Below the pieces are notes generated by a model that made no database searches, was not told the DNA's origin, and was given only the letters and a program-made list of their open reading frames with translations. Below are positions 1-42,462 of a DNA stretch of 42,462 bases, piece after piece (the stretch's first letter is position 1; the number at the start of each line of letters is the position of its first letter). A program made the position numbers and the translations under genes. This DNA comes from Bacteroidales bacterium. Its GTDB lineage: Bacteria > Bacteroidota > Bacteroidia > Bacteroidales > UBA932. The stretch lies in NCBI GenBank assembly GCA_017651465.1, contig JAGCCX010000048.1, forward strand, positions 1 through 42,462. The letters run 5' to 3'.

Positions 1-136
1 CGCTTCTTTGTATATTTCAAATTCTTAGCTTGACCTGACACCTTGATTCCAAAAGAATCAACGCTCTCGTTGTTCTCGGTACTTGCTTGTACTTATCTTT
101 TCAATATTATCAATGAACTTGCTTCCTGCGAAGCGG
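1..136 (-). other. ORF-less structured leader, candidate rRNA-operon leader
   Basis: The RNA made leftward from the promoter at 141-171 would contain no convincing reading frame but several short hairpins: GCTTC/GAAGC at 121-134, CAACG/CGTTG at 59-72 and GATTC/GAATC at 45-59. It also carries a GTTCATTGA-like element followed by AAGTAC repeats, which I associate with leaders of Bacteroidota rRNA operons. The structural gene would lie beyond the left edge. The rRNA assignment is inference from memory of such leaders; the absence of an ORF and the hairpins are seen directly. Confidence 0.45.
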
Positions 137-140
137 GATG

Positions 141-171
141 CAAAGGTAGTAAGTTTTCTGATAACCGCAAA
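141..171 (-). promoter_or_regulatory. Leftward Bacteroidota sigma-ABfr promoter
   Basis: Read on the minus strand, the -33 element TTTG (168-171) is followed by a 19-nt spacer and the -7 box TACCTTTG (141-148). This matches the TTTG-N19-21-TAnnTTTG consensus of the Bacteroides primary sigma factor. It drives transcription out of the left edge of the window. Confidence 0.7.
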
Positions 172-220
172 TTTTTTTTTAATTTTTTTCAAAAATTCCT
201 TTTATACGGCCTCTTTTGCA

Positions 221-228
221 TATCTTTG
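221..228 (+). promoter_or_regulatory. -7 promoter box of the barrel protein gene
   Basis: TATCTTTG matches the TAnnTTTG -7 consensus and ends six bases before the ATG at 235. No good -33 TTG is visible about 20 nt upstream. An in-frame TAG at 229-231 excludes any upstream start. If transcription starts about 4-7 nt after the box, the mRNA is leaderless or nearly so. Confidence 0.6.
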
Positions 229-234
229 TAGCCT

Positions 235-984
235 ATGAAAGATGTTGTGAACTCGTTCCGGGCGCTTTTGGGCGCCATTTCCATACTGTTGTTTGCGCTT
301 CTCCCGCAGAGAGCCGGAGCTTCCAACCCTCTAAAAGTCAGCGGCACCGCAATTGTGGAGAGCGCCTACCTGTGGCGGGGCGACAAAGTGTGCGAGGTAA
401 ACTTCAACCCTGTCCTCGAGGCCTCCGTGGGGGGCTTTACCGCCCAGGCTTTCGCCTACCTGCCCTTCGACGGAAAATACAAGGAGATTGATGTAGATTT
501 CTCTTATGCCCTGGGGCCCTGGCAGCTGCACGTCGCCGATTACTTCATCCGCTTTGCCGACGACCCGGCGCCGGAGAACTTTTTCGACTATCGCAAGCAG
601 AGCACCAACCACATACTCGAAGCCATCCTCTGCTACGTTCCCAAGTCGGTTCCCATCGAGGCTAAATGGTTCACTTTTTTTTACGGTGACTGGATTCCCG
701 AGCCCGACGGAAGCAGGGGACGCACTTCGTTCTCTTCGTATCTGGAGCTTACCGGCTATCACGACTTCGGCCAGGCGGGGCGTGCCTCCCTGGTGCTCGG
801 CGCAAGCATCCTTAAGGGGCCGTACACCGGCTACACCCGCGACTTTGCAATGATCCACAGCGAGCTGCGGTACACGAACGCCTTTGAGGCGGGCAGTGTA
901 AAACTGCCTTTCGGAGTGAGCTGGATGCTCAATCCTTACGCGCGGGCCGTATATATGAATGCGTGGGTAGGGGTCAGCTTCTAG
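235..984 (+). CDS. Outer-membrane beta-barrel protein, unknown function
   Basis: A 249-residue exported protein. Residues 1-29 form a signal peptide (hydrophobic ISILLFALL core, cleavage likely near AGA-S). The rest alternates polar and aromatic residues in short strands and ends in WVGVSF, with the terminal Phe typical of outer-membrane barrels. It resembles small Bacteroidota porin-like proteins of unknown role. The start is fixed by an in-frame TAG six bases upstream. The 3' end overlaps the convergent flippase gene by 11 bases. No substrate can be inferred. Confidence 0.7.
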   Translation: MKDVVNSFRALLGAISILLFALLPQRAGASNPLKVSGTAIVESAYLWRGDKVCEVNFNPVLEASVGGFTAQAFAYLPFDGKYKEIDVDFSYALGPWQLHVADYFIRFADDPAPENFFDYRKQSTNHILEAILCYVPKSVPIEAKWFTFFYGDWIPEPDGSRGRTSFSSYLELTGYHDFGQAGRASLVLGASILKGPYTGYTRDFAMIHSELRYTNAFEAGSVKLPFGVSWMLNPYARAVYMNAWVGVSF

Positions 985-2443
985 AACGCCTGATCTCTTT
1001 CCAGGCCAATGCTGCGTAAGCGGCCAGTAGCAGAGTCCCGGCTGCCATATACACCCAGGAGTTAATCTCGAGCCCCGTCCAGGAGGGCAGCGAAAGGGCG
1101 ACGAATATCAGCGCGGCCGCGAGCACGAAGCCCGCGATGGCCTTGGCGTCGTAGGGCACGGAGAAGTACCTGCGGCCGATAATCCAGCTCATCAGCATTG
1201 CTATGCCGTATCCTGCAAATCCTCCCCAGGCGCAGGCCCAGTAGCCTATCCTGGGCACCAGCAGGACATTCACGCCAATCATCACCGCCGCGCCCGTTGC
1301 GCTCATTATGGCGCCCCACCAGGTCTTATCGGTGAGCTTGTACCAAAACGAGAGGTTGAAATACACGCCCATAAATACCTCGGCCATCATCACTATGGGC
1401 ACCACGCCAAGGCCTTCCCAATAGGCGGGCTGGATGAAGTGCCGCAGCAGAGGCATATACACCACCACCGCCAGGAACGCCAGCAGCGCGAAGATGATGA
1501 AGTATTTCATACCGTCGGCCAGCGTCTCCGGGCTGTTCTTGTCCCTGCTGCCGTTGAATACTATGGGTTCATACGCATAGCGGAACGCCTGCGTGAGCAG
1601 GGCCACTATCATTGCTATCTTCACGCACGCGCCATATATTCCAAGTTGTACGCGCCCTTCGTCGCCGGGCATCAAATAAGGGAAAAGTATCTTGTCCGCA
1701 ACCTGGTTGAGTATGCCTACGACGCTCAGGAGCAGCAGCGGCCAGGTGTAGGCGAGCATACGCTTTGCCAAAGCTCCGTCGAACTTGAGGCCCAGCCCCC
1801 GAAGCTCCGGGATGAATCCGAATGTGACCATAGCCGTGCAGGCAAGATTGGCAAAGAAGATGAACCCGACCCCGTTGTTGTAGTGATGATATGTGGCTTC
1901 AAGCCCCGGGTGCGAGCCGAAGAGCAGCGGAAGGCCCAGGAAGATACCGAGGGTCAGGAGGATGTTAGGAATGATGAATGCGAACTTGAGCGCCATAAAC
2001 TTCAGCGGGCGGCGGTCGATACGCAGTTTAGAGAACATAATGGCCTGGAACGCATCCAGTCCTACGATTATGGCCATGCACCCGATGTATTCCGGGTGGT
2101 CGGCGTATCCCATCGCGCCCGCTATCGGCCCCACCAGCACAAGCACCGTCACAACGAACAGCAACGCCACGATTCCCACCATCTTGAGCGACGTTCCGTA
2201 CACCCGTCGGGGATCCTCCCCGTCTTTGTTGGAGAAGCGGAACAGGGTGGTTTCCATACCGAAGGTGAGCAGCGCCAGCAGCAGCGCCGTGTAGGCATAC
2301 AGATTGGTCACGATGCCGTAGCCGCCGCTGGAAGCCGCTATCTTGTAGGTATATACCGGCACCAGCAGGTAGTTCAGAAATCTGCCTACGATGCTGCTCA
2401 GGCCATATATGGCCGTATCTTTTGCCAGCGACTTGATATTCAT
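974..2443 (-). CDS. Wzx-like lipopolysaccharide/polysaccharide flippase
   Basis: A 489-residue integral membrane protein of the MOP superfamily (polysaccharide biosynthesis protein family). It has about 12-14 hydrophobic segments, a positively charged N-terminus and the opening TAIYGLSSIVGRFLNYLLVPVY-type first helix typical of Bacteroidota flippases. Such proteins move undecaprenyl-linked sugar repeat units across the inner membrane. There is no glycosyltransferase cluster around it, which is common for this housekeeping-like paralogue. Its ATG overlaps the stop of a 29-codon reading frame (ATGA), so translation may be coupled to upstream translation. The exact glycan is unknown. Confidence 0.85.
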   Translation of the reverse strand: MNIKSLAKDTAIYGLSSIVGRFLNYLLVPVYTYKIAASSGGYGIVTNLYAYTALLLALLTFGMETTLFRFSNKDGEDPRRVYGTSLKMVGIVALLFVVTVLVLVGPIAGAMGYADHPEYIGCMAIIVGLDAFQAIMFSKLRIDRRPLKFMALKFAFIIPNILLTLGIFLGLPLLFGSHPGLEATYHHYNNGVGFIFFANLACTAMVTFGFIPELRGLGLKFDGALAKRMLAYTWPLLLLSVVGILNQVADKILFPYLMPGDEGRVQLGIYGACVKIAMIVALLTQAFRYAYEPIVFNGSRDKNSPETLADGMKYFIIFALLAFLAVVVYMPLLRHFIQPAYWEGLGVVPIVMMAEVFMGVYFNLSFWYKLTDKTWWGAIMSATGAAVMIGVNVLLVPRIGYWACAWGGFAGYGIAMLMSWIIGRRYFSVPYDAKAIAGFVLAAALIFVALSLPSWTGLEINSWVYMAAGTLLLAAYAALAWKEIRRSRS

Positions 2444-2529
2444 TGCCTTCTCATTTTATCGACGAACTGCTGCGGGGTGAGCAAGAGCATTGAGGTGCCG
2501 AAGTTGATGAATTCACTCCGCCTCCACAC
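2440..2529 (-). CDS. Possible 29-codon leader peptide overlapping the flippase start
   Basis: A GTG-initiated frame of 29 codons ends in TGA that overlaps the flippase ATG as ATGA. The predicted peptide ends in TPQQFVDKMRRQ. The upstream in-frame TAA shows it is not the tail of a longer intact gene. It could be a translational coupling peptide, the remnant of a decayed gene, or part of a dispersed repeat, because other frames of the same stretch also look unusually open. No recognised family. Low confidence that it is expressed. Confidence 0.25.
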   Translation of the reverse strand: MWRRSEFINFGTSMLLLTPQQFVDKMRRQ

Positions 2530-2592
2530 AGGGCGTTATGATTTGCGGCCCCCAACCTCACGCCAGAGGGAAATGCTACGTTATTTTTGCTT

Positions 2593-4257
2593 TTACTTGT
2601 CCAGCTTACGGTAGTTGTAGCCGAGAAGGTCGAGGATGGGCAGCTCGTGCTTGCTGAGACTCTCTTTGAAACGGCCGAAGTCTTTTTTCTCCGGGCGGCA
2701 CCACTGAATCTCCGAAAGCGCCATCATACGGGGCAGGAGCATATATTCGAGGTGCTCGGGCGTAGCCACGAATTCAGTCCACAGGTTGCCCTGAACTCCC
2801 AGAATATGGTGCTGGGCGTCGGCGGGGATGTCCGTAAACGGCTCGTATCCATAAACTTTCTCAAGAGGAAGGGCGCGTTCGGGCTTGGTGGTGATGCCCA
2901 GGGGTTCGCTCTCCAGGTCGGGAGACTGGGCGTAGTCGAGGTAGCAATAGGTGTTGGGCGACATAATTACGTCGTAACCCATACTGGCCGCTTTAATGCC
3001 TCCCTTGGTGCCTCTCCAGCTCATTACCGTGGCGCCTTCGGCGAGTTCGCCTTCAAGAATCTCGTCCCAGCCTATGATCCTCTTGCCCTTGGTGGCGAGG
3101 AACTTCTGCATACGGGCGGTAACGTAGTTCTGCAGTCGGGCCTCCGCGGTGGCCTGGTCGTCGCTCACCAGCCCGAGCTCCTTGATCTTGGCCTGGCAAT
3201 CCGGATCGGTCTTCCACTCGTCGCGGGGACACTCGTCGCCGCCGATGTTGAAATACTCGCCGGGGAAGAGTTCGGCAACCTCGGCGCATACATCTTCGAG
3301 GAAGCGCATAGTGCTTTCCTTGCCCACGTTGAGCACCTGCTTGGATACGCCCCAGTAGGTGAGTACCTCATAAGGTGCGCTTCCCGCGCAGCCCAGTTCG
3401 GGGTACGATGCGAGGGCGGCCACCATATGTCCGGGAAGGTCAACCTCGGGTATGATGGTGATGCCCCTTTCGGCAGCGTAGGCCACTACGTCGCGAACTT
3501 GTTCTTTGGTGTAATATCCGCCGTGGCGTATTCCGTCGTTGGAACCCCAGTCGCGCTTGATCATAGTGCCGTTGCGGAAGGCGCCTATCTCGGTGAGCTT
3601 GGGATATTTGTCGATTTCAATTCTCCAGCCCTGGTCTTCGGTCAAATGCCAGTGCAGGCGGTTGAGCTTGAAAATGGCCATTACGTCCAGCACTTTCTTC
3701 ACCTCGTCGATGCTGAAGAAGTGGCGGCAGCAGTCGAGCATCACGCCGCGGTAGCCGAAACGCGGAGCATCTTCAATCTCGCAGCAGGGGATGCGCCATT
3801 TTCCCTTGAGGTCGGGAGCGGTGCCGTAAATGGACACCGGCAGCATCTGCTTGAGTGTCTGGAGGGCATAGAAGAAGCCGCTGTAAGACGAAGCACTCAC
3901 CACGGCGGCCTTCTTGCCCACGCTGATCTTGTATCCTTCCGGGGCTATCGATGCATCGTTTACAAAGCACAGGCCCCTGATGGCGCCGTTCTTGACGGAG
4001 TTCTGAAGACCTATGGGACTGGCCACGGACACGGTTTTGCCGCTCACCAGGGTAAGCCGGTCGGCGAACTGGCGCACCGCCTTGAGCGTGCGGGCTTCAA
4101 GGGAAGGGTCGCAGTTGATGCTGACTCCCTTCATCTTGAAATTGCCCTTGGCCATCTCGAGCGACCGGGGTGCGGGCATAATGTCGGGAGCGACGGTCTT
4201 GGCCGTCAGGCAGGCGGACGACAAAATAAGCGAAAGGAAGACAAGATAACGTTTCAT
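2593..4257 (-). CDS. GH20 beta-N-acetylhexosaminidase, exported
   Basis: A 554-residue secreted enzyme. A signal peptide (about residues 1-19) precedes an N-terminal GH20b-like domain (about 24-160) and a TIM barrel (about 165-520). The motif FNIGGDECP contains the catalytic Asp341-Glu342 pair used in substrate-assisted hydrolysis of terminal beta-GlcNAc/GalNAc. The HWHLTEDQGWR segment (about 202-212) is also family-typical. It starts 8 nt after the frdC stop, so the two genes are probably co-transcribed even though their functions are unrelated. Likely acts in the periplasm or at the surface on host glycans, chitin fragments or peptidoglycan. Confidence 0.95.
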   Translation of the reverse strand: MKRYLVFLSLILSSACLTAKTVAPDIMPAPRSLEMAKGNFKMKGVSINCDPSLEARTLKAVRQFADRLTLVSGKTVSVASPIGLQNSVKNGAIRGLCFVNDASIAPEGYKISVGKKAAVVSASSYSGFFYALQTLKQMLPVSIYGTAPDLKGKWRIPCCEIEDAPRFGYRGVMLDCCRHFFSIDEVKKVLDVMAIFKLNRLHWHLTEDQGWRIEIDKYPKLTEIGAFRNGTMIKRDWGSNDGIRHGGYYTKEQVRDVVAYAAERGITIIPEVDLPGHMVAALASYPELGCAGSAPYEVLTYWGVSKQVLNVGKESTMRFLEDVCAEVAELFPGEYFNIGGDECPRDEWKTDPDCQAKIKELGLVSDDQATAEARLQNYVTARMQKFLATKGKRIIGWDEILEGELAEGATVMSWRGTKGGIKAASMGYDVIMSPNTYCYLDYAQSPDLESEPLGITTKPERALPLEKVYGYEPFTDIPADAQHHILGVQGNLWTEFVATPEHLEYMLLPRMMALSEIQWCRPEKKDFGRFKESLSKHELPILDLLGYNYRKLDK

Positions 4258-4265
4258 TGTGTTGC

Positions 4266-4991
4266 TCAGGCCAGGAAGTTAGCTTGAATGAATGCGTTGA
4301 CGGCGGTGGCGACGAACAGGAGCACTATGAGGGCGGCCACTATGACGCCGATAACCTTAACCCTCTTGAACCAGGTCTTGCCATCCCAGCCGACGGTCTG
4401 GAACATACTCCAGAAGCCGTGGGTAAGGTGCAGGAAAATAGCGCAGAACCAAATGATGTAGAGCGCCAGGATCCACCATTTGCCGAAGGTAACGTTGAGC
4501 AGCAGATAGGGATTGTTTTCGAATGTGCCGATGCCGAACATCTCGGGGAGCTGCATCTTGGCCCAGAAATGGGTGAGATGGAAGCCCAGGAAGCCGAGTA
4601 TAATGATGCCGAGTACGAACATATTCTTGGCCGACCAGGAATCGGTGGCGGCTTTGCTGCTGACCTCATAGCGCTTGATACCGCCGCGGGCCCTGATATT
4701 CTGGACAGTGAGCCAGCAACCATATACGATGTGCACGAGGAAACCCAGGGCGAGGATGGGCACCACTATGTCGATAATCGGCAGGGACATAAAGTCGCAG
4801 CCCAGTTTGAAGAGGCCGTCCCCTTTTGAGAACAGGGCTTCGTCGGCGGCTACGACGCCGTATTTACCGGTAAACGAGTCGATTACAGAGAAGAAGTTGA
4901 TGGTGCCGTGAAGCAGGAGGAAAAGCAGGAGGAAAGCACCGCTCACCGCCTGGATGAACTTCTTGCCGATGGAAGAATTGAAAATGAACAT
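4266..4991 (-). CDS. frdC: Succinate dehydrogenase/fumarate reductase cytochrome b subunit
   Basis: A 241-residue membrane anchor with five predicted helices of the Bacteroides/Wolinella B-type FrdC/SdhC family. Candidate haem-ligand histidines are seen at His28, His87, His138, His141, His188 and His191. It links quinone to the flavoprotein/iron-sulphur subunits of complex II, central to succinate production in Bacteroidales. Established order in relatives is frdC-frdA-frdB. Here the next gene downstream is a GH20 enzyme and neither frdA nor frdB is in the window. A promoter and palindrome lie just upstream at 5010-5046. Confidence 0.9.
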   Translation of the reverse strand: MFIFNSSIGKKFIQAVSGAFLLLFLLLHGTINFFSVIDSFTGKYGVVAADEALFSKGDGLFKLGCDFMSLPIIDIVVPILALGFLVHIVYGCWLTVQNIRARGGIKRYEVSSKAATDSWSAKNMFVLGIIILGFLGFHLTHFWAKMQLPEMFGIGTFENNPYLLLNVTFGKWWILALYIIWFCAIFLHLTHGFWSMFQTVGWDGKTWFKRVKVIGVIVAALIVLLFVATAVNAFIQANFLA

Positions 4992-5009
4992 AGGTTGTAT
5001 AAGCTTATT

Positions 5010-5046
5010 AGTTTACAAAAATAAACTAATTATCGGTAGTTTCCAA
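5010..5046 (-). promoter_or_regulatory. frdC promoter with overlapping inverted repeat
   Basis: On the minus strand TTG (5044-5046) is followed by a 20-nt spacer and TATTTTTG (5016-5023), giving a leader of about 20 nt to the ATG at 4991. The inverted repeat AGTTTA-N6-TAAACT (5010-5027) sits over the -7 box and could be an operator. The promoter starts right after the stop of the upstream gene, so frdC is probably independently controlled. Confidence 0.55.
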
Positions 5047-6561
5047 TTATCTGGAGAAGGTTTTTCTGAAATACACAGCCCCGCCCCCGGAGGCGAGACC
5101 CTCGACGGACAGGGTGCAGTATGTCCCCTTGTCCGCTTGCGGAAGGGGGAGGGAAAGCGATGCGCCGGCCGGCAGTTCCGACATCGGATGCCAGTAGAAG
5201 GTCTCGCTCCCGCTGAAGCTCATAGGCACGCTGCAGCCGTGGTAGGAATAAATGCGCACGCTCTCGTCGAACTGGAGTCCCGGCATATTGCCCTTGAAGG
5301 TCACCAGGTTGATCACTCCGTCAAAGACGGGGCCGCCCAGCTTGTAGCGGTAAGGATAGATGTCAATCCGTTTTACCAGGGCGGGGTCGTAGCTCTCTAT
5401 CAGGCCCTGGTCGGGCACGGGCACCCCGTCGATCATCACCACCGCATCGCCCCAGCGGGGAACGCCGTCGGTGACGCTTTTTTCCATCAGGGAATAGATA
5501 CGCACTTTTCCGGCGCGGCGCCGCATCTTCACCTCGGGAATAATCTCCACGAACACTTCTTCCATAGTGGGGAAGCGGGTGTAGTCGTCCAGAATGTAGG
5601 AGTGGCACTCGCGCTCCAGGAAGAAGTGCTCGCGCCGCACGGGCAGCGAGAGGGAAAGGGTGTCCAGGGCGGCTTTGCGGAGCATCGCGGCGTGGCGGCG
5701 CAGCAGGTCGCCCTCCATCGCCCGGAATATCTCCAGCCTGGGGAGGCCGTCCGCCGCGGGGCTGCAGAAGGGGGAATCTATCTCCACGTGGCAGTCGTTC
5801 CCGTCCAGGGGAATGCACACCAGGTCAACGTCGCCGTAAATGGTTTCGGTCTGGGCGCAGAAGCTGCCGTCGGGCGCAGTTTCGGCCTGGCAGCAGTCGG
5901 TTTTGGACCCCGGCACGGCAAGTATTACCCTGCCTGCCCGGCCGGATCCCACGACCCTTCCGCTGATGGCCTCTCCGTAACTTACTTCCCCGGCAGGCAG
6001 GGGCTTGAACGATGCGATGGAGCTGCGCGGGGCTCCCAGCAGCGAGTCTTCGCGGTAGAGCGAAACGCAGAAGGACACGTCGCTTCCCGATATGTTGCTG
6101 ATTACAAGTGAATCGCGTACAATATCCACTGCAAAGCCATAGCCCACCTGCGATACGACCGGAGCCGCACCGCCGCGGTCCACCACCTCCACGCCGCCCT
6201 TCACCCTGTCGGTGCAGAGGGTGTTGAATATCGACAGAACCGGCCCTGCAGAGGCGTCGGGCTGCTGTCCGGGGAAGTAAGAGACGAGCCTGTAGTTGCC
6301 CGTAGGAGTGTCGAACGGAATGGCGAGAGTGCCCGCGCCGCGACCGTCGTAAAGGGCGATCTTGCCCTGCGCCGCCGAGCCTTCCGCCGATACGAGTTCA
6401 AGGCAGGCGACGGGATGTCCCGGGCTGCAGAAGGCCGAGCAGCCGATGAGTTCCCCGGCAAGGTAGCACGACTTGTCGGTTGCTACATAGAGCCCCTGGG
6501 CCCCGGTACCCAGGGCTGTAAACATCAGGACTAATGATATCAGCAGGCGTTTCATCGTCAT
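5047..6561 (-). CDS. Exported protein with orphan TonB-plug-like domain
   Basis: A 504-residue secreted protein (signal peptide about residues 1-22; an alternative ATG lies two codons in). The N-terminal half looks like Ig/MG2-type beta domains (LYVATDKSCYLAGE opening). Around residues 370-445 the pattern VVMIDGVPVPDQ...VKRIDIYPYRYKLGG resembles the plug domain of TonB-dependent receptors, but no 22-strand barrel follows. Its start overlaps the DUF4249 stop by 4 nt (ATGA), so it is translationally coupled to the receptor/DUF4249 pair. It probably works with that receptor at the outer membrane; the ligand is unknown. Confidence 0.65.
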   Translation of the reverse strand: MTMKRLLISLVLMFTALGTGAQGLYVATDKSCYLAGELIGCSAFCSPGHPVACLELVSAEGSAAQGKIALYDGRGAGTLAIPFDTPTGNYRLVSYFPGQQPDASAGPVLSIFNTLCTDRVKGGVEVVDRGGAAPVVSQVGYGFAVDIVRDSLVISNISGSDVSFCVSLYREDSLLGAPRSSIASFKPLPAGEVSYGEAISGRVVGSGRAGRVILAVPGSKTDCCQAETAPDGSFCAQTETIYGDVDLVCIPLDGNDCHVEIDSPFCSPAADGLPRLEIFRAMEGDLLRRHAAMLRKAALDTLSLSLPVRREHFFLERECHSYILDDYTRFPTMEEVFVEIIPEVKMRRRAGKVRIYSLMEKSVTDGVPRWGDAVVMIDGVPVPDQGLIESYDPALVKRIDIYPYRYKLGGPVFDGVINLVTFKGNMPGLQFDESVRIYSYHGCSVPMSFSGSETFYWHPMSELPAGASLSLPLPQADKGTYCTLSVEGLASGGGAVYFRKTFSR

Positions 6562-7727
6562 TTATGGTCGTTGGGCCACCAGTCGGGCTTGTTTTTGCTC
6601 CCTTTCAGCTCCCTGCAATCGACACAGCGTTTGGGACCCCATTTCACGTTGGTCTTGGTCGGCGTGTCAGGGCAGGAAACGGGAGAAGCATAGCCGAAAA
6701 AGTGATCGAAATTATACATTCCGTCCTCGTCGGGTTCGGGGTAAAAGAGCCATTGTGCGGGGTCGTAGGCCATATGGTAGTACTCCGGGCCGATGAAAAG
6801 GCGCGCGGTGGTCCGGCAAACGGCATCAATGTAACCTATGGCCCGCAACGAAGGGTCGGAGAGGCAGCGGATGTTGCCCCTCATCTCGCTGGGCGTGGGC
6901 GAGAACAACGATCCGGTTTCGTTGGAAAGGTCGTGTAGATGCTGCAGATACGCCCTCCCGCCCGACGAGATGCCGCTGGCCGTGACGTCTATGCAGTAGA
7001 GGGTGGATATGCGCATATCGCCGCAGCTTATGGAGAGCACGTGGGCGTTCTCGACTGAGTTGACGCTCTGCCCCTCGGCGCTCGCCAGCCCGGGTTCGAC
7101 CGAAGGTGCGGTGGACCAGCAGTAATAGTAGTCTTCTTCGGGCGTGGGGAGGCGGTAAATCTTTTGGGGGTTCTCCCTGTCCCTCTCGGGAAGGCCGGGG
7201 ATGAACATCAGGTCGGGATAGTAGTCGGCGTGGTATTCCCAGGTCTGGTCGTAGTCCCAGCGGAAATTCCACAGGCTGTCGGCTCCGTCGAGGTCCATAC
7301 TTATGTGGACGTAGTTTCCGTCGCAGTCGGCCCTGAGCTTGTGTATGGAGGGGCTTTGCTTCACGCCCATCCAATCGCTTGCGTATTCCGCCCCGCCGCT
7401 TAGGATGTGCAGGCGGTAGCGTCCGGAGGCAGGAGCGTCGGCGGTCTCGAAAGTGTAGAGCCCCTTGGACTGATATTTCCCTTTCCAGGTCGCTCCGCCG
7501 TCGTTTTCGATGGTAAGGGTGCCCTCCGGAAAATCTTTGAGCATCTCGGTAGGGAAGGTGCCGACGGGGTACACGTATTCGAGTTTGATGCGGCTCTGCT
7601 CGCCTATGAGAATGTCGCCGGACACTACGATGTCGGAGAATTCCCCCTCGCCCTTCTCGACGGAGAAGGGATAGATACAGCCGGTCAGGAGCAGCAGGAA
7701 TAAATATGTGAGGGCGCTCTTTTTCAT
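6558..7727 (-). CDS. DUF4249 surface lipoprotein
   Basis: A 389-residue lipoprotein: residues 1-17 form a lipobox signal (LLLLTGC, Cys17 acylated). The remainder follows the DUF4249 pattern, with an N-terminal Ig-like region opening IVVSGDILIGEQ and a C-terminal part rich in Tyr, Pro and Cys. Members of this family are encoded beside TonB-dependent receptors in Bacteroidota and are presumed substrate-capturing partners, analogous in position to SusD. Start and stop overlap both neighbours (TGATG upstream, ATGA downstream), marking a tight three-gene unit. Substrate unknown. Confidence 0.8.
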   Translation of the reverse strand: MKKSALTYLFLLLLTGCIYPFSVEKGEGEFSDIVVSGDILIGEQSRIKLEYVYPVGTFPTEMLKDFPEGTLTIENDGGATWKGKYQSKGLYTFETADAPASGRYRLHILSGGAEYASDWMGVKQSPSIHKLRADCDGNYVHISMDLDGADSLWNFRWDYDQTWEYHADYYPDLMFIPGLPERDRENPQKIYRLPTPEEDYYYCWSTAPSVEPGLASAEGQSVNSVENAHVLSISCGDMRISTLYCIDVTASGISSGGRAYLQHLHDLSNETGSLFSPTPSEMRGNIRCLSDPSLRAIGYIDAVCRTTARLFIGPEYYHMAYDPAQWLFYPEPDEDGMYNFDHFFGYASPVSCPDTPTKTNVKWGPKRCVDCRELKGSKNKPDWWPNDHK

Positions 7728-10700
7728 CAGAATTTCAGATTAAGGCTCAAATAGGGAATCTGCGTGGCGAACACCGAAACCATATATCCTCTGATGTTGT
7801 TGCCGCCGGAGGTGGAGTAGAACACCGAATAGGCGTTGCGGCGTCCTGTCACGTTGTAGCAGCCGAGAGTCGCCGACATATGCGTGAAGGCCTTGAGGTA
7901 GTGCCCGGGCTCGATGTTGAGCGCCAGGTCGAGACGGAAGTAGTCGGGAATGCGGTAGGAGTTGCGCTCCGAGAACATTAGCCTTACCGCGTTGCCGTAG
8001 TAGTACTGGCCCACCGGAATGGTCACGGGGCGTCCGGTGGAGTAGTCCACATTGAAGGAAATGCTGTAGCGGTGGGTGAATTTGTAATTGCCCACCAGCT
8101 TGAGGTCGTGGGGTTTGTCGTGCGGGGCGTTGTACCATTCGCCCCCGTTGATGGTCTCTATCCCTCGGTCTTCCATCTCCTTGAGCAAGGACCTCGACCA
8201 GGTGTAGGAGAGCCATCCGGTAAGGCGCCCGGTCTGCTTGCGGAGCATCAGCTCCACTCCGTATGCCCTGCCGGTGGTGCGTACCAGGTCGGCGCTGAGT
8301 TGCTCGTTCATACTCAGCACGGCTCCCGATTTGTAGTCGAGGCAGTTGTACATACGCTTGTAGTAGCCCTCCAGCGAGATGTCGAGGGCGTTGCCGAACA
8401 CCGTCCAGTACACTCCTGCTGCCGCCTGCCATCCCTGCTGGGGCCGCATATCGGCTCCTGCAAGCCTCCAGGTGTCCATAGGAGATATGGCCGATGTGTT
8501 GGAAATCAGGTGGATGTACTGGCTCATCGAGTTCATACCCGCCTTGAACGAAAGGTTGGAGAGGGGAGAGTACTTGCCGCTCAGCCGGAATTCGGGGGTG
8601 ACGTAGAACTTGACCGGGTCGAGGGCGAGGAAGCTCGACAGCCTCACGCCTCCCTCCACGCTGAACGGCCCTTCGCTCTGCCACAGGTCGCCTGCGTAAA
8701 CTGCGGTCTCCTGGGCCATTTCCGGCTTAAGGTTTTTTGCAATTATGGCCGAGCCTTCCAGCGGCGAAATGCTGCCAGGTTGCAGGGCGTAAAACACTCC
8801 GTCGCCGCCCCAGCTTATGGTATGGCTTCCAAGGCGCTGCTCCACTCCGGCCCTGACAAAGCCTTCTCGAATACGGGTTGAGAGGCTGTATGAGCCCAGA
8901 GGGTCGGATTCGAGCCCCCTCTGCAGGGTATTGGAATACTGGTCAAAGCCTGCTGTAACCTTGAGCGTATGGTCTTCGTCGCGTTTGCGGATCCACTTAA
9001 GTGCTATGTCGAGATTGGAGTAACGGAAGGTGGTATCGCCTCGGAACGAGAATCCGTCGCGCGACCAGTAGCCGGTGAGCTTGAGGCTGTTGCGCTCGTC
9101 TATGCGGTGCGTCAGGCCCAGATTTACATCGCTGAACGATGCGTTTCCTCCCGCATATCCGCTGCTTCGCGGAATTTGCCGCAGGAGCCAGTCGGAGTAG
9201 GTTGTGCGCCCGCCCAGCACGAAGCTTGTGCGGTTTTTAATTATCGGACCTTCGAGCGAGAGGTGGCTGGTGAGTATGCCGAGCCCGAGGGAACCGTGCA
9301 TGCGCTCGGCATTGCCGCTTCGCGTGCTGATGTCCAGCACCGAGGAAATGCGGCCGCCGTAGCGTACGGGGATGGAACTTTTGTACAGTTCGATATCGTC
9401 CACCACATCGGTGTTGAACGCCGAGAATATGCCGAAGAGATGCCCCGGATTGTAGATGGTGCCGCCGTCGAGCAGGATGAGGTTCTGGTCGGAGGAGCCG
9501 CCGCGCACGTTGAAGCCGCTTGACGCTTCTCCCACCGACTTCACGCCGGGCAGGGTGAGCACGGTCTTGATGATATCGCCCTCGCCGAAAGCTGACGGCA
9601 CGTGAGTTATTGTGGATTGGCTGAGCTTCTCGAGTCCCATTCCCGCCCTGCGGTGGTCGGCCATACCCTCGGCAGTAACGTAGGCGCTCTGCAGGGCGGT
9701 CACTTTCTCGCGCATAACGATATCCAGTTCGCCGGACGAGTTGACCATCACGTGGATGTCCATATCTTCCAGAGAGTACTCCCTGAAAGTCAGCAGGTTT
9801 TCTCCCGTGGGCAGGGTAAGGGAGTAGCGCCCGTCCTTGTCGGTGTAGCAGTAGTTGCGGCCGCTCCGGTCAGATACCAGCACGGCACCAAGGGCCTCTC
9901 CCGAGGCCACGTCGCGTACCACACCCGACACCCTGGCCGGGCCCTGGTCGGCGCCTTTGCGCCCTATTTCGTAGGTTTTGTTGCGGTAGCTGGCAATCAT
10001 CGCCTCCTGCTCGATTGCGGCCAGCAGGGCGCTCCTCTCCGATGAGGTTTCGTTCTTGGAGAACCATTCCGGGGGCAGTTCGTATCCGGCTCCCCGCAGG
10101 GGGTTGCTCCGTTTGACTTCGCGGGCGATCCACACTTGAGGATTCTCCCCGGGCGGAATCCCCGACGGGACCATAGCCTTGCGCCGCGCCTTGCCGGGAT
10201 GTATCCTTTTGAGGACGCCGCGCTTTTCGGTGTAGTAGAAATCTTTCTTGCGGAAGTAAGAAATGATATTGTCACGGTAAGAGGGGTCGTCGTAGCCTAT
10301 GCCGCCCTCACCGTTGTGGTCGCCGGGTTCGCGCAGGAACTGCTTTTGCCGCTGCATCCACACCTTCCGCTTGCCGTCCTGCAGGGCGATAAAGAACCCG
10401 GAGGGAGCCTCCTGGACGCCGTAGTAACGCAGGTTGATATAACAAACTCCGTCTATGACGAACCAGCCCGTGAGGGACTGCTCGGCCGCAACCGGAGTAG
10501 CGAAGCGCGACTGCCTGACCAGCAATTCCTGGGTGTGGGCGTTGATGTTGATGGGTACGTCGCGGTAGGTGACGCCGTTGAAATAGACGGTTCCGGGGAG
10601 GTATTCGACCCCGTTCCAGAAATAATGGCCGTTGAATGGAAAGTCGTACTCGTTTAGCGTGCGCCCCCTGTCCAGGGGCGTTTGCGCAGAGCACACGCCT

Positions 10701-10738
10701 CCCAGAAGGACAAGTATACACACAACTAACTTACGCAT
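7727..10738 (-). CDS. TonB-dependent outer-membrane receptor with long N-terminal extension
   Basis: A 1003-residue receptor. A signal peptide (about 1-18) is followed by an unassigned region of about 250 residues, then a carboxypeptidase-like regulatory domain (about 268-345), a plug domain (about 370-475, with FNVRGGSSDQNLILLDGG) and a 22-strand barrel ending YLSLNLKF. The extension before the regulatory domain is unusual in length. The gene begins 31 nt after the GH97 stop with no TAnnTTTG box between them, so it may be read from the starch-locus promoter. It pairs with DUF4249 and the plug-like protein. Confidence 0.9.
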   Translation of the reverse strand: MRKLVVCILVLLGGVCSAQTPLDRGRTLNEYDFPFNGHYFWNGVEYLPGTVYFNGVTYRDVPININAHTQELLVRQSRFATPVAAEQSLTGWFVIDGVCYINLRYYGVQEAPSGFFIALQDGKRKVWMQRQKQFLREPGDHNGEGGIGYDDPSYRDNIISYFRKKDFYYTEKRGVLKRIHPGKARRKAMVPSGIPPGENPQVWIAREVKRSNPLRGAGYELPPEWFSKNETSSERSALLAAIEQEAMIASYRNKTYEIGRKGADQGPARVSGVVRDVASGEALGAVLVSDRSGRNYCYTDKDGRYSLTLPTGENLLTFREYSLEDMDIHVMVNSSGELDIVMREKVTALQSAYVTAEGMADHRRAGMGLEKLSQSTITHVPSAFGEGDIIKTVLTLPGVKSVGEASSGFNVRGGSSDQNLILLDGGTIYNPGHLFGIFSAFNTDVVDDIELYKSSIPVRYGGRISSVLDISTRSGNAERMHGSLGLGILTSHLSLEGPIIKNRTSFVLGGRTTYSDWLLRQIPRSSGYAGGNASFSDVNLGLTHRIDERNSLKLTGYWSRDGFSFRGDTTFRYSNLDIALKWIRKRDEDHTLKVTAGFDQYSNTLQRGLESDPLGSYSLSTRIREGFVRAGVEQRLGSHTISWGGDGVFYALQPGSISPLEGSAIIAKNLKPEMAQETAVYAGDLWQSEGPFSVEGGVRLSSFLALDPVKFYVTPEFRLSGKYSPLSNLSFKAGMNSMSQYIHLISNTSAISPMDTWRLAGADMRPQQGWQAAAGVYWTVFGNALDISLEGYYKRMYNCLDYKSGAVLSMNEQLSADLVRTTGRAYGVELMLRKQTGRLTGWLSYTWSRSLLKEMEDRGIETINGGEWYNAPHDKPHDLKLVGNYKFTHRYSISFNVDYSTGRPVTIPVGQYYYGNAVRLMFSERNSYRIPDYFRLDLALNIEPGHYLKAFTHMSATLGCYNVTGRRNAYSVFYSTSGGNNIRGYMVSVFATQIPYLSLNLKF

Positions 10739-10769
10739 AGCGGGTGCCGGAAGTTCCGGCCGTCAAAAA

Positions 10770-13112
10770 CTATAAAGACCTTAAGCTGAGGGCGAATCCG
10801 CCTCCGCGGGCCATCTTGACCTTTACCGTGTCGGCCGCGCTAAGCTCGCAGCGGCTGATGGTGTAGGCCTGCGGGGCGCTTTCGTAGTCGGCCTCCGGAG
10901 CGTCGGCGTAAAGCGTGGCTTCGTAGCGCAGGCCGGGAGTGAGGAAGTCAAGGGCGATCTCGCACTCGTGAGCATTCTCCCCGCACACTCCTCCCACATA
11001 CCATACGTCGCGGGCCTTGGCTCCCTTGAGATTCTTTGCAGTAGCGCCTTCGGGGAGCGCATACACAAAGCGGGCTGCTCCTGAAAGCATATCTTTCTTG
11101 CCGTCCGACAGGGCCGCAACACCTTCCGCCGCCTTGTTGAGGGTCTCCAGGCGGGGTTTGCGGGCAGTTATGATGTATTCGCCGGGTTCGGCCTCAATGT
11201 AGATGCTCTTCTCCCAATCCACGGCTACATCTTTGATGAACTGGAACGCATCGGGGAAGCGCTCGTAGTTGCAGGGCAGGTCGGCCGCCATCTGCAGGGG
11301 CGAGTAGAAGGTTACGTACAGGCCGAGCTGATTGGCAATCGTGTGCCGCATCTTTCCGGTCTGTCCGGGGGCAGTGATGGACATATCCTGCTCGAAAATG
11401 CCGGGCGTATAGTCCATAGGGCCTCCCTGAAGGCGGGTAAAGGGCAGGATGGAAGTGTGCCCGGGGTTGATGTGGGCTCGGTATTCCGTGCCCATAGCGC
11501 TCTCGTTGCCTATGAGGTTGGGCCAGGTGCGGCACAGGCCGGTAGGCCGGACCGCCTCGTGGGCGTTGACCATAATGTGGTGCTCCGCCGCCTGCTCGAG
11601 GGCATACAGATAGTGGTTGATGAGGGCCTGGCTGTAGTGATGCTCGCCATAGGGAATGATGTTGCCCACGTAACCGCTCTTTACGGCGTCGTAGCCGTAG
11701 CGGTTCATAAGCGAGTACGCGGCCTCCATATGGCGCTCGTAATTCACTGTCGAAGACGAAGTTTCGTGGTGCATCACAAGGCGGATGCCCTTGCTGTGGG
11801 CGTATTTGTTGAGGGCGGGCAGGTCAAAGTCGGGGTAGGGGGTTACAAAGTCGAACACGTAGTCTTTCTGACAGCCGAACCAGTCTTCCCAACCTTCGTT
11901 CCAGCCCTCGATGAGCAGGGCGTCGAAGCCGTTTGCGGCGGCAAAGTCGATGTAGGCGCGCACGTTATCGTTGTTGGCGCCGTGCTTTCCGTGGGGCTTG
12001 AGGGTTTTGTAGTCGGTCACGCCGAGCTGCACCGAGGGTACATCGTAGGTGTAGCTCCATTCGCTGCGTCCCGATATCATCTCCCACCATACGCCCATAT
12101 ACTTGACTGGATGTATCCAGCTCACGTCCTTAATGGCGCAGGGCTCGTTGAGGTTGAGTATGAGTCTGGAAGAGAGTACTTTACGGGCGTCGTCAACTAC
12201 CATCACCGTACGCCAGGGGCTTGTGCAGGGCGCCTGGAGGCGGGCTCCGACCCCCTCGGCGTCGGGAGTGAGGTGGATGTGGAACACCATCGCCTTGTCG
12301 TCAAGGTCGAGATTTGCGGTGGGGTAATTGACCACCGCGGCCTCGTGCAGGTTGATGTACAAGCCATCGTCGGTCTTCATCTGCAGGGCCGTCTGCACTC
12401 CCGTGGGCGAGAATCCCGTGGTGGAGGCGTTGGCAAGACGCATACTCTCCGAGCGCTCCCTGATGCCGCTCAGGCGGGTGCAGCTGTAGTTGAACTCCTG
12501 GGTGTCGTAGTCACCGCTGATCCACCAAGCGGTGTGGTCGCCGTTCATAGCGAACTCTGTAAGTTCCTCGGCCACATTGAAATAGCGCAGCTTATTGTCC
12601 TGGGGGAACTCGTAGCGGAAGCCGAGTCCGTCGTCGTACAGGCGCAGGCGCACATTCATCTTCACTCCGTCTTCGCGCCCCAGAAGCACGAGCAGCTCGT
12701 TGTAGTTGTTGCGTATGTCGCGCTCCTCTCCCCATACCGGCTGCCAGGTCTCGTCAAGGCTGGCGGTTTGGGAGCCGATGATAGAGAATCCCGAGCACAG
12801 GTCGCTCTCTCCACTGTATCTCAGCCCGCGGCGGTTATTCTTGATCACCATATCCTCTTCCACACTGTTCGTGCCTTTGACCAGGCCGAATCCGAGGCGG
12901 GAGGGCTTGACGACCTCGACCCCGGCTCTCTCGAGCTTGTAGCAGGGCTCTCCTTTTGGGCTGATGCCCACGGAGGCAGTAAGCTGCCCGTCCGGACTGC
13001 TGAGGGTGATGGCGTCATTTATGACGGGAGCTTCCGTCTTGGCGCAGCAGGACAGGACCAACAGCGCCCCTGCCGCTCCTGTTAAGATGTTTGTTAAAAC
13101 TCTCATCGTCAT
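10770..13112 (-). CDS. susB: GH97 alpha-glucosidase, SusB-like (inverting type)
   Basis: A 780-residue lipoprotein or periplasmic enzyme (signal with LSCC near residue 22). GH97 N-terminal beta-sandwich (about 35-300), catalytic barrel (about 305-650) and C-terminal beta domain. Glu450 (MHHETS), Glu519 (NAHE), Glu537 (GNE) and Glu543 (GTEY) keep the same spacing as the base, calcium and acid glutamates of Bacteroides SusB, so an inverting calcium-dependent alpha-glucosidase is expected. It would release glucose from maltodextrins in the periplasm. Only 4 nt separate it from the GH13 gene. An internal ATG two codons in is an alternative start. Confidence 0.93.
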   Translation of the reverse strand: MTMRVLTNILTGAAGALLVLSCCAKTEAPVINDAITLSSPDGQLTASVGISPKGEPCYKLERAGVEVVKPSRLGFGLVKGTNSVEEDMVIKNNRRGLRYSGESDLCSGFSIIGSQTASLDETWQPVWGEERDIRNNYNELLVLLGREDGVKMNVRLRLYDDGLGFRYEFPQDNKLRYFNVAEELTEFAMNGDHTAWWISGDYDTQEFNYSCTRLSGIRERSESMRLANASTTGFSPTGVQTALQMKTDDGLYINLHEAAVVNYPTANLDLDDKAMVFHIHLTPDAEGVGARLQAPCTSPWRTVMVVDDARKVLSSRLILNLNEPCAIKDVSWIHPVKYMGVWWEMISGRSEWSYTYDVPSVQLGVTDYKTLKPHGKHGANNDNVRAYIDFAAANGFDALLIEGWNEGWEDWFGCQKDYVFDFVTPYPDFDLPALNKYAHSKGIRLVMHHETSSSTVNYERHMEAAYSLMNRYGYDAVKSGYVGNIIPYGEHHYSQALINHYLYALEQAAEHHIMVNAHEAVRPTGLCRTWPNLIGNESAMGTEYRAHINPGHTSILPFTRLQGGPMDYTPGIFEQDMSITAPGQTGKMRHTIANQLGLYVTFYSPLQMAADLPCNYERFPDAFQFIKDVAVDWEKSIYIEAEPGEYIITARKPRLETLNKAAEGVAALSDGKKDMLSGAARFVYALPEGATAKNLKGAKARDVWYVGGVCGENAHECEIALDFLTPGLRYEATLYADAPEADYESAPQAYTISRCELSAADTVKVKMARGGGFALSLRSL

Positions 13113-13116
13113 GCAC

Positions 13117-14382
13117 TTACTTTTCCACTACATCGTAACCCCAGGGGCCAAGGGTGCGTCCGTCGGGGAGTTCAATGGCATCGGGAGTGAGGTTGGTCCA
13201 AACGGAAACGGTATTCTTCTTGGAAACTCTGCGGAAAGCGAAAACTCCCTCGGGCACATCGGCTATGTATTCGAAGCTGCCGCCCTTCTCGCCGGCTGCA
13301 AGGGCGGGATTGTTATGCTTGAGCAGCACCAGGCTGTGCCAGAAGTCGGTCCACTCGTTGTCGGACCAGTCGGTAATGGGATCTTTCTCGAAGAACTCAA
13401 GCCTGCGGTCGAGGCCGATTTCCTGGCCCGTGTAGATGAGGGGCTGGCTCTTGGGCAGGGTGAAGCAAAGCAGCGCCATAACCTTTGAGGCATCGCCCAT
13501 ACGTTCGAATTCGGTGCCGGACCAGGAGTTCTCGTCGTGGTTGGACGTGAAGGTCAGGCGGAAAGCGGTCTTGGGAGTATTCACCTCGTCGCGGGCAATG
13601 TAGTCCTTAAGGTCTCCTACGTTCTTCTTTCCCTGGGCAATGTCGTTCATCAGGTGGTGCAGCTCCCAGGCGTATGTGGCGTCGAAAGTCTGGGCTGGAT
13701 CGCACAGTTCGGGTTTCTCGGCTTCGGCAAGCAGATAGGCCTGCGGGTAATCGCGATTGATGCCGGGCAGTACGCTCTGCCAGAACTTGGCGGGCATTTC
13801 ACCGGCTGCGTCGCACCTGAAGCCATCCACTCCCTTGTCGAGCCAGAAGCGCATGCAGCTGTCCTGAGCCGCCCATACCGCCTCGTTCTCGTAGTTGAGG
13901 CTGCGCGTGTCGGTCCAGTCGTATTCCCATATTGCATTGCCCAGCGAATCTCTTTCGTAGAAGTCGGCGGGGCGGCCTGTCATCCACACGTGGTCAGGCG
14001 CCGTCTGGTTGGCAACCCAGTCCAGGATTACCTTGAAACCATATTCGTGGGCCGAGTCGAGCAGGCTCTGGAAATCATCCATTGTACCGAACTCGGGATT
14101 GACCTCGCAGTAATCGGATATGGCGTAATAAGAGCCGAGGGTTCCCTTGCGCTCCACTTCGCCGATCTTGTACATTGGCATTAGCCAGAGAACGTCCACA
14201 CCAAGTTCCTCCAAGCGTGCGAGTTGTGCCTCCACGCCCTTGAAAGTACCCTCGGGGCTGAACTGGCGTATGTTGACTTCGTAAACTACGGAATCGTAGG
14301 TCCAGTCGGGATGTACCGGAGCCTTGGGGGTGCAGCAAACGAGGGTGAGCAGTGCTGCGGCTGCAAATAAGAGTTTTTTCAT
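13117..14382 (-). CDS. GH13 alpha-amylase family lipoprotein
   Basis: A 421-residue GH13 enzyme. The start at the MKKLLF signal is preferred over a codon 13 residues upstream. Cys16/17 suggest lipid anchoring. The nucleophile is Asp191 (GFRCDAAGE), the acid/base Glu220 (LLAEAE) and the third acid Asp283 (SNHDEN). The first conserved region reads DWVANQ where most family members have a His at the last position. Its compact size and position between BACON and GH97 genes suggest periplasmic cleavage of short maltodextrins. Exact specificity is not predictable. Confidence 0.9.
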   Translation of the reverse strand: MKKLLFAAAALLTLVCCTPKAPVHPDWTYDSVVYEVNIRQFSPEGTFKGVEAQLARLEELGVDVLWLMPMYKIGEVERKGTLGSYYAISDYCEVNPEFGTMDDFQSLLDSAHEYGFKVILDWVANQTAPDHVWMTGRPADFYERDSLGNAIWEYDWTDTRSLNYENEAVWAAQDSCMRFWLDKGVDGFRCDAAGEMPAKFWQSVLPGINRDYPQAYLLAEAEKPELCDPAQTFDATYAWELHHLMNDIAQGKKNVGDLKDYIARDEVNTPKTAFRLTFTSNHDENSWSGTEFERMGDASKVMALLCFTLPKSQPLIYTGQEIGLDRRLEFFEKDPITDWSDNEWTDFWHSLVLLKHNNPALAAGEKGGSFEYIADVPEGVFAFRRVSKKNTVSVWTNLTPDAIELPDGRTLGPWGYDVVEK

Positions 14383-14398
14383 ATGTAAATTTATTTCA

Positions 14399-14782
14399 TT
14401 ACAGGATGGTTCCGGCTGCACTGGCTTTTTGAGTGACCATTACCGGGAGGCAGGTCCCTATGTCGTCGCAGAACACCAGGACTCCTTTTCTGGCTTCGTA
14501 TTCTGGGTTGGCGCCTACGGAGAATGAGTGCACGTTGCCGCTCCCTGCCGTGGTATTGTCTTTCACCCAGTCGGGCTTGCTGCTTAGTTTATAGGTGGTA
14601 GGGCAGTTTACTGTTACAGTAAAACTGCCTCCAGAAGCTTCGAGGGTAACCGCGGTCGGGCTGAGGGAGAAAGCGGTTTCCGAGGGCGTTGGCGTAGGAT
14701 TTACCTTGGCGGGACAGCCGGTAAGCATCAGGGCTACCGGGAGAAGCAGCCACAACTTTTTGGTAACCAACCTTCTAAACAT
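14399..14782 (-). CDS. Small BACON-domain lipoprotein
   Basis: A 127-residue lipoprotein with lipobox LMLTGC (Cys23), a Pro/Thr linker (PTPTPSE) and one BACON-like Ig domain (about 36-118): LSPTAVTLEASGGSFTVTV, followed by W and a C-terminal VMVTQK strand. BACON domains occur as spacers or glycan/mucin-binding modules in Bacteroidota surface proteins. A stand-alone single-domain version inside a starch locus could position or assist the amylases at the surface. Gaps are 16 nt to the downstream GH13 and 11 nt to the upstream SusG-like gene. Its role is inference. Confidence 0.75.
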   Translation of the reverse strand: MFRRLVTKKLWLLLPVALMLTGCPAKVNPTPTPSETAFSLSPTAVTLEASGGSFTVTVNCPTTYKLSSKPDWVKDNTTAGSGNVHSFSVGANPEYEARKGVLVFCDDIGTCLPVMVTQKASAAGTIL

Positions 14783-14793
14783 AAACTAACTGA

Positions 14794-16728
14794 TTATTGT
14801 TCAAAAACAACCGAGGAGAAAGGCCCCAGGCTTAAAGTTCCGTCTTTAGCGGCGCTGTATTCGCCGTTGGAGACAAGGCATTTGGTAAGTTTATAGTCCG
14901 TGAACACCGCCTTGGCGGGAGTGTTGCGGAAGTTGTGCACAACCAGCACGGTCTGGTCTTCGTAGGTCATCGTCCATACCGCCAGTTCGTCGGAGTTGCA
15001 GCTCACTTCAGCCATTTCTCCGAGAGCCAGGGCCTTGCTGGTGTTGCGGGCGCGGGCGAAGCGGCGGTAAACTTTGAGTATAGAGTCGTCGTTCTTTTCC
15101 TGGAACTCCACCGACATGCTGCCGGTGAGCATATTGTAATCGACCTTGCCGTTCAGGGCCTTGGCGGCCACGCTGCCCTCGGTAGTCCATCTGATGGGCG
15201 CGCGTACGAATTCGTCTCCGTTGTTCTTTGCCCCCCAGTATCCCAGCTCCTCGCCCTGGTAGATGAAAGGTTTGCCGGGCGAAGTGAGCAGCACGGCTCC
15301 GGCCAGCTTCATCTTGGGCTGGCTCTTGCCCAGGTCGTTCCCGGCGCGGTCTTCGTCGTGGTTGGAGAGTTTGATGGCGTCGATGAAGTCGGAGCGATAC
15401 TGCCTGTACTGGCTGCGGAACCACAGCACCGTGCGGGCGAAATCCTTGCCCGAACCGCGGTTTATGCGGTCTTTCAGGGTCCACCAGTAACTGAAGTTGA
15501 AGAGCGACGGGAGGCCCTTGTAGTACGAGGCGATCTTGCTCGTCTCGTCCCAGGCTTCGCCCACCATATACAGCTCGCCGCTGCCGCCCCGGGCCTTGTA
15601 GGTGGCGTTGCAGTGGTCGTACCACTGCTTGAGGAAGCTCGCGTTGGCCTCGGCCTGCTGCTGGTATATCCACATCACGGCGTCGAGCCTGAGGCCGTTC
15701 ACGCCCAGTTTGATCCATTTGTCGGCGCTCTCGGCAAGGGCCTTGAAGGCGGGTGAAGACGACGCCGAGGCGTATGGGCCGTAGTTGAAATCGGGCATCG
15801 AGGAGTCGAAGCTGGCAAAATACCAGATGCTGCTGCCGCCGAAGGTAATGTCGGCGGCCACGGTGTTGTCGAGCTTGAGCGGCTCGCCGAACTTGAGCGC
15901 CCCGCCGGCGCTTCCCCATTTGGTGCCGCCGTCCCACGAAGTGCTGGACGAGCGAACAAGGAAGCCCCAGTCGGTATCTACGTCTATGGTGATTTCGTGT
16001 ACGTTGGAGCTGGTAGGATACAAGCCCACCAGCCCGGCGCTGCCTATCCAGAGCCACAGGGTGGCGGATGCGTTGGAACTCTGCACGGCGGCGGAAGTTT
16101 CCGTCACGGTGATGGTCTTGGCGTTCCAGTCAAGTTTGAAATGCAGGCGCCCCTTGTAGCCCAGGTCTCCTGAGGCCGCGCTGTGCCAGGCCCCCATACC
16201 GGGGTCGGTGGCGCCGGCAAAATTGTCCACCTTGCCCGCCGCCACGTCGGCCTGCCAGTTGTCGGAAAGCACATAGTAACTGCGGTAGGGGCTGTCTTTG
16301 GACGATACGGCGCTCTGGAACCATTCTCCGCGTCCGGAGTGGTTGAGCACGTAGTCCATATAGATATCGATGTTGTACTCGCGGGCCTTGTCGATGAGCT
16401 CTTTAAAGTCGGCCTCGGTACCCAGGCGCGGGTTGATGGTACTGTAGTCAAGGACATCGTAGTTGTGGTACGATGCCGCCGCCTGGACCGGCGAGAGCCA
16501 CAGGGCTGTGGCGCCCAGGGCATCCAGATAGTCGAGATGCTGCGTAACGCCGCGAAGGTCTCCCCAGCCGTCGCCGTCCGAATCGGCGAAGCTGTACACA
16601 TTGAGCTGATACGTTATGCCCGAAAGCTTGTCGGAACTTGGCAGCGGACGCGAGTCGGGACTGCCAGGTTTGCAGGACAACGAGAGCATAGCCAGTACGG
16701 CCAGGGCGGGGAGTACAAACTTTCTCAT
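14794..16728 (-). CDS. susG: SusG-like surface alpha-amylase with inserted binding module
   Basis: A 644-residue lipoprotein (LSLSC, Cys19). The GH13 barrel is interrupted after about residue 195 by a beta-rich segment to about 305, at the place where Bacteroides SusG carries CBM58. Catalytic residues are Asp349 (GLRLDA), Glu391 (MVGEAWDE) and Asp458 (SNHDED); their spacings of 42 and 67 residues nearly match SusG. The His130 motif YVLNH is present. It should cut starch at the cell surface for SusCD import. It lies directly downstream of the SusE/F-like gene, after an intercistronic stem-loop. Confidence 0.95.
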   Translation of the reverse strand: MRKFVLPALAVLAMLSLSCKPGSPDSRPLPSSDKLSGITYQLNVYSFADSDGDGWGDLRGVTQHLDYLDALGATALWLSPVQAAASYHNYDVLDYSTINPRLGTEADFKELIDKAREYNIDIYMDYVLNHSGRGEWFQSAVSSKDSPYRSYYVLSDNWQADVAAGKVDNFAGATDPGMGAWHSAASGDLGYKGRLHFKLDWNAKTITVTETSAAVQSSNASATLWLWIGSAGLVGLYPTSSNVHEITIDVDTDWGFLVRSSSTSWDGGTKWGSAGGALKFGEPLKLDNTVAADITFGGSSIWYFASFDSSMPDFNYGPYASASSSPAFKALAESADKWIKLGVNGLRLDAVMWIYQQQAEANASFLKQWYDHCNATYKARGGSGELYMVGEAWDETSKIASYYKGLPSLFNFSYWWTLKDRINRGSGKDFARTVLWFRSQYRQYRSDFIDAIKLSNHDEDRAGNDLGKSQPKMKLAGAVLLTSPGKPFIYQGEELGYWGAKNNGDEFVRAPIRWTTEGSVAAKALNGKVDYNMLTGSMSVEFQEKNDDSILKVYRRFARARNTSKALALGEMAEVSCNSDELAVWTMTYEDQTVLVVHNFRNTPAKAVFTDYKLTKCLVSNGEYSAAKDGTLSLGPFSSVVFEQ

Positions 16729-16747
16729 AAAAGTAAGATGGATAGGA

Positions 16748-16775
16748 GCAGCAGGGACGGTCAGGCCCCTGCTGC
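16748..16775 (-). repeat. Intercistronic stem-loop between SusE/F-like and susG
   Basis: A perfect 9-bp stem GCAGCAGGG/CCCTGCTGC with a 10-nt loop lies in the 56-nt gap between the two genes. It has no U-run on its 3' side on the minus strand, so it is more likely an mRNA stability or processing element than a terminator. Confidence 0.6.
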
Positions 16776-16784
16776 CAAAAAATA

Positions 16785-19601
16785 TTATTCGCCGAAGGTT
16801 ACTCCGTCTATGGAACCTATAACAGCGGCTGCAAAGAGCAGGCTCTTATAGTTCTCGGCAGTTACCTCAGTGGTGGTTTCGCTGGCAACGAGCTTGCCGC
16901 CCAAAATCTTGCCGGTGAGGGCAGTGTTAAGTTCTGCATCAGGAATGGCAGCGGTGCTGGTATAAGCGGCACCGATAACCAGACCTAACCTGCCACCGGC
17001 AGCGGAAGTCAGGACGACATCCTTGCCGACGGTGAAGTTGGTGAAAGTGGAAGCAGGATTGCAGGAATAGCCGTGGATACCGCCGATGACGCCCTTGCCG
17101 TTTGCTCCGCTGATGGAACCGGTGTTGGTGCAACCGTCGCACTTGACTATGCAAGTTACGGTCTCGGTGAAGCCGATGATACCTCCGAGGTGGGTCTTGG
17201 AGCCGGGACCGTCAGCGGAGATATTGCCGCTGTTGGAGCAGTTGAGGACCTCAACGGAAAGAGGATTGTCTGTCTTCACATTAGTACCACCGCAATGGCA
17301 CAGAATGCCGCCTGCGCGGTAGGAAGTAGCGGATACGCCGGCGCTGAAGGTGATGTTGCCGGTGTTGACACAGCCGTTGTAAACCACGTGGCTGGCATCG
17401 TTAGGGGTGCCGTAGTATCCGGTGATGCCTCCTACGTAGTTGTAGCCGCTCTCGGCGTTGGATGCAATCCTGAGATTACCATTGTTGGTGCAGTTGGTGA
17501 AAGAACCTTCTACGAGTTTGTTGAAGTATCCGCACATACCGCCCATACGAGGGGTGCCCTTGGCCTCATAGTAAAGCTCGCCGTTGTTGGTGCAGCCTTC
17601 TACGGAGCCGGTCTCCTCAAGGTGACCGACGATACCGCCAAGCTGGATGGCGTTGCCGTTGCCCATATTGGGAACGGTGTTGCCGATCTTACCGTTGTTG
17701 ACACAGTTCTTGATGGTGACGTTCTTGTCGCACAGACCGACGATACCGCCAAACCTGTAGCTGGCCTGCATAGTTCCGGCGATCTCGACAGCGCTCTCGC
17801 AGTTCTCGAACACAGCTCCTTCGCCTGCGCTGGCGGCAATACCGCCGGCGTTGACGGCCTTGGTCTCGATGCTGCCCGCAGCCTTGAGGTTCTTGACGGT
17901 GCCGTTGACAACAGCGAACAGACCTACGTTGACATCAGTGGGTTCTGCGGTCACGCTGTAAGTAACGGTGTGTCCCTTGCCGTCGAAGGTGCCGGTGAGG
18001 GTGCCGATAGTAAAGGGCTTTCCGGTGAGGTCGATATCCGCCTCAAGGCTTGCATCTGAATCGGGATTTGCAAGGTAGGCGATGAGCTCGTCAGCGTTGG
18101 TGATGGCGGTGCCGCCTACTGCGGGACCGCTGCCGTCGATGTACTCGGCAGTGCCAGCGTTGAAGTCAAGGACGAGGGTCTTGCCGGCCTCTCCCTTAAC
18201 TCTATCCTGGTCGTTGCCGGCGCCGCGGTAAGCGATCTTGCCGTCGAAGAAGATGAACTCGGTCTTCCACCAGTCATACCAGCCGTTGCCGGTAATGCCG
18301 TCCTTGGCGACGGAAGGCTGAACCTTCACGGCCATACGCATTTCCTCTGCGGCGATGACGGGGATAGTGAGCTTGTCGCCGTCTGCAACAAACTTGGGAG
18401 CCTTGTCGAAGTCCCACTCAGCAGGGTCGCCGAATGCGGCGCCGATACCGTAAACCTCGGCGGGGCTGATTTCTACGGAGTTCTCGTTACCGTCGATATA
18501 GACGGTGTAGAAGCCGTTCTCGGCAACCCAGCAGTTGCCGTCGTTGACAGTGTAACCAGCAGTGCCGGCACCGGTGAAGTCACCGTTCCAAGCCTTGGTT
18601 GCGCAGAACTTGAAGCCCTTGTCGGCCTCGAAGTAGCGGGTGCACCAGAATTCGCCTGCCTTGCCCCATACAGGGATGAGCTCGACGACTCCGGCATCTT
18701 CCCACTTCCAGTCGCCGAACTGTGCACCGATCATATACATAGTCTCGGGAGCGGCAGATGCAGACTCGAGCTCGACAGTGTACTTGAATGAATTGGCGAT
18801 GTCGCCGGAAGCGAGTTTGTAAGTAAGGGTGATTTTGTACTTACCGGCACCGTCGTTCACGACGATGTTGTCTCCGCCGGGCTTGCAGCCCATGCCGAGG
18901 TTGGTGTTGGCCTTGACCTGCTTGGAGCCGTCAGCGCTCTGGCCGAGGGTGATCTTCCAGGCGTTGTTGTAGGCGAACTTGAATTCACCGGCCTTTGCCA
19001 GCTCCTGTCCGGAGAGGGTGAAGGTGATGCCTGAGTTGGAATACTCGGAAGCATCGAGAGGAGTGAAGCCCCAGCTGTTCATACCGCCGCGGACACCCAT
19101 AGTGACGGGGCAGAGAACGATCTGTGCATCCTCGATGTCCTTGTTCTTGTTGAGGTCGAGAACGATGTGATACAGACCGGTCTGGCTGACCTTCATCTTG
19201 GGAGCGGAGTCACCGACCACGAGTTTGCCCTTGAACACTGCATCGGCAGGGTTGTCGGCATACAGTGCGTCGCTGAGGTCGGCCTTGAACTCGGTGAGTT
19301 CGGCGCCGTAAGCTGTCTGTTGTCCACCGCTCACATAAGCGAGGGTGAATTCCTTGCCGCCCTGAAGCACGATGTACTTCTCGAACATACCTTCGCGGGC
19401 GCTCTGGTTGTCAGCCTCGTTGATACCGTTGGCCATAGTAAGGTCGGCGGTTACCTCGGAAATGCCGGTAGCCTCGCCAACCACGTAGAAACCGTCCTCC
19501 GTGATTTTGTTCACATCGGGACCCTCGGGATCCTTAGGTTGACATCCAACAATAGCAAATGCCATTGCGGCAATGCTAAGAAAACTGAAGATTTTTTTCA
19601 T
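16785..19601 (-). CDS. SusE/SusF-like starch-binding lipoprotein fused to GLUG beta-helix
   Basis: A 938-residue surface lipoprotein (AIVGC, Cys20). Residues about 35-160, 165-280, 285-380 and 383-488 form SusE/F-like beta-sandwich units (MGVRGGMNSWGF, MYMIGAQFGDWKWE, VYGIGAAFGDPAEW openings) with exposed tryptophans suited to maltodextrin binding. From about 500 to 880 it changes to repeats of the GGIVG...NC(V/T)NNG(K/N)I type, seven copies 34-44 residues apart, as in GLUG right-handed beta-helix proteins. Canonical SusE and SusF lack this. It takes the place of both susE and susF between susD and susG. The helix may add reach, glycan or surface adhesion; that is inference. Confidence 0.85.
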   Translation of the reverse strand: MKKIFSFLSIAAMAFAIVGCQPKDPEGPDVNKITEDGFYVVGEATGISEVTADLTMANGINEADNQSAREGMFEKYIVLQGGKEFTLAYVSGGQQTAYGAELTEFKADLSDALYADNPADAVFKGKLVVGDSAPKMKVSQTGLYHIVLDLNKNKDIEDAQIVLCPVTMGVRGGMNSWGFTPLDASEYSNSGITFTLSGQELAKAGEFKFAYNNAWKITLGQSADGSKQVKANTNLGMGCKPGGDNIVVNDGAGKYKITLTYKLASGDIANSFKYTVELESASAAPETMYMIGAQFGDWKWEDAGVVELIPVWGKAGEFWCTRYFEADKGFKFCATKAWNGDFTGAGTAGYTVNDGNCWVAENGFYTVYIDGNENSVEISPAEVYGIGAAFGDPAEWDFDKAPKFVADGDKLTIPVIAAEEMRMAVKVQPSVAKDGITGNGWYDWWKTEFIFFDGKIAYRGAGNDQDRVKGEAGKTLVLDFNAGTAEYIDGSGPAVGGTAITNADELIAYLANPDSDASLEADIDLTGKPFTIGTLTGTFDGKGHTVTYSVTAEPTDVNVGLFAVVNGTVKNLKAAGSIETKAVNAGGIAASAGEGAVFENCESAVEIAGTMQASYRFGGIVGLCDKNVTIKNCVNNGKIGNTVPNMGNGNAIQLGGIVGHLEETGSVEGCTNNGELYYEAKGTPRMGGMCGYFNKLVEGSFTNCTNNGNLRIASNAESGYNYVGGITGYYGTPNDASHVVYNGCVNTGNITFSAGVSATSYRAGGILCHCGGTNVKTDNPLSVEVLNCSNSGNISADGPGSKTHLGGIIGFTETVTCIVKCDGCTNTGSISGANGKGVIGGIHGYSCNPASTFTNFTVGKDVVLTSAAGGRLGLVIGAAYTSTAAIPDAELNTALTGKILGGKLVASETTTEVTAENYKSLLFAAAVIGSIDGVTFGE

Positions 19602-19647
19602 TTTTTTGGATTGAATTAGTTAATGGTGTTGTGTATGTTAAATGATA

Positions 19648-21213
19648 TTAATATCCGGGGTTCTGGGTGTACACGCCGGGGGCTCCGTCGCGTACCCAGT
19701 CGGGGATAGGGAACAGACGATGATTTTCGTCGCTGGGACTCTTGAACTCCCAGCTGCTGCCGTAGGTGCCGAAGCGTATCTGGTCGTCGCGGCGGTGGCC
19801 TTCCCAGGCAAGCTCGCGTCCGCGCTCGTCAAGCAGCTCCTGGAGGGTGAGCTGGTCGGCGGTGTAGGCGGGAAGCCCGGCACGGGTATGGACCTTGTTT
19901 ACGCACTCGAGCGCCACCTCATCGGCCTTGCCTCCGTTCTGCCTCATACGGGCCTCGGCCTTCATAAGCAGCACGTCGGCATAACGGTAGATGGGGAAGT
20001 CGGAGTCGGCGTGATGGGCGATGCCGTTGGCGAACTCGAACTTGACAAAGCGGGCGCCCTCGCAGGAGTTGGCTGCGGTAGGATCCTGGATGGTGGTGAC
20101 CTTGGGGTCGATTATCACCTGGAAGTGAGAATCGGCGTGATCCCATTCCACTATCTTGCCGGTCCAGTTGGCGCGGTGGTAGATGATGGTGTTCCAGTCG
20201 GTTACGCTGTCGTACACGGGACCTACGAACCACTGGGCCTTGCGCTTGTCGTTATCGGAGTACTTGTTGTAGAATGATTCGAGGGTGCAGGGGCCGTTCC
20301 AGCAGTCGGTGGTGAACTCGAAAACGTTACGCATAGCGTAGTGCTGGGTCATAAGGTGGAACATATTGCCGTTGGCATACACGCCGTCGAACACGATGGG
20401 GAAGATAATCTCCTTGTTGGAGGTGTTGCTGATCTTGAACGCGTCGAAGTAGTCGTTGTTGAGGATGTAATAATCCCCGTCGATGATAAGGTCGCAGTAC
20501 TTTTCGGCGTCGGCCCAGCGGGGTGTGCCGGTGTAAACCTCAGAATTGAGATACATCTTGGCCAGGATCATATAGGCCACGGGCCTTGTCATCGAGCCGT
20601 AGCGGACGGCGTTGTCAACCTTTTCGAGATTCTCCAGGAGCTCTCTCTCGATCCAGTCGAACACCTCTTTGCGGCTGTACTGCTTGATTTCGCGCTGCCC
20701 GTCGTCGATGTGCACGTTGCCGTAGGTGTCCATTGCCAGGAGGTGGTAGAAAGCCCTGAGGATCTTGGCCTCGGCCAATCCGGCCTTGGCGGCGTCCGAC
20801 CAGGTGCTTTCATCTTCGCCGGCGATGGTGTGGATATTGTCGATGACGGTGTTGCATTTGGTAACGCCGCCGTATGCGAAGCTCCAGCCGTTGTTGACGT
20901 CGCGGGTGTTGCTGCCCCAGGTGTGGGAGTGCATGGCGATGGGCACGCCGGCGTCGTACCAGTCGGTGCCGCGGGTAGGTACCACAACCTCGTCGGAAGT
21001 GTATTCCTGGAGGCTCCAGAAGCCCTCGCGGTAGATGTAGCCGTATTCACCGGCAAGCTGCGAGTATGCGTTGGCGATGAGGGTCGAGAACTGGGCGGGT
21101 GTCTTGAAATAATCTTCCTTGCGTACGTCGGTATAGACTTCCGGAGAAAGGTCGGTGCAGGCCGCGGCGAGCAGGCCGGCGGCGGCGATTATGACAGTAT
21201 AAATCTTTTTCAT
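19648..21213 (-). CDS. susD: SusD/RagB family starch-binding lipoprotein
   Basis: A 521-residue SusD-like protein. The ATG at 21213 is preferred over a GTG four codons upstream that abuts the susC stop. The lipobox LLAAAC gives an acylated Cys near residue 19, followed by TDLSPEVYTDVRKEDYF, typical of SusD N-termini. TPR-like helices (RAFYHLLAMDTYGNVH) and the C-terminal RGRELAWEGHRRDDQIRFG motif are family hallmarks. It forms the lid over SusC and captures oligosaccharides. It follows susC by 11 nt. A starch/maltodextrin ligand is inferred from the neighbouring GH13 and GH97 genes. Confidence 0.95.
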   Translation of the reverse strand: MKKIYTVIIAAAGLLAAACTDLSPEVYTDVRKEDYFKTPAQFSTLIANAYSQLAGEYGYIYREGFWSLQEYTSDEVVVPTRGTDWYDAGVPIAMHSHTWGSNTRDVNNGWSFAYGGVTKCNTVIDNIHTIAGEDESTWSDAAKAGLAEAKILRAFYHLLAMDTYGNVHIDDGQREIKQYSRKEVFDWIERELLENLEKVDNAVRYGSMTRPVAYMILAKMYLNSEVYTGTPRWADAEKYCDLIIDGDYYILNNDYFDAFKISNTSNKEIIFPIVFDGVYANGNMFHLMTQHYAMRNVFEFTTDCWNGPCTLESFYNKYSDNDKRKAQWFVGPVYDSVTDWNTIIYHRANWTGKIVEWDHADSHFQVIIDPKVTTIQDPTAANSCEGARFVKFEFANGIAHHADSDFPIYRYADVLLMKAEARMRQNGGKADEVALECVNKVHTRAGLPAYTADQLTLQELLDERGRELAWEGHRRDDQIRFGTYGSSWEFKSPSDENHRLFPIPDWVRDGAPGVYTQNPGY

Positions 21214-21224
21214 ACGCTTAATCA

Positions 21225-24200
21225 CTAGAAGTTAAGGTTTACGCCCAGGGAGAAGGTCCTTTGGGTAGGATAGTAAGAACGTCCGTCAAATCCGGGAGCA
21301 AGCCCCGACATCGACACGGTCGAAGGGTCGTGGCCCTTGTAGCCCGTGAGGGTGAAGAGGTTCTGGGCGTTGACAAACACCCTGCAGCTGTGCACATACT
21401 CGGCAAGGGCGCCGCCCAGCTTGGGGGTCCAGCCGATGGTAAGGTCATTGAGCTTGAGGTAGGAGGCGTCCTCGAGGTAGAAGTCGGAGAACTGGCGGAG
21501 CGAGGCCTTGGTGATGTCCTGGTTGTTGATCCAGTTGGTCAGCTTGGCGGCATCGCCGCTGAACGAGCTCAGCAGCACGTTCTCGGTACCGCGGGTGTTC
21601 TCGTAGAAGTAGCGGGTCTCGTTGAAGATGAGGCCTCCGATCTGGCCGCGGAAGTTAAGTGCAGCGTCGAAGTTCTTCCACTTGACAGTAGTATAGAAAC
21701 CGCCGGTGAGCAGGGGGAATGCATTGCCCAGTACCATACGGTCGGAGTCGGTAGGGCTGGTGGTATAACCGCCTGCGGGAGTCTGGAACACCCAGACGCC
21801 GGTGTCCTGGACACCCACGTACTTGTAGCCGTAGAAGTTGCCCACGGCCTCTCCTTCCACTAGCCTCATCACGTAGTTGCCCGTCTCGCCGTCGCCGTCA
21901 GAGATGTAACCGGTGTTCTGGTAGCTGGCGATAAGTTTGCCGTCGGCGTCATAGTTGCCGTACTGCTCGCCGGTGATGCGCACCACCCTGTTGCGGTTCC
22001 AGGCAAGGTTGAGGCCTGCCGACCACTCGAAGTCTTTCTTCTGTATAATGATGCCGTTGAGCATAAACTCCACGCCGTAGTTGTGGATCTGTCCGTAGTT
22101 ATCCCACTTCTTGGCGGATACGTTGCCGCCGGTGAGGGGCACGTCGTACTGGTAGAGAAGGTTGGTGGTGTTGCGGAAGTATCCGTCCAGGGAGCCAGTG
22201 ATCCGGCCCTCGAAGAGCGAGAAGTCAACACCGACGTTGCTCTCCCTCTTCTCTTCCCAGCGGATATACTCGTTTACGTTGGTCTGGGGACCCCAGGGCA
22301 GGATAAACTTGCCGTCGGAGAACACATAGTCGCCGCCCGGGCCTACGAGCATCAGGTAGAGGTAGGAGCTGCCGGGCATATTACCGGTCACACCGTAGCC
22401 GGCGCGTAGCTTGAGCTCATCGAGCCAGGCGATGTCCATCATCCAGTTTTCTTCGGAAATGATCCAGCTGGCTGAAACAGCGGGGAAGAGACCCCAGGGA
22501 CCCAGCACGGGGTTAGCCTTGGAGCCGAACTTGGAGCTGCCTTCCAGACGGGCGCTGGCGCTCAGGAAGTACTTTCCGGCATAGTTGTACATACCTCTGA
22601 CGAAGAACGAGGCGAGCTTGTCTTTGTACTTGTAGCTGCCCATCGTGGACTCGTCTTCCTTTCCGGAAAGCTTGCCCTCGCCGAGTCCGAGATTGTTGAA
22701 GGTAATCCCGTCCAGGGGGAAGAGGGAGTTCTTGACGTTGAAACCCTGGCTTACATTGGTCTGGTAGCTCTGGCCGAGCAGGAACTGGTAGTTGTGCTTG
22801 TGGGCGCTTCCCATATAGTTGAGAGTGTTTTCCACCACCTGCTGGGTGTTGGAGCCGTAGCTCTGGGTGGCCAAGCCCTTGCGTCCCGACACTTCGCGCA
22901 GGGTGCTCATCTGGTACTTGCCGTTCCAGGAGGAGCTCTCCTGGATGGAGTATGCGGTGGTGAACTTAAGACCGCGGACGATGTTGAGGGTAGCGCGAAC
23001 CGAACCGATGATGTTCTGGTCTTTCTGCTGGTTGGTGGTCTGGTCGATGTCGGACACCGGGTTGCGCGTGTAGAAGTTGTCGGACTCGTAGTAACCGCCG
23101 TACTTGACGTATTTCTCATCGTCGGAGCGGATGGGCATAGTGGGGTTGGAACGGATGGCCTGGTTGAAGTTGTCGTAATTGGCCCAGTTCTTATTCGCCC
23201 TCTGGTAGGAGAAGTCGTAGGAGATGTTGAGCTTGTCCTTGAACGCCTTCTGGTCGGCAGCGAAGCGGCCGGAAATCTCGTCGAAGTCGGACTTCTTGGC
23301 AATACCCTGGAGGTTGCGGTAGCCCACCGATGCGCGGTAGTTGAAATTCTGCGTGCCGCCGGTGAGCGACAGGGTGTGATTGTGCGAAATGGGATTGCGG
23401 GAGATAGCCTTGACCCAGTCGGTGTCGGCGCCGAAGTCGGAACCCAGGCCGTTCTTTACCATATGCTCGCGGTATTCGTCGGCGTTAAGCACGCGGGGAA
23501 CATTGGTGATGAACCCTACGCTTGCGCCGCCGTTATACTCGGCGCTGAACGCTCCGTCCTTGTGGCCGCGGCGGGTGGTGATCAGGATAACGCCGGCATT
23601 GGCTCGGGTACCGTAGATAGCTGCAGCGGAACCGTCCTTGAGGATGTCGATGGACTCGATATCCGAAGGCTGGACGGATGAGAGGTTACCGCCGGGAACG
23701 CCGTCGATAACGTACAGTGGCTCGGTGGAACCGTTGAGCGAACCTACGCCTCGAAGCTGAACGTTGTAGCTGTTCTGCGCCGGGTCGTCGCCGCCGTTCT
23801 TTATGACGTTAAGACCGGCTACCTTACCCTGGAGCAGACCCATAGGGTTGGCCACGCCGCCCTTGTTGAAGTCGTCCGGTTTGAGCGACGATACGCTACC
23901 GGTGACCTCTTTCTTGGACTGGGAGCCGTAGCCAATGACCACCACGTCGTCAAGGAACTCGCTGTCCTCCGCCAGAAGTATGCTGGCAGGAACTTCGGAG
24001 GCCGTGAAAGAGCGGGCGGAGTAGCCTATACAACTCACCTCCACTATGGCGTCGGGGCCGGATACGGTGAGGATGAACTCGCCGTCAAGGCCTGTCGAAG
24101 TGCCAGTGGTGGTGCCCTTCTCCATTACGGTGGCGCCGATGACCGGACCCAGGGCGTCTTCGACGACACCCTTGATCTGGTAGCCCTGGGCCATTGCAGC

Positions 24201-24248
24201 CCAGGCAGCGCCCAGGAGGAGGAAAACAATACTTAGAACTCTTTTCAT
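21225..24248 (-). CDS. susC: SusC-like TonB-dependent oligosaccharide transporter
   Basis: A 1007-residue transporter. The start is the MKRVLSIVFLLLG signal at 24248, not the longer open frame that runs back into the permease gene. Domains: signal peptide (1-20), carboxypeptidase-like beta domain (about 24-95), TonB box region DDVVVIGYGSQ (about 105), plug (about 110-225, with QLRGVGSLNG and PLYVIDGVPGG), and a 22-strand barrel ending FSLGVNLNF. With SusD it imports maltooligosaccharides into the periplasm using TonB energy. It begins 11 nt after the permease stop, so the permease leads the operon. Confidence 0.96.
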   Translation of the reverse strand: MKRVLSIVFLLLGAAWAAMAQGYQIKGVVEDALGPVIGATVMEKGTTTGTSTGLDGEFILTVSGPDAIVEVSCIGYSARSFTASEVPASILLAEDSEFLDDVVVIGYGSQSKKEVTGSVSSLKPDDFNKGGVANPMGLLQGKVAGLNVIKNGGDDPAQNSYNVQLRGVGSLNGSTEPLYVIDGVPGGNLSSVQPSDIESIDILKDGSAAAIYGTRANAGVILITTRRGHKDGAFSAEYNGGASVGFITNVPRVLNADEYREHMVKNGLGSDFGADTDWVKAISRNPISHNHTLSLTGGTQNFNYRASVGYRNLQGIAKKSDFDEISGRFAADQKAFKDKLNISYDFSYQRANKNWANYDNFNQAIRSNPTMPIRSDDEKYVKYGGYYESDNFYTRNPVSDIDQTTNQQKDQNIIGSVRATLNIVRGLKFTTAYSIQESSSWNGKYQMSTLREVSGRKGLATQSYGSNTQQVVENTLNYMGSAHKHNYQFLLGQSYQTNVSQGFNVKNSLFPLDGITFNNLGLGEGKLSGKEDESTMGSYKYKDKLASFFVRGMYNYAGKYFLSASARLEGSSKFGSKANPVLGPWGLFPAVSASWIISEENWMMDIAWLDELKLRAGYGVTGNMPGSSYLYLMLVGPGGDYVFSDGKFILPWGPQTNVNEYIRWEEKRESNVGVDFSLFEGRITGSLDGYFRNTTNLLYQYDVPLTGGNVSAKKWDNYGQIHNYGVEFMLNGIIIQKKDFEWSAGLNLAWNRNRVVRITGEQYGNYDADGKLIASYQNTGYISDGDGETGNYVMRLVEGEAVGNFYGYKYVGVQDTGVWVFQTPAGGYTTSPTDSDRMVLGNAFPLLTGGFYTTVKWKNFDAALNFRGQIGGLIFNETRYFYENTRGTENVLLSSFSGDAAKLTNWINNQDITKASLRQFSDFYLEDASYLKLNDLTIGWTPKLGGALAEYVHSCRVFVNAQNLFTLTGYKGHDPSTVSMSGLAPGFDGRSYYPTQRTFSLGVNLNF

Positions 24249-24259
24249 TGAATGTGTTA

Positions 24260-25594
24260 TTATTTGGTTTGTTTGGTTTTGACTAAAGCTACGCTGCAAG
24301 CTCCCAGCACCAGGAACACTCCGGCAAGCAGGAGCATCGCCCCCTGGCTGCCGACCAGGCTTATAACCGCACCGCCGGTGGCTGCAGCCACAATCTGCGG
24401 CAGGCATATGGTGCAGTTGAACAGGCCCAGGTAGCTGCCCATATAAGGATTGCCTTCCAGTGCGTTGGTAAGGAAGGTGAAGGGCAGGGCGAGCATAGCG
24501 GCCCAGGCGAATCCGATGAGGAAGTAGCTGACGAACAGCAGGTACTGGTTGTGGATGAACATCACCGAAGCAAATCCTGCGGCTCCCGCGAGCAGGCTCA
24601 CCACATAAGCGAGCTTGAGGTTTTTGAAGCGGGGAATGACCAGGGCCCACAGGATGGATCCCACGGCCTGCACGGCGAACAGCACTCCAACCCAGTTGCC
24701 TGCGGCCTGGTAAGCGGCCGAGGCGGTGTCGGAGGTGCCCCAGCAATTATGGGCTATGGCCCCGTTGGTGTAGGTCCACATATAAAGGAATGCGGCCCAG
24801 CAGAAGAACTGCACCAGGCCCACGGTCCAGAAGGTCTTGGGGGCCTTGACCAGCAGCTTGAGCAGGCCGTCCGATTTCTTTTCTTCGGTCTTGGACGCCT
24901 CGATGCCGTGGAATTCCGCATACTCCTTGGGCGGCATCTCCTTGACCTTCATAAAGGTGTAGAGGACGCATACGATGAGTATGGCGGCGCCGCACCAGAA
25001 GCTATAGATTACGCTGTCGGGCACTACGCCCTCAGGAGCGGTGTTCGCGATGCCTATCCAGGTGAAGAAGATGGGGAAGAGATAGCCGACAAGCGAACCG
25101 GCGTTGCACAGGAAGCTCTGGATGCTGTAGGCGGTGGCCTTCTGCTTTTCATTTACGAGGTCTCCCACCATCATCTTGAAGGGCTGCATTGCCACATTGA
25201 TGGAAGTGTCAAGGAAGATGAGCGAGAAGAGACCGAACCACATTGCGGAGTTCAGACCCAGGAACAGATAGGCGGTGGAGAGGTTGAGGCTTCCGGCCTT
25301 GGGAAGCAGAAGCATCACCAGTACGGCCACTATGGCACCCACCAGCAGATAGGGTTTGCGCCTGCCCATACGGGTCCAGGTCCGGTCTGACCATTTGCCT
25401 ATGAGCGGCTGGACTATCATACCCATAAGAGGAGGTAAAATCCAGAAGAAACTCAGCTGGTGCGGATCCGCGCCAAGGGTGGCGAAGATACGGCTGATAT
25501 TGGCGCTCTGCAGAGCGTAGGCAATCTGGACACCGAAAAAGCCGAAGCTCAGATTGAACATTTGGGCGAAAGTCAAGTCGCGTTTGCTGGTCAT
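24260..25594 (-). CDS. MFS sugar permease, SLC45/GPH-like, probable maltose transporter
   Basis: A 444-residue inner-membrane protein with 12 predicted helices. The loop GKWSDRTWTRMGRRKPY is the MFS signature between helices 2 and 3 as seen in sucrose/maltose symporters of the SLC45 type. As first gene of the starch locus it would take up maltose or glucose released in the periplasm. The order permease-SusC-SusD differs from the classic B. thetaiotaomicron sus operon, which has no permease, and is closer to B. fragilis-type maltose systems. A -7 box lies about 30 nt upstream. Confidence 0.87.
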   Translation of the reverse strand: MTSKRDLTFAQMFNLSFGFFGVQIAYALQSANISRIFATLGADPHQLSFFWILPPLMGMIVQPLIGKWSDRTWTRMGRRKPYLLVGAIVAVLVMLLLPKAGSLNLSTAYLFLGLNSAMWFGLFSLIFLDTSINVAMQPFKMMVGDLVNEKQKATAYSIQSFLCNAGSLVGYLFPIFFTWIGIANTAPEGVVPDSVIYSFWCGAAILIVCVLYTFMKVKEMPPKEYAEFHGIEASKTEEKKSDGLLKLLVKAPKTFWTVGLVQFFCWAAFLYMWTYTNGAIAHNCWGTSDTASAAYQAAGNWVGVLFAVQAVGSILWALVIPRFKNLKLAYVVSLLAGAAGFASVMFIHNQYLLFVSYFLIGFAWAAMLALPFTFLTNALEGNPYMGSYLGLFNCTICLPQIVAAATGGAVISLVGSQGAMLLLAGVFLVLGACSVALVKTKQTK

Positions 25595-25623
25595 TTCTTA
25601 TTCAGAGCTTTTGTGGTAGCCTA

Positions 25624-25631
25624 CAAATATA
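25624..25631 (-). promoter_or_regulatory. -7 box of the starch-locus operon
   Basis: TATATTTG on the minus strand matches TAnnTTTG and lies 29 nt before the permease ATG at 25594. The expected -33 position is A/T-rich without a clear TTG, which would fit an activator-dependent promoter. It is the only promoter-like element found for the block down to 5047. Confidence 0.5.
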
Positions 25632-25692
25632 AGAATTTTTACCAATTATATATATAAATAAAACATAAATAAATATTGGCTCGGATTTTGTT

Positions 25693-25700
25693 TATCTTTG
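25693..25700 (+). promoter_or_regulatory. -7 box four bases before the DUF4294 start codon
   Basis: TATCTTTG matches TAnnTTTG and ends four bases before the GTG at 25705. A TTTG lies just upstream (25687-25690) but too close to be the -33 element. The GTG is supported because the signal peptide begins there, so the transcript is predicted to be leaderless. Confidence 0.6.
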
Positions 25701-25704
25701 TGGC

Positions 25705-26406
25705 GTGAAAAAATTTGTGCTCATAGTATTCGCTTTGGCGGCTCTCTGTTCGGGTGCCGCCGCCCAGACTATAAGGACGCCCAAGGGCTATCCTATGTAC
25801 TATGAGGTGCACGACGGCGATACTACATTCTTCGATACTATCGATCCTATATGGGTATTCCCCCGCGGCCGAGGGTTCAAAAAAAGCGGCGACTGGCGCC
25901 GGGAGTACCGCCTCGTTTATAATTTCAACAAGATTTATCCTTATGCACTGGTGGGCCGCAAGCTGATGGCCCAGGTGGACAGCACCATAGCCGCCGACGC
26001 CACCAAACGCAGCCAGCGCACCCAGTACATCAACCAGGTAGAAAAGGAGCTCCTGAGCCTGTTTACGGCAGATATCAAGAATATGACCACCTCGCAGGGC
26101 CTGCTGCTGATGCGCCTTGTGGACCGGGAGTGCGGTATGAGTGCCTACAACATCATCAAGGAGTACGAGAGCGGCTTTGCCGCCAATTTCTGGCAGATCG
26201 TGGCCAAACTCTTCTCGCAGGACCTCAAGACCCGCTACGACCCCAAAGGCAAAGACTCCAAGATTGAGGAACTTGTGCAGGTCTGGGATGCCGGCCAGTG
26301 GGACCAGTTCTATTATTCAGTATTCTGGGAGGCCCCGGTCAAGACCGTCATCAACGTCGACCATCTCAAGAGCGAAGTCAAGAAAAAAAGCTCCAAGAAG
26401 CGCTAA
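25705..26406 (+). CDS. DUF4294 family exported protein
   Basis: A 233-residue protein with a GTG start, a signal peptide (residues 1-21, ending GAAAQ) and a DUF4294 domain (about 55-200). The signature is REYRLVYNFNKIYPYAL followed by a helical region with QYINQVEKELL. The C-terminus is Lys/Ser-rich. The family is confined to Bacteroidota and has no assigned function; it is usually a single-copy, vertically inherited gene. It is divergent from the starch locus and ends at a strong hairpin terminator. Confidence 0.85.
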   Translation: MKKFVLIVFALAALCSGAAAQTIRTPKGYPMYYEVHDGDTTFFDTIDPIWVFPRGRGFKKSGDWRREYRLVYNFNKIYPYALVGRKLMAQVDSTIAADATKRSQRTQYINQVEKELLSLFTADIKNMTTSQGLLLMRLVDRECGMSAYNIIKEYESGFAANFWQIVAKLFSQDLKTRYDPKGKDSKIEELVQVWDAGQWDQFYYSVFWEAPVKTVINVDHLKSEVKKKSSKKR

Positions 26407-26429
26407 ACTATCTGACCTCAGCTAAAAAC

Positions 26430-26470
26430 AGAGGGTGTATTCTAAGGCTTCCCAAAAGAATACACCCTCT
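26430..26470. terminator. Bidirectional hairpin terminator
   Basis: A perfect 14-bp stem AGAGGGTGTATTCT/AGAATACACCCTCT with a 13-nt loop lies between convergent genes. On the minus strand the stem is followed by a GTTTTTAG run, a good Rho-independent signal for the gene at 26478-27383; on the plus strand it closes the DUF4294 transcript with a weaker tail. Confidence 0.8.
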
Positions 26471-26477
26471 TAGATAA

Positions 26478-27383
26478 TCAGTTTTTAAACAGCGTGTTAA
26501 TGGTTTTTAAATTCTTTCTGGCACATTTCCTTATTAACGGATCATCACTATGGAGGGCCTGTTTAAGGTGGTTATGTGCAGAGATGAAATCCAACTGTGC
26601 TAAATTAACCAAAGCGGAATAGATGTCCTCAGTTAAGGAATCATAGACAAAGAAATCAGAGTAATCGCTTGAATCCAGAGAATTCACATCAAACCAAAAG
26701 TCATTACCAGCGCCAAGAAAGTAAGAATCATATTTGGCAGGATAATAATAAACAATTGTGGTTTCTTTCAATCCTCTATTATTCATTACGGTTAAAAGAT
26801 ACTTATTCCACATTTTACCTGTTATACCGGTTTCATCAATCGCAACGGCTTTATCTTTCGAAATAATAATTGCATTATGCGTCGGCTCAAAAAGCACTGT
26901 ACCATCCATTGCAACAGCACCATATCGGCTATCTGCGGCATGCATAGCCCATCGTGGAGAACGGCTAACTAAGGATATTCCGTTAAAAAAAGGTCTGGCA
27001 TGAGTTGTATTATCCGGAAATGTAAACCTAATGCTTAGATCTTTATTCACACAAACTAACACAGTATCACCCTGGTCAGTAACACAACTGCCAAAGGCAT
27101 AATCACCAGTATATAAATCATCGGAACTGTACCACGATGACGGTACGTCAGTATAAATTTTGAGATTCAAAAAGTAGTTATGTGAGCAAACCGTGTCTTG
27201 TTTAGAAACAGATTGTAAATAGTACACACGAGCCCTCGGGTTGAGCATACTACTTGAGGATGAGTAAAACAGATGTTCTTGCGACCTGTCAGGGTTTTGA
27301 CGCACAATAGAGGATAAATTCTGGCCAATGAGTGCATTTGACAGTACAATAAAACAAACAGATAATAAAAAACGTTTCATCAT
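26478..27383 (-). CDS. A+T-rich exported protein of unknown function, next to Rhs remnant
   Basis: A 301-residue protein with a signal peptide (MKRFLLSVCFIVLSNALIGQ; start at 27383 or one codon later). One segment, YGAVAMDGTVLFEP (about 154-167), resembles a WG-type repeat; otherwise no family is recognised. Its base composition is clearly more A+T-rich than its neighbours and it holds two CATG sites (26939, 26999), a word otherwise very rare here. It lies 42 nt downstream of an Rhs C-terminal remnant, the position of an immunity gene in polymorphic toxin loci. An immunity role is only a hypothesis. Confidence 0.65.
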   Translation of the reverse strand: MMKRFLLSVCFIVLSNALIGQNLSSIVRQNPDRSQEHLFYSSSSSMLNPRARVYYLQSVSKQDTVCSHNYFLNLKIYTDVPSSWYSSDDLYTGDYAFGSCVTDQGDTVLVCVNKDLSIRFTFPDNTTHARPFFNGISLVSRSPRWAMHAADSRYGAVAMDGTVLFEPTHNAIIISKDKAVAIDETGITGKMWNKYLLTVMNNRGLKETTIVYYYPAKYDSYFLGAGNDFWFDVNSLDSSDYSDFFVYDSLTEDIYSALVNLAQLDFISAHNHLKQALHSDDPLIRKCARKNLKTINTLFKN

Positions 27384-27425
27384 TTAATCATTGATAGACA
27401 ATCTCTTTTATGTTTTTGAATATCC

Positions 27426-27700
27426 TCAGATGGTAGCTCCGGGACTATATAGAATATCAGAACCACCTTCTTCGCTCACATTTGCATAATTATAGAAAAA
27501 CTGCACAACGTTTGAGATTATTGAATCTGAATTATCTGAATCATCAAATAATGTACCCAAAAAGATTATCATCATCTTCAATATGGTGATAAAACTCTCC
27601 TGTTTCATTATTGAAATACCAAGACATCCCCTCCGGATCCACCAAATTCACGGGATTCCCTGCGCAATATGAGTACGGAGTAATGGCTGGGTACTTCCCG
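27426..27700 (-). pseudogene. Truncated, frameshifted Rhs-type C-terminal remnant
   Basis: From about 27696 the minus strand encodes YPAITPYSYCAGNPVNLVDPEG, the RHS repeat-associated core boundary seen in Bacteroidota Rhs proteins. It is followed by an A+T-rich variable tail (WYFNNETGEFYHHIEDDDN). That frame stops at 27544. A one-base shift at the A5/T5 homopolymer (27559-27563) rejoins it to a second open frame with LFDDSDNSDSII that ends at 27426. Everything upstream of the core (YD repeats, export region) is missing. So this is a displaced tip or decayed gene; a sequencing error at the homopolymer could explain only the frameshift, not the truncation. Confidence 0.6.
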
Positions 27701-27964
27701 TCCAGCCGGATTGGCTTCTGTTCATTGAAAGAATGACTCATCAAGCGAAGCGAATTCAGGGTATGCCGCGCACAAAAATTGGCTTTTTGTGTCAAAGCGA
27801 TAGATTCGTTGCTGCTTTTGACACAGATCTCCGTGTTTTGTGCGCTTTTCGCCGGTTCGACGCCGCTTTTGACACAATTCCCTTGTTTTTGTGCGCTTTG
27901 CGGTCGTAGGTGAAGGTCTGACTGCCCGAGGGGCTGCCCGAGGCTCCCGGCGTTACGGCAAGGG
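27701..27964. other. Non-coding accessory stretch between Rhs remnant and lpxH
   Basis: No credible gene is seen here. Open frames cross it on the minus strand in two registers, but neither resembles a known family and both are shaped by the repeat units at 27768-27900. A short tandem CTGCCCGAGG repeat lies at about 27921-27942, next to the lpxH end. The stretch probably marks the boundary of the inserted material. Confidence 0.5.
27768..27900. repeat. Three-unit repeat, two direct copies and one inverted
   Basis: The unit, read on the plus strand, is GCTTTTGACACA, 10-12 variable bases, then TTTTGTGCGC. Copies lie at 27865-27900 and 27814-27848 (51-bp period); an inverted copy lies at 27768-27798 (GCGCACAAAAA...TGTCAAAGC). 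The second and third copies face each other around a 15-nt centre, forming an inverted repeat of about 30-nt arms with mismatched cores. It could be the end of a small mobile element or a set of protein-binding sites. Confidence 0.6.
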
Positions 27965-28711
27965 TTAGTTGCTGGAAGGCTCGATGTCCAGGCTCCCGTC
28001 GGAGAGGTCGAAGCGGGCATGGGGGGTGCCGCCGGAGAGCCAGTCTTTGAGTACGATGAGCCGGGCTCCGGAGGGGAGAGGCAGGTCGACGGCGTCGTGG
28101 AAGTGTCCGAAAATAAAATAATCTACCTGTACTTGGGAGGACTGCTCGAGTGCAAATTGGTACAGTGGTTCCTGCTCGCCGCGGAAGTGGTACGCCGGCC
28201 TTTTGGAGCGCTTGCCGCCCGACCATTTGCGGGCAAGGGCAAAGGCGATGCGGGGGTGGAGGGTGCTGAAAAGGCCCTGCGTTATGCGGCTGTTGAACAC
28301 CTTTAGCATGAACTTGTAGCCCGGCCGGGCGCCTCCAAGGGCGTCTCCGTGCCCCAGGCAGAAGCTCTTGCCGCCTATCTCCACCAGCTGCGGCTGGGTG
28401 CAGCGCCTCATACCAATACTCTCGAAGAACGAATAGCACCACATATCGTGATTGCCGGGGAAGAAATATACCGTAACCCCCTCATCCATAAGCGCAATCA
28501 GGCGTGCCACCACTCGTGCTCCTTCGCGGGGGATAACGTCGTGGTATTCGTACCAGAAATCCCATATATCGCCCAGCAGATACAGCGCCAGGGCGTCGCC
28601 GGGAACTCCGGACAGGAAGTCCAGGAAACGCTGTTCCCGCTCGGCAGGGTCGGCATTGGCCAGGCCAAGATGTACGTCGGCGACGAAGTAAACCAGTGTG
28701 CGTTCCGCCAT
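27965..28711 (-). CDS. lpxH: UDP-2,3-diacylglucosamine diphosphatase (LpxH-like)
   Basis: A 248-residue calcineurin-like metallophosphoesterase. The start at 28711 is set by a TGATG overlap with the uppP stop rather than the longer open frame. Metal-binding motifs appear in order: ADVHLG (Asp12, His14), GDIWDFW (Asp48), GNHD (Asn87, His88), HGD (His121) and GHFH near residue 205. This enzyme removes UMP from UDP-diacyl-GlcN in lipid A synthesis at the inner membrane. It is the last gene of the ftsX-DUF3098-uppP-lpxH operon. It contains two of the few CATG sites of the window (28018, 28307). Confidence 0.87.
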   Translation of the reverse strand: MAERTLVYFVADVHLGLANADPAEREQRFLDFLSGVPGDALALYLLGDIWDFWYEYHDVIPREGARVVARLIALMDEGVTVYFFPGNHDMWCYSFFESIGMRRCTQPQLVEIGGKSFCLGHGDALGGARPGYKFMLKVFNSRITQGLFSTLHPRIAFALARKWSGGKRSKRPAYHFRGEQEPLYQFALEQSSQVQVDYFIFGHFHDAVDLPLPSGARLIVLKDWLSGGTPHARFDLSDGSLDIEPSSN

Positions 28712-29646
28712 CAAACCATAAATATAAGTACGGCCAGGCCCACCAGGGCGCAGTAGAGGCCGAACCATTTGAGCTGGGCCTTGCGCACGAGGGCTATCAT
28801 TACTTTGCAGGCAAAGAGGCCGGAAATGAATGCTGCCACGAAGCCTACTGCGAGCGGCAGGAAGCCGGTAGAAGATGCCGCCATATCGCCTCCCACTACA
28901 TCGAGGAATGCTTCTCCCAGGATGGGTACGAGTACCATAAGGAAGGAGAACTGGGCCATGTTGCTGCGTTTGACTCCGCAGATCAGACCTGTGCTGATTG
29001 TGGTTCCGGAACGGGACAGGCCCGGGATGACTGCAAATGCCTGGCCTATGCCTACAACCAGCGCCTGCCAGAAGCTGATGCCGTTACGGTACCGGTCAGT
29101 GCCGCTCTGTCCGGCGTCTCCCGAAACCTTGGGACAAAGGTCGCCGCCGGACTCCCGGCACTGACCTTCGGTGGCTTCGGTGGCTTCTGCTTCGGAGCCC
29201 TTTTCCCCGGTTTTATGGGCTCCGGAGCAGAAGCCACCGAAGCCCCGCTTGGTCTTCCAGTCGGAGAAAACCAGGAGCATGGCAGTCACGATGAGCGCCA
29301 GGCCAACTATGAGCATAGAATTAAACGCCGACTCTACCTTATCTTTAAAAAACATCCCCACTATGAATACGGGTATCATCGACAAGCATATCTTGGCAAT
29401 GTAGTCGGTCTCGTCGTTGTATTTGAACTTGAAAAGCCCGCAAAGCAGCTTCCAGATTTCCTTGCGGAACACCACTATGGTGGCGAGTACGGTGGCGGCG
29501 TGCACGGTGACCTCGAAAACCAGGTCCTCGGAGGGCTCCACGCCAAGCAAAGCCTTGCCTATCGCCAGGTGCCCGCTGCTGCTGACGGGCAGAAACTCGG
29601 TCAGTCCCTGGACCAGTCCGAGCAAAAGAGCCTGCAACCAGTCCAT
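28711..29646 (-). CDS. uppP: Undecaprenyl-diphosphatase with palindromic in-frame insert
   Basis: A 311-residue BacA/UppP membrane phosphatase that recycles the undecaprenyl carrier for peptidoglycan and glycan synthesis. Family motifs are intact: QGLTEFLPVSSSGH (residues 14-27) and PGLSRSGTTIS (208-218). Bacteroides homologues are about 265 residues. Here about 50 extra residues (134-188; Gly, Glu, Thr rich) lie between the helix ending LLVFSDW and the helix SFWQALVVGIGQ. The insert DNA is made of two large hairpins (29094-29166, 29173-29244). Both active-site motifs are outside the insert, so activity may be kept. It starts 2 nt after the DUF3098 stop. Confidence 0.93.
   Translation of the reverse strand: MDWLQALLLGLVQGLTEFLPVSSSGHLAIGKALLGVEPSEDLVFEVTVHAATVLATIVVFRKEIWKLLCGLFKFKYNDETDYIAKICLSMIPVFIVGMFFKDKVESAFNSMLIVGLALIVTAMLLVFSDWKTKRGFGGFCSGAHKTGEKGSEAEATEATEGQCRESGGDLCPKVSGDAGQSGTDRYRNGISFWQALVVGIGQAFAVIPGLSRSGTTISTGLICGVKRSNMAQFSFLMVLVPILGEAFLDVVGGDMAASSTGFLPLAVGFVAAFISGLFACKVMIALVRKAQLKWFGLYCALVGLAVLIFMV
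29094..29166. repeat. Palindrome 1 inside uppP
   Basis: Arms 29094-29116 and 29145-29166 pair as GGTCAGTGCCG with CGGCACTGACC, then an internal mismatch of 3-5 bases, then TCCGGCG with CGCCGGA, around a 28-nt loop. Lies wholly in the extra region of uppP and stays in frame. Confidence 0.8.
29173..29244. repeat. Palindrome 2 inside uppP
   Basis: A 28-bp stem, arms 29173-29200 and 29217-29244, with a single T/G wobble and a 16-nt loop. The left arm begins GGCTTCGGTGGCTTCTGC. It lies 6 bp from palindrome 1; together they account for nearly all of the extra DNA in uppP. The translated arms give GFGGFCSGAH-like and SEAEATEATE-like peptides. Confidence 0.85.
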
Positions 29647-29648
29647 AG

Positions 29649-29888
29649 CTATTTCTTATCCTCTTTTTTGTCTTCGAAACGGCCCATTATGGCCACTATC
29701 ACCACCACTATTCCGGCCAGGATTACAAGTGGAGCCGCAACCAGGCGGCGGGCGTCGAACATAGCGTAGTTAAAGACGTTAGGGTCGGGACTGAATCCGC
29801 CCATCATAAGTACATAACCTGCTACCATCACGAGCAGGCCGGCTAGCATTATGCGGATCCCCTTGCGGGACATTGCCATTTTATCCAT
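29649..29888 (-). CDS. DUF3098 small membrane protein
   Basis: A 79-residue protein with two hydrophobic helices (about 11-30 and 48-68) joined by a loop with FNYAMFDARRLVAAP, matching the DUF3098 family pattern (FSxRRxxxAP). It sits one base after the ftsX stop and two bases before uppP, the same ftsX-DUF3098-uppP order known from Bacteroides. Conserved linkage suggests a role in cell envelope or division, but no function has been assigned. Downstream in-frame ATGs (codons 4 and 6) are alternative starts. Confidence 0.8.
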   Translation of the reverse strand: MDKMAMSRKGIRIMLAGLLVMVAGYVLMMGGFSPDPNVFNYAMFDARRLVAAPLVILAGIVVVIVAIMGRFEDKKEDKK

Positions 29889-29889
29889 A

Positions 29890-30768
29890 TTAATAATATA
29901 AGCGGTCCTTGTCGAGGGACACTAACTTGTTGACTACAAAGAACGTACTTATCAGGCATATAGCCACGCCGCACACCACCACCGTACCGGCCACTATGAG
30001 CAGGCTCTTGAGCTCGATCGCCGCAAAGAGCTGCGGGAACGAGCGGTGCAGGAAGTACAGAGCTCCCGCCAGGGCGGCGAGGGCAAGGAGCGACGAGATC
30101 AGCCCCTGCAGCACCGCGCCGCGCATAAACGGCTTGCGGATGAAGCGCCTTGTAGCGCCCACGAGCTGCATTGTATGGATGGTGAAGCGGCGCGAAAACA
30201 CGTTGAGCCGCACGGTGTTGTTGATGAGAACGAAGGAGATGAAGAGCATCAGCAGGATAAAGATGCCCAGCACCATCGATATCTTGGTGAGGTTGGAGCT
30301 CAGAGTCTCCACCAGCGACTGCTGGTATTCCACCTCTTCCACTACCGGCGAGGCGCTGAGGGCCCGCCTGACGAAGGCCACGCTGTCGGGCGAGACGTAA
30401 TCCCCTTTGAGTTTGATTTCCAAAGAGATGGGGACCGGGGAAGTTTCGAACACCGACAAGAAATCCTCTCCCAGCATCTTGCTCAATTCGGCCGTACCTT
30501 CCTCGCGGGTAACTAGCCTGGTGCCTTTGATGAAGGGCAGGGTTTCGACCGATTTCTGGTATCCGAGGGCCTCGTCTTCGGAGGCGTCCTGCTTGAGAAG
30601 CACCGAGAGCTGAAGATTCTCCTTGAAGTAATTCGAAACAGCTCGGGCGTTGACTATCAGCAGGGCGGCAATCCCTATCAAAAGCAGCACGAGGCTGATG
30701 CTTATGATGCTGGAGGCGTATGCGTTACGCAGCCGGCGGCGGATAATCTTGTTCTCTTCTTTTGACAT
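29890..30768 (-). CDS. ftsX: Cell-division permease-like protein FtsX
   Basis: A 292-residue FtsX. The start MSKEEN at 30768 is preferred over a codon seven residues upstream. It has an N-terminal cytoplasmic tail, a first helix (about 22-43), an extracytoplasmic domain (about 44-160, with VLLKQDASEDEA) and three C-terminal helices with the RRFTIHTMQLVGAT segment typical of the permease fold. With FtsE it controls peptidoglycan hydrolases at the division site. ftsE is not adjacent, as is usual in Bacteroidota. It leads a four-gene envelope operon. Confidence 0.92.
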   Translation of the reverse strand: MSKEENKIIRRRLRNAYASSIISISLVLLLIGIAALLIVNARAVSNYFKENLQLSVLLKQDASEDEALGYQKSVETLPFIKGTRLVTREEGTAELSKMLGEDFLSVFETSPVPISLEIKLKGDYVSPDSVAFVRRALSASPVVEEVEYQQSLVETLSSNLTKISMVLGIFILLMLFISFVLINNTVRLNVFSRRFTIHTMQLVGATRRFIRKPFMRGAVLQGLISSLLALAALAGALYFLHRSFPQLFAAIELKSLLIVAGTVVVCGVAICLISTFFVVNKLVSLDKDRLYY

Positions 30769-30786
30769 AATCTCCCAAATTGACTT

Positions 30787-30794
30787 CAAATATA
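30787..30794 (-). promoter_or_regulatory. -7 box of the ftsX operon
   Basis: TATATTTG on the minus strand lies 18 nt before the ftsX ATG; a TTTTTTG run (30812 upward) 17 nt upstream could act as a sub-optimal -33. It lies back to back with the box for the divergent GT5 gene 30 bp away. Confidence 0.55.
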
Positions 30795-30824
30795 AGCATT
30801 TATCAATATTTCAAAAAATATTCT

Positions 30825-30832
30825 TACCTTTG
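30825..30832 (+). promoter_or_regulatory. -7 box four bases before the GT5 start codon
   Basis: TACCTTTG ends four bases before the GTG at 30837. No -33 TTG is visible at 19-21 nt. The downstream start is fixed by the conserved N-terminal strand RVLFVSSG, so the transcript should be leaderless. Confidence 0.6.
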
Positions 30833-30836
30833 TGCT

Positions 30837-31655
30837 GTGGCAGATAAAATTAACAGAGTCCTTTTTGTCAGCTCCGGAATGTGTCCTTACCTTCCGGAAT
30901 CGCCCGTTGCTTGCATAGCGCGCTATCTACCCCAGGGTATCCAGGAACGGAAGAAAGAAATCCGCTCCTTTATGCCGCGCTACGGCTTCATCAACGAGCG
31001 TAAGAATCAGCTGCACGAGGTGATACGTCTGTCGGGAATGAACATCATCATTTCGGATGTGGACCACCCGCTCGTAATCAAGGTCGCGAGTATTTCGGCC
31101 GCCCGCATCCAGGTGTATTTCATTGACAATGAAGACTATTTCCGCCGCAAGCAAACCCTCGCCGACGAGGAGGGCAACTTCTTCGAAGACAACGACGAGA
31201 GAGCCATTTTCTTCGCCCGCGGAGTGCTGGAGACGGTGAAGAAGCTGCGCTGGGCGCCGGATGTCATTCATTGCCAGGGATGGATATCCCACCTGCTGCC
31301 CGCATACCTCAAAAAAGCATATAAAGACGACCCTATCTTCTCATCCAGCAAAATAGTGCTTTCGCTTTATAACGACCTGCCCGCCGTCACTTTCCGCCCG
31401 GGCTTTGCCGCAAAGGCGGCATTCGGGGGCCTGACGGCTGCGGACCTGCACTTCCTGGACAAGCCGGATGGCATAAATCTTGCTAAAACTGCCATCCAGT
31501 ACGCCGACGGTGTCATCCTCGGATCTCCCGACATTCCCGCCACACTTACGCGGTGCTGCAAGTCTCTCAAGCTTCCGGTACTTCCGTTCGATGCGGCAGC
31601 CCTCGAGAGCGGGTCTTACATCGATGCGTACGACGCTTTTTACGACAAGATTTGA
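30837..31655 (+). CDS. Glycogen/starch synthase GT5 catalytic-domain protein
   Basis: A 272-residue protein beginning at GTG with KINRVLFVSSG, the first beta strand of GT5 glycogen synthases. Other family segments are NERKNQLHEVIRLSGMN, ARIQVYFIDNEDYF, DNDERAIFFARGVLE and DVIHCQGW. It covers only the N-terminal Rossmann half; the ADP-binding C-terminal half of full GlgA (about 480 residues) is absent. The same short form exists in Bacteroides, so this is a family trait, not truncation. It probably acts in glycogen metabolism, but catalytic activity alone is uncertain. The DUF4270 gene follows after 4 nt. Confidence 0.85.
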   Translation: MADKINRVLFVSSGMCPYLPESPVACIARYLPQGIQERKKEIRSFMPRYGFINERKNQLHEVIRLSGMNIIISDVDHPLVIKVASISAARIQVYFIDNEDYFRRKQTLADEEGNFFEDNDERAIFFARGVLETVKKLRWAPDVIHCQGWISHLLPAYLKKAYKDDPIFSSSKIVLSLYNDLPAVTFRPGFAAKAAFGGLTAADLHFLDKPDGINLAKTAIQYADGVILGSPDIPATLTRCCKSLKLPVLPFDAAALESGSYIDAYDAFYDKI

Positions 31656-31659
31656 CGCG

Positions 31660-33381
31660 ATGAAATTCAGATTGGCTGCCGTGGCGGCATTGTTCTGCTG
31701 CCTCGCCTGCGTAGAAATAAACACCGAACTGGGAGCGAACCTCGTCCCGGTGGACCAGACGTACAGTATATATCCGAAGGATGCGCTCCTGCCCTCAGGC
31801 TCCATCTCGATGAAAATGACGGACTCTCTGTCCGGCTATTCCCAGACCCGCATCACCATTGGTGCCGTCAGGGACGGGAAATACGGCCTGAGCACCCGCA
31901 GCTGCGCCCTTACCCTCGTGCCCGTGCTGGATACGCTCGACTTCGGCAACCTGTCTGCCGTCAAGGTTCAGCGCTTCCACTTCGCCGCCGTTATGGATAC
32001 GGTTTCGGTTATCTCCGACGACCAGAGGCACATTATCCAGAACGTCAAGGTCCACGCCCTTTCGGAACCTGTGCAGCCGGGGCGCGACTACGACATCAAC
32101 GGCAACTCCGTTAAGGTTGACTACAGCAAGTCCATAGCTGTGGGTGCGCCAGTGGTGTACGGCAGCGACTCCCTGTCGTTCGACTTTACCGAAGAATATG
32201 CCCGCCGCTTCCTGCAGTTGACCCAGGACGACCTTAAAGACTTCAAGCGCTACACCAGCAAGATCCCCGGAATCTACCTCTCGACCGACAATCCGGTAGG
32301 GGAGGGCGGCCGTATCAATATGTATGAGCTCCAGGTGGGCTACGACAGCAACGCCCAGTACGTTACGGGCAATTACGCCTCGCTCAACCTCCTGTGCGAC
32401 TACGACAACGACGGAAAGCCCGAGAAGGACACCACCTTCTTCTTTATGTACGGCTTTACCGACTTTGTAAACACCGACTCGCTGTTCAGGTACTCCAGCC
32501 GCGGTTCTTACCCGGAGTACTGCCTTAACCTTACCGCGCACCAGAGCCGCCCGATGGCCGGAAAAGCCAAGGAAGAGATTTCCATCGAGGGAGGCGGCGG
32601 ACTCAAGCCGGTCATATCGGCCCTGGACCTCAAGCACACGGCCGAAGACCTTATCCTGGCCGAGGGAGGCAATCCCCGCGAGGCGGTCATCAACAAGGCA
32701 ACCCTCGTGCTGCCCTTCCGCTTCCCCGAAGACTACAGGGATATGAACAAATATCCGGTCATCCTTTCGCCTACCTGCCGCATACGCCAGAACGACACTA
32801 CGGTTATGTTCGCTGGCCTCACCGACGCCAGTTCGGCCGAGGAGAACCAGGGCGACATCAACCGCAGCCTGCTGCGTTACGAGCCGGATATCACCTATCA
32901 CCTGCAGGAGCTGCTCAAGATCAGCGAGAAGCCCGAGGCGGGAGAGGATGCCGTGGAGGCTTACAAGCGCGGCAAGCTGTTGGGCGGCGAGTACGATATA
33001 TGGCTGATAATCACCGCCAAGGAGGTTTCCAAGAGTAGTTCCGGGTCGAGTTCTTCGATGAACGACTACTACAATATGCTGATGTACCAGAACTACTATA
33101 ACAGTATGTATTACGGCGGTTATGGTATGGGTGGCTACGGTATGGGCTACGGTGGTTACGGCTATGGCGGTTACGGCGGCTACGGCTACGACCCTTATAC
33201 CAATTATTATACATATGCTATGATGGCCCAGTACGCCAGTGCGTCGGCATCCACCACCACGACCACCGAGAAACTGGACAAAGACCGCTACTACAACGCC
33301 GTTCTCTACGGCCCCGAATATTCCGACCCCGCCCTGCGTCCCAGACTGGAGTTGACCTTCTCTCTGGCGGGCAAAAAATAG
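31660..33381 (+). CDS. DUF4270 lipoprotein with Gly/Tyr-rich loop
   Basis: A 573-residue lipoprotein. The ATG at 31660 is chosen because the signal and lipobox (AALFCCLAC) start there. The DUF4270 domain covers most of the protein (ELGANLVPVDQTY opening to LRPRLELTFSL end). Residues about 463-525 are a low-complexity insert with Asn/Tyr and repeated GGYG units, followed by a Ser/Thr run. The family is Bacteroidota-specific, surface or periplasmic, function unknown, and is regularly linked to the short glycogen synthase gene as here. No further gene lies between it and the ribosomal operon. Confidence 0.85.
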   Translation: MKFRLAAVAALFCCLACVEINTELGANLVPVDQTYSIYPKDALLPSGSISMKMTDSLSGYSQTRITIGAVRDGKYGLSTRSCALTLVPVLDTLDFGNLSAVKVQRFHFAAVMDTVSVISDDQRHIIQNVKVHALSEPVQPGRDYDINGNSVKVDYSKSIAVGAPVVYGSDSLSFDFTEEYARRFLQLTQDDLKDFKRYTSKIPGIYLSTDNPVGEGGRINMYELQVGYDSNAQYVTGNYASLNLLCDYDNDGKPEKDTTFFFMYGFTDFVNTDSLFRYSSRGSYPEYCLNLTAHQSRPMAGKAKEEISIEGGGGLKPVISALDLKHTAEDLILAEGGNPREAVINKATLVLPFRFPEDYRDMNKYPVILSPTCRIRQNDTTVMFAGLTDASSAEENQGDINRSLLRYEPDITYHLQELLKISEKPEAGEDAVEAYKRGKLLGGEYDIWLIITAKEVSKSSSGSSSSMNDYYNMLMYQNYYNSMYYGGYGMGGYGMGYGGYGYGGYGGYGYDPYTNYYTYAMMAQYASASASTTTTTEKLDKDRYYNAVLYGPEYSDPALRPRLELTFSLAGKK

Positions 33382-33384
33382 CGT

Positions 33385-33486
33385 GTCGAAAAAGTTCGGA
33401 AAAATTTTGAGCCACATTCGGTAACTCTCCGAAAAACGCGTAGTTAGCTTTAAAATTCCGCGTCGAAAATAGTTGAAAAATTTTTG
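33385..33486 (+). repeat. Imperfect direct repeat before the ribosomal promoter
   Basis: Two related 25-bp segments, 33385-33409 and 33462-33486, share the pattern GTCGAAAA, GTT, GAAAAATTTTTG with small changes and are 77 bp apart. The second ends just upstream of the rplP promoter -33 box. It could be an upstream A-tract activator region; no gene lies in 33382-33613. Confidence 0.4.
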
Positions 33487-33494
33487 CAAATCAC

Positions 33495-33524
33495 TTGCGG
33501 TTTGCAATTTTTTCATTATCTTTG
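33495..33524 (+). promoter_or_regulatory. Promoter of the rplP ribosomal operon
   Basis: TTG (33495-33497), 19-nt spacer, TATCTTTG (33517-33524): a near-consensus Bacteroidota promoter. It predicts a leader of about 80 nt before rplP, beginning near a CCAAAATTTGG palindrome. It shows that the operon truly begins here rather than continuing from upstream S10-cluster genes. Confidence 0.8.
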
Positions 33525-33613
33525 CAGTCCCAAAATTTGGCTTGTTGTGTGCTATCACATTGAGAGTCAAGCATTTAGGGCTTAAGGAAAATATTTTTTA
33601 AAGTAATACTACA

Positions 33614-34033
33614 ATGTTACAACCTAAGAGAACAAAATTTAGAAGGGAACAGAAGAACCGTATGAAGGGCAATTCCCAGAGGGGAAATCAGCTTGCTTTC
33701 GGTTCCTTCGGCATCAAGACCCTTGAAAATTGTTGGCTCACCGCGCAGCAGATCGAGGCGGCCCGTCAGGCAATCTCCCGTAGAATGAACCGTGAAGGCC
33801 AGATCTGGATCAGGGTCTTCCCTGTGAAGCCTATCACCAAGAAGCCTCTCGATACCCGTATGGGTAAAGGTAAGGGTGATCCCTATGCATTCGTGGCCCC
33901 CATCACTCCCGGCCGTATCATCTTCGAGGCCGAGGGCGTTTCACTCGAGACCGCCAAGGACGCAATGCGCCTGGGCGCCAACAAGCTCCCTATCGCCACC
34001 AAGTTCGTGGTCCGCAGGGATTATGTAGAATAA
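33614..34033 (+). CDS. rplP: 50S ribosomal protein L16
   Basis: A 139-residue uL16. It opens [19 protein letters not shown] and contains [19 protein letters not shown] and the [15 protein letters not shown]-terminal segment, so it is complete. It binds 23S rRNA near the peptidyl transferase centre and A site. In Bacteroides rplP is the ninth gene of the S10 cluster, after rpsC. Here it is first, with its own promoter, and rpsJ to rpsC are absent from the window. Confidence 0.98.
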
Positions 34034-34051
34034 TTTAATGGAGAAAAGAAA

Positions 34052-34246
34052 ATGAAAGCAGCTGAAGCACGTGAGATGTCTGTTGCCGACCTGCGCGACA
34101 GAATCGCAATCGAGAAGAGCAATCTCGATACAATGAAGATCAACCACGCTATTTCTCCATTGGAGGACACGTCTAAATTCAAAAAGACCAGGAAGGATAT
34201 CGCTCTTATGATCACTATCCTCGCTGAAAAAGAAAAACAGAACTAA
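34052..34246 (+). CDS. rpmC: 50S ribosomal protein L29
   Basis: A 64-residue uL29, two helices, with [16 protein letters not shown] and the C-terminal [14 protein letters not shown] helix. It sits at the polypeptide exit tunnel and contributes to the docking area for SRP and trigger factor. Eighteen bases after rplP; a purine-rich GGAGAAAAGAAA precedes the ATG but is not a strict Shine-Dalgarno match. Confidence 0.97.
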
Positions 34247-34257
34247 ATCAGAGCGTT

Positions 34258-34512
34258 ATGGAAAGAAATCTTCGTAAGGAAAGAGTAGGAGTAGTGGTCA
34301 GCAGCAAGATGGACAAGACCATCGTGGTAGCTGTCGAGCGCAAAGAAAAGCATCCTCTCTACGGAAAGTTTGTCAAGAAGACCACCAAGTTCGTGGCCCA
34401 GGACGAGAAGAACGAGTGCGGTGAGGGCGATACCGTCCGCATAATGGAGACCCGTCCTCTGAGCAAGACCAAGAACTGGAGATTAGTTGAAATCGTAGAA
34501 AAAGCTAAGTAG
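34258..34512 (+). CDS. rpsQ: 30S ribosomal protein S17
   Basis: An 84-residue uS17, OB fold: [23 protein letters not shown] followed by [11 protein letters not shown] and the [14 protein letters not shown] loop. A primary 16S rRNA binder in the 30S body. It lies 11 nt after rpmC and 2 nt before rplN, as usual in the S10/spc junction. Confidence 0.98.
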
Positions 34513-34514
34513 TT

Positions 34515-34880
34515 ATGATACAGCAGGAAACACGTTTACAGGTGGCCGACAACAGCGGTGCTAAGGAAGTCCTTTGCATCCGCGTGCTTGGAGGAACCAA
34601 CCACCGTTATGCGACCGTCGGCGACAAGATCGTCGTCACCGTCAAGAGCGCAATCCCCGGATCGGACGCCAAGAAGGGTACCGTGTCCAGGGCCGTCGTC
34701 GTGCGTACCAAGAAGGAAATCCGCCGCGCTGACGGTTCCTATATCCGCTTTGACGACAATGCCTGCGTTCTTCTGAACAACGCCGGCGAACTCCGCGGAA
34801 CCCGTATCTTCGGTCCCGTGGCCCGCGAGCTCCGCGAGAATTATATGAAAATCGTTTCACTGGCACCGGAGGTCCTTTAA
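34515..34880 (+). CDS. rplN: 50S ribosomal protein L14
   Basis: A 121-residue uL14: [19 protein letters not shown] start and [24 protein letters not shown] end, both diagnostic. It forms part of the 50S face that contacts the 30S subunit and elongation factors. First gene of the classical spc block; 2 nt after rpsQ. Confidence 0.98.
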
Positions 34881-34892
34881 AAGTACATCATT

Positions 34893-35204
34893 ATGAATAG
34901 AATAAAGAAAGGCGACACCGTGTATGTAAATGCCGGTAACGACAAGGGAAAGACCGGTAAGGTACTTTCCGTCGATCCCGCAAAGGATCGCGCCATCGTG
35001 GAGGGCGTAAATATGGTGAGCAAGCACACCAAGCCCAATGCTAAGCAGCCCCAGGGCGGCATTCTCAAGCAGGAGGCACCCATCCATATGTCCAATCTTA
35101 ACCTCATCGACCCCAAGAGCGGCAAGCCCACTCGCGTTGGTTTCAAAGTAGATGGGGACAAGAAAGTCCGTATCGCTAAAAAATCCGGGGAGGAGATCAA
35201 GTAA
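34893..35204 (+). CDS. rplX: 50S ribosomal protein L24
   Basis: A 103-residue uL24 with the N-terminal KOW motif ([20 protein letters not shown]) and the NMVSKHTKP segment. An assembly initiator protein for the 50S near the exit tunnel. Spacing 12 nt after rplN and 2 nt before rplE. Confidence 0.98.
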
Positions 35205-35206
35205 TT

Positions 35207-35803
35207 ATGGCAAAGAAAGCAGAAAAAGTTGAGGTAAAGGCCCTGCCTGCAGGATATGTTCCTACCCTCAAGAAAGTTTATAAAGAGGAAATAGTGGACA
35301 AACTCACCAAGCAGTTTGGCTACACCACCGTGATGCAGGTTCCCAAGCTTGTCAAGATCACCCTCAACGAGGGCGTCGGACAGGGCACCCAGGACCGCAA
35401 GGTCGTTGAAGAGGCAGCCGAAGAGCTCTCTCTGATCACCGGCCAGAAGGCCCTCATCACCAATTCCCGCAAAGACGTTTCCAACTTCAAGCTCCGTAAG
35501 GGTATGTCCATCGGTACGAAGGTCACCCTGCGCGACGTGAAGATGTACGAGTTCCTCGAGAAGCTCATCCGTGTAGCTCTCCCCCGTATCCGCGACTTCA
35601 ACGGCATCGCCGAGAAGATGGACGGACAGGGCAACTACACCCTCGGACTCAAGGAGCAGATTATTTTCCCCGAGATCGACATCGACAAGAACCCCCGTAT
35701 CCACGGTCTCGAGATTACTTTTGTGACGACCGCCCGCACGGACGAGGAGTGCCACGCACTGCTTGCCGCGTTCGGTCTGCCTTTCAAGAAACATAACAAA
35801 TAA
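35207..35803 (+). CDS. rplE: 50S ribosomal protein L5
   Basis: A 198-residue uL5. A Lys-rich extension of about 18 residues precedes the conserved LKKVYKEEIVDKL start. Core motifs include TNSRKDVSNFKLRKGM, GTKVTLRD and ALPRIRDFNG. It binds 5S rRNA and the P-site tRNA region. Slightly longer than the E. coli protein (179) because of the N-terminal extension, as in other Bacteroidales. Confidence 0.98.
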   Translation: MAKKAEKVEVKALPAGYVPTLKKVYKEEIVDKLTKQFGYTTVMQVPKLVKITLNEGVGQGTQDRKVVEEAAEELSLITGQKALITNSRKDVSNFKLRKGMSIGTKVTLRDVKMYEFLEKLIRVALPRIRDFNGIAEKMDGQGNYTLGLKEQIIFPEIDIDKNPRIHGLEITFVTTARTDEECHALLAAFGLPFKKHNK

Positions 35804-35809
35804 GATACT

Positions 35810-36079
35810 ATGGCAAAAGAATCAATGAAAGCCCGCGAAGTTAAGCGCGCAAAACTGGTTGCTAAGTACGCCGAAAAGAGAAAGGCACTCAAGGAAGCCG
35901 GCGACTGGGCCGCTCTGGACAAGCTCCCCAAGAACGCCAGCCCCGTACGTCTGCACAACCGCTGCTCCCTCACCGGCCGTCCCAAGGGCTATATGAGGGC
36001 CTTCGGCCTGAGCCGTATCCAGTTCCGTGAGATGGCCTCCAACGGCCTCATCCCGGGTGTCAAGAAGGCAAGTTGGTAA
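35810..36079 (+). CDS. rpsN: 30S ribosomal protein S14, zinc-independent form
   Basis: An 89-residue uS14 of the longer C-minus type: no CxxC pairs, with [25 protein letters not shown] and the final GVKKASW. It is a late-assembling protein in the 30S head. The absence of zinc ligands means this locus does not depend on the Zur-type S14 switch. Confidence 0.98.
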
Positions 36080-36098
36080 AAATTAAACATTCAACGAT

Positions 36099-36494
36099 AT
36101 GACAGATCCTATTGCAGATTTTCTCACCAGGATTCGCAACGCCTATCAGGCCGGCAACAAGGTCGTGGAGATACCTTCTTCCAAGATGAAGGTGGCCATC
36201 ACCCAAATCCTTTGTGAGAAGGGCTACATCCTCAGCTACAAGGTGGTTGAGGGGACCCCTTACAATACAATCAAAATAGCCCTCAAGTACCATCCCCAGA
36301 CCAAGACCGCTGCCATCAAGAAGATTGAGCGCATCAGCCGTCCCGGCCTCAGGCAGTACACCGATGTGGAAGGTATGCCCCGCGTTCTCAACGGACTCGG
36401 CATCGCCATCCTTTCCACCTCCAAGGGCATCATCACCGACAAAGAGGCCAAGGAACTTGGCGTCGGCGGTGAAGTGCTTTGCTACGTATATTAA
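36099..36494 (+). CDS. rpsH: 30S ribosomal protein S8
   Basis: A 131-residue uS8: MTDPIADFLTRIRNA start, with the C-terminal STSKGIITDKEAKELGVGGEVLCYVY. It binds the central domain of 16S rRNA and in E. coli represses the spc operon by binding its own mRNA; whether this happens here is not visible from sequence. Nineteen bases after rpsN. Confidence 0.98.
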   Translation: MTDPIADFLTRIRNAYQAGNKVVEIPSSKMKVAITQILCEKGYILSYKVVEGTPYNTIKIALKYHPQTKTAAIKKIERISRPGLRQYTDVEGMPRVLNGLGIAILSTSKGIITDKEAKELGVGGEVLCYVY

Positions 36495-36515
36495 TCAACA
36501 AAACAGTACATTACA

Positions 36516-37076
36516 ATGTCACGAATTGGTAAATTGCCTGTAAGCCTTCCGTCCGGGGTCAGCGTTGAGCTGCTCGACGGCAACGTGTTGAAGGTTAAAG
36601 GACCTCTCGGAGAGATGTGCCAGAAAGTAGATCCGGACATCAAGATGACCGTAGAGGACAATCAGATCAAGTTCGAGCGCCCCACCGATCAGCCTCGTCA
36701 CCGCAGTATGCACGGTCTGTACCGCGCACTGGTGCACAATATGGTCGTTGGTGTGTCCGAAGGTTTCACCACCCAGCAGGAACTGGTTGGCGTCGGCTAC
36801 CGTGTAGCAGTCCAGGGCCAGCTTCTTGTTTTCTCCCTCGGTTATTCACACGAGATTCACCTGATGCTTCCCGACGAGGTAAAGGCTGAACTGCCTGACG
36901 TCCGCAAGGGCGAGAATCCCCGCCTGGTGTTGAAGAGCTGCGACAAGCAGCTTGTCGGTCAGGTGGCCGCCAAGATCCGTTCTTTCCGCAGGCCGGAGCC
37001 GTATAAGGGCAAGGGTATTAAGTTCGTCGGTGAGCAGCTGCGCCGCAAGGCCGGCAAGACCGCATCCGCTAAATAA
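36516..37076 (+). CDS. rplF: 50S ribosomal protein L6
   Basis: A 186-residue uL6 with two tandem RNA-binding folds. MSRIGKLPVSLPSGV start and the RRPEPYKGKGIKFVGE signature near the C-terminus. It sits at the base of the L7/L12 stalk by the GTPase centre. Its TAA precedes the strong Shine-Dalgarno of rplR by one base. Confidence 0.98.
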   Translation: MSRIGKLPVSLPSGVSVELLDGNVLKVKGPLGEMCQKVDPDIKMTVEDNQIKFERPTDQPRHRSMHGLYRALVHNMVVGVSEGFTTQQELVGVGYRVAVQGQLLVFSLGYSHEIHLMLPDEVKAELPDVRKGENPRLVLKSCDKQLVGQVAAKIRSFRRPEPYKGKGIKFVGEQLRRKAGKTASAK

Positions 37077-37077
37077 T

Positions 37078-37084
37078 AGGAGGA
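37078..37084 (+). promoter_or_regulatory. Perfect Shine-Dalgarno of rplR
   Basis: AGGAGGA ends 7 nt before the rplR ATG and starts 2 nt after the rplF stop. Such sequences are rare in Bacteroidota mRNAs, so this is unusual rather than routine. Confidence 0.75.
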
Positions 37085-37091
37085 TTGAATT

Positions 37092-37454
37092 ATGGCACTC
37101 AATAAAATTGAAAGAAGAAGAAGAATCCACTTCCGCATCCGCAAGCACGTTTCCGGTACTGCCGAGCGTCCCCGTATGGTGGTTTTCCGCAGCAACAAGC
37201 AGATTTACGTGCAGGTCGTGGACGATCTCCAGGGCAAGACTCTTGTGGCCGCCGCATCCAACGATAAGGAGCTGGCAGCACAGTGCAAGGGCAAGTCGGG
37301 CATCGAGGCCGCTGCCGTCGTCGGCAAGGCCATCGCCGAGCGCGCTCTCGCCAAGGGTATCACCACTATCTCATTCGACCGTGGCGGTTATCTGTTCCAC
37401 GGCAGGGTTAAAAGTTTGGCAGACGCTGCCCGTGAAGGCGGTCTCATTTTCTAA
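37092..37454 (+). CDS. rplR: 50S ribosomal protein L18
   Basis: A 120-residue uL18: an Arg/Lys-rich N-terminus ([24 protein letters not shown]) and C-terminal [26 protein letters not shown]. It carries 5S rRNA into the central protuberance with L5. Preceded by one of only three perfect Shine-Dalgarno sites in this operon. Confidence 0.98.
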
Positions 37455-37465
37455 TCAGACACACT

Positions 37466-37984
37466 ATGGCAAATACAAACGTTAAAAGAGTAAAGACATC
37501 CGACCTTGAACTCAAGGACAGGCTGGTCGCCATCCAGAGGGTTACCAAGGTAACCAAGGGCGGTCGCCACTTCCGCTTCGCAGCCATCGTCGTCGTTGGC
37601 GACGAGAACGGTGTCGTCGGTTACGGCCTGGGCAAGGCCAATGAGGTCACTGCCGCTATCGCAAAGGGCGTGGAGGATGCAAAGAAGAATCTGGTCAAGA
37701 TTCCCGTCATCAACACCACCATCCCTCACGAGCAGGAGGCAAAATTCGGCGGTTCCCGCGTATTTATGAAGCCCGCAGCTCCCGGTACCGGTGTAAAGGC
37801 CGGCGGTGCTATGCGCGCCGTGTTCGAGTCTGCAGGTATCCAGAACGTCCTTGCTAAGTCAAAGGGCTCATCCAACCCTCACAACCTTGTGAAGGCTACC
37901 GTGACCGCCCTGACCAATATGAGGGACGCTTATACCGTGGCCGGTCTCCGCGGCATTCCTATGAACAAGGTTTTCAACGGCTAG
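37466..37984 (+). CDS. rpsE: 30S ribosomal protein S5
   Basis: A 172-residue uS5 with the double-stranded RNA-binding N-domain ([21 protein letters not shown]) and the C-terminal domain with [12 protein letters not shown]. Located at the mRNA entry tunnel; contributes to decoding fidelity and helicase activity. Its TAG overlaps the rpmD Shine-Dalgarno. Confidence 0.98.
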
Positions 37985-37989
37985 GAGGA
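37983..37989 (+). promoter_or_regulatory. Perfect Shine-Dalgarno of rpmD overlapping the rpsE stop
   Basis: AGGAGGA lies 7 nt before the rpmD ATG; its first two bases are the last two of the rpsE TAG, which suits re-initiation by the terminating ribosome. Confidence 0.75.
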
Positions 37990-37996
37990 CACGATT

Positions 37997-38179
37997 ATGG
38001 CAAAACTCAGAATTACCAAGATTATAAGCAGCAACGGAGAAACCAAGCGTCAGAAGGACAACCTTCGCTGCCTTGGCATCCGCCGTATGCATCAGACCGT
38101 AGAGGTGGAGCAGAATCCTGTCACTATGGGACAGCTCGCAAAGATCGCCCATCTCGTCAAGTATGAAGTTATTGACTAA
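37997..38179 (+). CDS. rpmD: 50S ribosomal protein L30
   Basis: A 60-residue uL30: MAKLRITKIISSNGETKRQKDNL and GIRRMHQTVEVEQNP, the complete small alpha/beta fold. Not essential in all bacteria but present in Bacteroidales. Flanked by strong Shine-Dalgarno sites on both sides; its TAA overlaps that of rplO. Confidence 0.97.
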   Translation: MAKLRITKIISSNGETKRQKDNLRCLGIRRMHQTVEVEQNPVTMGQLAKIAHLVKYEVID

Positions 38180-38185
38180 GGAGGA
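38178..38185 (+). promoter_or_regulatory. Perfect Shine-Dalgarno of rplO overlapping the rpmD stop
   Basis: AAGGAGGA lies 8 nt before the ATG at 38194 and shares two bases with the rpmD TAA. Its spacing decides for ATG 38194 against the in-frame GTG at 38188. Confidence 0.75.
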
Positions 38186-38193
38186 CCGTGATT

Positions 38194-38643
38194 ATGAAAC
38201 TTGAGAATCTCGCACCTGCAGCAGGTGCAACCAAAACAAGCAAGCGACTGGGTCGCGGTCAGGGTTCCGGTAAGGGTGGCACTGCCACCCGCGGTACCAA
38301 GGGCGCACAGGCCCGTGCCGGTTACGAGCACAAGATTGGCTTCGAAGGTGGCCAGATGCCTATTCAGAGGCGTCTGCCTAAGTTCGGCTTCACCAACCCC
38401 ACCCGCGTGGAGTACAGGGCCATCAACCTTAAGGCCATCGAGGCTCTCGCCGCAGGTCTCGGCGTTTCCGAACTCGGAATCGAAGACTTCAGGGCAGCCG
38501 GTCTGGCCGGCAAGAACGACCTCGTGAAGGTCCTTGCCGTGGGTGAGATCAGCGCAGCGCTGACCGTCACTGCCGACGCTTTCTCCAAAGCAGCTGTTAC
38601 CAAAATCGAGGCCGCCGGCGGTAAGGCGGTCGTAAGCGAATAA
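38194..38643 (+). CDS. rplO: 50S ribosomal protein L15
   Basis: A 149-residue uL15: MKLENLAPAAGATKTSKRLGRGQGSGKGG Gly-rich N-terminal tail that threads into 23S rRNA, then GFEGGQMPIQRRLPKFGF and a C-terminal globular domain. The start is placed at ATG 38194, two codons inside the longest open frame, on the basis of Shine-Dalgarno spacing. Five bases before secY. Confidence 0.97.
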   Translation: MKLENLAPAAGATKTSKRLGRGQGSGKGGTATRGTKGAQARAGYEHKIGFEGGQMPIQRRLPKFGFTNPTRVEYRAINLKAIEALAAGLGVSELGIEDFRAAGLAGKNDLVKVLAVGEISAALTVTADAFSKAAVTKIEAAGGKAVVSE

Positions 38644-38648
38644 TTGCG

Positions 38649-39986
38649 ATGAAGAAGTTTATTGAGACAATCAAAAACATCTTCAAGATCGAAGAGCTTC
38701 GGAAGAGGATCGTTTACACCTGCCTTCTGATACTTGTGTATCGTCTCGGGTGCTTCGTGGTCCTGCCCGGCATCGACCCTACGATGCTGGCCCGCTTCCA
38801 GCAGACTACTTCAGAGGGCCTTGTGGGCTTGCTGAATATGTTCTCCGGAGGTGCTTTCGGTAACGCTTCGATCTTCGCGCTGGGTGTGATGCCGTACATC
38901 TCGGCATCCATCGTCATCCAGCTTCTCGGCGTGTTCGTCCCTTACTTCCGCAAACTCCAGATGGAGGGTGAAAGCGGCCGTAAGAAGATGAACCAGATGA
39001 CACGCTGGCTTACCATCGTGATCATCTGCATCCAGGGTCCGGCTTATATGGCCGCCCTTCACGGCCAGATTCCCGGCCAGGCCTTCGTGGCTGTGCAGCA
39101 GCTGGGTTGGAGCAACTTCTTCTTCAACCTGCTCTCCACCATCATCCTGATGGCCGGCTCGATGTTCGTGATGTGGCTCGGCGAGCGCATCACCGACCGC
39201 GGCATCGGCAACGGTATCTCCCTCATCATTATGATAGGTATCGTGGCCCGTCTGCCTTACGCGGTGATTGCCGAAATCGGTGCTAAGCTCAGCACCAACA
39301 ACGGCGGCGCCCTCCTGCTCATCGTGGAGTTCGTTATCTGGTTCTTTGTTATCATTGCGGCTATCGCGCTTGTGCAGGCTGTGCGCAGGGTTCCTGTGCA
39401 GTATGCCAAGAGAGTGGTCGGCAACCGTCAGTACGGCGGCGTCCGTCAGTACATCCCTCTGAAGATCAATGCTGCCGGTGTTATGCCTATCATCTTCGCC
39501 CAGGCCCTGATGCTGTTCCCTCTGATTTTCTCCCGCTGGGATGCTACCAGAGGACTTGCCGCTACGCTCGGAAATTATACCGGGTTCTGGTACAACTTCA
39601 TTTTCTTCCTCCTTGTGGTGGTGTTCACGTATTTCTATACTGCCGTCACCGTCAATCCTCAGAATATGTCAGAGGATATGAAGCGCAACGGAGGTTTCAT
39701 CCCGGGCGTCAAACCCGGAAAGAAGACTATGGAGTATCTGGATTCGGTGATGTCGAGAGTGACCCTCCCGGGATCTATCTTCCTCGGTATCATTTCCATT
39801 CTTCCTGCGATTGCTATCATTATGGGTGTCAACAACTCGTTCGGCAGCTTCTTCGGCGGTACATCGCTGTTGATTCTCGTCGGTGTTGTCCTCGATACGC
39901 TCCAGCAGGTTGAAAGTTATTTGCTTATGCGCCACTACGACGGCCTTATGAAGACCGGCCGTCTGAGCGGACGTTCAGGAATGTAA
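38649..39986 (+). CDS. secY: Preprotein translocase channel subunit SecY
   Basis: A 445-residue integral membrane protein with ten predicted helices. The cytoplasmic N-terminus FKIEELRKRIVYT leads into helix 1; the GIDP plug region, the ITDRGIGNGISLIIM segment and the RRVPVQYAKRV loop are typical. It forms the protein-conducting channel with SecE and SecG, needed here for the many exported lipoproteins and barrels. Position after rplO is canonical. Confidence 0.98.
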   Translation: MKKFIETIKNIFKIEELRKRIVYTCLLILVYRLGCFVVLPGIDPTMLARFQQTTSEGLVGLLNMFSGGAFGNASIFALGVMPYISASIVIQLLGVFVPYFRKLQMEGESGRKKMNQMTRWLTIVIICIQGPAYMAALHGQIPGQAFVAVQQLGWSNFFFNLLSTIILMAGSMFVMWLGERITDRGIGNGISLIIMIGIVARLPYAVIAEIGAKLSTNNGGALLLIVEFVIWFFVIIAAIALVQAVRRVPVQYAKRVVGNRQYGGVRQYIPLKINAAGVMPIIFAQALMLFPLIFSRWDATRGLAATLGNYTGFWYNFIFFLLVVVFTYFYTAVTVNPQNMSEDMKRNGGFIPGVKPGKKTMEYLDSVMSRVTLPGSIFLGIISILPAIAIIMGVNNSFGSFFGGTSLLILVGVVLDTLQQVESYLLMRHYDGLMKTGRLSGRSGM

Positions 39987-40007
39987 TTCTCCAGGAAATT
40001 TCAAGGT

Positions 40008-40790
40008 ATGATGGTCAGGCCCAAGACAGAAGAGGAAATTGAACTCCTGCGCGAGAATGCGATAATCGTCTCCAAGACGCTTGCGGAGGTCGGCAAACAC
40101 GTCGCCCCCGGCGTCACCACAGCGCAGCTCAACAAGCTCGCCGACGAATTTATCCGTTCTCACGGAGCAGTGCCCAGTTTCCTCGGCTACGAGGGCTTCC
40201 CCGCAGCACTTTGTATGTCGGTCAACGATGTTGTAGTACACGGATTCCCGTCCGATTACGTCCTCAAAGAGGGGGATGTGGTATCCGTGGACTGCGGCAC
40301 GTTGTACAAGGGCTGGCAGGGTGACTCGGCTTACACTTTCCCCGTCGGGGAGGTGGATTCCGAGACCCGCAGGCTCCTCGACGTCACCAAGGCGTCGCTC
40401 TACAAGGGCATCGAAGCGGCTGTGGCAGGGAACCGGACCGGTGATATCGGATACGCGGTACAATCGTACGTAGAAGCACAGGGCTTTTCGGTCGTACGTG
40501 AACTGGAAGGCCACGGGCTCGGGCGCGAAATGCACGAGCAGCCGGGAGTGCCCAATTTCGGGCGCCGCGGCAAAGGGACCCATCTTGTGGAAGGAATGGT
40601 AATATGTATCGAACCTATGATCAACGCGGGCGTGAAAAGTGTGTACCTCGACCGCAACGGCTGGGCGGTGCATACTTCCGACCACAAGAAATCGGCCCAC
40701 TACGAACTCACGGTTGTTGTCCGTAAAGGCCGGGCTGAGCAGCTGTCAACCTTCGATTTTATCGAGAAAGATCCCAAGATCAATTTTTAA
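40008..40790 (+). CDS. map: Methionine aminopeptidase, type I
   Basis: A 260-residue MetAP1 that removes the initiator Met. Metal ligands of the pita-bread fold appear as Asp and Asp in SVDCGTLYKGWQGDSAY, His in GHGLGREMHE, Glu in CIEPMIN and Glu in HYELTVVV. There is no N-terminal zinc-finger extension. Two consecutive ATGs begin the frame. The secY-map-infA order is usual in Bacteroidales (adk not inserted). Confidence 0.97.
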   Translation: MMVRPKTEEEIELLRENAIIVSKTLAEVGKHVAPGVTTAQLNKLADEFIRSHGAVPSFLGYEGFPAALCMSVNDVVVHGFPSDYVLKEGDVVSVDCGTLYKGWQGDSAYTFPVGEVDSETRRLLDVTKASLYKGIEAAVAGNRTGDIGYAVQSYVEAQGFSVVRELEGHGLGREMHEQPGVPNFGRRGKGTHLVEGMVICIEPMINAGVKSVYLDRNGWAVHTSDHKKSAHYELTVVVRKGRAEQLSTFDFIEKDPKINF

Positions 40791-40802
40791 AGTGTTATTT
40801 TA

Positions 40803-41021
40803 ATGTCGAAACAAGTAGCTATAGAACAAGATGGAAAGGTCATCGAGACCCTTCCGAACGCGATGTTCAAAGTCGAGCTTGAGAACGGTCACGTCCTGCT
40901 GTGTAATATTTCAGGCAAAATGCGGATGAACTTTATCCATATCCTTCTGGGCGACAGAGTGAGAGTTGAAATTTCACCTTATGACTTGACCAAAGGCAGA
41001 ATATCTTTCAGATACAAATAA
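40803..41021 (+). CDS. infA: Translation initiation factor IF-1
   Basis: A 72-residue single OB-fold S1-like protein: [27 protein letters not shown] and the final [11 protein letters not shown] are diagnostic. It occupies the A site of the 30S during initiation. It lies 12 nt after map and 13 nt before rpmJ. Confidence 0.98.
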
Positions 41022-41034
41022 AATTTTTCACGAT

Positions 41035-41151
41035 ATGAAAGTCAAAACATCCATCAAGAAGCGCAGCGAGGATTGCAAGATAGTCCGCCGCAAGGGCCGT
41101 CTGTACGTGATCTGCAAGAAGAACCCCAAGTTCAAGATGCGTCAGGGATAA
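41035..41151 (+). CDS. rpmJ: 50S ribosomal protein L36
   Basis: A 38-residue bL36: [17 protein letters not shown]...[15 protein letters not shown]. The classical zinc ribbon has three Cys and one His. Here only Cys14 and Cys27 remain, with Ser/Phe at the other ligand positions, so zinc binding is probably lost or partial, as in other Bacteroidales L36. Stabilises 23S rRNA near the L7/L12 base. Fits exactly between infA and rpsM. Confidence 0.95.
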
Positions 41152-41182
41152 TATTCAGTAACTAATTAAGTAAAGTATAATT

Positions 41183-41560
41183 ATGGCACGTATAGCCGGT
41201 GTTGATTTACCTAACAACAAACAAGGAGAGATAGGTCTGACCTATATCTTCGGTATCGGCCGCAGCTCCGCCAAGAAGATTCTTGACAAGTGCGGTATCG
41301 ATAGAACCATCAAAGTGGGTGACTGGAACGACGATCAGATTGCCAAGATCCGCGCCGAGATCAACGAAGAGTACAAGATCGAGGGTGAGCTCCGCTCCTC
41401 TGTCCAGATGGACATCAAGCGTCTCATGGATATCGGTTGCTACCGTGGCATCCGTCACAGGGCAGGTCTTCCTGTCCGTGGACAGAGCACCAAGAACAAC
41501 GCCCGCACCAGGAAGGGCAAGAAGAAGACCGTTGCCAACAAGAAGAAGGCGACCAAGTAA
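41183..41560 (+). CDS. rpsM: 30S ribosomal protein S13
   Basis: A 125-residue uS13: [26 protein letters not shown] start, [11 protein letters not shown](S/R)[10 protein letters not shown] signature and a Lys-rich tail that reaches the P-site tRNA. It forms intersubunit bridges in the 30S head. First gene of the alpha-operon block, 31 nt after rpmJ. Confidence 0.98.
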
Positions 41561-41571
41561 TCAGATGAATT

Positions 41572-41958
41572 ATGGCAAAGAAAACTACAACATCCAAGAG
41601 AGTTGTCAAGGTTGAAGCTTATGGCGAGGCCCATATTTCATCAACCTTCAACAACGTGATCGTTTCCCTTACCAACGCACAGGGCCAGGTTATCAGCTGG
41701 GGCTCTGCCGGTAAGTGCGGTTTCAGAGGTTCCAAGAAGAACACTCCCTACGCTGCCCAGATGGCTGCCGAGGATGCTGCCAAAACAGCATACGATGCAG
41801 GTCTCCGCAGGGTAAAATGCTATGTAAAAGGTCCCGGATCGGGCCGTGAGTCCGCCGTCCGCACCATCAACAATGCAGGTATCATCGTGACCGAGATCAT
41901 CGACGTCACCCCTATGCCCCACAATGGTTGCAGACCCAAAGGCCGTCGTAAAGTTTAA
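41572..41958 (+). CDS. rpsK: 30S ribosomal protein S11
   Basis: A 128-residue uS11: [37 protein letters not shown] and the C-terminal [16 protein letters not shown]. It sits on the 30S platform beside the mRNA exit. Eleven bases after rpsM. Confidence 0.98.
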
Positions 41959-41977
41959 TTTTTAAAGCAGAATTACT

Positions 41978-42462
41978 ATGGCAAGATATACAGGTCCCAG
42001 CACCAAGATCGCCCGTAAGTTCGGCGAGCCTATCTTCGGTTCCGATAAGTATTTCGAGAAGCGTAATTTCCCTCCGGGACAGCACGGTCTGGCCTCCAAG
42101 CGCAAGAAGCAGAAGGAGTACGGCACCCAGCTCAAGGAGAAGCAGAAAGTCAAATATATGTACGGTGTGCTCGAGCGTCAGTTCCGCAACACCTACAACA
42201 AGGCTACCCGTATGGCCGGACAGAAGGGTGAGAACCTCGTTCTCCTCCTCGAGTCCCGTCTCGACAACGTGGTGTACCGTCTGGGCATCGCTCCCAGCCG
42301 CGCCGCCGCCCGCCAGCTCGTATCCCACCACCACATCACCCTCAACGGCAATGTGTGCAGCATCCCCTCCACCCAGGTGAAGGCCGGTGACACCGTGGCC
42401 GTCCGCGAGCGCTCCAAGAGCCTCGAGGTGATCCAGAACAGCGTGGCCTCCGTGACCAAGTA
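41978..42462 (+). CDS. rpsD: 30S ribosomal protein S4 (cut by window edge)
   Basis: The first 161 codons of uS4 (family length about 200), running off the right edge. [18 protein letters not shown] start without the zinc-binding Cys set, [19 protein letters not shown], and the S4 RNA-binding domain [23 protein letters not shown]. It starts 16S assembly and in E. coli represses the alpha operon. rpoA and rplQ are expected next but are outside the window. Confidence 0.97.

Follow-up and report, generated by a model that had tools for sequence, protein, structure and literature searches.

Among the closest described counterparts of the element reported here are the Rickettsia palindromic elements (RPEs), small dispersed palindromes that sit in frame within several unrelated protein genes. 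RPEs are about 150 bp long and fall into ten families according to PMC10969869, and they are said to lose repeat identity over time (PMC6649704). The same paper mentions long perfect palindromes in protein genes of Nematomorpha mitochondria that are said to be actively maintained. REPs carry a tag (GTAG or CGTC) at one end, according to PMC3733652, and a miniature mobile repeat (MITE), described as one that contains a minisatellite, is reported from Porphyromonas gingivalis, which belongs to the same phylum as the bacterium studied here (PMC4596501). Template switching has been reported to cause homogenisation of the arms and inversion of the spacer of palindromes, also in coding DNA (PMC8604942 and PMC8794818). 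An equivalent of our element from Bacteroidota was not found in the open-access literature searched.

Here, we describe a family of palindromic elements that includes an insert in the uppP gene of a Bacteroidales bacterium (genome G000, 2.5 Mb in 85 contigs). The gene lies in a stretch of 42,462 nt, which we call the window. By analogy the element appears to work like an RPE, with a different host that keeps it outside that class. It is likewise a small dispersed palindrome found in frame within several unrelated protein genes. Unlike RPEs, its hairpin-bearing hits all lie in Bacteroidales/Bacteroidia metagenome-assembled genomes (MAGs) and not in Rickettsia, and the comparison is one of descriptions and not of sequences. 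Set against the published accounts of RPEs, the element is shorter (70-85 bp versus about 150 bp) and its arms stay matched while they diverge, whereas RPE repeats decay. What sets it apart is a palindromy that persists while the sequence itself is replaced. In the Nematomorpha palindromes the arms code for residues that are conserved in the host protein itself, whereas here an added element with a shared loop is found in linkers and intergenic DNA. With REP/REPIN sequences the element shares short palindromic repeats in many copies per genome; unlike them it has no tetranucleotide tag at its foot (91 copies), its loop is conserved and no link to a Y1 transposase gene was seen. The P. gingivalis MITE is likened to it by description alone, and the outer arms, where a MITE would have terminal inverted repeats in common with an autonomous transposon, differ between copies of the element. 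Quasipalindrome mutation by template switching shows the same arm homogenisation and spacer inversion; it is a process that acts on any inverted repeat, and its target here would be a dispersed family whose loop is conserved.

The features of the uppP locus are as follows.

28711..29646, minus strand: uppP (undecaprenyl-diphosphatase, BacA family), the host gene, 311 aa
Between residues ~133 and ~185 of UppP: the insert, which separates two conserved halves
29094..29166, plus strand: second, interrupted hairpin, probable older copy in opposite orientation
29123..29140, plus strand: degenerate loop motif of the older copy (GAAACCTTGGGACAAAGG), matching the loop consensus
29173..29200, minus strand: fresh element copy, arm 1, 28 nt
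29201..29216, minus strand: fresh element copy, conserved loop, 16 nt, reading ATAAAACCGGGGAAAA on the minus strand
29217..29244, minus strand: fresh element copy, arm 2, 28 nt with one mismatch

The two adjacent hairpins that the preliminary description had placed inside uppP were recovered at 29173-29244 and 29094-29166, and the insert keeps the reading frame, as had been stated: the open reading frame is uninterrupted over 311 aa and has a BacA/UppP match in Pfam. Relative to the solved UppP chain 5oon_A the insert lies between positions 146 and 161 of the chain, outside both aligned halves. Hairpin 1 has 28-nt arms that are 96% complementary around a 16-nt loop, and it is listed first among the inverted repeats of the window (at least 14 nt, arms at most 120 nt apart); the next two have 29-nt arms that are 76% complementary. 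Its sole imperfect pair had been taken for a wobble. It is T-G on the plus strand and becomes an A-C mismatch in the uppP mRNA. Hairpin 2 consists of 11 bp (29094-29104 with 29156-29166) and 8 bp (29109-29116 with 29145-29152), thus of 19 interrupted base pairs instead of the 18 counted earlier. The loop match at 29123-29140 is equalled by 3 of 5000 shuffles and by 7 of 6033 other positions of the window, and since it fits the family loop in inverted form, hairpin 2 is probably an older, decayed copy of the same element. The single double-palindrome element proposed at first is thus better read as probably two single-hairpin copies, one fresh and one decayed, in opposite orientations. The 181-nt stretch of mRNA with both hairpins folds at -112.6 kcal/mol, compared with -68.5 +/- 4.3 for shuffles (z = -10.2; 0 of 200 shuffles equally good). 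We infer that the insert is translated and that it is tolerated rather than useful. Elsewhere in the window, at 27768-27896 and downstream of a metallophosphoesterase domain, lie three related 29-nt units, one of them inverted relative to the other two, with common ends (TTTGACACA ... TTTGTGCGC) and variable middles.

UppP measures 261-274 aa in 20 of the 29 relatives read, which makes it 37-50 residues shorter than the G000 protein. The sister gene in G023 (277 aa) lacks both hairpins and is 34 residues shorter. This gene is near-identical to that of G000 over most of its 3' part and retains fragments that resemble remnants of the arms, so that uppP alone does not prove gain over loss. The G023 gene, the closest empty-looking one, may be a deletion derivative, and loss in G023 would be as possible as gain in G000. 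In the alignment of the two uppP genes (L079) the 3' part is nearly identical and the 5' part differs at many positions, a pattern that suggests recombination with a breakpoint within the gene. Among 30 UppP linkers, our own included, six carry hairpins of several unrelated kinds, and all six fall among the nine linkers of at least 96 nt. A scenario with no second copy anywhere and the same extension conserved without a palindrome in all relatives does not describe these data, yet three of the 30 linkers are long with no detected hairpin. Unrelated in-frame palindromic inserts were seen in the UppP linkers of G000, G047, G004, G033, G089 and G110. Judged from these alignments, the UppP linker appears to be an insertion hotspot across species of the genus.

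The element is dispersed. A search of the own genome with the 165-bp insert returned three other places (E <= 0.0023), all of them hairpins, one in frame in the primase gene. They have the loop and the inner stem in common and not the outer arms; the search that had been proposed therefore did find other copies, while what recurs is the loop with its inner stem and not the 165-bp sequence. The loop pattern AAAACN{1,4}GGGAAAAGGG gave 24 hits in six of 151 genomes of the same genus. Of these hits, 17 lie in hairpins with stems of at least 24 bp, one is an artefactual fold-back, four are cut by contig edges and two are without a hairpin (G028, G077). A reversed control pattern matched once in each of nine of the 151 genomes, and single loop hits are therefore background, which the five to seven hits each in G000, G023, G047 and G104 are not; in a reversed-pattern control on the own genome there was one match versus three real ones. 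With a stricter pattern, a contig collection of 84,980 species yielded 31 stretches. Twenty-six are in Bacteroidales/Bacteroidia MAGs, some of them titled water-deer rumen or water-buffalo omasum, and 22 of these have stems of at least 24 bp; of the remaining four, two are copies at a contig edge, one is the fold-back and one is broken but has an intact neighbour at a distance of 1.3 kb. The five stretches elsewhere have a 3-bp stem only, which the pattern itself imposes. All carriers are draft assemblies, and those with record titles are MAGs.

A covariance model (R1) matches 16 of 250 genomes of the same genus at E <= 0.01. With 150 candidates scored per genome its copy counts are lower bounds: at least 8, 20, 16, 45 and 22 matches in G000, G023, G047, G104 and G194, at no fewer than 7, 19, 15, 45 and 20 distinct places, respectively, some of which are matched on both strands. 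In the remaining genomes hit by R1, matches are few and their loops mixed, being recognisable in G103, G178, G186, G095 and G427 (the last of another genus) and loose elsewhere. At family level, two of 199 genomes match R1 at E <= 1e-6, the own genome included. Viral contigs gave no exact match to the loop, and carriage by phages was rejected on that ground. G103 (L106) and G023 (L181) share, at 98% identity, 2.1 kb of DNA that contains one element, though G103 is without any other match; judged from the sequence, either recent transfer or contamination of the bin may account for it. Contigs repeatedly stop at or inside copies (G023: end of C9, start of C22, end of C31; G047: C88, C104, C166, C197, C199; G000: C6, C29), a pattern that could arise if the population sampled contained the loop in both orientations. 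A 128-bp perfect fold-back around the loop that runs up to the end of contig C42 of G047 (L018/L055/L101) was dropped as an assembly artefact.

Copies of the element measure about 70-85 bp and consist of a conserved loop of 16-17 nt (about ATAAAACATGGGAAAA), a GC-rich inner stem of about 12 bp and an outer stem of free sequence, with a total stem of about 28 bp. A cleaned set of 93 copies was made non-redundant by the inner 12 bp of the two arms, which counts close orthologs once. Its median stem is 28 bp, with 79 copies within 24-32 bp; 47 copies have a loop of 16 nt and 24 have one of 17 nt. The 16-nt loops are 87% identical to their consensus and the outer arms are randomised. Conservation, taken over 110 copies, exceeds 1 bit next to the loop, drops to 0.00-0.03 bit at positions 15-18 and stands at 0.05-0.10 bit at positions 20-24; at positions 30-31, T is favoured in the longest stems. 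Alignment at the foot (n=91) revealed no motif inside or outside the stem, none of the 10 positions of the stem and 8 of the flank on each side exceeding 0.18 bit.

Despite their free sequence the outer arms match within each copy. In 28 loop-motif copies, Watson-Crick pairs occupy 676 of 728 arm positions. At the outer 14 positions 353 of 392 (90%) pair within the copy, versus 26% when the arms are swapped between copies. This set left out the contig-edge copies L020, L022, L026, L030, L048 and L050, the fold-back, repeat sightings of one copy, the two same-genus hits without a hairpin (L016, L017), the broken copy L070 (plus strand) and the five hits outside Bacteroidales/Bacteroidia; with L016, L017 and L070 restored, 703 of 806 positions pair overall and 364 of 434 in the outer part. 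When 20 copies with a 16-nt loop are aligned, 23 of 26 pairs have changed on both sides, with 205 cells changed on both sides versus five on one, and slid controls pair at 34-49%. In the larger set, which includes copies from the covariance model and hence favours pairing, 2496 of 2603 pairs are Watson-Crick and 36 copies are perfect. The mismatches comprise 35 G-U, 35 A-C and 37 others; in the loop-motif set there are 13 G-U versus 12 A-C.

Inside open reading frames, by the rule of 60 codons of open frame on either side, lie 14 of the 93 copies; 73 are outside and six too near to a contig edge. Host genes with Pfam support are uppP, atpG, dnaG, a tRNA pseudouridine synthase (truA), an amidohydrolase and a THUMP-like protein. 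Of the other four open reading frames with copies, one was searched and is without a Pfam match. The gene names miaB, truA, hutI, nadD, gltS and fba are tentative and were assigned by eye. The copies in uppP and dnaG point one way relative to their gene and those in atpG the other. From these positions it would seem that copies enter intergenic DNA and length-tolerant protein linkers and leave the frame open.

Comparison of orthologous sites proved informative about the fate of the arms. Flanking sequence identifies the same site as occupied, with different and still palindromic arms, in four species for atpG and in two for truA; the dnaG site is occupied in three species and in one more at a contig edge. 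Eleven further orthologous sites were usable, and at one of them (L170/L003) the two species have the same arms. In seven ortholog pairs with similar arms, supported by their flanks (L182/L246 on one side only), there are 21 stem positions with a change on either arm and 17 with a change on one arm only. The four pairs that differ more hold all 21 paired changes and nine single ones, and it is in these four that both arms change together, as template switching predicts. The three pairs with few differences hold eight single-arm changes, five of them in L249/L070, and no paired ones. That paired changes appear in the more diverged pairs and single ones in the less diverged fits mutation followed by re-matching, although flank divergence is not closely followed. 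Orientation of the loop relative to the flanks differs between species at eight of 14 usable sites. After discounting, among 34 rows, two without a partner hairpin, one spurious inversion (L194/L070) and four ambiguous rows at the nadD site, 13 pairs are inverted and 14 are in the same orientation; pairs within a site are not independent. Clearly homologous arms retained around an inverted loop, the second outcome expected of template switching, are found at truA (G023/G000), L195/L231 and L222/L040. At several orthologous sites the loop is kept while the arms turn over. A subfamily in G104 has copies on different contigs with arms that are still related, as would follow if the element carries its arms along when it moves and they drift afterwards. 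The flanks of L200 and L204, also in G104, contain many short repeated units like mini-hairpins (e.g. TTCCTACAGGGAA), some of which resemble the arms of the local element.

Six relatives were screened for the flanking DNA of about ten G104 sites, and of ten sites compared with the 30 loci obtained two were readable; the empty-site alignments of L190, L209 and L218 were too diverged and five other sites gave no alignment. Just upstream of the miaB-like gene the element is absent in six of six aligned relatives, and at the L220 site it is absent in four; neither arm is present at the empty sites. At these two sites, then, the palindrome is gained or lost as a whole, and since both arms are missing, they are not copied target DNA. 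At the intergenic L220 spot, G000 has a different palindromic insert (L266, C34, ~2658-2884). These two presence/absence cases, together with the additional copies in the own genome and its relatives, in frame within genes and intergenic, strengthen the likeness to RPEs that had been drawn from the uppP locus. A target-site duplication was not clear by eye at either readable site. The Y1 transposase domain PF01797 is found in 15 of 15 genomes tested, element carriers or not, and an association with Y1/RAYT was provisionally set aside for that reason; at 30 Y1 loci the loose loop motif matched five times, never element-like by eye. Neither a clear target-site duplication (two readable empty sites) nor a flanking motif (91 feet) nor a mobilising enzyme (Y1 domains in 15 genomes) was found. 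Dispersal would have occurred by transposition, and we suspect that the conserved loop is the recognition site for mobilisation.

We consider it probable that the copies are non-autonomous mobile palindromes whose arms mutate and are re-matched by template switching during replication, with the loop sometimes inverted. A palindrome of about 70-85 bp would insert into intergenic DNA or a protein linker, in uppP as two copies back to back. Its arms would then mutate and be matched again by template switching between them while the DNA is replicated. Both arms would thereby drift together and the loop would at times flip, and this single step would explain both observations. We infer template switching as the cause of the matched arms and of the inversions; it leaves the conserved loop and inner stem unexplained, for which a constraint or a recurrent derivation from one master copy has to be invoked. 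The single-arm changes seen in three of the seven pairs are also what plain decay would produce, and part of the loop inversions could be due to faulty assembly or to separate insertions. Such paired changes might instead be ordinary compensatory mutations in a hairpin selected as a DNA structure, a cruciform or a protein-bound form with a recognised loop, the selector being a mobilising enzyme or a nucleoid or replication protein. The conserved loop, the narrow stem length (79 of 93 within 24-32 bp) and the persistence of the loop while arms turn over at several orthologous sites speak for this reading, which we nevertheless regard as unlikely: loop orientation differs between species at eight of the 14 sites, copies in the core genes atpG and dnaG are also palindromic, and the inner arms of L205 look, by eye, more diverged than the neighbouring DNA, where two-step compensation predicts less divergence.

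Selection for pairing in a transcript, as in a terminator, a double-stranded RNA or a regulatory hairpin, would account for the very stable fold and for the terminator-like A/T tracts at the feet of some intergenic copies. Selection on RNA would, however, make G-U exceed A-C on the transcribed strand, and the equal counts (13 versus 12 and 35 versus 35) argue strongly against RNA pairing. Moreover, in-gene copies lie in both orientations relative to the gene and no Rfam family reaches its gathering score in the window (0 matches), all of which makes an RNA element very improbable. Rfam families were rejected, with sub-threshold microRNA matches taken as generic to long hairpins. If instead only the core of the loop inserted and the arms were an inverted duplication of the target flank, conservation should fall off away from the loop, and it does, from more than 1 bit to 0.00-0.03 bit at positions 15-18. 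This idea is contradicted at the miaB-like and L220 sites, where the empty relatives have neither arm, and by orthologous copies that differ in their arms, which leaves it, if anything, a shade less probable still. Chance palindromes or assembly artefacts are suggested by the several copies at contig ends, the 128-bp fold-back that is evidently artefactual and the single short-loop hits at the level of the control pattern (one hit in each of nine of the 151 genomes). Across the family they are already contradicted by orthologous copies with the same loop and the same arms in the separately assembled G000 and G023, by z = -10 for the uppP fold and by the mere 3-bp stems of the five hits outside the group, and we give them a negligible chance.

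A second family with a different loop was found in the same genus. Its loop GCTTCGCNCCCTANCCGGGTAAATG, common to the UppP linkers of G033 and G089 and conserved over about 35 nt, is present in seven of 121 genomes of the genus, with 24 places in G089. In 31 copies, the best stems, a choice that favours pairing, hold 420 Watson-Crick pairs out of 439, with nine G-U, seven A-C and three other mismatches. The arms vary between copies and the stems range from 4 to 23 bp, six being shorter than 10 bp. As far as sequences can tell, this family appears to be a good though weaker parallel to the first in architecture.

Template switching as the preferred explanation is directly measurable here, with many natural replicates of palindromes that co-evolve in place, and the comparison of G-U with A-C offers a built-in DNA-versus-RNA control, which speaks against RNA selection. 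Covariation alone is insufficient as proof of a functional RNA. That core genes of an organism other than Rickettsia (ATP synthase gamma, primase, UppP) contain palindromic elements in frame bears on how linkers gain sequence, and in annotation such linker segments should not be read as conserved domains. More tentatively, and with somewhat more doubt than confidence, we propose a new class of mobile DNA in which only the loop and the innermost stem are inherited, while the outer stem is free in sequence and is kept palindromic by errors of host replication; the loop would then be the single-stranded recognition site of a mobilising enzyme. If this is true, the occurrence in one genus of at least two such families, whose loops (16 nt and about 35 nt) are unrelated, means that this may be a general lifestyle of short palindromes.
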